Shown: piece by piece, positions 1-44,426 of the stretch | How positions within the stretch are numbered: position 1 is the first letter of the stretch | Layout: every line of letters begins with the position of its first letter | Origin: an uncultured Bacilli bacterium | GTDB taxonomy: Bacteria > Bacillota_I > Bacilli_A > RF39 > UBA660 | Length of the DNA: 44,426 nucleotides | Direction: 5' to 3' | Assembly (NCBI GenBank): GCA_905235065.1 | Contig: CAJOJR010000004.1 | Location: 1 to 44,426 of the forward strand | Position numbers and translations under genes: made by a program | Notes under the pieces: model-generated | Seen by the model: only the letters and a program-made list of their open reading frames with translations | Databases searched by the model: none | Told to the model about the DNA's origin: nothing

Positions 1-1
1 C

Positions 2-1222
2 ACATATACATTAACAGTACAATATAAGGAAAGAGGAATAAATCAAAAATATAATAAAGGAGCCTCATTTTATGGGACTTTAAATATAGGAGATGGAACA
101 CCAACAGATGAATCATTATTTGAATATACAGTATCAAATAACAGTGTAACAATAACTGGTTATTATAGAGGGTCTGCAACATATGAAGTTACAGACATGA
201 ATGCATGTTTAGAATATTTTGGAGAAGATAATTGGGATTCTGCTGATCCAGACTTATTATGTGCAGGAGAAATGAACTCTGATGATGAAACAATTGAACA
301 ATATTTAATATCAGAATCTTTGCGATCATCTGAATATGCATTAGCAGGTTTAAGCAATGTTGTTTTAAATAAAACCTCTAGAGATATAATAATACCATCA
401 ACAATTGATGGAAAAACCGTTACAGCAATAGGAACTGGAGCATTAAGATCATATAAATTTACTTCTATAGTCTTACCAGAAACTCTTACAACAATAGGCA
501 ATCAATCGCTTGGGGGAAATTTGTATAAAACAATAGTAATTCCTGAAAATGTTACGACAATTGGAACTTATGCGTTTGCTAATACTAGTACAATTACATC
601 AATTTATTTACCTTCAAGTGTAACTTCTGTGGGACAGTATGCGTTTTATAATATGGGAGGATTAATAACGCTATCATTATCTTCGGGGATGACATTTTTA
701 GATCATGGACTTGCTCAAAGTTCTAAATTAAAAATGATCATGATTCCAGATAACATTACATCAATGGATACATTCGTATTTAATAATAACCGAATAGAAT
801 ATGCTTATATTTCATCTGGGTTGACACAAATACCAGCTTCAACTTTTCAAGTAAATTCTTTAACTTCTGTTGAAATTCCTTCAAATATAACAGTAATTGC
901 TAATAATGCTTTTTACGCTAATCAACTAACTGAGATCACAATTCCATCAACTGTGACTTCAATTGGAGCGAGTGCATTTTATAATAATTATTTAACAGAA
1001 GTAACTATCCCATCAAGTGTTATGACAATTGGAAATCAAGCTTTTTATGGATCCAATGCTGCTTATAGAAATCTTGAGTCAGTAAAGATACAAACAAAGA
1101 CAAGGTCCAGTCAATTTACTTCATATGGAAGTAATATATGGGGATGGAAAAGCGATGTATCATGTATACCTAATAATCCAAATAATACTACTAATGGATG
1201 TATTACTTGGGGTGTAAGTTAA
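2..1222 (+). CDS. BspA-like leucine-rich-repeat surface protein, 5' end outside window
   Basis: The reading frame is open from base 2 without a stop, so the first in-frame ATG (197) is probably internal and the true start lies upstream of the window. From about base 370 there are roughly ten repeats of about 23 residues with the pattern IPssVtsIG..AFynn.Lte, the LRR_5/BspA type found in secreted or surface proteins of host-associated anaerobes, which can mediate adhesion. The part before the repeats is Thr/Ser/Gly-rich (GDGTPTDES, VTITGYYRGS) and looks like an extracellular beta domain. The C-terminus ends in a short Cys-containing tail (SCIPNN, NGCITWGVS) with no LPXTG motif or C-terminal membrane helix, so anchoring must come from the missing N-terminus. 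The partner or ligand is unknown. Confidence 0.85.
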   Translation, partial: TYTLTVQYKERGINQKYNKGASFYGTLNIGDGTPTDESLFEYTVSNNSVTITGYYRGSATYEVTDMNACLEYFGEDNWDSADPDLLCAGEMNSDDETIEQYLISESLRSSEYALAGLSNVVLNKTSRDIIIPSTIDGKTVTAIGTGALRSYKFTSIVLPETLTTIGNQSLGGNLYKTIVIPENVTTIGTYAFANTSTITSIYLPSSVTSVGQYAFYNMGGLITLSLSSGMTFLDHGLAQSSKLKMIMIPDNITSMDTFVFNNNRIEYAYISSGLTQIPASTFQVNSLTSVEIPSNITVIANNAFYANQLTEITIPSTVTSIGASAFYNNYLTEVTIPSSVMTIGNQAFYGSNAAYRNLESVKIQTKTRSSQFTSYGSNIWGWKSDVSCIPNNPNNTTNGCITWGVS

Positions 1223-1228
1223 AAAAAG

Positions 1229-1252
1229 TATTCTTTTAAAGAATATTTTTTT
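1229..1252 (+). terminator. Rho-independent terminator after the BspA-like gene
   Basis: Perfect inverted repeat TATTCTTT / AAAGAATA (1229-1245) followed by a run of T. It starts 7 bases after the stop codon. Confidence 0.85.
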
Positions 1253-1256
1253 ATTG

Positions 1257-1262
1257 TATAAT
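1257..1262 (+). promoter_or_regulatory. Candidate -10 box for lgt
   Basis: TATAAT 25 bases upstream of the chosen lgt ATG, just past the preceding terminator. No good -35 hexamer is visible. Confidence 0.5.
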
Positions 1263-1286
1263 ATATTTATAATGATAGGAGGACTT

Positions 1287-2090
1287 ATGGATCCAATTTT
1301 AATAACAATAGGCAATTTTCAAATAAGATGGTATAGCGTATTAATTGCATTAGGTCTTTTAATTGCGTATATTGGCATAATGTTAGAATCCAAAAGATTT
1401 AATATAGATAAAAACTTTCTTGTTAATGTGATATTTTGGGCAGTATTAATTGGTATTATTGGTGCTAGACTTTATTATGTTATATTTAATATGGATTATT
1501 ATGGTAAACATCTAAATGAAATATATCAAATATGGAAAGGTGGACTTGCAATACACGGTGGATTGCTATTTGGTATTTTGACAATTATAATTTATTGTAA
1601 AAAATATAAATTTAGTTCATTAAGAATACTAGATATGGCAGCACCATTTGTGTTAATGGCTCAAGCCATAGGTAGATGGGGTAATTTTTTTAATAGCGAA
1701 GCTTATGGGAGTATTACCACATATGAAAGATTAAAAGAATTACATATACCAGAATTTGTTATTAAGGGAATGTATATTAATGGGCATTACAATTTACCAA
1801 TGTTTTATTTTGAATCTATATGGTGTATAATAGGAGCAATTTTATTATTAATAATTAGAAGAATCAAAAAAATTAAAAACGGACAAATTGCAGCTTTATA
1901 TATGATGTGGTATTCAATAGGAAGATTTTTCATAGAAAGATATAGAACAGATAGTTTACTTATTGGAAATATAAGAGCAGCTCAAGTTGTAAGTATTGTT
2001 TTATTTATAATAGGTTTAATACTATTTATTGTTCAAGCTACTAAAAAAAGTGAAGATATTTTGTATAATATAACTGAAAAGAATAAATGA
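1287..2090 (+). CDS. lgt: Prolipoprotein diacylglyceryl transferase
   Basis: Membrane enzyme that transfers diacylglycerol from phosphatidylglycerol to the lipobox cysteine of prolipoproteins. The predicted protein has 267 residues and several hydrophobic segments. Family landmarks are intact: RWYSVLIALG near the start, the HGG motif (His90), and GRWGNFFNSEAYG around residues 129-141, which includes the conserved Arg and Asn residues, followed by a late RTDSLLIGNIRAAQ segment. ATG 1287 was chosen because it follows AGGAGG at 1277-1282; earlier in-frame starts at 1254 and 1272 lack a site. The TGA stop overlaps an in-frame ATG of the next reading frame, and trxB follows closely, so the two are probably cotranscribed. 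Confidence 0.95.
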   Translation: MDPILITIGNFQIRWYSVLIALGLLIAYIGIMLESKRFNIDKNFLVNVIFWAVLIGIIGARLYYVIFNMDYYGKHLNEIYQIWKGGLAIHGGLLFGILTIIIYCKKYKFSSLRILDMAAPFVLMAQAIGRWGNFFNSEAYGSITTYERLKELHIPEFVIKGMYINGHYNLPMFYFESIWCIIGAILLLIIRRIKKIKNGQIAALYMMWYSIGRFFIERYRTDSLLIGNIRAAQVVSIVLFIIGLILFIVQATKKSEDILYNITEKNK

Positions 2091-2110
2091 AGTTAGAAAG
2101 GAATGGTTTT

Positions 2111-3007
2111 ATGTATGATGTTATTGTAATTGGTATGGGACCTGCTGGTATGAGTGCAGCCATATATGCAAAGAGAAGTGGACTTAATGTTTTAATGTTA
2201 GAAAAAGAAACACCTGGTGGTATGGTTGCAAAAACTAATGTTGTTAGTAACTATTTAGGTTATGAATCTTTAGGAGGACCAGAACTAGCAACTAAAATGT
2301 TTTTTCACACTCAAGAACAAGAAGTTCCATACAGAATGGAAGAAGTAGAAGATATAATTGTAGAAGATAATAAAAAAATAGTTGTAACAACAGAAGAAGC
2401 ATATGAGGCAAAAGCAATAATAATTTGTGGTGGAAGGCACCCTAAAAAATCAAATCTTGAAAATGAAAGTGATTTTATTGGTAAAGGAGTAAGCTATTGC
2501 GCAATTTGTGATGCACCTTTGTATAAAGATAAAATTGTAGCAGTTTTAGGTGGGGGAAACTCAGCGTTTGAAGAGGGAATTTATTTGGCAGGCTTTGCTA
2601 AAAAAGTTTATATATTAAATAGGAGCGATAGTATTAGAGCAGATATAGTTTTGCAAGAAAAAGCTAAAGAAAAAGGTAATATAGAAGTATTAATAAATAC
2701 AAATGCTAAGAAAATTATAAGTGAAAAAGACGTTGTAAAGTCTATTATTCTTGAAGATGATAATAAACTTGATGTTGATGGAGTATTTGTATATGTTGGA
2801 TATGAACCAACAACTGGTTATTTATCAAAATTGGGTATTCTTACAGAAGATAATTATATTGAAGTAGATAGTGAAATGAGAACAAAAATAAAAGGTATAT
2901 ATGCAGCTGGAGATATAATAAAGAAGAATTTATACCAAATAGTAACAGCAACATCAGAAGGAGCAATAGCTGCTACTACTGCTAAAAGAGATTTAAAAGA
3001 ATTGTAA
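2111..3007 (+). CDS. trxB: Thioredoxin-disulfide reductase-like flavoprotein
   Basis: FAD-dependent reductase of thioredoxin, 298 residues, the usual size. The N-terminal dinucleotide fold GMGPAGMSAAIYA binds FAD; the redox pair is CAIC (Cys130, Cys133); the second nucleotide fold is GGGNSAFEEG; the FAD-closing motif is IYAAGD near the C-terminus. The NADPH 2'-phosphate motif HRRxxxR is degenerate here (NRSDSIR), so cofactor preference may differ from the classic enzyme. ATG 2111 follows GAAAGGA at good spacing; the in-frame ATG at 2087 overlaps the lgt stop and has no site. Likely cotranscribed with lgt. Confidence 0.88.
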   Translation: MYDVIVIGMGPAGMSAAIYAKRSGLNVLMLEKETPGGMVAKTNVVSNYLGYESLGGPELATKMFFHTQEQEVPYRMEEVEDIIVEDNKKIVVTTEEAYEAKAIIICGGRHPKKSNLENESDFIGKGVSYCAICDAPLYKDKIVAVLGGGNSAFEEGIYLAGFAKKVYILNRSDSIRADIVLQEKAKEKGNIEVLINTNAKKIISEKDVVKSIILEDDNKLDVDGVFVYVGYEPTTGYLSKLGILTEDNYIEVDSEMRTKIKGIYAAGDIIKKNLYQIVTATSEGAIAATTAKRDLKEL

Positions 3008-3013
3008 AATTTG

Positions 3014-3022
3014 TGTTATAAT
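3014..3022 (+). promoter_or_regulatory. Extended -10 promoter for rlmB-sigH
   Basis: TGTTATAAT, a perfect extended -10 element, 21 bases before the rlmB ATG and just after the trxB stop. Confidence 0.7.
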
Positions 3023-3043
3023 ATTGAATAAGTTGGAGGAATT

Positions 3044-3742
3044 ATGTTAGTATACGGTAAAAATGTATTAAGAGAATTATTAAATAGTAACATTATAATT
3101 AATAAAGTAATTTTATCTGATAATTTTAATGATAAAGAATTAATAAATTTAATTAGTAAAAAGAAACTAAATCTATTATATGATAGAAAAAATAAATTAG
3201 ATAAGTTATGTAATAATAATTCTCAAGGTGTAATTATTGATATAAAAGATGATTTTTATATTGATTTAAAAGAAATATTAAATGATAAAAATGCTGATTT
3301 TATCGTTATACTTGATCATATAGAAGATCCTCATAATTTTGGAGCAATAATAAGAACTAGTGAATGTGCTGGAGTAAATTACATAATAATTCCTAACAAA
3401 GGAAGTGTTGAGGTGAATTCAACAGTTATGAAAACATCAGCCGGAGCTCTTACAAATACGAAAATATGTGTAGTTGCTAATCTAAATAATACAATAGAAA
3501 TGTTAAAGAAGAATGATTATTGGGTAGTTGGAACAGATGCGAATGGAGAAAATTATACTAAAATTAATTATGAAGGTAAAGTTGCTTTAGTAATCGGAAG
3601 CGAAGGCTATGGACTTAAAGAAATGATTAGAAGAAATTGTGACTTTATAGCTTCAATTCCAATGAAAGGCAAAGTTAATAGTTTAAATGCTTCTGTTGCA
3701 GCTGGTATTGTGATATACGAAGTAATGAAAACAAGGAAGTAA
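3044..3742 (+). CDS. rlmB: 23S rRNA 2'-O-ribose methyltransferase of the RlmB/TrmH family
   Basis: SPOUT-class methyltransferase that in characterised homologues 2'-O-methylates a guanosine of 23S rRNA (G2251 in E. coli numbering). 232 residues. An N-terminal substrate-binding domain (about 1-75) precedes the catalytic domain with the three SpoU motifs: DPHNFGAIIRTSECAG, then VIGSEGYGL, then MKGKVNSLNASVAAGI, which form the knotted SAM pocket. The ATG follows GGAGG. Only 3 bases separate it from the sigma factor gene downstream; rlmB close to sigH is also the Bacillus arrangement, which supports both calls. Confidence 0.92.
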   Translation: MLVYGKNVLRELLNSNIIINKVILSDNFNDKELINLISKKKLNLLYDRKNKLDKLCNNNSQGVIIDIKDDFYIDLKEILNDKNADFIVILDHIEDPHNFGAIIRTSECAGVNYIIIPNKGSVEVNSTVMKTSAGALTNTKICVVANLNNTIEMLKKNDYWVVGTDANGENYTKINYEGKVALVIGSEGYGLKEMIRRNCDFIASIPMKGKVNSLNASVAAGIVIYEVMKTRK

Positions 3743-3745
3743 AGT

Positions 3746-4354
3746 ATGAATTATGATGAAATAAATGACAACGAATTATTATTTTTAGTATCCGAATCAA
3801 ATGAAGAAGCAAGATCTGAACTTGTAAAAAAATATACGGGTATAGTACATAAAATTTCTTATAAATATATTTCATTAGCTGAAACGTTTGGTATAGAAGA
3901 AAAGGACCTTGTACAGGAAGGTCTAATTGGCCTATCAAAAGCAATTGATACATATGATTCAACAAAAAATGTATTATTTTATACATATGTAGCACTATGT
4001 ATTGAATCAAGTATTAAATCTGCCTTAAGAACTGCTAGTAAGAAAAAACATCAGTCATTAAATAGTTCTATTTCATTAGATAAATTATATGAGAGTGATA
4101 TAAATATAAATGAAATACTGAAAGATGAAACTTCTGATCCTAGTGTTCAATTGTTAGATAAAGAAAGCATTAAAGAAATACTTGATGATTCTAAAAAGAA
4201 TTTAACTTCTTTTGAATATGAAGTGTTTAAATTAAAAACAGAGGGATATTCAAATGAAGAAATTGCCAAAAAGACAAATAAAGATAAAAAATCTATTGAA
4301 AATACTATGTTTAGAATTAAGAATAAATTAAAAGAAAAAATAAAAAATAAATAA
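3746..4354 (+). CDS. sigH: RNA polymerase sigma-H-type factor
   Basis: 202-residue sigma-70 family protein. Region 2 holds the core-binding segment EKDLVQEGLIGLSKAIDTYD and the DNA-melting part that continues into LRTASKKKHQSLNSSISLDK, very like Spo0H; region 4 is the helix-turn-helix FKLTEGYSNEEIAKKTN, followed by a basic tail. In Bacillus, sigma-H directs early stationary-phase and sporulation genes. Its place directly after rlmB matches Bacillus synteny, with the intervening yacP gene missing. The start has AAGGAAG about 8 bases upstream, inside the end of rlmB. Assignment to SigH rather than another minor sigma rests on these similarities and on synteny. Confidence 0.85.
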   Translation: MNYDEINDNELLFLVSESNEEARSELVKKYTGIVHKISYKYISLAETFGIEEKDLVQEGLIGLSKAIDTYDSTKNVLFYTYVALCIESSIKSALRTASKKKHQSLNSSISLDKLYESDININEILKDETSDPSVQLLDKESIKEILDDSKKNLTSFEYEVFKLKTEGYSNEEIAKKTNKDKKSIENTMFRIKNKLKEKIKNK

Positions 4355-4374
4355 TTACTTATTTATTTTTTTGT
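4346..4374. terminator. Shared convergent terminator between sigH and mscL
   Basis: AT-only inverted repeat AATAAATAA / TTATTTATT with a 4-base loop that begins the mscL stop. The sigH stop lies in the left arm. T-runs are present on both strands, but the stem is weak. Confidence 0.55.
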
Positions 4375-4747
4375 TTTGTTTAACTAATTCATTTTTGATT
4401 TCAGTAAGAAGAACAACTTCTTCTGAAGGCCCTGCAGGTGCTTCTTCCTTTTTCTCTTTTTTGCGCATTAATTTATTTACAGCTTTAACAACCATAAATA
4501 TTGTAAATGCTACAATTAAGAAATCAACAATGTTTTGAATGAATAGTCCATAAGCTATTTCAGCATCTTTGATTTTAAATGATAAGCTACTAAAATCAAC
4601 ACCACCAATAATCAAACCAATTAAAGGCATTAAAATATTATCAACAAGCGATGTAACAATTTTATTAAAAGCTCCACCTATGATAACTCCAATAGCAAGA
4701 TCTAAAACATTTCCTCTTGAAATAAATTCTTTAAATTCCTTTATCAT
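4355..4747 (-). CDS. mscL: Large-conductance mechanosensitive channel
   Basis: Homopentameric membrane channel that opens under tension and releases solutes during osmotic downshock. 130 residues, typical length. The N-terminal amphipathic helix [13 protein letters not shown] is followed by the TM1 pore segment [18 protein letters not shown], a periplasmic loop, TM2 ([17 protein letters not shown]) and a charged C-terminal bundle. AAAGGA lies about 8 bases upstream on the minus strand. Monocistronic and convergent with sigH. Confidence 0.95.
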
Positions 4748-4825
4748 ATATCTTTCCTTTCAAACTAATAATATCATACTTCAAAAAATAAGTTAATAAA
4801 TATTGAGAAATATATTTAAATTTTA

Positions 4826-4831
4826 TATAAT
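4826..4831 (+). promoter_or_regulatory. Candidate -10 box for the VanY-like gene
   Basis: TATAAT 26 bases before ATG 4858. The -35 region is poor. Confidence 0.45.
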
Positions 4832-4857
4832 ATGCTTAGAAAGATAATGAGGAAAAT

Positions 4858-5799
4858 ATGGTTCAAAAAAAATTGAATAAGAAAAAATTGACTTTAGCAA
4901 TATCAGCATTAATCGGTATTATTGTTATTATGGTGCTAATAATATCACTTATATTTAATATTATAAAAAAACATAGTATAGAATATAAACTAGAAAAAGT
5001 CGGATATAACACTGAAGAAATAGAATATATAAAAACAAATTTTAGTAAAGCAGAACAAGACAAAATATTAAATATGGAATATAGTAGCATTTTGGTTTCT
5101 CTTTATAAAGAAAAGTATTTTAGAAAAGATAGATTGGATGAATATTTAGAATATTATAAAAACAATAAGAGTTTATCTTCTAGTGAGATAGTTGCTAAAA
5201 TTAACACATATACAAATTTAGAACCTTATGAAAAAATTTTTGATGCAGATACATCAAAAAATGAATTAATGTTAGTAAATAAGTATTATAAATTGAATGA
5301 TGATTATAAGCCGGATGTTGAACTAATATCTAGTCAATATTCATATTCTGGTAAATATGCAAGTAAGACTATAATTGAAAGTATTCAAAATTTAATAGAT
5401 GCAGCAAAAGAAGATAATCTAAAATTAATTGTTTCAGCAGGATATAGAAGTTATAAAGATCAAGAAGATATATATGAAAGCTATAAATTGAATAATGGTA
5501 TTAGAGAAGCAGATGAAAATGTTTCAAGACCAGGACATTCTGATTATCAAACTGGGCTTGCAGTTGATATTGAACCATATGCTAAATACATAGAGAATGT
5601 AAACGAAAGCGAAGAGTATCAATGGTTAATTAATAATATGCATAGATTTGGATTTATTCAAAGATTTCCAGAAGGAAAAGAAAGTATTACAGGGTTTAAA
5701 TATAGTGCATGGCATTTAAGATATGTAGGAGTAGAAGCCGCAACATTTATTCATGATAATAATATTACACTTGAAGAATATTATGGATATAAATTTTAG
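4858..5799 (+). CDS. VanY-family (M15B) membrane-anchored peptidase homologue, probably catalytically impaired
   Basis: 313 residues: a short basic N-terminus, one membrane helix (about 12-35), a helical extracellular region, and a C-terminal M15 D-Ala-D-Ala carboxypeptidase fold (about 170-313). The fold is clear from SAGYRSYKDQEDIYE, SRPGHSDYQTGLAVD and AWHLRYVGVEAA. Active family members carry SEHxTGLAxD, where His binds zinc, and EPWH, where Glu is catalytic. Here these read SDYQTGLAVD (Tyr229 in place of His) and SAWH (Ser in place of Glu); Asp236 and His286 remain. The neighbouring His226 might substitute as a ligand. A second VanY at 20509-21588 keeps all of these residues and shares the helical region. 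This copy may bind peptidoglycan stems without cutting. ATG follows TGAGGA. Confidence 0.85.
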   Translation: MVQKKLNKKKLTLAISALIGIIVIMVLIISLIFNIIKKHSIEYKLEKVGYNTEEIEYIKTNFSKAEQDKILNMEYSSILVSLYKEKYFRKDRLDEYLEYYKNNKSLSSSEIVAKINTYTNLEPYEKIFDADTSKNELMLVNKYYKLNDDYKPDVELISSQYSYSGKYASKTIIESIQNLIDAAKEDNLKLIVSAGYRSYKDQEDIYESYKLNNGIREADENVSRPGHSDYQTGLAVDIEPYAKYIENVNESEEYQWLINNMHRFGFIQRFPEGKESITGFKYSAWHLRYVGVEAATFIHDNNITLEEYYGYKF

Positions 5800-5806
5800 A
5801 AAAAGG

Positions 5807-5835
5807 TTGACAAGATTATTGTATTTTGCTAGAAT
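5807..5835 (+). promoter_or_regulatory. Strong promoter of tRNA-Ala
   Basis: Perfect -35 TTGACA (5807-5812), 17-base spacer, -10 TAGAAT (5830-5835) with an upstream TGn, placed 33 bases before the tRNA. It is the most consensus-like promoter in the window. Confidence 0.85.
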
Positions 5836-5868
5836 TAATATGCTTGATTGATTTCAAGTGCCTACCGT

Positions 5869-5945
5869 GGGGAATTAGCTCAGTTGGCTAGAGCATCTGC
5901 CTTGCACGCAGGGGGTCGCGGGTTCAAGTCCCACATTCTCCACCA
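5869..5945 (+). tRNA. tRNA-Ala (anticodon UGC)
   Basis: 77 bases including encoded CCA. The acceptor arms GGGGAAT and ATTCTCC pair with G3-U70, the alanine identity base pair. The anticodon arm is TCTGC / GCAGG with loop CTTGCAC (anticodon TGC). The T arm GCGGG / CCCAC has one C-A mismatch. Confidence 0.97.
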
Positions 5946-5957
5946 AATTAAAAAATA

Positions 5958-5981
5958 AACGACTTTTTATAAGTCGTTTTT
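5958..5981 (+). terminator. Terminator after tRNA-Ala
   Basis: Stem AACGACTT / AAGTCGTT with loop TTTAT, followed by T residues. Confidence 0.85.
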
Positions 5982-6003
5982 GTATATAAGAAAGGAATAT
6001 ATA

Positions 6004-6732
6004 ATGAAGTATTTAATAGAGTTATCATATGATGGATCTAAGTTTTATGGTTTTCAAAAACAAAACACAAAAGAAACTATTCAAGGTAATGTTGAAAGTG
6101 TTTTATCAAAGTTACTAAATGAAAAAATAAAAACAACTGGTGCTTCTAGAACGGATAGAGGAGTTCATGCTTATTGTCAATTTATCTCATTTGAAACAAA
6201 TAAATTAAAAGATACAAATAAATTTATTTATTCATTGAATAGTCTTTTAAATGATTCAATATATGTAAAAAATATTAAAGAAGTAGATAATGATTTTTCA
6301 CCAAGATATGATGTGTTAATGAAAGAATATATTTATAAAATAAATGTAGGAGTTTATAATCCAATAGAGAAAGATTATATTTATCAGTATAATAAACACA
6401 TTAATATTACTTTAATGAAAAAAGCAGTTAAGAAAATAAAAGGTAAACATAATTTTAAAAGTTTTACTTCAGATACTGAAAAAGATGACTATGTAAGAGA
6501 TATTAAAGATATTAAAATTATTAAAAAAGATAATTATATTTATATTTATATAAAAGCTAAAAGCTTTTTAAGATATATGATTAGAAATATAGTTGGACTT
6601 TTAATAGATATAAATGAAAATAAAAAAACTATAAATGATATTGACTATATATTTAAAAGTGAAGATAGGAAAACTTGTGGAAGATGTATAGATGCTTGTG
6701 GACTTTATTTAAATAAAATTTATTACAAATAA
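6004..6732 (+). CDS. truA: tRNA pseudouridine(38-40) synthase
   Basis: Isomerises uridines 38-40 in the tRNA anticodon arm. 242 residues, typical length. The catalytic aspartate lies in GASRTDRGVHA; other landmarks are the N-terminal LIELSYDGSKFYGFQKQ and the C-terminal SFLRYMIRNIVG. ATG 6004 follows AAAGGA at about 8 bases; an in-frame start at 5980 lies in the tRNA terminator and was rejected. Confidence 0.95.
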   Translation: MKYLIELSYDGSKFYGFQKQNTKETIQGNVESVLSKLLNEKIKTTGASRTDRGVHAYCQFISFETNKLKDTNKFIYSLNSLLNDSIYVKNIKEVDNDFSPRYDVLMKEYIYKINVGVYNPIEKDYIYQYNKHINITLMKKAVKKIKGKHNFKSFTSDTEKDDYVRDIKDIKIIKKDNYIYIYIKAKSFLRYMIRNIVGLLIDINENKKTINDIDYIFKSEDRKTCGRCIDACGLYLNKIYYK

Positions 6733-6737
6733 AAAAA

Positions 6738-6759
6738 ACTCCTTTAAGGAGTCTTTTTT
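6738..6759 (+). terminator. Terminator after truA
   Basis: Stem ACTCCTT / AAGGAGT, then C and six T. The A-run on the left could also let it serve the convergent gene at 6785-7207. Confidence 0.85.
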
Positions 6760-6784
6760 ATAAATCTAAAAGATTTAAATAATA

Positions 6785-7207
6785 TTATTTTTTAAGTTTC
6801 TTGTTTATATCAGTAGTATTCTTCCAAAGCATTATTACTATCATAGAAAACTCATAACAAATTCTTAAAAGAATGTTACCACCAATTAGAACTGCTAAGA
6901 ATGATAAGAAATTAGTTCCTATTAATGCAAAAGATCCTAATGTTAAGAATAATGCTCCAAAAATATAAGCTATTTTCAATATTGGTTCAATTAACATTTT
7001 GTTAAATCTTAAAAATTCTTGTAACCATAAAACAAATTTACTTTTAGTTTTTACATCTTTTTTTACAAATAAGAAATAAATAACAAAGCAACCTGCCAAA
7101 GATAAAACTAATGCAATAATAATCCAAATAATAGCTCCTAATCCAGCAGAAGCAGCTTTAGTTGTGCCACCTAATAAATCATTACCATAATTTCCGTAAG
7201 TATACAT
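6785..7207 (-). CDS. Small multi-pass membrane protein, DUF4282-like
   Basis: 140 residues with about three hydrophobic segments: IIWIIIALVLSLAGCFVIYF near residue 27, then a pair from about residue 85. The second half (FNKMLIEPILKIAYIFGAL, then LRICYEFSMIVIMLWK) resembles the DUF4282 pattern of two membrane helices ending in an R-x-x-x-E signature. The function of that family is unknown. The N-terminus is Gly/Tyr-rich (MYTYGNYGNDLLGG). ATG 7207 was chosen because GAAAGGAG lies about 9 bases upstream; an in-frame ATG at 7261 would extend it by 18 residues without a site. Divergent from uvrB. Confidence 0.7.
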   Translation of the reverse strand: MYTYGNYGNDLLGGTTKAASAGLGAIIWIIIALVLSLAGCFVIYFLFVKKDVKTKSKFVLWLQEFLRFNKMLIEPILKIAYIFGALFLTLGSFALIGTNFLSFLAVLIGGNILLRICYEFSMIVIMLWKNTTDINKKLKK

Positions 7208-7232
7208 AATAATATTACTCCTTTCTAAAAAT

Positions 7233-7241
7233 ATAATATCA
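7233..7241 (-). promoter_or_regulatory. Extended -10 promoter for the DUF4282-like gene
   Basis: TGATATTAT on the minus strand, 26 bases upstream of the start. Confidence 0.6.
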
Positions 7242-7312
7242 TATATTTTTAAAATATTCATTACTAAATAATATTTATTTACATCTGTTTTATGAAAAAA
7301 AATTAGTTTTTG

Positions 7313-7321
7313 TGGTATTAT
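7313..7321 (+). promoter_or_regulatory. Extended -10 promoter for uvrB
   Basis: TGGTATTAT 21 bases before the chosen uvrB ATG. Confidence 0.65.
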
Positions 7322-7342
7322 ATATTTGAAAGGAAAATGCTT

Positions 7343-9295
7343 ATGTTTGATTTAGTATCTAAATATAAACCAAGTGGTGATCAACCTAAAGCTATTAAAG
7401 AATTAGTTGATGGAATAAATTCTGGTAAAAAAAACCAGGTTCTTTTGGGTGCTACTGGTACTGGTAAAACTTTTACTATTGCTAATGTCATAAAAGAAAC
7501 AAATAAACCAACTTTAATTCTTGCTCATAATAAAACTTTAGCAGGTCAACTTTATAGTGAATTTAAAGAATTATTTCCTAATAATAGAGTTGAATATTTT
7601 GTATCATACTATGATTATTATCAACCAGAAGCATATGTTCCTTCAAAAGACTTGTATATTGAAAAAGATAGTTCAATAAATGATGAGATAGATGAATTAA
7701 GACATTCGGCAACTTCAGCTTTAATTAATAGAAAAGATGTGATAGTGGTTGCATCTGTTTCATGTATTTATAATATAGGTGAAGTAGAAGATTATAAAAA
7801 TCATATGTTAATTCTAAATGTTGGTGATGAAATATCTAAAGAATCAATTCTTGAAAGACTTGTAGATATGCTTTATGAAAGAAGTGTAAATGATTTTTCA
7901 AGAGGAACTTTTAGAGCTAAAGGAGACACTATTGAAATAATTCCTTCTTATGAAAGAAAAAATGGTATTAGAATAGAACTTTTTGGTGATGAAGTTGAAA
8001 AAATAAGTGAATTTGATGTATTAACTGGAGTAACTATTAATAATAAAAAATCAGTTAGTATTTTTCCAGCCTCTCACTTTGTAACAAGCCCCGAAAAAAT
8101 AGATGAAGCTATTAAGAGAATAGAAAGTGAATTAGAGGCAAGACTTGAGGAATTTAATAAAGAAGGTAAATTATTAGAAGCTCAAAGATTAAGAGAAAGA
8201 TGTAGATATGATATAGATATGTTAAAAGAAACTGGATTTTGTCATGGAATTGAGAACTATTCAAGACATCTAGCTCTTAGAGATGAGGGGAGCACTCCGA
8301 CAACTTTAATAGATTTCTTTTCTAAAGATTTTTTACTTGTTATTGATGAATCACATGTTACTATTCCACAGGTAAGGGGAATGTATAATGGAGATAGACA
8401 AAGAAAACAAACTTTAGTTGACTATGGTTTTAGGCTTCCTTCGGCTTTAGATAATAGGCCTTTAAAATTTGATGAATTTGAAAGTAAACTTAATCAAGTT
8501 ATTTATGTATCAGCAACACCAGGAGATTATGAATTAGAACTTGTTGATAATAAAGTTACAGAGCAAATTATAAGACCAACCGGACTTTTAGATCCACTTA
8601 TTGATGTAAGAAAAACCAAAGGACAAATTGATGATATTATATATGAAATAAGAGAAAGAATCAAAAAGAACGAAAGAGTATTAATTACCACTTTAACTAT
8701 TAGAATGAGTGAAGAGTTAACTAATTATCTAAAAGAAATGGGTATAAAAGTTGCTTATCTTCACAATGAAATTAAAACATTAGAAAGACTTAATATTATT
8801 AGAAATTTAAGGCTTGGTAAATTTGATGTAGTAGTTGGAATAAATCTACTTAGAGAAGGAATTGATATACCAGAGGTATCTTTAATAGTGATTATGGATG
8901 CAGATAAGCAAGGATTCTTAAGAAGTGGAAGAAGTTTAATTCAAACAATAGGAAGAGCAGCTAGAAATAAAAATGGTAAAGTTATAATGTATGCTGATAC
9001 TATGAGCGAAGCTATGAAAGAAGCAATTACCGAAACAGAAAGAAGAAGAAGTATTCAAGAAGCATATAATCAAGAGTATCATATAATTCCACAAACTATT
9101 CAAAAAGAAATAAGAGATGTTGTATCTAATGTTGAAGAAGAGCAAAAACAAGAAAAAGTAAAATATTCTAAGAAAGATAAAGAAAAAATGATTAGAAACT
9201 TAGAAATTGAAATGAGAAAAGCAGCGTCACAAATGGATTTTGAAAGAGCTATGGAACTTAGAGATATTATGTTTGAACTTTCAATAGAAGAATGA
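7343..9295 (+). CDS. uvrB: Excinuclease ABC subunit B
   Basis: Damage-verifying helicase-like subunit of nucleotide excision repair; it receives DNA from UvrA and recruits UvrC. 650 residues, full length. Walker A is GATGTGKT (36-43); the beta-hairpin region around [12 protein letters not shown] contacts damaged DNA; the DESH box is the DEAD-like motif; helicase motifs V and VI are in [14 protein letters not shown] and QTIGRAARN. The C-terminal UVR motif ([19 protein letters not shown]) binds UvrC. ATG 7343 has AAAGGA 8 bases upstream; the in-frame ATG at 7337 is too close to it. Ends in TGA. Confidence 0.98.
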
Positions 9296-9317
9296 TAGAA
9301 TTATTATAGAGGTAGTT

Positions 9318-9725
9318 ATGAATAAAAAAGGTTATACATTAATAGAAATAGTTGTTGTTATTGCAATAGTTGCAGCAGTTGGAACATTTGGAGCAATTGG
9401 ATTATCTAAAGTAATATCAAATTCAAAAGAACAAAGATATGATGAAATGATTACTGATATTAAAGCAGCAGCTAATACATATTTCACAATATATTCTGAG
9501 AAAGAAGAGTATGCGTATCTAAAGAATGATTTATATACTAATGGAAGCGTAACAATTCCAATTTCTGAATTGCAAGATTCATTGTTAGTAGATCAAAAAT
9601 TAAAAAATCCTAAGGATAATGAAAGTGTTAATGGCTGTGTTGTTATTACATATGATAATATAGAATTAAATTATAAAGTTTGTCCATATGAAGTGGGATG
9701 TGGAACTAATTCTTGTAATAATTAA
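9318..9725 (+). CDS. Prepilin-like protein between uvrB and uvrA
   Basis: 135 residues with a classic type IV class III signal: KKG then YTLIEIVVVIAIVAAVGTFG, with Glu at mature position +5 and a hydrophobic helix. A prepilin peptidase would cut after Gly. The ectodomain contains IKAAANTYF and a Cys-rich tail (VCPYEVGCGTNSC). AGAGGT precedes the ATG. It lies 22 bases after uvrB and before the uvrA leader, with its own terminator, so it may be read from the uvrB promoter. No assembly ATPase, prepilin peptidase or platform protein is in the window, so it could be a pilin, a competence pseudopilin or another surface protein using the same export route. The ectodomain resembles those of the genes at 43699 and 17337. 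Confidence 0.85.
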   Translation: MNKKGYTLIEIVVVIAIVAAVGTFGAIGLSKVISNSKEQRYDEMITDIKAAANTYFTIYSEKEEYAYLKNDLYTNGSVTIPISELQDSLLVDQKLKNPKDNESVNGCVVITYDNIELNYKVCPYEVGCGTNSCNN

Positions 9726-9730
9726 AAGAA

Positions 9731-9752
9731 GCACACTAATCAGTGTGTTTTT
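9731..9752 (+). terminator. Terminator after the prepilin-like gene
   Basis: Stem GCACACT / AGTGTGT with loop AATC, followed by T residues. Confidence 0.85.
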
Positions 9753-9846
9753 ATTTGTAAAATAGTTGGTTTTATGATATATTATACTCTGTTAAAAAGA
9801 GTTTATTTCTTTTATAAATGTAAATAATAAAAGTAGTGAGGTAGTT

Positions 9847-12663
9847 ATGGATAAAATAATAATTAAGGGTGCTAGGGAAAATAATTTAAAAAATATTGAT
9901 ATAGAAATTCCTAAGAATAAATTAGTTGTTATGACTGGCGTAAGTGGATCTGGTAAAAGTAGTTTAGCTTTTGATACTATATATGCTGAAGGGCAAAGAC
10001 GTTATGTTGAAAGCCTTAGTGCTTATGCTAGACAATTTTTAGGCAACATGGAAAAACCAGATGTAGACTCTATTGAAGGACTAAGTCCTAGTATTAGTAT
10101 TGATCAAAAAACCACTAATAAAAACCCAAGAAGTACTGTTGGAACGGTCACTGAAATATATGACTATTTAAGACTTTTATATTCTCGTATAGGTGTACCT
10201 TATTGTCCTAAACATAAAAAGCCAATTAAACATCAAAGTATAGAAGAAATGACTAATAAAGTTTTAAGTTTCGAAGAGGGAACAAAAATAGAAATAATGG
10301 CTCCTGTTGTTCATGGTGAAAAGGGAACTCACAAAGATCTTTTGGATGACCTTAGAAAAGAAGGCTATTCTAGAGTTAGAATAAATGGAGAAATTAAGAG
10401 TCTCGATGAAGATATTAAATTAGAAAAAAACATTAAAGATAATATAGATGTTGTAATTGATAGAGTGGTTGTTAAACCTGAATCAAGAAGTAGAATATTT
10501 GAGGCAATCGAAACATCTTCTAAACTAGCAGATGGTAAAGTAGTTATAAATATTGTCGGTTCTGAAGAAATAGTAATGAGTGAAAAATATGCTTGTCCGG
10601 ATTGTAATTTTTCTCTTCCCGAATTAGAACCTAGAATGTTTTCGTTTAATAGTCCATATGGTGCTTGTCCTGAGTGTAAAGGCCTTGGATTTAAATCCAA
10701 AATAGATGAAGATTTATTAATACCTGATAAATCTAAAAGTATAATGGGGGGAGCAATTTCTTCTTTTCAAAGTGGTGAAACTTTAAATATTTATTATAAA
10801 AAACTTAAAACAACTGCAGATTACTATAATATAGATTTAAATGTACCTGTAAAAGACATGTCAAGACATGATTTGGACATAGTTTTATATGGCTCTCCAG
10901 ATAAACTTGATTTTACTGTTAATTCAAGAAGCGGTAGTATTTTAAAAAGCTATGATAATTTTGAAGGAATAATTACTAATTTAGAAAGAAGATATATGGA
11001 AACAACTTCTGGTATGATAAGAAGTTGGATAGAATCTTATATGACAGAACTTCCTTGTGAAAAATGTAGGGGAGCTAAATTAAGTGATGAAGTATTAAGT
11101 GTTAAAGTAGGTGGGAAAAACATTTATGAAATAACTTTACTTAGTATTAAAGATTTACTTGAATTTATTAACAATTTAAAACTAAGCAAAGAAGAAACTG
11201 AAATATCTTTCTTAATAATTAAAGAAATAAAAGAAAGACTTACTTTCTTAAAAAATGTTGGTCTTGAATATTTATCTCTTAGTAGATCTGCGGGGACTTT
11301 ATCAGGTGGTGAAAGTCAAAGAATAAGACTTGCTACTCAAATAGGAAGTAGATTATCAGGAATATTATATGTATTAGATGAGCCTTCAATTGGTCTTCAT
11401 CAAAAAGATAATGATAAGTTAATAAATTCATTAAAAGAAATGAGAGATTTAGGGAATACTTTAATAGTTGTGGAGCATGATACTGATACAATGCTTGCAG
11501 CTGACTATCTTATTGATATTGGTCCAGAAGCTGGAACTGAAGGTGGATATGTGGTAGCACAAGGTACTCCAGAAGAAATAATGAAGAATAAAGATTCTAT
11601 AACAGGAGCATATTTAAGTGGTAAATTAAAAATAGATGTACCTGCTAAAAGAAGAAAGGGAAATGGTAAATTTCTTGAAGTAAAAGGTGCTAAAGAAAAT
11701 AATTTAAAAAACTTAAATGTTAAATTTCCACTCGGAAAATTTATTTGTGTAACAGGTGTATCAGGAAGTGGTAAAAGTAGTTTAGTTAATGAAATACTTT
11801 ATAAATCACTTGCAAGTTATCTATATAAGTCAAAAGAGAAACCTGGTAAATGTAAAGAGATAAAAGGGTTGGATAACATTGATAAGGTTGTTAACATTAC
11901 TCAAGACCCAATAGGTAGAACTCCAAGAAGTAATCCAGCAACTTATACAGGTGTATTTGACCAAATAAGAGATTTATTTACTGAACTTAAAGAATCAAAA
12001 ATAAGAGGGTATGATAAAAGTAGATTTTCATTTAATGTAAAAGGTGGAAGATGCGAAGCTTGTTATGGTGATGGTGTTAAGAAAATAGAAATGCATTTTT
12101 TACCTGATGTATATGTTCCTTGTGATGTATGTAAAGGAAAAAGATATAATAAAGAGACTTTGCAAGTTAAGTTTAAAGGTTTAGATATCGCAGAAGTTTT
12201 AGATTTAAGAGTTGATGAAGCCTTAAAAATATTTGAGAATGTTCCTAAAATAAAAAGGACTTTACAAACTATGCATGATGTTGGACTTGGATATGTTAAA
12301 CTTGGTCAAAATGCAGTAACATTGTCTGGCGGGGAAGCATCCCGTGTTAAACTTGCTAAAGAACTTCAAAAGAAACCTACTGGTAAAAGTATATTTATAT
12401 TAGATGAACCTTCAACCGGACTTCATCAAGATGATATTAAAAAATTACTTGAAATACTTCAAAGTATTGTTGATAATGGTGACACTGTAATTGTTATTGA
12501 ACATAATTTAGATATTATAAAAGTATCAGATTATATAATAGATCTTGGACCTGATGGAGGCGATGGTGGTGGAACTATAGTGTGCACTGGTACTCCAGAA
12601 GAGATTTCTAAAAATAAAAATTCTTATACAGGGGCTTATTTAAAAAAAATATTGGATAATTAA
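9847..12663 (+). CDS. uvrA: Excinuclease ABC subunit A
   Basis: Damage-sensing ABC ATPase of nucleotide excision repair; works as a dimer that loads UvrB. 938 residues, full length. The first Walker A is GVSGSGKSS (31-39), with signature LSGGESQR; the second Walker A (again GVSGSGKSS) lies near residue 637, with signature LSGGEASR. Zinc-binding modules are CPDC/CPEC near residue 250-280 and CEAC/CDVC near 735-765. ATG follows GTGAGGT. It is separated from uvrB by the prepilin-like gene and its terminator, so it probably has its own promoter in 9755-9830, though no clear -35/-10 pair is seen there. Confidence 0.98.
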   Translation: MDKIIIKGARENNLKNIDIEIPKNKLVVMTGVSGSGKSSLAFDTIYAEGQRRYVESLSAYARQFLGNMEKPDVDSIEGLSPSISIDQKTTNKNPRSTVGTVTEIYDYLRLLYSRIGVPYCPKHKKPIKHQSIEEMTNKVLSFEEGTKIEIMAPVVHGEKGTHKDLLDDLRKEGYSRVRINGEIKSLDEDIKLEKNIKDNIDVVIDRVVVKPESRSRIFEAIETSSKLADGKVVINIVGSEEIVMSEKYACPDCNFSLPELEPRMFSFNSPYGACPECKGLGFKSKIDEDLLIPDKSKSIMGGAISSFQSGETLNIYYKKLKTTADYYNIDLNVPVKDMSRHDLDIVLYGSPDKLDFTVNSRSGSILKSYDNFEGIITNLERRYMETTSGMIRSWIESYMTELPCEKCRGAKLSDEVLSVKVGGKNIYEITLLSIKDLLEFINNLKLSKEETEISFLIIKEIKERLTFLKNVGLEYLSLSRSAGTLSGGESQRIRLATQIGSRLSGILYVLDEPSIGLHQKDNDKLINSLKEMRDLGNTLIVVEHDTDTMLAADYLIDIGPEAGTEGGYVVAQGTPEEIMKNKDSITGAYLSGKLKIDVPAKRRKGNGKFLEVKGAKENNLKNLNVKFPLGKFICVTGVSGSGKSSLVNEILYKSLASYLYKSKEKPGKCKEIKGLDNIDKVVNITQDPIGRTPRSNPATYTGVFDQIRDLFTELKESKIRGYDKSRFSFNVKGGRCEACYGDGVKKIEMHFLPDVYVPCDVCKGKRYNKETLQVKFKGLDIAEVLDLRVDEALKIFENVPKIKRTLQTMHDVGLGYVKLGQNAVTLSGGEASRVKLAKELQKKPTGKSIFILDEPSTGLHQDDIKKLLEILQSIVDNGDTVIVIEHNLDIIKVSDYIIDLGPDGGDGGGTIVCTGTPEEISKNKNSYTGAYLKKILDN

Positions 12664-12678
12664 TTATCCAATTTTTTT
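12652..12678. terminator. Bidirectional terminator overlapping the uvrA and XRE stop codons
   Basis: Perfect 20-base palindrome (12652-12671; arms TTGGATAA / TTATCCAA, centre TTAA) flanked by an A-run and a T-run. Both convergent stop codons lie within it. Confidence 0.9.
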
Positions 12679-13017
12679 ATCTATAAGTTCAATGCTTCTT
12701 TTGGGATCTTCCAAAAGGATTTCTGCTAAATATTTATTTTTTCTTAATTCTTTAATAAATTCAAATTCTTCATTTGATATAACTTCATTTTTTGTAATTT
12801 TTTTATCTTCAATAGTTACAATATTATCTGAACCAATTAAATAATCACTTGTAACATTATAAAGTGCCATCATATCAATAATAGTTTCAATAGGTGGAGT
12901 TCTAGTTTCTTTTTCGTAGCAGCATATGCTTGCTTTGGTAACACCTAAAAGTTTGCCCAACTCTGATTGAGTTAAACCTTTTGATAGTCTAAGTTCTCTA
13001 AGACGATTACCATTCAT
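12664..13017 (-). CDS. XRE-family helix-turn-helix regulator
   Basis: 117 residues. The N-terminal DNA-binding domain (about 3-60) has the Cro/CI pattern LRELRLSKGLTQSELGKLLG, then TKASICCYEKETRTPP. The C-terminal half is charged, helical and of unknown role, possibly dimerisation. The minus-strand start has AAGGTGG 4 bases upstream. It is divergent from the acyltransferase/DUF6320 pair, with about 135 bases between, so it could regulate that pair or itself. No symmetric operator was recognised there. Confidence 0.88.
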   Translation of the reverse strand: MNGNRLRELRLSKGLTQSELGKLLGVTKASICCYEKETRTPPIETIIDMMALYNVTSDYLIGSDNIVTIEDKKITKNEVISNEEFEFIKELRKNKYLAEILLEDPKRSIELIDKKIG

Positions 13018-13152
13018 ATTACCACCTTACAAATTTATTATAACCAAAAAAATTTTGATAATATAAAATTCTACTTTTAGTAAACAAAATTGTCTTAAGT
13101 TGCTGATTTTATTAAATTATAATATAATAACTTAAAGAAGGAGATGCTAACT

Positions 13153-14448
13153 ATGTCTAAAAGAAATAAAGCTAATTTGAAAATTCCAAATTGGTTAAAG
13201 CTTGATAATGCTGCTTTAATATATCCTTCAACTTTATCTAAAAAATATGCTTCTATGTTTCGATTAACAATTACTTTGAATGAGATAGTAGATGAAAAAA
13301 TTCTAAATGAGGCTTTATTAAATGTAATTAATAGATTTCCTTCATTTTGCTATGAATTAAAAAAAGGACTTTTTTGGTTTTATATGAAAAAGAACAAACT
13401 TAATCCAATTATTGAAGAAGATTATAATAATCCAATGCTAAGAATCAATTTTAAAAAATATAACAATTATATGTTTAGAGTTAGATATTATGATAAAAGA
13501 ATTGCGGTTGAATATTTTCATGCATTAACAGATGGTGCTGGTGGACTAAAGTTTATTTCAACTTTAGTTGGTGAATATATAAAGATTAAATATAAAGAAA
13601 GAATTAATTATAATGATATAGTTTTTAACCCAAATGTTAAGGCATCTAGAAGAGAATATAGCGATGATTTTTATAAATATGCTAGAATTGATAGTAATCT
13701 TGAATATGAGAAATTTGCATATCATTATAAAGGAACGCTAGAGAATGGTTCTAAGTTAAATGTAATAACTGGTATAATACCATTAGAAAATCTTAAAAAT
13801 ATGTCTAAAAAGTATAATTGTACATTAACATGTTTAATAACATCTTTATTAATTTGGTCATTACAAAAAATATATTATAGTGACAAAAGAAAATATAAGA
13901 AAAAGAATATAAAAGTTTCAATTCCAGTTAATTTGAGAAACTATTATAATAGTAAAACAGTTAGGAATTTTTCTTCTTATATAAATATTGGAATATATAC
14001 AGGTTATGGTCATTATTCATTAGAAGAAATAATAAATATAGTTAAAAATAATATGGAATTAAATTTGACTGAAAAAAAGCTAAATGCTAAATTCAGTGCT
14101 AATGTAAAGTTATCAAAGAATTTTGCTATAAGAATAATGCCTATGTTCATAAAAAAACATATGTTATCATTAAGTGAAAAGATGCTAGGTGATAATTATT
14201 GCACTACAACATTATCAAATTTAGGCTTAATTACTTTTCCAAAGGTATTAGAAAAATATATTGATGAAGTGGGCTTTGCAATAGGAAAATCACGAGGAAA
14301 ACCCGGCTCTGTCTCATGCATAGGGTATAAAGATAATTTGTACATAACTTTTACAAGAAAAATAAAGGAATCTGAGTTTGAAAGACTATTTTTTACAGAA
14401 CTTATTAATAATAATATCCCAGTTTTAATAGAAAGCAATAGGAGGTAA
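13153..14448 (+). CDS. Condensation/alcohol acetyltransferase-like acyltransferase
   Basis: 431 residues of the BAHD/condensation-type CoA-dependent acyltransferase fold. The catalytic motif HxxxDG is present as HALTDGAGG about residue 120, and a second-domain segment NLRNYYNSKTVRNFSSYINIG resembles the alcohol acetyltransferase (AATase) family; the natural substrate is unknown. ATG 13153 was chosen because AAGGAG ends 9 bases upstream; the in-frame ATG at 13144 abuts that site. The next gene begins 2 bases after the stop and has a zinc-ribbon/DUF6320 layout. The two are probably one transcription unit acting at the membrane. Confidence 0.75.
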   Translation: MSKRNKANLKIPNWLKLDNAALIYPSTLSKKYASMFRLTITLNEIVDEKILNEALLNVINRFPSFCYELKKGLFWFYMKKNKLNPIIEEDYNNPMLRINFKKYNNYMFRVRYYDKRIAVEYFHALTDGAGGLKFISTLVGEYIKIKYKERINYNDIVFNPNVKASRREYSDDFYKYARIDSNLEYEKFAYHYKGTLENGSKLNVITGIIPLENLKNMSKKYNCTLTCLITSLLIWSLQKIYYSDKRKYKKKNIKVSIPVNLRNYYNSKTVRNFSSYINIGIYTGYGHYSLEEIINIVKNNMELNLTEKKLNAKFSANVKLSKNFAIRIMPMFIKKHMLSLSEKMLGDNYCTTTLSNLGLITFPKVLEKYIDEVGFAIGKSRGKPGSVSCIGYKDNLYITFTRKIKESEFERLFFTELINNNIPVLIESNRR

Positions 14449-14450
14449 AT

Positions 14451-15143
14451 ATGTCATTTTGTGTTAATTGTGGTGTAAAATTAAAGGAATCTGAAAAAGT
14501 TTGTCCTTTGTGTAATACAAAAGTTATAAATCCTAATAACTTGAAAGGTTTTGATAAACCTGTATATTCTTTATTGGTTGATGAATATAATAAAATTAAT
14601 CATAAATTTGTATGTGGACTTATAACTGTTATATTAATTGCAGTTTCGTTTATAACAATTTTTTGTAATTTAATTTTTACTGGAAGTTTATCATGGTCAA
14701 TATATGTATTGTTTTCAATAATTTATTTAGATAGTAAATTATCTTTTGCTTTATTTAAAAATAAATACATACCGTATATTATTGAACTCATATCAACGGA
14801 ACTTTTACTTTTTGTAATAGCATATTTAAACAATGGTTTGCATTGGTATATATATTTGATTTGTCCTATTATATTTGTGGTATGGGCATATATTTTGATT
14901 TGTATACTAGTTTTGAAAAGCAAAAAATACAATTTTCTTAGAAGATTTGCAATTTGTTTTTCATTTATATCTCTTATTTTAATTGTAATAGAGGGAGGTA
15001 TAGATTTATTTAAATATAACGTTATCAATTTTAATTGGTCTGTTTATGCAGTAGTGCCAATAATTATAATAAGTGTAATTATATACATTATTTCTTACAA
15101 TAATAAATTATTAGATGAAATAAAACAACGTTTATTTATATAA
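14451..15143 (+). CDS. Zinc-ribbon membrane protein, DUF6320-like
   Basis: 230 residues. A short N-terminal zinc ribbon (FCVNCGVKLKESEKVCPLCN, two CxxC pairs) leads into about six hydrophobic helices from residue 50 onward. This layout is that of DUF6320 proteins, whose function is not established. Its ribosome site GGAGG lies in the end of the upstream acyltransferase gene, which suggests translational coupling and a shared pathway. No catalytic motif was recognised. Confidence 0.7.
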   Translation: MSFCVNCGVKLKESEKVCPLCNTKVINPNNLKGFDKPVYSLLVDEYNKINHKFVCGLITVILIAVSFITIFCNLIFTGSLSWSIYVLFSIIYLDSKLSFALFKNKYIPYIIELISTELLLFVIAYLNNGLHWYIYLICPIIFVVWAYILICILVLKSKKYNFLRRFAICFSFISLILIVIEGGIDLFKYNVINFNWSVYAVVPIIIISVIIYIISYNNKLLDEIKQRLFI

Positions 15144-15144
15144 A

Positions 15145-15176
15145 AAACAGATGATTAATCATCTGTTTCTTGTTTT
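15145..15176. terminator. Bidirectional terminator between the DUF6320-like gene and ssb
   Basis: Perfect 24-base palindrome at 15145-15168 (arms CAGATGA / TCATCTG, centre TTAA), with A-rich left and T-rich right flanks. The ssb stop codon lies inside it. Confidence 0.9.
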
Positions 15177-15490
15177 TTACTTGATAAAAAAGTTATTTTT
15201 TCAGCAATTATTTCTACATAATTTTTATAACCCTTTTCATCTTCTACACTACTTGTTTGTATTCTTCCTTTTACACCAATGATGTCACCTTTATGACAAT
15301 ATTCGCAAGTGTTTTCAGCAACAGCATTCCATAATATACATGGAATAAAATCTGTTTCATATATTCCATCCATATTTTTAAATCCTCTGTTAACCGCAAC
15401 AATTATTCTAGTCCTTTTTTTACCAGATTCACTAGTTATTATTTCTGGATCTTTTGTAAGTCTTCCTACAAAAACAACTTGGTTTAACAT
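15155..15490 (-). CDS. ssb: Short single-stranded DNA-binding protein
   Basis: 111 residues, essentially one OB fold: MLNQVVFVGRLTKDPE at the start, TDFIPCILWNAVAENTCEYCHKGDIIGVKGRIQTSS in the middle. Full-length SSBs carry a flexible tail ending in an acidic DxxPF tip that recruits partner proteins. This one stops at KKQETDD with no such tip, like the competence-related SsbB of Bacillus (about 113 residues). Start chosen at 15490 because AAAGGAGG lies about 7 bases upstream. Monocistronic, not beside rpsF/rpsR, which argues that it is an accessory rather than the replicative SSB. Confidence 0.9.
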   Translation of the reverse strand: MLNQVVFVGRLTKDPEIITSESGKKRTRIIVAVNRGFKNMDGIYETDFIPCILWNAVAENTCEYCHKGDIIGVKGRIQTSSVEDEKGYKNYVEIIAEKITFLSSKKQETDD

Positions 15491-15600
15491 AAAAATACCT
15501 CCTTTCAATAACATAATAACATATTTATAAAATTAAAGTTTTTGATTAAATTTTATTAATACTAAAATAAAAGTGAATACTAATTTAATACAAAATAAAA

Positions 15601-15627
15601 TAATAGAGTGGTTATATAACTCTATTA
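15601..15627 (-). terminator. Terminator of the cysteine desulfurase gene
   Basis: Nine-base arms TAATAGAGT / ACTCTATTA with a 9-base loop; on the minus strand it is followed by a T-rich stretch. Located just beyond the 3' end of the gene at 15650. Confidence 0.75.
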
Positions 15628-15649
15628 TTTATTTTTATATAAAAACACA

Positions 15650-16840
15650 TTATTTTAAAAAATTATAAAGTTCATTTTTATTTTTAAGAGCATCTATTAA
15701 TTCATCTATTTCTTCATAAGTGTTATAAAAGTATAAGCTTATTCTAACGGTATCTTCAAAATGTGATTCTTCTTTTAACATTTTAGCACAATGAGCACCA
15801 CTTCTAACACATATATTTTTACTATTTAAATATAGTCCCAATTCACCAGATAAAATATTTTCGGCGTTTATGAGAATTATAGAAGAATCTGAATACTCAT
15901 TATATATTTTAATGTATGGTATCTCTTTTAATCTTCTAATAAGATAGTTTCTTAAATACATTTCGTGTCTATGTATTTCATCAAATCCGATGCTTTCAAT
16001 ATATTCAATTGCATACCTAAGACCAATAATACCTGATATATTTTGTGTACCCGCTTCAAATCTATAAGGGATAGATTCAAGAATCAATTTTTCTTCGTTA
16101 AATGATTCATTCATACCTCCACCAAATTTAAAAGGAATCATTTTACTAAGTAATTCATATTTACCATATAAAATGCCTATACCGGTAGGGCCACACATTT
16201 TATGACCGGAAAATACTAAAAAATCAGGATCCATTTCTTTTATATTAGTTTTAATATGAGAAATACTTTGTGATGCGTCAACAACAGTATAAATATTATT
16301 AGAATGTGCGATTTCTATAATTTCTTCTATGTTTCTTACATCTCCAATAACATTTGTTATATGTGCTAGACTTATTACTTTAGTTTTATTATTTATTGTT
16401 TTTAATAAATTCGGAATGGTTATTTTGTTTTCTTCATTAAGCGGTATAAATCTAAGTTTTATTTTCTTTTTTAATGAAAGGATATACCACGGAAGGATAT
16501 TTGAAGCATGCTCACTTTTAGAAAGAATCACTTCATCATTTTCTTTTAAAATGTTTTCAAAAAATCCAAATACTATCATATTTAAACTTTCAGTAGCTCC
16601 ACTAGTGAATATTATTTCTTCTTTTCTTCTAGCATTTATAAATTTTTTAACTGTTTCTCTAGAAAGGTCTATTTCATCATCTACTTTAAATGCAATGTTA
16701 TAGTCACCTCTATGAGAATTAGCAGAGTAATTTTCATAGTAATCATTAATTGCGTTTATTACTGATTTGGGTTTTAAGGTAGTAGCAGCATTATCAAAAT
16801 ATATAATGTTTTTATTTAACATTGGAAAATCTTTATTCAT
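15650..16840 (-). CDS. Cysteine desulfurase, SufS/CsdA class
   Basis: PLP enzyme that removes sulfur from cysteine as a persulfide for Fe-S cluster or other sulfur transfer. 396 residues. Landmarks are IYFDNAATTLKP at the N-terminus, SGATESLN, SEHASN, the PLP lysine in FSGHKMCGPTG, and the catalytic cysteine in RSGAHCAKML, the group II SufS pattern. GAAGGTG lies about 9 bases before the start on the minus strand. It stands alone: no sufC, sufD, sufB or sufU nearby, so the sulfur acceptor cannot be told from context. Confidence 0.92.
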   Translation of the reverse strand: MNKDFPMLNKNIIYFDNAATTLKPKSVINAINDYYENYSANSHRGDYNIAFKVDDEIDLSRETVKKFINARRKEEIIFTSGATESLNMIVFGFFENILKENDEVILSKSEHASNILPWYILSLKKKIKLRFIPLNEENKITIPNLLKTINNKTKVISLAHITNVIGDVRNIEEIIEIAHSNNIYTVVDASQSISHIKTNIKEMDPDFLVFSGHKMCGPTGIGILYGKYELLSKMIPFKFGGGMNESFNEEKLILESIPYRFEAGTQNISGIIGLRYAIEYIESIGFDEIHRHEMYLRNYLIRRLKEIPYIKIYNEYSDSSIILINAENILSGELGLYLNSKNICVRSGAHCAKMLKEESHFEDTVRISLYFYNTYEEIDELIDALKNKNELYNFLK

Positions 16841-16926
16841 TTTAGCACCTTCTAATTTAAGGTATTCAAAATAATAAAATTTTTATATAATAAAAGCATA
16901 TTTATCTTTAAAAAAAGTTTATTTTT

Positions 16927-16935
16927 TGATAAAAT
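16927..16935 (+). promoter_or_regulatory. Extended -10 promoter for the HIT gene
   Basis: TGATAAAAT 14 bases before the ATG, leaving a very short leader. Confidence 0.55.
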
Positions 16936-16949
16936 ATATTTGGTGAATT

Positions 16950-17321
16950 ATGGAAAAGGATATTTTTTGTAAAATTAATGATGGTGAAATCCCTTCAAGT
17001 GTAGTTTATGAAGATGATAAATTAAAAGTGATAATGGATAAATTTCCAGTGTCACCTGGGCATATGTTAATTATACCCAAATATCATGTTACAGATGCAC
17101 TTGATATGGATGATGAAACTTTTGCTAAATTAAATAGCATAATAAAAAAGATGATAAATAAATGTTATGAGGTTTTACATGCAGATGGGGTTGCTGTTGT
17201 TCAAAACAATGGAATATGTCAAGAGGTAAAGCATTATCATGTGCATATAATACCTAAATATAAAAAAGAAATAAGTTTAAAAAATGAAGAAATATATAAA
17301 AAACTTATAGATAATAAGTAA
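16950..17321 (+). CDS. HIT-family nucleotide hydrolase
   Basis: 123 residues with the histidine triad HYHVHIIP near the C-terminus (HxHxH) and the usual N-terminal FCKINDGEIPSSVVYED. Members hydrolyse purine nucleoside phosphoramidates (HinT-like) or dinucleoside polyphosphates. Spacing before the triad is compact (QNNGICQEVKHYHVH), shorter than the common NNGxxAGQxVxHxHxH by one or two residues. The site before the ATG is only a weak GGTGA. The next gene starts 15 bases downstream and may be cotranscribed. Confidence 0.9.
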   Translation: MEKDIFCKINDGEIPSSVVYEDDKLKVIMDKFPVSPGHMLIIPKYHVTDALDMDDETFAKLNSIIKKMINKCYEVLHADGVAVVQNNGICQEVKHYHVHIIPKYKKEISLKNEEIYKKLIDNK

Positions 17322-17336
17322 GAAGGAGTAAGTGTT

Positions 17337-18425
17337 ATGGATAAGAAAACATTATGGTGGTTAATTGGAGGATTAGGTGGAATAATTCTTTTAATAATAA
17401 TATTAAGTTTAATAGGGCGATTAACTAATAAAACATATAATACTTATGCAGAAGTAGAGACTAAACTTGTAGAGGCAGCAAGAAATTATTATGCAGTAAA
17501 TTCTAGTTATTTACCAACTGAAGAAAAACAAACAAGTGAAGTTAATTTAAATACTTTAGTTGATGGAAATTATATAAAGCCCTTAAATAAGTATTTGAGA
17601 TATGGTTATTCTTGCGATGCCAAAGTTACTGTAACCAAGACAAAACTAGATTATGAGTATACTCCTTACTTAAACTGTGGAGAAAGATATAGTTCTGTTG
17701 AGTTATATAAGAAAGTATTAGAAGATAATACTTTAGTGGATAAAGGAGTAGGGTTATACAATATAAGTGGTGAAAAAGTATTTAGAGGAGAAGTGAAAAA
17801 TAACTACGTACTTTTAAATGAAAATAAATGGAGAATTTTAAGAATAGATGAAGACAATAATTTGGTATTAATTTCAGAATTTAGAACTGATTCTACAGAG
17901 TGGGATGATAGATATAATATAGAAATTGATTCTGAAGATGGAATTAATAATTATAATATAAGTAGAATAAAAGATTATATTGAGAAAGAGTATTACAGTG
18001 GTACTTTATTAACGGATTCTGAAAAAAGCAAAGTTGTATACAAAAAAATATGTTTAGCTTCAAGAGGAAAAACAACTTCTGGAAGTATGAAATCTGTTGA
18101 GTGTAAAGAATTAAGTGAAGAGGAATCACCTATAAGATTATTAACTGTTGGAGAATATTTAATTGCTAGTATTGATCCAAATTGTAATACAATAGAAGAT
18201 AGAGGATGTACAAACTACAATTATATGCATGATCTTCCACAATCTTTTTGGACTACAACAAAAGCAGAAAAAAATTCTTCATATGTCTATGCTATAAGCA
18301 CAAGTGGTGTTTATGAGACAAGAACTAGTAACTCAAAACAATTAAGATATGTAATTTTGTTAAGTCCAAAAACAATTTATTCATCAGGTAGTGGATTATA
18401 TGATGATCCATATGTAATTAGATAA
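17337..18425 (+). CDS. Membrane-anchored extracellular protein with a prepilin-like middle
   Basis: 362 residues: one N-terminal membrane helix (LWWLIGGLGGIILLIIILSL, residues 6-25), then an extracellular part. Residues about 40-115 (VEAARNYYAVNSSYLP, then a Leu-rich strand region and paired Cys in YGYSCD and PYLNCGE) resemble the ectodomain of the prepilin-like proteins at 9318 and 43699, but the class III cleavage motif is absent. The remainder (WRILRIDEDNNLVLISEF, ... LRYVILLSPKTIYSSGSG) has the look of a DUF6273-type surface domain; that match is tentative. AGGAG precedes the ATG. Function unknown. Confidence 0.7.
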   Translation: MDKKTLWWLIGGLGGIILLIIILSLIGRLTNKTYNTYAEVETKLVEAARNYYAVNSSYLPTEEKQTSEVNLNTLVDGNYIKPLNKYLRYGYSCDAKVTVTKTKLDYEYTPYLNCGERYSSVELYKKVLEDNTLVDKGVGLYNISGEKVFRGEVKNNYVLLNENKWRILRIDEDNNLVLISEFRTDSTEWDDRYNIEIDSEDGINNYNISRIKDYIEKEYYSGTLLTDSEKSKVVYKKICLASRGKTTSGSMKSVECKELSEEESPIRLLTVGEYLIASIDPNCNTIEDRGCTNYNYMHDLPQSFWTTTKAEKNSSYVYAISTSGVYETRTSNSKQLRYVILLSPKTIYSSGSGLYDDPYVIR

Positions 18426-18450
18426 AATGCACATTGTGCATTTTTTTAAT
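18425..18450 (+). terminator. Terminator after the surface-protein gene
   Basis: Arms AAATGCACA / TGTGCATTT (18425-18443), followed by T residues; touches the stop codon. Confidence 0.88.
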
Positions 18451-18504
18451 CTTTTAATTTTAAAATAAATTTTATATAATTATATTAAGAATAAAGAGGT
18501 TTAT

Positions 18505-19767
18505 ATGAATAGTAAGACTATAATAGAGAAGAAAATTAAAAATAAATCATTAACATATAATGAAATAAAATATATGGTAGATTCATATGTTAATGATAAT
18601 ATAAGCGAAAAAACTATGACTTTATTTATTAAAGCTATTTATAATAGTGGATTATCTTTTAATGAAACTTTGTTTTTGACTGACGTAATGATTAAAAGTG
18701 GTAAGATAGAAGATTTATCATTTGTTGACAAAGTTACAGTTGATAAACATTCTACTGGAGGAGTTGGGGATAAAACTTCTTTAATTGTTTTACCTATATG
18801 TGCATCTCTTGATATAGCGGTTCCTAAAATGAGTGGAAGAAGTTTGGGAACAACAGGTGGAACAGTAGATAAACTTGAAAGCATTCCGGGATTTAAAAGT
18901 GAATTATCTCATAAAGAATTTGTAAATATTATAAATACAGTCGGATGTGTTGATATTTGTCAAACTAAAGATATCGCAATCGCAGATAAAAAAATATATT
19001 CTCTAAGAGACAAAACTGGATATGTTGATTCTATTCCATTAATCGCAAGTTCAATTATGAGTAAGAAAATTGCTTGTTCTTCAAATAATATTGTTATTGA
19101 TTTAAAAGTTGGTAAAGGTGCATTTATGAAGAGTATTAAAGATGCCACTAAACTTGCTAGATTAATGATTAAAATAGGTAAATACTATAATAGAAAAGTA
19201 ATATGTGTTTTAACAGATATGAATATACCGCTTGGCAATAACATAGGAAATAAGTTAGAAGTAAAAGAAGTAATTAATTTCTTTGATAACAAATATGATA
19301 AAAGAATGTATGATTTAATTATATGTCTTTCTAGTTATATGGTGTCCATATCTAAAAATTTATCTTTCAATTATTCTAAAAAGCTAGTGTTGAAATCATT
19401 AAAAGATGGATCAGCAAAAAATAAATTTTATGAATGGATTAAGTCGCAAGGTGGAAATATAAAAGAGTTAAAAGTTGAAGCCAGAAGAATAGATGTTAAA
19501 AGTGAAGAAAAAGGTTATATTAAATCAATAGATGCTTCTAAGATTGGAAAAATATCATCAGAATTAATTGGTATAAAACCAAAAGATTTAAATACAGGTA
19601 TTGTATTAAAGAAAAGAATAGGAGATTTTGTCGAAAGGGGTGAAGTCATCGCAAGTATTTATTATAATAAAGAAGTAAATAGTATGATTTCTAATCTAAA
19701 AGATTCTTTTAAATATAGTGATACTAAAATAAAGGGAAAAAATATTATTTTAAAAATTATAAAATAG
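18505..19767 (+). CDS. pdp: Pyrimidine-nucleoside (thymidine) phosphorylase
   Basis: Splits thymidine, and in Gram-positives also uridine, with phosphate into base and (deoxy)ribose-1-phosphate, a salvage step. 420 residues. The phosphate/catalytic motif DKHSTGGVGDKTS lies at residues 80-92; the signature GRSLGTTGGTVDKLE varies from the usual GRGLGHTGGT by Ser and Thr; LRDKTGYVDSIPLIASSIMSKK supplies the base-contacting Arg, Ser and Lys. GAGG precedes the ATG. No deoC, cdd or nucleoside transporter is adjacent. deoA is an equivalent name; the choice between narrow and broad specificity cannot be made from sequence. Confidence 0.93.
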   Translation: MNSKTIIEKKIKNKSLTYNEIKYMVDSYVNDNISEKTMTLFIKAIYNSGLSFNETLFLTDVMIKSGKIEDLSFVDKVTVDKHSTGGVGDKTSLIVLPICASLDIAVPKMSGRSLGTTGGTVDKLESIPGFKSELSHKEFVNIINTVGCVDICQTKDIAIADKKIYSLRDKTGYVDSIPLIASSIMSKKIACSSNNIVIDLKVGKGAFMKSIKDATKLARLMIKIGKYYNRKVICVLTDMNIPLGNNIGNKLEVKEVINFFDNKYDKRMYDLIICLSSYMVSISKNLSFNYSKKLVLKSLKDGSAKNKFYEWIKSQGGNIKELKVEARRIDVKSEEKGYIKSIDASKIGKISSELIGIKPKDLNTGIVLKKRIGDFVERGEVIASIYYNKEVNSMISNLKDSFKYSDTKIKGKNIILKIIK

Positions 19768-19779
19768 GGAGTGAAAGCT

Positions 19780-20544
19780 TTGAAAAAAATACTTAAGTGT
19801 TTGTTAGCAGTAACTTTCTTTTCTTTTGCTTTAAATGTAAAAGCAATAACTAATATAAAAGTTGGTAATTATTCATTAGTACCTTATTTTAGTGAATATA
19901 TAACGAAGTACAATGTGTTTGTGGATGAAAACACAGATAATATAGATATAAATGTTTCTAAATCAGAAGAAGATGATTATGTAACAGGAATAGGTAATAT
20001 TGAATTAATAGACGGTAAAAACGAAGTTATATTAAAAGTTATAAAAAAGAATCAAGAAATCTTAACTTATCAAGTTGATATATTTAAAAATTATAAAGAA
20101 TTTAATGATTTCGATGATGTAAGTTTATCTAAATTAATAATTAATGGATATGATATTAATTTTAATCCGGATGTTTATGAATATAATATAAATGTTCTGG
20201 ATGATAATAGATTAAGTATTGATTATGAAACAAAAAGTTCAGAATCAACTGTTAAAATAACAGGGAATTCTAATTTTAAAGAAGGTAAAAATGAAGTAAG
20301 AATTATTGTAAATAATAAAAATAAAAGCAAAACTAATGTATATATAATTAATGTAAATAAAGTAGTGACAACTTTTGAAGAAGAACCCAGTAGTGAAGTA
20401 ATAGAAGATAATATTTTGGGAAGAAAGAAATTGACAAAAAAAGAAACAAATATTTTAACATTATCTGTTATAAGTATTTGTTCCGTAATAATTATGTTCT
20501 TATTTTACTTATTGTTCTTTTGCGGTAGAAGAAAAGTATCCTAA
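19780..20544 (+). CDS. Secreted membrane-anchored protein with two cadherin-like beta-sandwich domains
   Basis: 254 residues with a signal peptide (MKKILKCLLAVTFFSFALNVKA) and a C-terminal membrane helix (ILTLSVISICSVIIMFLFYL) with a short basic cytoplasmic end. Between them are two repeats of about 80 residues (ITNIKVGNYSLVPYFSEYITKY..., LSKLIINGYDINFNPDVYEYNI...), the pattern of the cadherin-like beta-sandwich Pfam family common in Bacillota surface proteins. A TTG start at 19780 fits GGGAG 8 bases upstream; an in-frame GTG at 19771 overlaps the site. It follows pdp by 12 bases. The last 36 bases overlap the convergent VanY gene. Function unknown. Confidence 0.72.
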   Translation: MKKILKCLLAVTFFSFALNVKAITNIKVGNYSLVPYFSEYITKYNVFVDENTDNIDINVSKSEEDDYVTGIGNIELIDGKNEVILKVIKKNQEILTYQVDIFKNYKEFNDFDDVSLSKLIINGYDINFNPDVYEYNINVLDDNRLSIDYETKSSESTVKITGNSNFKEGKNEVRIIVNNKNKSKTNVYIINVNKVVTTFEEEPSSEVIEDNILGRKKLTKKETNILTLSVISICSVIIMFLFYLLFFCGRRKVS

Positions 20545-21588
20545 ATATTTAACTGAATATTCTTCAAATGTAATTCCTTCTTCTTTTATTTTAGTGGCCA
20601 CTTCTACACCAACATATCTATAATGCCAAGGTTCATATGCATATCCTGTAATCCATTCTTTTCCTTTTGGATATCTTTCTATAAAACCATATTTATGTGC
20701 ATTTTCTTTCATCCAATCATATTGTTTAAATTTATCAAATGTCTCTATAACGCCACTTTTTTCAGCAGATAAGTCTACTGCAAGCCCGGTTTCATGCTCA
20801 GAGTGTCTTGGCTTAGCTGAATATATTAAAGCATGTTCCATTCCGTTTCTTTTAACTGAATTAGTAAATAATTCATTTTGATAATCTTTTGTTCTAAATG
20901 TTGAATTGATCCATAAATCCATTCCCTCTTTATTAATATCATCAATTAATTTTATTAAAGCATCATGAGCTTCTTTTCTCATGGGCTTTTCATGTTTACT
21001 AATCTTATATTTAGAATCAAAATCTTCTAAGTTAGAAGGTTTGTAATTATCTGGTAATTTATTATATTTGTTAACAAGTACCAATAAATTATCAGGATCT
21101 TTTATTTCTCTTATATTTGTATAAAAATCATTATTAAGTCCGATATTTGTTAAAATAACAATATTATCTTTTTTGTCACTATTTTTCTTATAATATTGTA
21201 GATAACTATCAAGAACTTCGTATTTATAATAAGGTGAAGAAAGTATAAATGATAATGAGTTTATATCATTAGATTTATAATCTTTTTTTAACAAATCATT
21301 AATACTATTAATAAAATCATTATTATCTATATAATCAATATTCATGTATTCTTGTAAGTAATCATTTACATATTTGTCACTTTCTAAAGCTTTATCTAAT
21401 GTTTTAGAATAAGTATCTTTTATGAAAGCATCAATTTTTAAATCTTTAATCTTCTGGCTAGATATTTCACTATAACCTAAATTTGTATAATTTGTACCTT
21501 TAAATATTTTATCTCTATTAAAATAAATTAAAGATCCTATCAAAAGAATAGACCATACAATTATAACAGTTAACATTCCTTTTTTCAT
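20509..21588 (-). CDS. VanY-family D-alanyl-D-alanine carboxypeptidase
   Basis: Zinc peptidase that trims the terminal D-Ala from peptidoglycan stem peptides outside the membrane. 359 residues: a basic N-terminus and membrane helix (about 4-22), a helical region, and an M15B domain. Catalytic residues are complete: RHSEHETGLAVD (zinc His and Asp) and EPWHYRYVG (catalytic Glu, zinc His). The region before it (YYKKN..., LVNKYNKLPDNYKPSNLE) matches the paralogue at 4858, which has lost two of these residues. Start 21588 has GGTGAT just upstream on the minus strand; an in-frame ATG at 21600 overlaps that site. Its 3' end overlaps the convergent cadherin-like gene by 36 bases. Confidence 0.93.
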   Translation of the reverse strand: MKKGMLTVIIVWSILLIGSLIYFNRDKIFKGTNYTNLGYSEISSQKIKDLKIDAFIKDTYSKTLDKALESDKYVNDYLQEYMNIDYIDNNDFINSINDLLKKDYKSNDINSLSFILSSPYYKYEVLDSYLQYYKKNSDKKDNIVILTNIGLNNDFYTNIREIKDPDNLLVLVNKYNKLPDNYKPSNLEDFDSKYKISKHEKPMRKEAHDALIKLIDDINKEGMDLWINSTFRTKDYQNELFTNSVKRNGMEHALIYSAKPRHSEHETGLAVDLSAEKSGVIETFDKFKQYDWMKENAHKYGFIERYPKGKEWITGYAYEPWHYRYVGVEVATKIKEEGITFEEYSVKYLGYFSSTAKEQ

Positions 21589-21754
21589 ATTATCACCCAT
21601 TTAAATTATATCATATTGGTTCGGGTTTATTCATTGAAATATTTTATATATGTAAACATATTGCTTTAAAAATATAGTAATTTATTATATAATTATATTG
21701 ATTATATTGTGCTTAAAACAATATTATCTATTACAATACTTTGTGAGGTATCAA

Positions 21755-22528
21755 ATGAAAGATAATCAAAAAAACATTGCCATTATTTTTGCTGGAGGAG
21801 TTGGAGATAGGATGGGGGCTAACATTCCCAAACAATTCCTGAAGATATACGGCAAGGAGATAATTATCCATACATTAGAGAAATTTCAATATAATGACAA
21901 TATTGATTTGATATATGTAGGATGTGTTAAAGAATATATTTCTTTTTTAGAAGATTTAGTAAAAAAATATAATATTACTAAAATTCCTGTAGGAGGCATT
22001 ATTTCTGGTGGTGACAGTGGACAAGATACTATTTATCGTGTTTTAAAAAAAACTTATGAAGAAAATTCTGATGATTCTATTTGCTTAATACATGATGGAG
22101 TTAGACCGCTAATTGATGATAAAGTTATCAATGATAATATTTCGTGTGTAAAAAAATATGGTTCTTGTGTGACAGCAACAAAAGCTTTTGAAACACCAAT
22201 CATAAGTAGGAACGGCAGTGAAGTTGATGAAATTTTGGAAAGAAAAATAGTTTATACAGCACAAGCACCTCAAACATTTTATTTGAGTGAGATAATTGAA
22301 GCACACGAAAAGATTAGAAATAGTGAACTAGGCTATAATAATCCTAAAATAGTTGATTCTTGTTCACTAATGATTGAATGTGGTAAAAAAGTCCATTTAA
22401 TTGAAGGGAATCGCGGAAATATTAAGGTAACTACAGTTGAAGATTACATTAATTTATTAGCTAATTTATCTGTGAAAGATCAAGAACAAATATATAAATT
22501 AAATCATCAGGAGGAAAAAAGTGAATAA
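21755..22528 (+). CDS. IspD/TarI-family cytidylyltransferase
   Basis: 257 residues that transfer CMP from CTP to a phosphorylated polyol. The family motif is AGGVGDRMGANIPKQFL at the N-terminus, followed by HDGVRPLID and QAPQTF. Standalone IspD makes CDP-methylerythritol for isoprenoids; TarI-like members make CDP-ribitol or similar polyol donors. Being first in a cassette with an epimerase and LicD favours a CDP-polyol for surface polymer decoration (inference). ATG 21755 follows GTGAGGT. The stop overlaps the next gene by 8 bases. Arg codons include CGT and CGC, unlike most of the window. Confidence 0.8.
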   Translation: MKDNQKNIAIIFAGGVGDRMGANIPKQFLKIYGKEIIIHTLEKFQYNDNIDLIYVGCVKEYISFLEDLVKKYNITKIPVGGIISGGDSGQDTIYRVLKKTYEENSDDSICLIHDGVRPLIDDKVINDNISCVKKYGSCVTATKAFETPIISRNGSEVDEILERKIVYTAQAPQTFYLSEIIEAHEKIRNSELGYNNPKIVDSCSLMIECGKKVHLIEGNRGNIKVTTVEDYINLLANLSVKDQEQIYKLNHQEEKSE

Positions 22529-23555
22529 GATTATTTATGAAGATACATTACAAATAATAAATGATAATGAAGTTGATAAATTATATGGTAAAACTTTTTT
22601 TATAACGGGTGCTACCGGTATGATTGGTTCGTATATTTCATATGTTTTAAAAACTTTAAATGATTTATATAAAATGAATATTAACATTATTTTAAATGTT
22701 CGTAATAAAAATAAATTAAATAATGAAATATTGAATGATGAACATGTTAGAATTATTGAACAAGATGTTACAAATAAATTTATAATTGAGGGTAGTGTTG
22801 ATTATATAATTCATGCAGCGAGTCCTGCAAGTCCAAAGATAATGAAAGATTATCCTTTTGAAACAAATGCTGCTAATACTATTGGCGCTTATAATACATT
22901 GCTATTAGCAAAGGAAAAGAAAGCAACTTATTTATTTATATCAAGTCGTGAAATATATGGAGAACCAAGTGAAAATGTTTCTATATTTACAGAAGAAGGT
23001 TTACTTGGACAAGTTAATCCTTTGATTCCACGTAATGGATATGCAGAAGGTAAAAAGGCAGCAGAAAATATGTGCATTTCCATGCATGATGAATATGGAT
23101 TAAACACTAAAATCGTTCGATTAGCTCACACTTATGGTCCTGGCATGTCAATTACTGATGGAAGGGTACAAGCCGATTTCTTAAATAATGTTATTCATCA
23201 TGAAGATATTATAATGAAAAGTGAAGGCTTACAAAGTAGAACTTATACATATATAAGCGACGCTATAAATGGTATTTTTAAAGTTTTATTATCAAGTAAA
23301 GATATAGTATATAATATTTCTGATGATCAAGAAATAACAATTAAAGAGTTGGCTGAGATTTTAGTATCACTATCTAATAATGAAAGCAAATTAGTTATTA
23401 AACTTGATAATTCATTAGCAAAAGGAAGCTCTTCTTTTAAAAGAGGAATCCTATCTAATGAAAAGATAAAAAAAGAATTAAATTGGAAACCAAAATATAC
23501 TGTTAAAGATGGATTTAAAAGAACCATAGAATATTTAAAAGAGGAAAATTTATGA
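22521..23555 (+). CDS. NAD-dependent epimerase/dehydratase (extended SDR)
   Basis: 344 residues. The Rossmann motif GATGMIGSY lies near residue 30, the substrate-base pair is the Tyr/Lys of NGYAEGKKAAE, and HAASPASP follows the fold of UDP-sugar epimerases/dehydratases. The substrate is unknown; beside the cytidylyltransferase and LicD it may make or modify the sugar or polyol precursor. GTG start with AGGAGG 6 bases upstream, overlapping the previous stop. Four of nine Arg codons are CGN. Confidence 0.85.
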   Translation: MNKIIYEDTLQIINDNEVDKLYGKTFFITGATGMIGSYISYVLKTLNDLYKMNINIILNVRNKNKLNNEILNDEHVRIIEQDVTNKFIIEGSVDYIIHAASPASPKIMKDYPFETNAANTIGAYNTLLLAKEKKATYLFISSREIYGEPSENVSIFTEEGLLGQVNPLIPRNGYAEGKKAAENMCISMHDEYGLNTKIVRLAHTYGPGMSITDGRVQADFLNNVIHHEDIIMKSEGLQSRTYTYISDAINGIFKVLLSSKDIVYNISDDQEITIKELAEILVSLSNNESKLVIKLDNSLAKGSSSFKRGILSNEKIKKELNWKPKYTVKDGFKRTIEYLKEENL

Positions 23556-24376
23556 GTTATAAAAGTTATGATCAGGAAACATTGAAAAGATTACATAAAG
23601 TAGAGCTTGAAATATTAGATGATTTTGTAAAAATATGTAAAGAAAATAATTTGACATATTTTTTGACAGGCGGAACAATGCTTGGTGCAGTTAGGCATAA
23701 AGGATTTATTCCTTGGGATGACGATATTGATATTGGAATGCCTAGAAAAGACTACGATAAATTTATTGAAATTGCACCTAAAGAGTTAGGAAATAAATAT
23801 TATTTAGATTGTTTTGAGTATAATAAGAATTTTTATTTGCCATTTGCAAAAATAAAAAAGAATAATACTGTTTTTGACGAAGGGTATTTTGAAGATGATG
23901 AAATGCACAAAGGAATTTTTATTGATATATTTCCATTTGAAAATGTTGATGAAATTAATCTATCTTTAAAAATCCGAGCAAATATTATTAAAAATATTGG
24001 TGATGCAGTATTATATAAAAATAAAATTCGTAAATTAAATCAATTCGGAAGACCATTATTAGTTTTATTATTAAGTGTTTTTTCTAAAAAGAAGTTAATG
24101 AGCATTCAACATTATTATTTAACAAAATGTAAAAATAATAATTCGAAATATATAAACGCTTTAGCTGGTAGTTATCATTATTTAAAGGAAACAAACTTAA
24201 GAGAAGATATTATGCCTTCAAAACCAATTTTATTTGAAGGCAAAAAGTATGAAGGAATGAATAAACCAAATGTTTATTTGTCAAAGTTATTTGGCGACTA
24301 CATGAAACTTCCTCCAAAAGAAAAACGAATTAATCACATGCCAAAAAAAATTGTTTTTGATGTAAATAATAAATAA
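23552..24376 (+). CDS. LicD-family phosphotransferase
   Basis: 274 residues. The LicD nucleotidyltransferase-like core is unmistakable: TGGTMLGAVRHKGFIPWDDD, then IDIGMPRKDYDKF and IFIDIFPFENV, with the Asp cluster that binds metal. Members transfer phosphocholine or other phospho-alcohol groups from a CDP donor to teichoic acids, capsule or glycans. The ATGA overlap with the epimerase gene indicates coupling. With the IspD/TarI-like gene two positions upstream, it is a natural candidate to use that CDP-polyol (inference). Confidence 0.9.
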   Translation: MSYKSYDQETLKRLHKVELEILDDFVKICKENNLTYFLTGGTMLGAVRHKGFIPWDDDIDIGMPRKDYDKFIEIAPKELGNKYYLDCFEYNKNFYLPFAKIKKNNTVFDEGYFEDDEMHKGIFIDIFPFENVDEINLSLKIRANIIKNIGDAVLYKNKIRKLNQFGRPLLVLLLSVFSKKKLMSIQHYYLTKCKNNNSKYINALAGSYHYLKETNLREDIMPSKPILFEGKKYEGMNKPNVYLSKLFGDYMKLPPKEKRINHMPKKIVFDVNNK

Positions 24377-24389
24377 AGGTGTTAGTAGT

Positions 24390-24606
24390 ATGGAAAAGAG
24401 AAAAAAATTATATTTGTTGTGCTTGGATTAGTAACAATATTTTTGGGAATATTTATTCCATCAAAGATAAATGAGAATATCTATACAAAAGATTTGAAAA
24501 GGAAAGAAATGTTGCATCCCAAACAGATGATAAATTTCAAATTCCAAGATACGAGTTATCTAGGAAAACGACAACAGAAAATTTAAAAGATTATATAGGT
24601 AGTTGA
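24390..24606 (+). pseudogene. Frameshifted small membrane-protein gene
   Basis: From ATG 24390 the frame hits a stop after 13 codons at an A7 tract (24401-24407). With one more A it would continue as KRKKIIFVVLGLVTIFLG, a membrane helix, then IPSKINENIYTKD. A second shift between about 24475 and 24500 is needed to reach the third frame (FEKERNVASQTDDK ... NLKDYIGS), which ends at TGA 24604-24606, just before the flippase ATG. AAAGGTG precedes the ATG. The pieces join into a protein of about 72 residues with one helix; I do not recognise it. Decay or sequencing error are both possible. Confidence 0.6.
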
Positions 24607-24611
24607 TAATT

Positions 24612-26137
24612 ATGAAAAAAACAAGAAGTCAAAATGTTATAAGAAATATGTGGGTTGGAACTATGTTCCAAATGATTAGTTTGTTATTAGGTTTTGTAAG
24701 TAGGACTATATTTATCAAGATATTAGGTTCAGAATACTTAGGACTTAATAGTTTATTTACAAATATTTTAACAGTCTTATCATTCGCAGAATTAGGAATA
24801 GGTAATGCTATTATTTTTAGTATGTATAAACCTCTTGCTAATAATGATATGACAAAATTAAAAAAATTAACTAATTTTTATAGAGAAACATATAAGAAAA
24901 TTGCATTTGTTATTATAATTGTTGGACTTATAACAACTCCGTTTATACCATTTATAATAAAAAACACACCTAACATTAGTGAAAGTATTTATTTAATATA
25001 TATAATTTTCTTGTTTGATACATCAGTGTCTTATTTCTTCTCATACAGAACTTCAATAATTACTGCTGATCAAAAGAATTATATAATAATCACGTATACA
25101 TATGTTTTTAAAATAGTTCAAATAATATTACAATTAACAACATTATATTTTACACATAACTATATTTTATATTTGATATTACAAGTATTAAACACAATAA
25201 TAACTCAAAGTTTTTTAGCTCATAAATCTAAGAAAATGTATCCTGAACTTGTTAAAGTTAAAGGTGAAGAATTAGAAAAAAATGAAAGAAAAACGATATT
25301 TACTAATGTAAAAGCATTATTTATTTATAAATTTTCATCAGTTATATTAAATGGAACTGATAGTATAATTATTTCTAAATACTTAGGATTAACTATATTA
25401 GGACTTTATTCTAACTATTATTTAATAGTTAATTCTTTAGCATTAATAATTTCTCAAATACAAAATGCATTTACGTCTAGTGTAGGTAACTTAATAGCTA
25501 AAGAAAATGCTACAAAAGAAAAGAAAATATTTAATGAATTATTTTACTTCACAGGTCTTATTTATTGTGTTGTAGGATCTTGTGCATATTTATTATTTAA
25601 TGATTTTATAACTATATGGTTAGGTAAAGAATATTTACTTTCTAATTTTGTTGTAGCTATGATTGTAGGACATTTATGCTTTAATGGTATGTTATTTGCG
25701 ACGTTTACGTTTAGAAATACAGCTGGAGAATTTAATCACTTGCTCCGGTAATGTCTGCTTTTGTAAACATTATTTTATCAATTTGGTTTGCTAAAATAAT
25801 GGGACTAGGAGGAATATTCTTAGCAACAATAGTAGCAAGAGCAATTTCAAGTGGATGGACAGATCCATATATAGTTTATAAATATGTATTTAAGTCTTCA
25901 GTAATGGATTATGTTGTAAGATGTGTTAAAATGATATTAAGGCTTTCTGTATGTTTTGTAATTTCATACTTTATTTCAAGATATATAATTGTATCTAATC
26001 TTTTAACATTTATCTTAAAAGCAATAGTATTATTGATAATTAGTTTTTCTTCATATATAGTTTTATCATTTAAAACAAAAGAATTTATTGGGATTAAGAA
26101 TGCAATTGTGTTTTTAATCAATAAAAGGAGAAAATAA
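24612..26137 (+). pseudogene. Wzx-type polysaccharide flippase, split by a frameshift
   Basis: Two adjoining reading frames make one gene of about 508 codons. The first (24612-25751, 379 residues) has many membrane helices and the start typical of the polysaccharide-transporter (PST/MATE-like) family: NMWVGTMFQMISLLLGFVSR and ILGSEYLGLNSLFTNIL. It stops after FRNTAGEFNHLLR. The second continues from about 25736 (SLAPVMSAFVNIILSIWFAK) to 26137 with the last helices. The break lies between about 25730 and 25745 and no slippery heptamer is visible. If real, the last quarter of the flippase is lost, which could disable export unless another copy exists. AGGT lies upstream of ATG 24612; an in-frame TTG at 24603 was not preferred. 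Confidence 0.8.
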
Positions 26138-26138
26138 C

Positions 26139-27206
26139 ATGAAAAAGAGTATTGCATTTTTTGCAAAGAATTTAGATATAGGTGGTATTGAAAGAGCAAT
26201 TATAAACTATGTAAATAATATTGATTATAATAAGTACAATGTAACTTTATTTTTAGAAAAAAAAGAAGGTATGTATTTAAATGAAATAAATAAAAGCGCA
26301 AATATTATTGATTTTAATATTAATGAAAATAAAAATATTATTTTAAGAAAAATTATAAATGCATTAAAACTAATTAAATTCAGCATTAAGTATTATAATA
26401 AATTTGATTTTGCAGCAAACTTTGCTACAACTGTTAAAAGTGGAGCTATATTATCTAAAAGATTCTCTAAGAATAATGCTATATGGTTTCATGGGGATTA
26501 TTGGAATAACAAAGAAGAAGCTAATAAGTTTTTAAAATATATTAGAGCTAATAAATATAAAAAGATAGTTTTTGTTTCTAATGCTTTAAAAGAGAAGTAT
26601 TTGAGCGTACACGATTCTGAACAACTATTATATGTAATTAATAATCCGGTTAATTATAAAGAAATGCTTGAAAGGGGAAAAGAGAAGATTAAAGAAAAGA
26701 AGACTAAGACTATTGTATTAAATGTAGGAAGACATGAAGAGCATGCTAAAAGATTGTCAGTTTTGTTAAATTCTGCAAAGAGATTATTGGATAAAAATTA
26801 TGATTTTGAATTATGGATGGTCGGTGATGGACCAGATACCTCTTTATATAAAGATTTAGTTAAAAAATTAAAAATAGAAAAAAATGTTAAATTTTTAGGT
26901 AAAAAAAGTAATGTATATCCATATTTTAAAATATGTGATGTAGTAGTTTTATCTTCTGTTATAGAAGGAAATCCAGTTGTTTATTTAGAAAGTAAAATAT
27001 TTAATAAACCGATAATATCAACAAATGTTTCTGATGCCAAAATAGAACTTAAAGGTTATGGTATAGTTACAAATATAGATGAAGAATCATTTTATTTGGG
27101 ATTAAAAAAATTTTTAGATGAAGGGTATAAAATTAAAAACAAATTTGATCCTGAAAATTATAATAAAGATGTATTTAAAAAATTATATCATGTTATAGAG
27201 GATTAA
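26139..27206 (+). CDS. Family 4 glycosyltransferase
   Basis: 355 residues of GT-B fold. The N-terminal acceptor half starts FFAKNLDIGGIERAIINYVN (the Gly-rich GGIE loop); the C-terminal donor half has VGRHEEHAKRL, WMVGDGPD and the retaining-enzyme E-x7-E motif EGNPVVYLE. It would add one sugar to the growing lipid-linked repeat unit on the cytoplasmic side. AAAGGAG precedes the ATG in the end of the flippase gene. All eight Arg codons are AGA or AGG. Confidence 0.9.
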   Translation: MKKSIAFFAKNLDIGGIERAIINYVNNIDYNKYNVTLFLEKKEGMYLNEINKSANIIDFNINENKNIILRKIINALKLIKFSIKYYNKFDFAANFATTVKSGAILSKRFSKNNAIWFHGDYWNNKEEANKFLKYIRANKYKKIVFVSNALKEKYLSVHDSEQLLYVINNPVNYKEMLERGKEKIKEKKTKTIVLNVGRHEEHAKRLSVLLNSAKRLLDKNYDFELWMVGDGPDTSLYKDLVKKLKIEKNVKFLGKKSNVYPYFKICDVVVLSSVIEGNPVVYLESKIFNKPIISTNVSDAKIELKGYGIVTNIDEESFYLGLKKFLDEGYKIKNKFDPENYNKDVFKKLYHVIED

Positions 27207-27208
27207 TT

Positions 27209-28162
27209 ATGAGTAAGATAAGTGTAATAATTCCAGTTTATGGAGTAGAAGAGTATATTGTAAAGTGTATTAATAGTATTGTTAATCAAACACTAAAAGA
27301 TATAGAAATAATTATTGTTAATGATGGAACTAAAGATAATTCTATTAAATTAATTAAAGAGAATTTTAATGATAAAAGAATTAAAATATTCAATAAAGAA
27401 AATGGTGGTTTAGCAAGTGCTAGAAATTATGGTATTAAAAAATCTACTGGGGAATTTTTATTTTTTGTTGACAGTGATGATTATATTGATACTAATTGTT
27501 TAAAAGAAATGTATGAGAAAGCTATAAAAGATAAAGTCGATTTAGTAATATGTGATTATTATAAATTAGAAGAAAACGGCAATAAAGAGCATATATCAAT
27601 TATTCCACATTATGATAAAAGCAATAATAAATGTTCAGTTATTTCAATGCCTGGAGCTGTATGTAAATTAATAAAATTAAACATAGTTAAGGATAATAAT
27701 ATAGAGTTTTTAGAAGGTAAATGTTTTGAAGATAATGCAATTATGCCTTTTGCATGTGCTTTATGTAAGAATTTTTCATATGTTGAGAAACCATTTTATT
27801 ATTACTTACAAAGAACTGGTTCAATATTAAATAAAAAACATTATGATAAAAAATGGGAAGATATATTTGATTCGCTTGATCATCTTTATAATAAATTTAA
27901 AGAGTATAATTTGTTAAATGAATACAAAGATGAATTAGAGTATATTTATATAGAATATTTACTTCATGCCTCTAATTTAAGATTTATTGATTATAAAGAA
28001 GGTAATAGTAATATTTTAAAAGTTAAAAGAATTATTAAAGATAAATTTCCCAATTGGCGAAAAAATAAGTATTATAAAAAAGAAAGCATTAAATATAAAA
28101 TTATGTGTAATTTGTTTTATTTTAATTGGTTGTTTATAATAAAAGTGTTAAGGAGGAAATAA
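27209..28162 (+). CDS. Family 2 glycosyltransferase
   Basis: 317 residues, GT-A fold. N-terminal SVIIPVYGVEEYIVKCINSI, VNDGTKDNS, NGGLASARNYG and the metal-binding DSDD form the usual GT2 core, followed by a helical C-terminal region. It is 42% or so alike by eye in its first 100 residues to the next gene (a visual impression, not an alignment), suggesting tandem duplication. Starts 2 bases after the previous stop. Confidence 0.92.
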   Translation: MSKISVIIPVYGVEEYIVKCINSIVNQTLKDIEIIIVNDGTKDNSIKLIKENFNDKRIKIFNKENGGLASARNYGIKKSTGEFLFFVDSDDYIDTNCLKEMYEKAIKDKVDLVICDYYKLEENGNKEHISIIPHYDKSNNKCSVISMPGAVCKLIKLNIVKDNNIEFLEGKCFEDNAIMPFACALCKNFSYVEKPFYYYLQRTGSILNKKHYDKKWEDIFDSLDHLYNKFKEYNLLNEYKDELEYIYIEYLLHASNLRFIDYKEGNSNILKVKRIIKDKFPNWRKNKYYKKESIKYKIMCNLFYFNWLFIIKVLRRK

Positions 28163-29109
28163 TGAAAGTAAGTGTTATTGTTCCTGTATATAATGTAGAA
28201 AAATATATTGATAGATGCTTAAAATCTTTAGTTAATCAAACATTAAAAGATATTGAAATAATAGTTGTTAATGATGGAAGTCCTGATAATAGCCAAAAAA
28301 TAATTGATAAGTATGCTAAAAAATATAAGAATGTAAAATCATATATAAAAGAAAATGGTGGAGTTTCAGATGCTAGAAACTATGGAATAAAAAAATCTTC
28401 TGGAGAATATATTGCATTTGTTGATGGCGATGATTTTGTTTTGGAAAACATGTATGAAAGTATGTATGAAAAAGCAAAATCAGATAATTTTGATGTTGTT
28501 GTATGTGATTTAAACTATATTTACGAAGATAGTAATAAAGAAAATAGAGTTTCATCTGGATTTAATAAAGATACAAGTGATATAAATAAAGCTATAATTA
28601 ATAATTATCCGGTTGTTTGGAATAAGATTATTAAAAGAGAAATATTTGAAGACATTGAATTTAAAAAAGGTGTTTGGTTTGAAGATGTTGAATTTATATA
28701 TAGAATGCTACCATTAATTAAAAATATAGGTGTAATAAAAGAACCATTTAATCAATATATTCAAAGAAAAGGATCAATTACTAAAAGTGTTGATAAAAGA
28801 ATTTATAATTATATTGATAACTGGAATGGTATTATAGATTTTTATAAAGAAAAAGGCTTCTATGATAAATATAAGAAAGAATTAGAATTTGCTTATGTTA
28901 GATATATTTATGCTACATTTGTAAAGCAATCAACTTACTTTGATAAAGATGAGTATAATAAAGCAGTAGACTTAGCAATTAAAAATGTTAAAAAGAATTT
29001 TCCAAATTATAGAAAAAATAAATATTTTTATAAAAGTTTAAAAGGCGCATATTTATTAACATTTAATAAATGTGTTTCTAAAATATTATATAAAATTAAA
29101 AATAAATAG
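28162..29109 (+). CDS. Family 2 glycosyltransferase, paralogue of the previous gene
   Basis: 315 residues with the same GT2 core: SVIVPVYNVEKYIDRCLKSL, VNDGSPDNSQ, NGGVSDARNYG, DGDD. ATG 28162 follows AGGAGG and overlaps the previous stop (TAATG); an earlier in-frame start at 28126 lies inside the upstream gene and has no site. Probably transfers a different sugar of the same repeat unit. Confidence 0.92.
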   Translation: MKVSVIVPVYNVEKYIDRCLKSLVNQTLKDIEIIVVNDGSPDNSQKIIDKYAKKYKNVKSYIKENGGVSDARNYGIKKSSGEYIAFVDGDDFVLENMYESMYEKAKSDNFDVVVCDLNYIYEDSNKENRVSSGFNKDTSDINKAIINNYPVVWNKIIKREIFEDIEFKKGVWFEDVEFIYRMLPLIKNIGVIKEPFNQYIQRKGSITKSVDKRIYNYIDNWNGIIDFYKEKGFYDKYKKELEFAYVRYIYATFVKQSTYFDKDEYNKAVDLAIKNVKKNFPNYRKNKYFYKSLKGAYLLTFNKCVSKILYKIKNK

Positions 29110-29117
29110 GTGATAAT

Positions 29118-30278
29118 ATGATTAAAAAGAATATATTATTTGTAGTTGATGAAAAAAGAATGGGTGGAGTATCAGTATTACTAGAAGATATATTAAATAA
29201 TATAAATGTTGATAAATATAATATTGATATTGCGGTACTTCATAACGCTGGAGATTATTTAAATAATTTACCTAAAAATGTAAATATAATATATGGAACA
29301 AGCTTTTTTGATGCAGTTGATTTAACTTTAAAAGAAGTGATTAAAAGTAAGAATCTTAAACTTATTTATTCTAAACTTAGATTAATATATTTGATGAAAA
29401 CAAAAAATATAGGTAAAAAAATAATTAAAGAAAGAAATAAAATGTTTTCTAAAAAATATGATGTTGAGATAGCGTTTAAAGATGGTTTTTGCGCTTTATT
29501 TACTGCTTATGGGAATAGTATTAAAAAATATCATTGGTTACACACAGATTATTCTATGTATGATTGTACTGAAAACTACCATGATTTGTTTGAAAGTATA
29601 TTTCCTAAATTTGATAAAATAATTGGAATATCAAATTCTGTTTTAGAAAGATTTTTAGAAAAATATAAAGTTAAAAAAACAGATGTAATATTTAATATAA
29701 TTGATTCAAATAAAATAATAAGTAAATCAAAGGAAGAAAATATTAAATACGATAAAGATAAAATTAATTTAATATCGGTTGGTAGAATTCATAATATGAA
29801 AGGATATGATAGATTAGTTGACGTATTAAATGAATTAAATATTGATAAAAAATTAGATAATGTTGTTGTAAGACTAATAGGTGATGGCCCAGACTTTGAG
29901 TTAGTTAAGAATAAAGTAGAAGAATATAAATTAAATGATAAAGTAATACTTATGGGGAGAAAAACAAATCCATTTCCGTATGTATCTTCATCCGATTGTT
30001 TCTTAATGTGTTCAAGATATGAACCATTTGGATTAGTTGTTTTAGAATCATTGATATTGGGCATTCCTGTATTATCTTGTGATGTTGCTAGTATAAAAGA
30101 AATAATGAATTCTAAATATGGTATGATTGTTGAAAATTCAAATAAAGGATTATATGATGGTATTTTAAAAGTAGTAAATGACATGAAAATGTTAAATAAA
30201 TATAAAGAGAATTTAAAAAGTTATAAATATGATATAAATAAAATATTAGAGAGTATTGAGGATTTGTTAGATGAATAA
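29118..30278 (+). CDS. Family 4 glycosyltransferase
   Basis: 386 residues. N-terminal FVVDEKRMGGVSVLLEDIL, donor half with VGRIHNMKGYDRLVDVL, LIGDGPD and EPFGLVVLE (E-x7-E). Retaining GT-B enzyme. TAGGTGAT precedes the ATG. Its 3' end overlaps pssD by 8 bases, so the four glycosyltransferases and the PssD/E pair are one unit. Confidence 0.92.
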   Translation: MIKKNILFVVDEKRMGGVSVLLEDILNNINVDKYNIDIAVLHNAGDYLNNLPKNVNIIYGTSFFDAVDLTLKEVIKSKNLKLIYSKLRLIYLMKTKNIGKKIIKERNKMFSKKYDVEIAFKDGFCALFTAYGNSIKKYHWLHTDYSMYDCTENYHDLFESIFPKFDKIIGISNSVLERFLEKYKVKKTDVIFNIIDSNKIISKSKEENIKYDKDKINLISVGRIHNMKGYDRLVDVLNELNIDKKLDNVVVRLIGDGPDFELVKNKVEEYKLNDKVILMGRKTNPFPYVSSSDCFLMCSRYEPFGLVVLESLILGIPVLSCDVASIKEIMNSKYGMIVENSNKGLYDGILKVVNDMKMLNKYKENLKSYKYDINKILESIEDLLDE

Positions 30279-30759
30279 AAAAAAGAAAGTATTGTTTATT
30301 GCATCAACTGGTGGTCACTTAGAAGAATTAATGCAATTAAAACCTATGTTTGAAAAACATGATTATTATATAATTACTGAAAAAACTAAATCAAATATAT
30401 ATTTAAAAGATAAGTATCCGAATAGAGTAAATTTTTTAGTATATGGTAGTTATACAACCTTAAAGAAGAAAATTGCTTATCCATTTAAACTTATATATAA
30501 CACTTTTAAATCATTAATTTTATATTTTAAAATAAGACCTAAATATATTATTTCAACTGGAGCACATACATCAGGGCCTATGTGTTTAATAGGACATATA
30601 TTTGGAAGCAAAATTATATTTATAGAAACATTTGCTAATAGTGAATCAAAATCTAGGACAGGATCACTTGTATATAAATTCGCAGACTTATTTATTGTAC
30701 AGTGGGAGAGTATGTTAAAACTTTATCCCAAAGCAACATATGGGGGGTGGATTTTTTAA
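30271..30759 (+). CDS. pssD: PssD-like (Alg14-type) glycosyltransferase subunit
   Basis: 162 residues. Starts VLFIASTGGHLEELMQL, the Alg14/PssD pattern, and includes ISTGAHTSGPMCLIG. Alg14-type proteins anchor the catalytic Alg13/PssE subunit at the membrane; the pair typically adds the second sugar of an exopolysaccharide repeat. The stop TAA overlaps the pssE ATG by one base. Confidence 0.88.
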   Translation: MNKKKKVLFIASTGGHLEELMQLKPMFEKHDYYIITEKTKSNIYLKDKYPNRVNFLVYGSYTTLKKKIAYPFKLIYNTFKSLILYFKIRPKYIISTGAHTSGPMCLIGHIFGSKIIFIETFANSESKSRTGSLVYKFADLFIVQWESMLKLYPKATYGGWIF

Positions 30760-31238
30760 TGATATTTGTAACACTTGGTACTCAAGATAAATCATTTGAT
30801 AGATTATTAAAATCAATAGATGAAGAAATTGAAAAAGGGAATATTAAAGAAAAAGTAATAGTTCAAGCGGGATTTACAAAATACAAAACCAAAAATATGG
30901 AGATTCATTATTTATTTGAAAAAGAAGAATTTGATAAATATATAAAAGAATGTAGTTTATTAATAACTCATGGTGGGGTTGGATCTATTTTAAGCGGTTT
31001 GAGAAATAATAAAGTTGTAATCGCATCTCCAAGACTTTCAAAATATAATGAACACATGAATGACCATCAAGTTCAAATAGTTTCAAAGTTTTCAAAAGAT
31101 GGATTATTACTTGCTTATAATGAAAACGATGATTTAAGTAATTTAATAAAAGAAGCCAAAACTTTTAAACCTAAGAAATATAAAAGTAATACTGAAAATA
31201 TGATAAATCTAATTGAAAACTTTATAGATAACAATTAA
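30759..31238 (+). CDS. pssE: PssE-like (Alg13-type) glycosyltransferase subunit
   Basis: 159 residues. MIFVTLGTQDKSFDRLL is the family N-terminus, and ITHGGVGSI is the UDP-sugar-binding segment. Works with PssD. ATG 30759 has GGGGTGG about 8 bases upstream; the in-frame ATG at 30702 lies deep inside pssD and was rejected. Its stop is within the hairpin of the locus terminator. Confidence 0.9.
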   Translation: MIFVTLGTQDKSFDRLLKSIDEEIEKGNIKEKVIVQAGFTKYKTKNMEIHYLFEKEEFDKYIKECSLLITHGGVGSILSGLRNNKVVIASPRLSKYNEHMNDHQVQIVSKFSKDGLLLAYNENDDLSNLIKEAKTFKPKKYKSNTENMINLIENFIDNN

Positions 31239-31252
31239 AGTTATCTTTTTTT
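31226..31252 (+). terminator. Terminator of the polysaccharide locus
   Basis: Stem AGATAAC / GTTATCT, loop AATTAAA containing the pssE stop codon, then T residues. Confidence 0.88.
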
Positions 31253-31299
31253 AATTCTAAAAAAAATAATTATAGAATAATATTTGTTAGGGTGTGTAT

Positions 31300-32875
<1,576 letters not shown>

Positions 32876-32877
32876 TT

Positions 32878-32907
32878 AAAGCTAAAGAAATATTCTTTAG
32901 CTTTTTA
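32878..32907 (+). terminator. Terminator after the collagen-like gene
   Basis: Twelve-base arms AAAGCTAAAGAA / TTCTTTAGCTTT with a 3-base loop, then T residues. Confidence 0.92.
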
Positions 32908-32955
32908 TCTATTCAATAAATTCATAAATACATATTATATCTTAGGTGAGTTATA

Positions 32956-34032
32956 GTGAGATATAAAGTATGTGTTTATGCAATAAGTAAAAATGAAGAA
33001 AAAAATGTAACTGATTGGGTTAAAAGTATGTCTGAAGCAGATGAAATATATGTAATGGATACTGGTTCAACTGACAATACAGTTAAATTATTAAAAGGTT
33101 TAGGTGTTAATGTTAAAACTAAAATAATAGATCCTTGGAGATTTGATAAAGCAAGAAATGAATCTTTGAATATGGTTCCACAAGATACTGATATATGTGT
33201 TTGTACAGATTTGGATGAAAGATTTGAAAGTGGATGGAGAGAAAAATTAGAAAATATTTGGAATGAAAACATTAATAGAGTAAGTTATTATTATAATTGG
33301 AGTTTTGATAAATATGGTAAACCCGCTACTAGTTTTTATATAAACAAAATTCATTCAAGAAAAGATTATATTTGGGTTAATGCTGTTCATGAAATATTAA
33401 AAAATATTAATAATAATGAATGCCAAGTAGTAAGTAATAATATAGTTTTAAATCACTATCAAGATTTAGATAAAAATAGAAACAGTTATTTAAAGTTATT
33501 AGAATTAAGTGTTAAAGAAGATCCAAATAATGATAGAAATGTTCATTATTTAGGAAGAGAATACATGTATTACAAAAAATGGAATAAGTCTATAGATACA
33601 TTAATTAAACACTTAAATATGAATACTTCGACATGGAAAGATGAAAGATGTGCATCTATGAGATACATATCAAGATGCTATATAAATTTAAAAAGGTATG
33701 ATGAAGCAGAGATGTGGTTAAAAAAAGCAATAGATGAATCTCCATATTTAAGAGAACCATTTTATGAATTGGGATATTTGTATTATATTTTAAATAAATT
33801 TAATTTATCTAAAAAGTATTTACTTAAATGTTTAAGAATAAAAGAAAAAAGTAAAAGTTATTTAAATGAATTCTTTTGTTGGGATGGGACAATTGAAGAT
33901 ATATTAAGTATTTGTGAATTCAACTTAGGAAATTACAGCAGTTCTTTGAAGTATGCTAAAAAAGCTTTGAAATATAAACCTAATGATGAAAGGATTAAAG
34001 AAAATATAGAAAAAATAAAAAACTTTCTTTAA
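32956..34032 (+). CDS. Family 2 glycosyltransferase with TPR-like C-terminus
   Basis: 358 residues. The N-terminal GT2 catalytic domain includes ISKNEEKNVTDWVKSM, DTGSTDNT and the metal motif DLDERF, and HSRKDYIWVNAVHE matches SunS/GT2 protein glycosyltransferases. The C-terminal half (about 190-358) is a set of TPR-like helical pairs (LGREYMYYKKWNKSI, ISRCYINLKRYDEAE, LGYLYYILNKFNLSK, NYSSSLKYAKKAL). GTG start with AGGTGA 6 bases upstream. It directly follows the Thr-rich collagen-like gene, so that protein is a plausible acceptor (inference). Confidence 0.85.
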   Translation: MRYKVCVYAISKNEEKNVTDWVKSMSEADEIYVMDTGSTDNTVKLLKGLGVNVKTKIIDPWRFDKARNESLNMVPQDTDICVCTDLDERFESGWREKLENIWNENINRVSYYYNWSFDKYGKPATSFYINKIHSRKDYIWVNAVHEILKNINNNECQVVSNNIVLNHYQDLDKNRNSYLKLLELSVKEDPNNDRNVHYLGREYMYYKKWNKSIDTLIKHLNMNTSTWKDERCASMRYISRCYINLKRYDEAEMWLKKAIDESPYLREPFYELGYLYYILNKFNLSKKYLLKCLRIKEKSKSYLNEFFCWDGTIEDILSICEFNLGNYSSSLKYAKKALKYKPNDERIKENIEKIKNFL

Positions 34033-34082
34033 AAAAAGTGTTTCGAAAAAAAAGTGACGATAATATAAATAGAGGAGGTAAT

Positions 34083-35225
34083 ATGAAAAAAGTAATAATA
34101 GTCTTATTATTTACTTTTTTATTTATTCCATTTAAAAGCATTAAAGCTATTAATAGTGATAATTTGCCATTAAATAAAGACATCAAAATTAATAGTGTAA
34201 ATGAAAAATATAAATGGTATAAATTAAAAGAAGTGGATAGTAGAAAAGAAAATGTTTTTGAACATATTTGCGAGCATTTGGAATTAAAAGAAACCGAATA
34301 TTCTTCTTGGGTAAGTGAAAAACCAGAAGCAAAGTATGGAAGAATAATTGAAGAAAAAGAAGAAGCTTCTTCTTCTGAAGTTAAATATTCTGCGATTATG
34401 ATTGATAATGTACTTACTTTAAATTTAAGAACAAAAGAAATAAAACTTTATGATGATAATGGGAATGAAATAAAATATAGATCTGTTATTTGCTATAATT
34501 GTACATCAACATTTCCAAGAGAAAACCTTTTTGATAATGTTTATAGTACTTATTTTGAAATAAAACACAATCAACCTATAACATTACTTTTAAATGAAGA
34601 AACAACTAAAAATATAAGAGTGCAATTTATTTATGATAAAGAAGATTACTTGTTTGGATTTAGAATATCAAAATTGGATAAAAATTATAATGTTCTTGAA
34701 TCAAAAGAAGAAAATGATTCAACATTACGAAATCTAAGTTCTCCAGCTTATTCAAGTTATATTAATTCTAATAAAGTTAATTGGTCAAGTGATAGTAAAA
34801 CTAAATATTATAGGTATAAAGATTCCTATTTATTATGTAATGAAAGAGAATATTTAGATGAATATTATGACTTTGTTGAAGATTATATTAAAGATGAAAA
34901 TCAAATCAACAAGTATTATGACTATGATGAAGTACTTTTGGAACCCCAGATAGTTGAAAAAGAAGTATTTAAAGAAATTGTTGTTCCAAAAGAAAAAATA
35001 GTAAACAAGTATATTACGATTGAAAAAGAAAATGATTCTCAAAAAGATGAAAAAAATAATGAATCTAAACCTTGTGAATATGTAATTAATGATACTATAA
35101 AAGAAAATAAAAATAGTAATGCAAAGAAATTAAGTTTTAAAATTTATGCTGTATTTACTTTATTTTTGTTGCTAATTGTGTTTTTATGTTTATTCCTAAG
35201 AGAATCACTAAAAAAATGTCGATAA
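34083..35225 (+). CDS. Unrecognised secreted protein with C-terminal membrane anchor
   Basis: 380 residues. Signal peptide MKKVIIVLLFTFLFIPFKSIKA; a mainly beta, Lys/Glu/Tyr-rich body with two Cys in VICYNCTST; a Glu/Lys-rich stretch with LVP-like repeats (EKEVFKEIVVPKEKIVNKYI) about 300-325; a single membrane helix (YAVFTLFLLLIVFLCLFL) and a short basic tail. GAGGAGGT gives ATG 34083. I do not recognise the family. Lying between dacF and spoIIAA, it may be involved in sporulation, but nothing in the sequence proves it. Confidence 0.65.
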   Translation: MKKVIIVLLFTFLFIPFKSIKAINSDNLPLNKDIKINSVNEKYKWYKLKEVDSRKENVFEHICEHLELKETEYSSWVSEKPEAKYGRIIEEKEEASSSEVKYSAIMIDNVLTLNLRTKEIKLYDDNGNEIKYRSVICYNCTSTFPRENLFDNVYSTYFEIKHNQPITLLLNEETTKNIRVQFIYDKEDYLFGFRISKLDKNYNVLESKEENDSTLRNLSSPAYSSYINSNKVNWSSDSKTKYYRYKDSYLLCNEREYLDEYYDFVEDYIKDENQINKYYDYDEVLLEPQIVEKEVFKEIVVPKEKIVNKYITIEKENDSQKDEKNNESKPCEYVINDTIKENKNSNAKKLSFKIYAVFTLFLLLIVFLCLFLRESLKKCR

Positions 35226-35241
35226 CTTTATTTTTCTAATT

Positions 35242-35259
35242 TTGTCGAATGTGTATAAT
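35242..35259 (+). promoter_or_regulatory. Spo0A box and -10 element before spoIIAA
   Basis: TTGTCGAA (35242-35249) is a perfect match to the Spo0A-binding 0A box. TATAAT follows at 35254-35259. spoIIA is a known Spo0A-activated operon in Bacillus. The box sits in the spacer rather than on the -35, so the exact mode of control is uncertain; no sigma-H -35 (AGGAWWT) was found. Confidence 0.65.
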
Positions 35260-35300
35260 TTAATAAAAAAATATTCTAAACTTATTAGGCAGGTGAAATA

Positions 35301-35642
35301 ATGTTTGAAACAAATGTAGAATATAAGAAAGGAGTACTTTTTATAAGAATATGTGGTTCACTTGATAAAACCAATTCTTATAAATTAAAAAAAGAAATTG
35401 TTCCACTAATATTAAAAAATGGATTTAAATATGTTGTTTTAAATCTAAATAATGTTGATATATTGGATAACTATGGAATAGAAGTAATTGATGAAATAAA
35501 TGATGCAGTTTTAAAATTTAATGGTAAAACAACATTAATCGATAGTAAAAAAATAGAAAAGAAAATAAAAGGTACGCTAATAGACAATATACTATATAAA
35601 GTTGGAAATGAAAGGATGGCATTAGGAATATTTGAATTATGA
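35301..35642 (+). CDS. spoIIAA: SpoIIAA-like anti-sigma factor antagonist (STAS)
   Basis: 113 residues, one STAS domain: GVLFIRICGSLDKTNS, then VVLNLNNVDILDNYGIEV. In Bacillus SpoIIAA, Ser58 in MDSSGL is phosphorylated by SpoIIAB, and only the unphosphorylated form frees sigma-F. Here the same place reads DNYG: Asn57-Tyr58 replace Ser57-Ser58, so the phosphorylatable serine is missing. No spoIIAB lies between this gene and sigF: its last four bases are the first four of sigF. AGGTGA precedes the ATG. The identification rests on the STAS pattern and on synteny (before sigF and spoVA). Confidence 0.82.
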   Translation: MFETNVEYKKGVLFIRICGSLDKTNSYKLKKEIVPLILKNGFKYVVLNLNNVDILDNYGIEVIDEINDAVLKFNGKTTLIDSKKIEKKIKGTLIDNILYKVGNERMALGIFEL

Positions 35643-36295
35643 AAAAGGATATTTGGAAATTAATAGAAGAAAACAAAAATTTAATTTATAAAATAGCTCA
35701 TTCCTATAGTGGATGTGCTAATATTGATGATTTATTTCAAGTTGGATGTATTGGAATAATTAATGCATATAAAAATTATAAGGATAATTATAATACTAAG
35801 TTTTCTACTTATGCATATAACTATATTCTTGGTGAAATAACTAATTATTTGAAGAATGATAAATTATTAAAAATGCATGGAGATAATTCTAAAATATATA
35901 AACTATATGAAAAAGCAAGAGATTATTTAACTTCTTCAAAAGGATATAACCCAACATTAAAAGAGATATCTGAATTTATGGGAATAAGTGAATATGACTT
36001 ATATAATGCTATTAATAATAACAGTGAAATAATGAGTATTGATTCCGAAATAAAGGATAATTTATATTTACATGATGTAATAGGTGAAGATCATAGTGAA
36101 GATATTGATAGTAAAATTGATTTGAAGAATATAATCGATAATCTAGATGTGAATGATAGAGAATTAATCAATTATAGGTATTATCAAGATTTCACACAAA
36201 GTGAAACTGCATCATTAATGGGAATGACTCAAGTACAAGTATCTCGTAGAGAAAATAAAATACTATCAAAAATGAAAAGTGAAATGATTAGATAA
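35639..36295 (+). CDS. sigF: Sporulation sigma factor, sigma-F-like
   Basis: 218 residues. Region 2: DDLFQVGCIGIINAYKNY, then KFSTYAYNYILGEITNYLKND; region 3 in YNPTLKEISEFMG; region 4 helix-turn-helix TQSETASLMGMTQVQVSRRE, almost identical in pattern to Bacillus SigF (SQVQVSRLE). In Bacillus it is the first forespore-specific sigma. Start ATGA overlaps spoIIAA. Slightly shorter at the N-terminus than Bacillus SigF (about 255). It could also serve sigma-G functions if no separate sigG exists; the family resemblance alone cannot exclude that. Confidence 0.88.
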   Translation: MKKDIWKLIEENKNLIYKIAHSYSGCANIDDLFQVGCIGIINAYKNYKDNYNTKFSTYAYNYILGEITNYLKNDKLLKMHGDNSKIYKLYEKARDYLTSSKGYNPTLKEISEFMGISEYDLYNAINNNSEIMSIDSEIKDNLYLHDVIGEDHSEDIDSKIDLKNIIDNLDVNDRELINYRYYQDFTQSETASLMGMTQVQVSRRENKILSKMKSEMIR

Positions 36296-36307
36296 TTTCA
36301 CTTTTTT
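36277..36307 (+). terminator. Terminator at the end of sigF
   Basis: Arms AAGTGAAAT / ATTTCACTT with a 9-base loop; the sigF stop is in the loop region. A T-run follows. It separates spoIIA from spoVA transcription. Confidence 0.85.
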
Positions 36308-36310
36308 AAT

Positions 36311-36340
36311 GTATTAAAACGAAGAAATAAATTCATAATA
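36311..36340 (+). promoter_or_regulatory. Candidate sigma-G-type promoter of spoVA
   Basis: -35 GTATT (consensus GHATR, one mismatch), 18-base spacer, -10 CATAATA (fits CATNHTA). spoVA is a sigma-G operon in Bacillus. Found between the sigF terminator and spoVAC. Confidence 0.65.
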
Positions 36341-36356
36341 AAAATAGGTGAGATAT

Positions 36357-36791
36357 TTGGATAAAAGTGAATACAAAAAAATAATTAAATCTAAAAAACC
36401 TAAAGAAGATGAATTTAAGAATATAATAATATCTTTTTTTGTTGGTGGTCTTTGTGGAATTTTTGGACAAGCATTAACTGATATTTTTAATAAGTGTTTT
36501 CATTTTAGTATAAATGATTCTTATATGTTAACAATGGTATCTTTGGTTTTAATTGGTTCAGTTTTAACTGGATTAGGTTTTTTTGATAAAGTAGTATCAT
36601 TTTGCAAATGTGGATTAATTGTTCCTACTACTGGTTTTGCTCATGCAATGACAAGTGCTGCAATGGATACGAGAAACGAGGGACTAGTTAAGGGAATAGG
36701 AGCTAATATATTTAAATTAACTGGAAGCATTATTCTTTATGGAATAGTTGTTGCTTTCTTCGTCTCATTAATAAAGGTGATTATCGGATGA
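36357..36791 (+). CDS. spoVAC: Stage V sporulation protein AC
   Basis: Membrane subunit of the SpoVA channel that moves dipicolinic acid into the forespore and out at germination. 144 residues, about four hydrophobic helices. Family segments: IIISFFVGGLCGIFGQALT, VLIGSVLTGLGFFDKV, GAGLIVPTTGFAHAM-like (here CGLIVPTTGFAHAMTSAA). TTG 36357 was chosen because AGGTGA ends 5 bases upstream; an in-frame GTG at 36348 overlaps that site. ATGA overlap with spoVAD. Confidence 0.93.
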   Translation: MDKSEYKKIIKSKKPKEDEFKNIIISFFVGGLCGIFGQALTDIFNKCFHFSINDSYMLTMVSLVLIGSVLTGLGFFDKVVSFCKCGLIVPTTGFAHAMTSAAMDTRNEGLVKGIGANIFKLTGSIILYGIVVAFFVSLIKVIIG

Positions 36792-37765
36792 AAAATATAA
36801 AATTCAACAATGTGTATATTAACAATTATTTTACACTTGTATCTAGTAAGGCAAATAATCCAACTATATTAAATGATGTTGATTTATCCATAGAAGATTA
36901 CTTTTTAAATAAAAAAACATTTGAAGAAGGCGAAGTGGAATATCAAACTTTAGTAACTAGAGGACTATTAGATAAAGAACACAAAAAATTAGAAGATATA
37001 GATTTAATGATAGGTGGTGATCTTCAAAACCAATTATTTGCTTCTAACTATAATGCTAGTAAATATGAGGTACCTTTCTTAGGAGTATTTAGTGCTTGCG
37101 CAAGCTTCATTGAAGGAATTATTATAGGGGCTTCTCTAATAGGCAGAAATAAATTAAGAAATGCATTGGTTGTTACATCATCAAATAATTTAGTTAGTGA
37201 AAAACAATTTAGATTTCCAGTTGAATATGGAGCATTAAGAAAAAAAGTGAATTCATTTAGTGCTTCCGGTGCTGTATCTGCAATAATTAGTAATAAGAAA
37301 AGTAACATAATGGTAGAAAGTGCAAATATTGGTAAAGTTATTGATATGGGACATACTGATACAAACGATATGGGAGCTTGTATGGCTCCAGCAGTAGCAG
37401 AAACTTTATATGATCATTTAAAAAGTACTGGAAGAAATATAAATTATTATGATGTGATATTGACAGGAGATTTAGGAATATACGGAGTTGAATACTTAAA
37501 AGAATATTTAAATAAAAAATACAAAATAAAATCTAATAGAATAATTGATGCTGGAGTTATGCTTTATAATGCAACTAAAGATTCTGATTTTGCGGGTGGT
37601 TCCGGACCTATATGTGCACCTTTAATCTTATTTACTAAAATTATTAAAAAATATAAAAAAATATTAGTGTTAGGTAGTGGCTCTCTTCATTCTTGTATGA
37701 GCTCAAACTTAAAAAAATCAATGATAGGTGTAAGCCATGCGGTAAGTTTGGAGGTAATAGATTGA
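36788..37765 (+). CDS. spoVAD: Stage V sporulation protein AD
   Basis: 325 residues, thiolase-like fold that binds dipicolinic acid and is a peripheral part of the SpoVA channel. Segments TLVTRGLLDKEHKKLEDID, PFLGVFSACASFIEGIIIGA, HTDTNDMGACMAPA and ILTGDLGIYGVEYLKE follow the family. ATGA overlap with spoVAC; its stop TGA overlaps the TTG start of spoVAE. Confidence 0.95.
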   Translation: MKNIKFNNVYINNYFTLVSSKANNPTILNDVDLSIEDYFLNKKTFEEGEVEYQTLVTRGLLDKEHKKLEDIDLMIGGDLQNQLFASNYNASKYEVPFLGVFSACASFIEGIIIGASLIGRNKLRNALVVTSSNNLVSEKQFRFPVEYGALRKKVNSFSASGAVSAIISNKKSNIMVESANIGKVIDMGHTDTNDMGACMAPAVAETLYDHLKSTGRNINYYDVILTGDLGIYGVEYLKEYLNKKYKIKSNRIIDAGVMLYNATKDSDFAGGSGPICAPLILFTKIIKKYKKILVLGSGSLHSCMSSNLKKSMIGVSHAVSLEVID

Positions 37766-38112
37766 TATACATAAATGCTTTTGTATTTTGTGGACTCGTT
37801 TGTTTGCTAGGACAAATAATACTAGAAAGAACAAAACTTACTCCAGGGCATTTAAATACAATATTAGTTGTAATTGGATGTGTACTTGCTGGATGTGGAC
37901 TTTATAATAAATTTATATTATGGGCAGGTGCAGGTGCGACAGTTCCAATTACCAATTTTGGTAGTCTTTTAGTAAGTGGCGCTTTACAAGGTTATTATTC
38001 AGAAGGATTTATTGGACTTTTAAAAGGTCTATTAGTTAATGCTTCTGCAGGACTTTCTGCAACTATAATCATTTCATTTGTAGTAGCAATTATATTTAAA
38101 TCTAAAAACTAA
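37762..38112 (+). CDS. spoVAE: Stage V sporulation protein AE (SpoVAEb type)
   Basis: 116 residues, third core SpoVA membrane subunit. Family segments: NAFVFCGLVCLLGQIILERTK, LTPGHLNTILVVIGC, GAGATVPITNFGSLL. TTG 37762 with GGAGG 7 bases upstream; overlaps the spoVAD stop. An earlier in-frame ATG at 37693 lies inside spoVAD without a site. spoVAA, AB, AEa and AF are not here, so this is the minimal AC-AD-AE set. Confidence 0.93.
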   Translation: MIYINAFVFCGLVCLLGQIILERTKLTPGHLNTILVVIGCVLAGCGLYNKFILWAGAGATVPITNFGSLLVSGALQGYYSEGFIGLLKGLLVNASAGLSATIIISFVVAIIFKSKN

Positions 38113-38133
38113 AAAGTGTACTTTTTAGTTTTT
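38104..38133 (+). terminator. Terminator after spoVAE
   Basis: Fourteen-base arms (38104-38117 and 38120-38133) with core CTAAAAAGT / ACTTTTTAG, closing loop GT; ends in T. Confidence 0.92.
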
Positions 38134-38136
38134 ATT

Positions 38137-38145
38137 TGGTAGAAT
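38137..38145 (+). promoter_or_regulatory. Extended -10 promoter for scpA
   Basis: TGGTAGAAT 18 bases before the scpA ATG. Confidence 0.6.
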
Positions 38146-38163
38146 ATTTTTGAGAGTGGTAAT

Positions 38164-38874
38164 ATGCATAATTTCATTATAAATGATTTTGATGGTCCTT
38201 TAGATTTATTACTTCATTTATTAAAACAATCAAAAATGGATATATTTGATATAAATATAGTAGAGATAACTCACCAATATATTGGTTTTATAAATAAAAT
38301 GGAAAGTATGAATCTTGATATTGCTTCTGAATATTTAGTAATGGCTTCAGAACTTATTGAAATGAAAAGTAGATATTTACTTCCTAAAAAAGAAGAAGAA
38401 ACAGATGAATATGAAGAAAATCCTGAAGATGAATTAAAAAGAAGATTACTTGAATATCAAATATATAAAGAAAGTACTGAAAAGTTTAAAGAACTTGAAA
38501 CAACAAGACATGAAGTTTACACTAAAAGTCCTGAAAGAATAACTGATTTAAGTGACACAAAAATAATTAACGAAGGAGTAACAACTTATGATTTATTAGA
38601 AGCCTTACAAAGAGTGCTTGGTAGACTTGAAAAAAGTAAGCCTATAACAACAAAAGTTGCTAGAAGAGAATTATCAGTAAAAGATAGAGTTGTAAAAATA
38701 AGAGAGTTATTATTCAAAAAGAAAACATTAAAATTTGAAGAACTGTTTGAAGAAGTTAATAGAGAGTATGTGGTTGTTACATTTTTATCAATATTAACAA
38801 TGGCAAGAGATAACGAAATAAGAATTTCTCAAAAAAATAATTTTGGCGAGATATATTTAGAAAGAGTTGATTAA
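38164..38874 (+). CDS. scpA: Segregation and condensation protein A
   Basis: Kleisin subunit that bridges the SMC heads in the SMC-ScpA-ScpB condensin complex. 236 residues. N-terminal FDGPLDLLLHLLKQSKMDIFD is the family hallmark; MASELIEMKSRYLLPKK closes the N-terminal domain; an acidic linker follows, then a C-terminal winged helix (VVTFLSILTMARDNEI). GTGGT lies upstream. Stop is one base before the scpB ATG. Confidence 0.95.
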   Translation: MHNFIINDFDGPLDLLLHLLKQSKMDIFDINIVEITHQYIGFINKMESMNLDIASEYLVMASELIEMKSRYLLPKKEEETDEYEENPEDELKRRLLEYQIYKESTEKFKELETTRHEVYTKSPERITDLSDTKIINEGVTTYDLLEALQRVLGRLEKSKPITTKVARRELSVKDRVVKIRELLFKKKTLKFEELFEEVNREYVVVTFLSILTMARDNEIRISQKNNFGEIYLERVD

Positions 38875-38875
38875 C

Positions 38876-39434
38876 ATGAATTTAAAAGGAATTATAGAAG
38901 GTATTTTATTCGCAGTAGGAGATGAGGGAATATCTTTAAATGATCTTATTAAAATTTTAGATAAATCTCCAGAAGAAATAAAAAATACTTTAATGGAACT
39001 TAAAAATGATTATGAGAGTGATGATAGAGGAATAAGAATAACATTTTTAGGTATTTAAGTTAACAACAAAAAAAGAACATAAAGAATATTTTGAAAAACT
39101 ACTCGTTGATACTAAAACCTACTCTTTATCAGATGCCGCATTAGAGGTACTTGCAATTGTAGCATATAATGAACCAGTAACCAGATTAAAAATCGATGAA
39201 ATAAGAGGAGTAAACTCTTCTGGTATGGTTAGAAAATTAGTCGCAATGAATTTTATAAAAGAATGTGGTAAAGCCGATACATTGGGTAGACCAAATTTAT
39301 ATAAAACAACAAATGATTTTTTAGATTACTTTGGCCTTGCAACTAAAGAAGACTTACCAAAACTTGTTATTAAAAAAGAAATAGAAAGCGAAGATAAAGA
39401 TTTATATACTTCAACTTATAAAGAAAATATGTAG
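38876..39434 (+). pseudogene. scpB: Segregation and condensation protein B, frameshifted
   Basis: Winged-helix dimer subunit that binds ScpA. The N-terminal part (MNLKGIIEGILFAVGDEGISL ...) runs to a stop at 39056-39058 after [10 protein letters not shown]; the rest continues in the next frame from about 39051 ([18 protein letters not shown]), through the hallmark [22 protein letters not shown], to 39434. Removing one base near 39050 restores a protein of about 186 residues, normal length. As scpA is intact and the downstream part keeps all family residues, a recent mutation or a sequencing error is likely. Confidence 0.85.
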
Positions 39435-39452
39435 TAATTATAAAAAATAAAT

Positions 39453-39461
39453 GTTATAATT
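39453..39461 (+). promoter_or_regulatory. Extended -10 promoter of tRNA-Leu
   Basis: TGTTATAAT 9 bases before the tRNA. Confidence 0.7.
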
Positions 39462-39470
39462 ACTTTACTG

Positions 39471-39556
39471 CCCGCATGGCGGAATTGGTAGACGCACTGG
39501 ACTCAAAATCCAGCGGTAGCAATATCATGAGAGTTCGAGTCTCTCTGCGGGCACCA
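39471..39556 (+). tRNA. tRNA-Leu (anticodon CAA)
   Basis: 86 bases with encoded CCA. Acceptor GCCCGCA / TGCGGGC perfect; anticodon arm CTGGA / TCCAG with loop CTCAAAA (CAA); a long variable arm, as in class II tRNAs. Confidence 0.95.
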
Positions 39557-39569
39557 GATTGATAGGAAA

Positions 39570-39588
39570 CTCGGACAACTTATCCGAG
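39570..39588 (+). other. First hairpin of a tandem pair after tRNA-Leu
   Basis: CTCGGA / TCCGAG with a 7-base loop, no T-run. The second hairpin with a T-run follows 12 bases later. tRNA-His has the same arrangement. Confidence 0.6.
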
Positions 39589-39600
39589 ATGCAATAAACG

Positions 39601-39627
39601 AACTAACTAGAAATAGTTGGTTTTTTT
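39601..39627 (+). terminator. Terminator after tRNA-Leu
   Basis: AACTAACT / AGTTGGTT with one G-T pair, loop AGAAAT, followed by T residues. Confidence 0.8.
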
Positions 39628-39654
39628 GTGTTTCAGAAAGGATAAGTGATAAAT

Positions 39655-39927
39655 ATGTTTAAAGAAGAAACTAAAGAACTAAAAATGAGTAATGAATTTA
39701 GAAAGAAAATTGAAATGATATGTAAGTTTGCTTGTGTTAAATATGAATTAATAAATGGTAATATTCTTTCAATTAAAAATACTAATTTAGCCTATGTCAG
39801 ACCACATATATTAAAAGTTAAAGGAAATGACTACTTGCTATTTGAAAATTCAAATATAGTTTTTATAAATGGATATAAAGATAAAATAATGCTAATTGAA
39901 CTAGAAAAACATCTTAAAAATAGCTAA
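39655..39927 (+). CDS. Small hypothetical protein
   Basis: 90 residues, not recognised. N-terminal half is charged and helical (MFKEETKELKMSNEFRKKIEM); two Cys lie in MICKFACVKYEL; the second half looks beta (NYLLFENSNIVFINGYKDK-like pattern). AAAGGA lies 12 bases before ATG 39655 and 3 before an in-frame GTG at 39646, so the start is uncertain. It lies between tRNA-Leu and the recombinase and may be part of that element or not. Confidence 0.5.
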   Translation: MFKEETKELKMSNEFRKKIEMICKFACVKYELINGNILSIKNTNLAYVRPHILKVKGNDYLLFENSNIVFINGYKDKIMLIELEKHLKNS

Positions 39928-39931
39928 TATC

Positions 39932-39959
39932 TTGATTTTTCAGTAAAAAAGTATATAAT
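39932..39959 (+). promoter_or_regulatory. Promoter of a short transcript before the recombinase
   Basis: -35 TTGATT (39932-39937), 16-base spacer, -10 TATAAT (39954-39959). Confidence 0.55.
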
Positions 39960-40012
39960 AAATAACCAATAAATGACAAGCAGTATCGTCTTTATTAGAA
40001 AGTAGGTACACT

Positions 40013-40105
40013 ATGGTCAAACAAATATTTATAATAAATTATAATTTTGAGGTTACTGAGAGTAAAAGATATAATCTAATTAGTATTTTTTACTCTCTTT
40101 TTTGA
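40013..40105 (+). CDS. Possible 30-residue small protein
   Basis: ATG with AGGT 6 bases upstream reading MVKQIFIINYNFEVTESK and on to a stop inside the T-run of a strong terminator. The transcript from the promoter at 39932 to the terminator at 40103 would be about 140 bases. It may be a leader peptide, a small protein or a non-coding RNA; the coding evidence is only the start signal. Confidence 0.3.
   Translation: MVKQIFIINYNFEVTESKRYNLISIFYSLF
40058..40103 (+). terminator. Terminator of the short transcript
   Basis: Arms GAGAGTAAAA / TTTTACTCTC with a 20-base loop, then T residues; 21 bases before the recombinase start. Confidence 0.8.
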
Positions 40106-40123
40106 TAGAAAGAAGGGATTTAA

Positions 40124-42004
<1,881 letters not shown>

Positions 42005-42319
42005 TCAACCATAATTTCAACCATGATAATTCCTTATAAAATAAGCATCTATAGTAATATATCGACCATAATTATGGTTTGATTTTGCAAGTGCAAAATA
42101 AGTTTGTCCCTATTAAATGCCTAGATTTTATCTAGGTTTTAATAGTTTAAAGGGACAATCTCTTATGCTCTTATTATTTTTAATGCTAAAAATAATGAAA
42201 TTATGGTCGAGATTCAACCAATTTCAACCAAGATTTTGGGTTACAAATAAAAGTTATGTAAAATTATTTAAAAAAACAATAATTTATGGTATAATATATA
42301 CCAACAAGGGAGGTTTAAT
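42005..42319 (+). repeat. Palindrome-rich stretch after the recombinase gene
   Basis: No convincing gene. It holds a perfect 14-base palindrome ACCATAATTATGGT (42065-42078); a 12-base inverted repeat TCGACCATAATT (42062-42073) / AATTATGGTCGA (42199-42210); further AACCAT(A/G)AT copies at 42007 and 42019; a 16-base palindrome TTTTGCA-AG-TGCAAAA (42083-42098); and a long interrupted hairpin (42103-42158; arms TTGTCCC / GGGACAA, then TATTAA / TTAATA, then CCTAGAT / ATCTAGG). Such clusters suit recombinase or regulator binding or att sites. Confidence 0.75.
42287..42295 (+). promoter_or_regulatory. Extended -10 promoter for the gene at 42320
   Basis: TGGTATAAT 24 bases before the ATG. Confidence 0.65.
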
Positions 42320-42694
42320 ATGATTAATAGTAGAGATTCATATACTAATTTCAATCCTAATAAGAAAAAAAGTATTGATGTTCCATATGAAATTGGAACA
42401 ATTGTCGAATTAAAAGATAATCCAGATGTTTTAGCAAGAATAATCCAGTATAGGATTACCGTTGAGCATCTTAGACAAGTAATTAATGTTGGTTTAAATA
42501 CTAATATATATGAAAACGAAGATAAAATTGATTGTGAAATAACTGTAGAAGAATTAGAAGAAAAATGGAAAAAACCGGATAGAATTATCGTTGGAAAATT
42601 AGATCCTGAAACTTTTCTTCGAATTCCAGGTTTTTCTGAACACTTTGAAAGAGAAAAAAAATTAGAATTGACTGGAAAAAGAAAAAATAAGTAG
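42320..42694 (+). CDS. Unrecognised 124-residue protein near the recombinase
   Basis: Strong promoter and GGGAGG site, so the gene is very likely expressed. Soluble, no signal or helix. N-terminus polar (INSRDSYTNFNPNKKK), a middle section VPYEIGTIVELKDNPDVLARII that looks beta, an acidic helix (EITVEELEEKWKKPDR) and a basic C-terminus (KLELTGKRKNK). Flanked by two copies of the TTTTGCA-NN-TGCAAAA palindrome. Function unknown; likely accessory cargo of the element. Confidence 0.7.
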   Translation: MINSRDSYTNFNPNKKKSIDVPYEIGTIVELKDNPDVLARIIQYRITVEHLRQVINVGLNTNIYENEDKIDCEITVEELEEKWKKPDRIIVGKLDPETFLRIPGFSEHFEREKKLELTGKRKNK

Positions 42695-42699
42695 TAATT

Positions 42700-42730
42700 A
42701 TAAGTTGGAGCATTCTAACTTATTTTTTTA
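42700..42730 (+). terminator. Terminator after the gene at 42320
   Basis: ATAAGTT / AACTTAT with a 10-base loop, then T residues. Confidence 0.8.
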
Positions 42731-43036
42731 TCCATGATGTGGACACTCACTATCCACAAAATTGGTTATTTTTATTGAAAATTTTGCAAGAGCATAAGAA
42801 AATGATATCAACACACTAATTAAAGCTAGGTAATACCATGTTTTTGTTTGATATCAAACTTATTTTGCACATGCAAAATTATCCCACAGTTGTGGGACAT
42901 GATTCTTGCTTTCCCTTTATTTTAAAGTGATATTTGTGGGATTACTTGGGGATTATGTATGGATATGCTCGTGGATAGTGGGATATATAATCCCATTTAC
43001 ATTTTTCAATATTCTTGTTTCAAAACTAGGGAAATA
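42731..43036 (+). repeat. Second palindrome-rich stretch without a convincing gene
   Basis: Contains a 10-base inverted repeat CACTATCCAC (42748-42757) / GTGGATAGTG (42971-42980); TGATATCA (42803-42810); a perfect 14-base palindrome centred on GATATC (42846-42859); TTTTGCA-CA-TGCAAAA (42863-42878); and TCCCACA-GT-TGTGGGA (42882-42897). A weak open frame from 42906 crosses the repeats and the putative RNA gene and is not credible. Confidence 0.7.
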
Positions 43037-43045
43037 TGCTATAAT
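43037..43045 (+). promoter_or_regulatory. Extended -10 promoter of a putative RNA
   Basis: TGCTATAAT, with GTTTCA 17 bases upstream as a poor -35. Confidence 0.55.
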
Positions 43046-43051
43046 GATATC

Positions 43052-43158
43052 AGTTAGTGAGTATATTGCTTACTATCACTTTTGCTATTGGGTTATTCGA
43101 CCTCAACCCCAACGGCACCATATTGATATAAACAAACATTTTGGTTTGTTTTTTTATT
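43052..43158 (+). ncRNA. Putative small structured RNA
   Basis: Between the promoter above and a strong terminator (AAACAAAC / GTTTGTTT at 43130-43151, then T). Inside: a hairpin GTGA-GTA / TAC-TA-TCAC (about 43058-43083), a stem TTGGGTT / AACCCCAA (about 43087-43112), then a GC-richer single-stranded part CGGCACCA. No RNA family is recognised. The local base composition is less AT-rich than its surroundings. No ribosome site or coding frame is convincing. Confidence 0.45.
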
Positions 43159-43204
43159 TTGTATAAAATCTATATTATTGTAAAAAATATTTATGGAGGA
43201 TAAT

Positions 43205-43633
43205 ATGAGCGAAAATATAAATGCTTTAGATGAAATACATAAGGGTGCGTGCATGGGATGTGATGCTATCAGCTTTGTTTTAGAAAAGGTAGAGGATGAA
43301 ACTTTTAAAAGTGAACTTGAAAGTGAATTTAATTTTTATAAGTCTATTGAAACTAAAATAGATAAAATTTATTCAAAATATGATGATGGTGAGCCTCATG
43401 AAACAGGTATCATGAATAAAGCTATGACTTGGTCAGGAATTGAAATGAAAACAATGAATGACCATAGTAATTCAAAAATAGCTGAACTATTACTTCAAGG
43501 CGTTAATATGGGTATAATTGAAGGAAGAAGAATTCTTAACAAAAAGAAAATAAATAATGAAGTAAGCAAAATAGTTTCAGAGTATGTTGAAACACAAGAA
43601 AAATTTATGGAAACATTAAAAAGTTACTTATAA
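43205..43633 (+). CDS. Ferritin-like helical protein, DUF2383-like
   Basis: 142 residues, all-helical. MSENINALDEIHKGACMGCDAISFVLEKV and MTWSGIEMKTMNDHSNSKIAELLLQGVNMGIIEGRR recall DUF2383 (a ferritin-like four-helix bundle of unknown role, seen in spore-forming and other bacteria). It has few conserved His/Glu pairs, so metal binding is uncertain. ATG 43205 follows GGAGGA; the in-frame ATG at 43193 precedes that site. Followed by a strong terminator. Confidence 0.6.
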   Translation: MSENINALDEIHKGACMGCDAISFVLEKVEDETFKSELESEFNFYKSIETKIDKIYSKYDDGEPHETGIMNKAMTWSGIEMKTMNDHSNSKIAELLLQGVNMGIIEGRRILNKKKINNEVSKIVSEYVETQEKFMETLKSYL

Positions 43634-43662
43634 TATCACTTTATAAAGTGATATTTTATTTT
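43632..43662 (+). terminator. Terminator after the ferritin-like gene
   Basis: Palindrome at 43632-43655 (arms ATATCACTT / AAGTGATAT, loop TAT), then T-rich; begins in the stop codon. Confidence 0.9.
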
Positions 43663-43698
43663 TAAAAAATATATGTTAATATATTTATAGGTGATATT

Positions 43699-44088
43699 AT
43701 GAAAAAAGGTTTTACATTAGTTGAGTTACTAGCGGTTATAGCATTACTTTCAATAATAATTTTAATTGCGGTACCATCTATAACAAAACTAAGACAAAGC
43801 GCTGTTGAAAAAGAAAGAGAGAATCAAATAAAAGAAATAGAATCTGCTGCAGTGTTTTATGTTCAAGATGAAATCATAGAAATATCTGAAGACACAACTA
43901 TAAGCGTAACAGTAAAAATGCTGATTGATACCGGTTACGTAAAAGCAAATGTTGAAAGTGGAAAAACCAACTGTAGCTCTGATAATAGCAATGGTTGCTT
44001 GTTTGATTTGAATGGAAATAATTTAAATAGCAAAGAAGTAAAAATATCAAAGATTAATAATAAATTGGTGGCAAAATATCAAGAATAG
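43699..44088 (+). CDS. Prepilin-like protein
   Basis: 129 residues. Class III signal KKG then FTLVELLAVIALLSIIILIA with Glu at +5, expected to be cut by a prepilin peptidase after Gly. The ectodomain has IESAAVFYV, a VTVKMLIDTGYVK strand and two Cys (NCSSDNSNGC) around a short loop. AGGTGA precedes the ATG. Same module as the 9318 gene; no pilus machinery nearby. Confidence 0.87.
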   Translation: MKKGFTLVELLAVIALLSIIILIAVPSITKLRQSAVEKERENQIKEIESAAVFYVQDEIIEISEDTTISVTVKMLIDTGYVKANVESGKTNCSSDNSNGCLFDLNGNNLNSKEVKISKINNKLVAKYQE

Positions 44089-44107
44089 ACTTGATATTTT
44101 CTTTTTT
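44073..44107 (+). terminator. Terminator overlapping the end of the prepilin-like gene
   Basis: Eleven-base arms AAAATATCAAG / CTTGATATTTT, loop containing the stop codon, then T residues. Confidence 0.9.
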
Positions 44108-44110
44108 ATA

Positions 44111-44119
44111 TGTTATATT
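44111..44119 (+). promoter_or_regulatory. Extended -10 promoter of tRNA-His
   Basis: TGTTATATT 17 bases before the tRNA. Confidence 0.6.
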
Positions 44120-44136
44120 ACTATTGCTTTTGAAAT

Positions 44137-44212
44137 GGCGGTATTGGTGAAGTGGTAACACGGTAGATTGTGGCTCTATTATGCGTGGGTTCGATTCCCA
44201 CATACCGCCCCA
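44137..44212 (+). tRNA. tRNA-His (anticodon GUG)
   Basis: 76 bases with encoded CCA. Acceptor GCGGTAT / ATACCGC with the extra G-1 paired to C73, the histidine identity feature. Anticodon loop TTGTGGC. T arm GTGGG / CCCAC. Confidence 0.97.
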
Positions 44213-44223
44213 TTTGTAAAAAT

Positions 44224-44241
44224 CGTCGAACTATTTCGACG
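44224..44241 (+). other. First hairpin of a tandem pair after tRNA-His
   Basis: CGTCGAA / TTCGACG with a 4-base loop and no T-run, 11 bases after the tRNA. Confidence 0.65.
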
Positions 44242-44250
44242 TTAATAAAG

Positions 44251-44278
44251 ACTTAGTTTGAAAGAATTAAGTTTTTTT
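44251..44278 (+). terminator. Terminator after tRNA-His
   Basis: ACTTAGTT / AATTAAGT with one G-T pair, loop TGAAAG, then seven T. Confidence 0.85.
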
Positions 44279-44292
44279 ATAATCAACCATAT

Positions 44293-44322
44293 AAAAAGCC
44301 AAGATTTATTTGATCTTGGCTT
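44293..44322 (-). terminator. Terminator of the minus-strand gene at the window end
   Basis: AAGCCAAGAT / ATCTTGGCTT with a 7-base loop; on the minus strand it is followed by TTTTTAT. Confidence 0.85.
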
Positions 44323-44350
44323 CTTAATGTCTTGATCTTACTATGACATT

Positions 44351-44426
44351 TTATATCCAACTTTCTATTTTACTTTTTGAATCTTTTGCTTGTGAACCTA
44401 CAATAGCTATTGCATCATCTAAGACA
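44351..44426 (-). CDS. C-terminal end of an unidentified protein
   Basis: The minus-strand frame enters from the window edge and reads VLDDAIAIVGSQAKDSKSKI then ESWI and a TAA stop, with a terminator downstream. Only about 25 residues are visible, so no identity can be given. Confidence 0.55.
   Translation of the reverse strand, partial: VLDDAIAIVGSQAKDSKSKIESWI

Follow-up and report, generated by a model that had tools for sequence, protein, structure and literature searches.

We identified an operon in an uncultured Bacilli bacterium (RF39; UBA660) in which a gene encoding a SpoIIAA-like STAS protein runs directly into sigF. The operon lies on contig CAJOJR010000004.1 of assembly GCA_905235065.1, and the window is the whole stretch of 44,426 nt that was analyzed. 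The operon and its promoter region consist of the following features.

35241–35249, forward strand: Spo0A box TTTGTCGAA, 60 bases 5' of the SpoIIAA-like start codon
35254–35282, forward strand: putative sigmaA-like promoter elements, from columns conserved in 122 aligned promoters
35301–35642, forward strand: SpoIIAA-like STAS gene, 113 aa, lacking both the phosphorylated serine (N57-Y58 instead) and the SpoIIE-docking Arg (I66 instead)
35639–36295, forward strand: sigF, 218 aa, TIGR02885 at 162 bits, with sigma regions 2, 3 and 4
36348–36791, forward strand: spoVAC, TIGR02838 at 150.5 bits
36788–37765, forward strand: spoVAD, PF07451 at 286 bits
37762–38112, forward strand: spoVAE (SpoVAEB type), TIGR02839 at 119 bits, with its start predicted from the 116-aa length in relatives

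The STAS gene and sigF overlap by four bases (ATGA), and sigF is followed by spoVAC, spoVAD, spoVAE and then scpA. An initial annotation of the sequence had described this overlap and the lack of spoIIAB between the two genes. Both reading frames are present at the coordinates above, and the operon leaves no room for spoIIAB. A deletion or misassembly at 35640 is discounted, since a congener (91% identical) has the same junction and so do 143 distinct family loci. In these loci the STAS gene is directly followed by sigF with a gap of -41 to +69 bases, often overlapping, whereas the same interval in eight sporulating relatives of the same class measures 394–506 bases and is filled by spoIIAB. 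One genome (G002) is exceptional in having a 388-aa gene inserted at this position, and no fusion of STAS and sigF is found among the matches listed. The junction without spoIIAB is real and not an assembly error, and chance is not an issue. What had been presented as a peculiarity of this operon is, however, a trait of the whole family.

The sigma factor scores 162 bits as SigF compared with 110 bits as SigG, and its best match in the PDB is the sigmaF of entry 1l0o. The TIGR02885 score falls below the curated equivalog cut-off of 321.45 bits, as do the scores of relatives with a full spoIIA operon. The features expected of a SigF are present: sigma-70 regions 2, 3 and 4 (with regions 2 and 4 conserved), SigF as the best family, and a position upstream of the spoVA genes. 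A distinct sigG occurs elsewhere in the same genome (G000 contig 1), adjoining spoIIGA-sigE. Compared with the congener, sigF has a dN/dS of 0.068.

Judged by gene content, the members of this family are predicted sporulators, and we know of no cultured representative. Our sample comprised 386 genomes from 150 genera, 252 of them with at least 90% completeness and at most 5% contamination. SpoIVA is strongly matched in about 335 of the 386, and the STAS gene co-occurs with it (Fisher p 3e-10). Within a sample of nearly one genome per genus, SpoIVA is missing only from G006 and G034; these also lack the STAS gene, and their sigF- and sigG-like factors are only housekeeping-type matches. All but one of the 30 family genomes tested contain SpoIIR. 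The genome containing the window carries SpoIIGA, SigE, SigG and SpoIIR, together with Spo0A (268 bits against a 200-bit cut-off) and a SigH-like factor.

The SpoIIAB-SpoIIAA-SpoIIE system is the textbook mechanism that allows just one sister cell to start a gene program of its own. Profile searches of the 386 family genomes (and, for SpoIIAB, of a sample with one genome per genus) found neither SpoIIAB nor SpoIIE above the curated cut-offs, while SpoIIAB from the eight relatives scores 157–186 bits, above the cut-off. In addition, none of 37 family genomes searched has a SpoIIE-domain phosphatase, and at least one is found in each of the eight relatives. The genome containing the window (an 878-kb assembly, searched essentially whole, from a family of many genera) has no match to HATPase_c_2. 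A hidden SpoIIAB was sought by profile searches of family and class genomes, with PF13581, and by tblastn of this genome with the SpoIIAB proteins of the eight relatives; the matches that were examined are all histidine kinases. Thus the search for a SpoIIAB/RsbW-type kinase and SpoIIE that the initial annotation had proposed returned neither, and a spoIIAB elsewhere accompanied by a serine-bearing SpoIIAA paralogue, which had been put forward as contrary evidence, is not present in this genome.

We also considered whether SpoIIE could be concealed among weak matches. The strongest of these are frames of 540–670 aa (G300, G207, G123, G392 and G146), and the three that were read are RsbU-RsbW-type fusions of PP2C and HATPase domains. 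The many matches near 250 aa in length resemble housekeeping PP2C phosphatases in size. A few family genomes encode single chains (L130:3293–5296, L132:4491–6350 and L133:3882–5780) in which a partner-switch pair, a PP2C phosphatase with an RsbW-like ATPase, is combined with a sensor part, and their genes do not adjoin sigF. A short HATPase frame of 146 aa in one genome (G029) could count against the loss of SpoIIAB. The family genomes mostly or all appear to be metagenome-assembled, that of the window is 91.7% complete, and its scpB gene contains a one-base frameshift, so ordinary spoIIAB and spoIIE genes might be concealed by missing contigs, mis-binning or failed detection. We regard this as highly improbable, however, given the number of genomes in which neither protein reaches the cut-off, many of them of high quality, the 143 loci in which the junction is read through, and the detection of both families in the eight relatives.

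The STAS protein matches PF01740 at 37.6 bits, above the cut-off. Of the named families, ant_ant_sig and SpoIIAA fit best, but neither reaches its cut-off; for SpoIIAA (TIGR02886) the score is 37.8 bits and the curated equivalog cut-off 114.75 bits. The structure model (pLDDT 93.8) is a confident STAS fold, and its best match in the PDB is the SpoIIAA of a SpoIIAA-SpoIIAB complex (1tid_B, TM 0.91). It is the only STAS protein of this kind in the nearly entire genome.

Alignment to B. subtilis SpoIIAA (PDB 1auz) places D56-N57-Y58-G59 of the window opposite D56-S57-S58-G59, which bears out the earlier reading of Asn-Tyr in place of Ser-Ser at residues 57 and 58. S58 is the phosphorylation site of SpoIIAA, and the SpoIIAA residue R67 lies close to E675 of SpoIIE (PMC11418112). 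We equate this arginine with column 66 of our alignment, where all eight SpoIIAB-bearing relatives have Arg. Nearly all STAS proteins of the family have another residue there, which in the window is Ile. Among 88 family STAS proteins, D56 (97%), G59 (94%) and G19 (100%) are retained, and position 57 is occupied by 17 different residues. Tyr58 did not prove to be conserved; only 9 of the 88 have Tyr, the most common residue being Lys (32), and Ser occurs in 11, Glu in 9, Asn in 7 and Thr in 3. E7, R16 and N48 were set aside as new features, being shared with Bacillus or Geobacillus SpoIIAA.

In a tree of the STAS protein and sigF, based on a short search and with many weak inner branches, the family forms one clade with full support. 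Ser or Thr at position 58 is scattered within the clade, requiring 12 changes, and the deeper branches often carry Lys58. The phosphorylation site was therefore probably lost early, with Ser or Thr reappearing sporadically. The initial annotation had proposed that the site was free to drift without a kinase. Loss of Ser58 does accompany loss of the kinase, but drift is only part of the account because of the prevalence of Lys58 on the deeper branches. The phospho-switch acting on sigmaF, comprising SpoIIAB, SpoIIE, Ser58 and the docking Arg, has almost certainly been removed across this family of small-genome Bacilli, most simply in its common ancestor or earlier, while sigF, the spoVA genes behind it, the promoter with its Spo0A box and the other core sporulation genes tested are retained. 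The suggestion that control of sigmaF has been rewired is supported by the absence of SpoIIAB and the loss of Ser58, and is strengthened by the absence of the SpoIIE phosphatase as well.

The promoter of the operon contains TTTGTCGAA, which we take to be a Spo0A box from the established Spo0A consensus. The perfect box precedes the STAS gene in 122 of the 143 family loci, where first-order simulations would give 0.45; it is on the coding strand and mostly 45–65 bases ahead of the STAS start. The conserved context in the 122 loci is TTCTAGTTTTGTCGAA-N4-TATAAA-N17-TAnATT, and its counterpart in the window spans 35241–35282. There, TATAAT at 35254–35259 (placed as a -35 element, though it could itself be a -10) is separated by 17 bases from TAAACT at 35277–35282. 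The arrangement resembles a sigmaA-type promoter with an adjacent Spo0A box. Only five perfect boxes occur in the nearly entire genome, including the one at 35241, and the Spo0A it encodes has a matching DNA-binding domain. In the same genome a perfect box lies just outside the start of a KinD-like histidine kinase gene (L126:6814–7924), and it is possible that Spo0A exerts feedback on this sporulation kinase.

Some lineages have lost the STAS gene too, leaving a Spo0A box directly before sigF. The STAS profile has no match in 67 of the approximately 335 SpoIVA-bearing genomes, and the STAS protein must therefore be optional. No STAS gene adjoins sigF in G009, G014, G016 and G025, and in the first three a perfect Spo0A box immediately precedes sigF. 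From the relatives to the family there is thus a series of box-AA-AB-sigF, box-AA-sigF and box-sigF. Two genomes without a STAS gene (L117 and L119) have two perfect boxes 26 bases apart before sigF.

These losses bear on whether the STAS protein still takes part in sigmaF control. It could instead be a remnant that serves another partner or is being lost, with sigmaF regulated only by Spo0A-driven transcription and downstream checkpoints. The lineages with the box straight before sigF are consistent with this, as are several weak, eroded STAS copies among the family matches. The distances between STAS proteins likewise show no excess correlation with those between sigmaF proteins (0.21 given SpoVAC, compared with 0.22 for the control of STAS and SpoVAC given sigmaF), and coevolution of the two proteins was rejected as a line of evidence. 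However, the STAS gene has a dN/dS of 0.087 relative to the congener, residues are invariant or nearly so in 88 divergent proteins, the gene adjoins sigF in 143 loci, and its loss is the minority state. We therefore consider a remnant unlikely. The STAS protein is under purifying selection and, given the dN/dS and the confident fold of the model, its gene is not a decaying frame.

The promoter resembles a Spo0A target, so by analogy to B. subtilis and clostridia sigmaF would be expected to be produced ahead of division or at about that time. Something must then restrain it, or no restraint is needed. One candidate is a replacement anti-sigma factor, either unlike SpoIIAB or diverged past recognition, on which the STAS protein would still act, unmodified, as an anti-anti-sigma factor. 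In favor of this, the protein retains its STAS fold and, at the site that formerly faced SpoIIAB, the D56-G59 loop; histidine-kinase-like ATPases are present, and sigmaF made ahead of division would need holding. Against this, the genome containing the window is devoid of HATPase_c_2 matches and the operon has no space for such a gene. The sigmaF-specific inhibitor Fin was also dropped as a replacement, as it was not found, nor was it found in the relatives. We judge a replacement anti-sigma factor to be improbable. A kinase not homologous to SpoIIAB may likewise have taken its place.

The explanation we favor overall, with modest confidence, is that the switch has been removed, that the STAS protein is a phosphorylation-independent accessory of sigmaF, and that control is exerted by transcription and later steps. 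As elsewhere among spore formers, phosphorylated Spo0A would switch on transcription of the STAS-sigF unit. The STAS protein would need no phosphorylation to work and would most likely be an accessory that binds sigmaF or the sigmaF-RNA polymerase and tunes the activity or stability of sigmaF. Where and when sigmaF acts would be set by transcription and later steps (SpoIIR-SpoIIGA-sigmaE, engulfment and sigmaG), and no longer by the balance of kinase and phosphatase at the septum. An accessory role is favored by the overlapping genes, the selection on the STAS protein and its persistent adjacency to sigF. That it is a direct partner of sigmaF is a plausible hypothesis, though somewhat short of probable. 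Direct binding, raised in the initial annotation, gains nothing from the distance correlation, and several lineages keep their sporulation genes without the STAS gene. More tentatively still, the family may be a natural clade of endospore formers that starts forespore transcription without partner switching, in which the series of promoter arrangements represents stepwise dismantling and the STAS protein is a new type of phosphorylation-independent sigmaF regulator.

The operon shares the STAS protein, sigF and the subsequent spoVA genes with the spoIIA operon (spoIIAA-spoIIAB-sigF) of Bacillus, Clostridium and related Bacilli. A Spo0A box is also upstream in several relatives, and the family STAS fold is closest to the SpoIIAA of 1tid/1th8. 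However, the family lacks spoIIAB, SpoIIE, the phosphorylated Ser58 and the docking Arg. In the RsbV/RsbW/RsbU switch of sigmaB, RsbV has the same STAS fold (6m36 is among the top matches), but no stand-alone RsbW-type kinase was found in the genome containing the window. MlaB of the MlaFEDB lipid transporter, another STAS protein, works by binding its partner stably and directly, and its phosphorylation has not been demonstrated (PMC7367683). Unlike the protein described here, for which no ATPase partner is known, MlaB binds an ABC ATPase and has Thr at the phospho-position.

A 2024 survey found spoIIAB and spoIIE reduced or absent in the order RF39 and predicted different regulation (PMC10868615). 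That survey is based on KO gene presence, and its main text is silent on spoIIAA and contains no analysis of the operon, Ser58 or the promoter. The literature searched contains no account of an AA-sigF unit, of the paired loss of Ser58 and the docking Arg, of the Spo0A-box promoter or of the step without the STAS gene, and a phrase search for SpoIIAB loss gave no match. As far as we found, what is new is the evidence from the operon, the residues and the promoter, while the reduction of spoIIAB and spoIIE in RF39 was already known. Once spoIIE is deleted, neither Bacillus licheniformis (PMC13118988) nor Clostridium beijerinckii (PMC7522474) sporulates. If the switch is indeed lost throughout a family that keeps SpoIVA, SpoVA, SpoIIR, sigmaE and sigmaG, it would be replaceable, and the minimum required for cell-specific sigmaF activity would become a testable question. 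One classifier lists spoIIAB among nine genes present in every predicted spore former and calls RF39 non-sporulating (0%; PMC12536801), and predictors that lean on spoIIAB may misjudge such gut bacteria as unable to sporulate.

Several other genes in the window are of interest. Directly upstream of the STAS-sigF promoter, 34083–35222 encodes a beta-rich, secreted protein that has a single membrane helix at its C-terminus and matched no known family or fold. Homologues hold the same place in 38 of the 72 family loci that include an upstream gene. The product was dropped as a replacement for SpoIIE because it is secreted with almost no cytoplasmic part and its gene is upstream of the Spo0A box. 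Between a dacF-like carboxypeptidase gene and the sporulation genes, 32517–32870 encodes a collagen-like protein of GPTGPTG repeats, possibly a spore-surface protein. The scpB gene (38867–39431) is split by its frameshift near 39052, with 90–91% identity to the congener on either side, and the frameshift is either an assembly error or a recent mutation. About 700 bases past scpB, 40124–42004 encodes a 626-aa protein resembling a large serine recombinase, which suggests that a mobile element adjoins the operon.

Follow-up and report, generated by a model that had tools for sequence, protein, structure and literature searches.

The question raised by this locus was whether a short segment, 43037-43158, in the DNA of an uncultured Bacilli bacterium gives rise to a new small RNA. 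The window analysed here is the whole stretch of 44,426 nucleotides. A preliminary description had proposed a single unit of about 105 bases, possibly part of a neighbouring mobile element, in which an extended -10 promoter, a structured body with stems and an intrinsic terminator enclose no credible reading frame. Much of this was borne out. The extended -10 box, TGCTATAAT, is present at 43037-43045 and is conserved among 26 aligned right ends of related elements, the body folds better than its shuffled versions (z -3.0 for 43052-43120 and z -3.3 for the whole segment), and no Rfam family reached its gathering score in 43037-43158, in line with the supposed dissimilarity to known RNAs. A coding sequence was rejected, since the lengths of the gaps separating related copies are not divisible by three and would break a frame. 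At 43130-43155 there is likewise a hairpin followed by a run of T; the terminator scan did not list it, presumably because its stem has only two G-C pairs. What did not hold is the unity of the proposed RNA, as the body belongs to the element and the terminator to the host.

Borders and layout of the element

An exact search with a 27-base piece of the body matched two metagenome-assembled genomes, L040 and L041. In the alignments, similarity to the window stopped at 43121 (L040) and 43124 (L041), right after ..GGCACCA, and the downstream flanks of the two loci were unrelated to each other and to the window. The core GGCACCA is shared by both ends of the element, at 39550-39556 and 43114-43120. 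The insertion point lies directly 3' of the CCA of tRNA-Leu(CAA), and the tRNA gene stays whole in the window as well as in L040 and L041, where the targets are tRNA-Leu(CAA) and tRNA-Arg(CCT), respectively. These borders define a serine-recombinase element of 3.56 kb (39557-43120), of which 43037-43120 form the right end, and the suspected membership of a mobile element was thereby confirmed. The features are as follows, all on the forward strand.

39470-39556, +, tRNA-Leu(CAA), the insertion target, 3' end ..GGGCACCA (ARAGORN)
39557-43120, +, whole mobile element (similarity to L040 and L041 ends there)
39557-39590, +, left attachment arm GATTGATAGGAAACTCG.., conserved at left ends; putatively forming a dyad with the right arm's TTCGA motif
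39591-39608, +, left strand of the predicted antiterminator, GCAATAAACGAACTAACT, complementary to 43052-43069
39600-39627, +, left-end intrinsic terminator, GAACTAACTA-GAAA-TAGTTGGTTT with T-run (folding; P(terminator) 0.993 for the left leader alone)
39646-39927, +, ORF1, about 90 aa, first gene after the left terminator (unmatched in Pfam and PHROG)
39932-39959, +, possible own promoter of the recombinase, TTGATT-16-TATAAT (spotted by eye, without a scan)
40013-40103, +, region just 5' of the recombinase with a short leader frame (40013-40105) and, at 40058-40103, a second terminator-like hairpin
40124-42004, +, large serine recombinase, 626 aa (Pfam Resolvase, Recombinase and Zn_ribbon_recom; phrog_95 integrase)
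42320-42694, +, ORF2, 124 aa (no family match)
43037-43045, +, extended -10 box TGCTATAAT, conserved with fixed spacing; transcript expected from 43052, a putative start
43052-43069, +, AGTTAGTGAGTATATTGC, opening of the leader and right strand of the predicted antiterminator (complementarity to the left end)
43090-43120, +, right attachment arm, T-arm-like, end ..CGGCACCA (alignment of right ends)
43130-43155, +, terminator in host DNA beyond the element, probably that of tRNA-Leu in displaced position (similarity border, folding, terminators of relatives)

With its resolvase, recombinase and zinc-ribbon domains the recombinase is a large serine recombinase, while searches of Pfam and PHROG gave no match for ORF1 and no family match for ORF2. 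A palindrome, ATTTTGCANNTGCAAAAT, is found at 42082-42099 and 42862-42879 in this element and again (L042, about 3305-3322) in the element of the related genome G001, whose recombinase is 47% identical; it is a candidate regulator or replication site.

The DNA 3' of 43120 is, judging from these borders, host DNA. A search for relatives of the whole segment gave short partial matches in 7 of 97 other genomes, comprising eight loci. Six of these were inspected (L002, L003, L004, L006, L007 and L009), and each had a terminator-like sequence; in two, L002 (tRNA-Glu) and L006 (tRNA-Leu), the 3' end of a tRNA called by ARAGORN precedes it, so that an intact tRNA gene, a short gap and a similar terminator follow each other as at 43116-43155. 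L003 resembles this arrangement, yet ARAGORN calls no tRNA there. The hairpin at 43130-43155 is thus most likely the displaced terminator of tRNA-Leu itself. No empty copy of the window's own insertion site was found; the arrangement fits displacement. The host gene at 43208-43633 is retained in G001, behind another serine-recombinase element at the same place, and as the G001 contig begins inside that element its tRNA is out of view. The protein of this gene matches DUF2383 in Pfam below threshold (E 0.059), and 43 of 98 genomes, its own among them, encode relatives. Further on, 43699-44088 encodes a pilin-like protein with a prepilin methylation motif, shortly 5' of tRNA-His.

From the borders, the host DNA after 43120 and the terminators of relatives, the apparent small RNA is therefore the right end of the element joined to a host terminator. 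A stand-alone small RNA would carry its own conserved terminator; here the terminator lies outside the element and differs between copies. The pairing of GATATCA with TGATAT in the fold of the whole segment connects element DNA with host DNA, and we consider it accidental for that reason. In the integrated state a transcript of about 105 nt, from 43052 to about 43155, is expected, probably as a by-product, and the conserved unit consists of promoter, leader and attachment arm. A tRNA-like role of the T-arm-like stem was also considered and rejected, since an attachment arm mimicking the tRNA target seems to fit better. The guide-type function which had been suggested was discarded. Bridge and seek RNAs, as defined in the part of the source available, belong to elements with a DEDD transposase of the IS110/IS1111 families, and the present element has a serine recombinase. 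In phages and plasmids, one 25-base chance match each was all that was found for the segment, and an exact 23-mer of the body gave no match in the viral contigs searched.

Anatomy, complementarity and predicted refolding of the ends

The 26 aligned right ends were found by DNA similarity and by profile, leaving aside L041 (its right end is that of L040), L112 (a duplicate), a second match in L082 and weak profile matches. In this set there is no variation in the first T of TGCTATAAT, in T and A of the -10 box or in the AGTTA that follows, and the G of TG in the extended -10 is conserved in at least 90%, with L091 lacking the TG. The six-base spacing from the -10 hexamer to AGTTAG is kept in right ends of the AGTTAG type (read by eye for the second end in L094, for L100 and for L111, where the automatic register was off). 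The conserved -10 box is oriented so as to read across attP into the first genes of an excised circle, with a putative RNA start at 43052.

Every left end carries a terminator 3' of its attachment arm (39600-39627 in the window). The right leader is complementary to a stretch of the left end that includes the 5' arm of the terminator. The two strands are 3.5 kb apart in the integrated element, while in a circle the left end lies directly downstream of the right end. The preliminary suggestion of an antisense RNA was thus correct in that the leader is complementary to the left-end terminator, but the complementarity would most simply act in cis, on the transcript of the circle. Right ends were picked regardless of complementarity for 17 paired elements, taken from 22 sets of recombinase and right end (L104, L105, L110 and L111 are without a left end, and L112 is a duplicate). 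Duplexes between an element's own ends ranged from -14.5 to -22.5 kcal/mol (mean -17.8), as compared to averages of -15.3 kcal/mol for swapped ends and -6.2 kcal/mol for shuffled leaders; the permutation p of 5e-5 ignores relatedness. Some swapped pairs of the AGTTAG type exceed the own pairs, e.g., the right end of the window gives about -22.5 with the left end of L091 or L099 and -17.3 with its own. The fit is therefore not tuned to the last base, and our confidence in the switch proposed below is slightly lowered for the same reason. In a set of 37 elements, 20 of them picked by complementarity and the subfamilies sorted by left-end motif, the own partner beat every partner from another subfamily in all 37 (mean -17.2 versus -5.5). 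The leader sequence differs between subfamilies, each matching its own left end. All these loci are related, so the counts are not independent.

Folding of the left leaders alone gave P(terminator) of 0.92-0.999 in the 17 elements. In the RNA of the circle it fell below 0.5 in 15 of 17, staying high in L094 and L098, while with shuffled leaders in front it averaged 0.96; when the RNA was begun at the A of AGTTAG, the terminator was again displaced in 15 of 17. In a snapshot taken before the 3' arm of the terminator, P(antiterminator) was about 1.0 in 17 of 17, as against an average of 0.24 with shuffled leaders. For 20 resolved loci of divergent subfamilies, the circle RNA lost the terminator at equilibrium in 12 and the terminator won in 8; before the 3' arm the antiterminator was dominant in all 20 (0.76-1.0, a snapshot run without a shuffled control). 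As the terminator wins at equilibrium in L094, L098 and these 8 divergent elements, they would rely on the co-transcriptional order of folding. The window's own left leader has P(terminator) 0.993 when folded alone, compared with 0.32-0.41 in the circle, where the two states are nearly balanced; the transcript from +1 still includes the terminator in its optimal structure.

A family of elements behind tRNA and tmRNA genes

In the bacterial family, 142 of 372 genomes (counting that of the window) have recombinase matches at E <= 1e-60. Of the 30 loci fetched, 20 contain a tRNA or tmRNA gene, and 30 of another 38 have one no more than 1.3 kb upstream of the recombinase. Where they could be read, left ends directly follow the CCA. 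The targets include Leu, Arg, Thr, Met, Gly, His, Cys and Phe tRNAs as well as tmRNA. Four left ends (L061, L062, L068 and L069) follow a CACCA-ended stretch resembling the right end of another element, and elements thus seem to pile up in tandem. The right-end flanks in L094 (behind 6157), L102 and L111 open with another shared pattern, GAATCTGTTCGAACTATTCGAAC and variants, which probably marks the left ends of yet another kind of element lying in tandem. Integrative mobilizable elements with serine recombinases are described, in the part of the review available, as integrating within genes (PMC5704250), and docking behind many tRNA genes is unusual by that measure.

With a profile of the right ends the module was found behind the recombinase in many elements. 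A model built on right-end sequence only gave matches in 26 of 395 genomes of the class, its filters losing weak matches; 23 of these genomes belong to the same family (the window's own included), and three weak ones lie outside. The base before CCA at the right end is often that of the target tRNA, A in the window and T in L085, L089 and L108, with one exception, L088 (CCCCA at the left, CTCCA at the right). This base may set which tRNAs a recombinase can use.

Divergent subfamilies, with recombinases 44-54% identical to that of the window and left terminators of other sequence, allowed right ends to be predicted from left ends. The first locus tried was L115, where the best site differed at one position from the predicted 15-base right leader (the next best at three) and lay behind a -10 box and before ..GCTCCA. 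The systematic run took 22 bases at the left terminator and sought their best complement within up to 12 kb, beginning 1.5 kb past the first base of the recombinase. It started from 30 loci with a usable left end, i.e., the 38 minus 8 without an upstream tRNA, and scored the 23 with at least 5 kb to search; L121, L123, L127, L129, L130, L143 and L144 had less than 5 kb. A site was scored as fitting if it had a -10-like hexamer and the last five bases of the target tRNA at the right distance, a requirement that already includes agreement in the base before CCA. The top site fitted in 17 of 23 loci and one of the top three in 20, compared with 1.3% of random positions. With a stricter signature, CGCNCCA, own queries succeeded in 14 of 23 loci (17 within the top three), queries swapped between subfamilies in 3 of 69 (7 within the top three), and random positions in 0.4%; both signatures were fixed after the output of the systematic search had been seen. 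The prediction failed in L116, L125 and L152, and in L118, L122 and L128 the right end was only second-ranked. The right end predicted for the second element of L113 had no convincing counterpart in the DNA fetched.

A candidate excision-sensing switch

The borders, the conserved anatomy of the ends, their complementarity and the predicted refolding were shown computationally. Our favoured model, which we hold to be quite probable, is a split antiterminator, with one half in the right end, by which transcription of ORF1 and the recombinase would depend on excision. In the integrated state, transcription coming from the tRNA would halt at the left-end terminator, 39600-39627; the tRNA would thereby gain a terminator, and ORF1 and the recombinase would be shielded from outside reading. 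The right-end promoter would meanwhile fire outward and stop at the displaced tRNA terminator, giving the RNA of about 105 nt. In an excised circle the same promoter would sit upstream of the left end, and its RNA would open with AGUUAGUGAGUAUAUUGC, which could pair with GCAAUAAACGAACUAACU before the 3' arm of the terminator exists. With the terminator blocked, the polymerase would read ORF1 and go on to the recombinase, whose expression from the circle would favour re-integration. We infer where the transcript starts, how the polymerase behaves at the terminators in the cell, that a circle forms, and what the element gains.

A second layer of control may lie further downstream. The leader frame of 30 aa and the hairpin with T-run before the recombinase look like a second, possibly translation-coupled attenuator, and 41 of 48 loci (counting one duplicate and two weak cases) have a hairpin of this second kind before the recombinase, such as GAGGTGTCAAAGAC..GTCTTTGTCGCCTC. 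Because the recombinase seems to own the promoter at 39932-39959 and this second hairpin, the split leader may chiefly govern ORF1.

The same features can be explained in other ways. The complementary stretches might act at the level of DNA only, as outer arms of the attachment sites bound by the recombinase or a helper, and the promoter would then read ORF1 in the circle without any antitermination. Sites of serine integrases are dyads, and in Tn4451 a promoter is reportedly joined to the recombinase on the circle; both ends of the present elements carry an inner TTCGA-like dyad, and a dyad in the DNA would likewise give complementary ends. We regard this as unlikely, since the outer repeats lie unequally far from the core (about 67-70 nt at the right versus 48-53 at the left, by eye), begin, in the AGTTAG type, a fixed six bases after the -10 box, overlap in the 37 paired elements with a terminator's 5' arm, and vary in sequence between subfamilies while their complementarity stays.

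An RNA acting in trans, i.e., a stable product of about 105 nt which by pairing antiterminates or degrades the left leader transcribed from the tRNA, or the leaders of other copies, could use the very same complementarity, and a promoter and a terminator are both present in the integrated state. That terminator is, however, host DNA and varies by insertion, so that a defined 3' end is not selected; the location of the leader at +1 suits action in cis, and the left end of another element directly follows some right ends (L086, L105, L110 and L113). Action in trans is accordingly conceivable but improbable. Finally, the right-end promoter faces outward, in elements behind tRNA genes of which some are clustered (L070, L071 and L077), and might serve only to have the host genes past the tRNA transcribed again, in which case the leader would play no part. 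We give this very little credence, as a terminator follows within about 40 nt in the window and several other loci and the complementarity of leader and terminator would be left unexplained.

In trp-type attenuation and other terminator/antiterminator leaders, mutually exclusive hairpins decide on read-through. The switch proposed here would differ from them in that the signal is the topology of DNA, not a ligand or a ribosome, and in that the strands are encoded at opposite ends of an element. TnpX of Tn4451/Tn4453 is a large serine recombinase, with the circle junction reportedly setting a promoter before the recombinase genes, and Tn4451 is not known to target tRNA ends. Compared with that promoter, which is formed by the circle itself, the right end here has an intact -10 box, followed by a terminator switch. 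Among the open-licence literature matches listed, there was no paper on the present element family, and the nearest systems were ICEKp1 and Tn916. State-dependent promoter switching of int is described, in the available part of the source, for ICEKp1 of Klebsiella pneumoniae, and also for ICEclc and ICEEc1; when integrated, int is read from the tRNA promoter through attenuating stem-loops, and when excised from a promoter at the 3' end, a 15-bp sequence of which end relieves the attenuator, pairing with SL3 being an in silico suggestion only (PMC13023037). As far as that text goes, insertion at a tRNA 3' end is common to the two systems; the present element would parallel ICEKp1 further in a tRNA terminator that is probably displaced, a predicted attenuator before the first genes, a putative far-end promoter reading across attP in the circle, and a piece of the far end predicted to relieve the attenuator. 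ICEKp1 is a conjugative element of Gram-negative bacteria, whereas the present one is 3.56 kb long with a serine recombinase and ORF1 and ORF2 without family matches. The integrase of ICEKp1 is presumably a tyrosine integrase, from its class; a tyrosine integrase with conjugative machinery, as in elements of that type, was not found in the window's element. In Tn916, the T1 insulator terminator and the canT antiterminator are described in the available part of the source (PMC11658703). The likeness lies in a terminator near the left end that shields the element and an upstream RNA region that overcomes it in the circle, coupling expression to excision; canT, on the same partial account, acts on several terminators by processive antitermination, while here the leader would pair directly with the 5' arm of one terminator.

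Taken to the bacterial family, it is reasonably likely that a widespread group of serine-recombinase elements uses such a split antiterminator, the folding of which would read DNA topology, with at least three helix sequences in which complementarity is kept and at the CCA ends of many tRNA and tmRNA genes. The pairing in ICEKp1 was suggested once in silico, to judge from the text available; here it is predicted across subfamilies of differing sequence at many tRNA and tmRNA sites, which gives broad comparative support to the kind of pairing that could there be no more than proposed. What looked like an orphan small RNA would become one half of a testable RNA switch, and caution is advised, as other "sRNAs" at the borders of elements may be attachment-site transcripts. 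Serine recombinases whose targets are the conserved 3' ends of numerous tRNA and tmRNA genes are relevant to understanding, and possibly to using, the choice of integration sites. If the proposed switch is true, then together with ICEKp1 it would make excision-sensing leaders a general regulatory principle.
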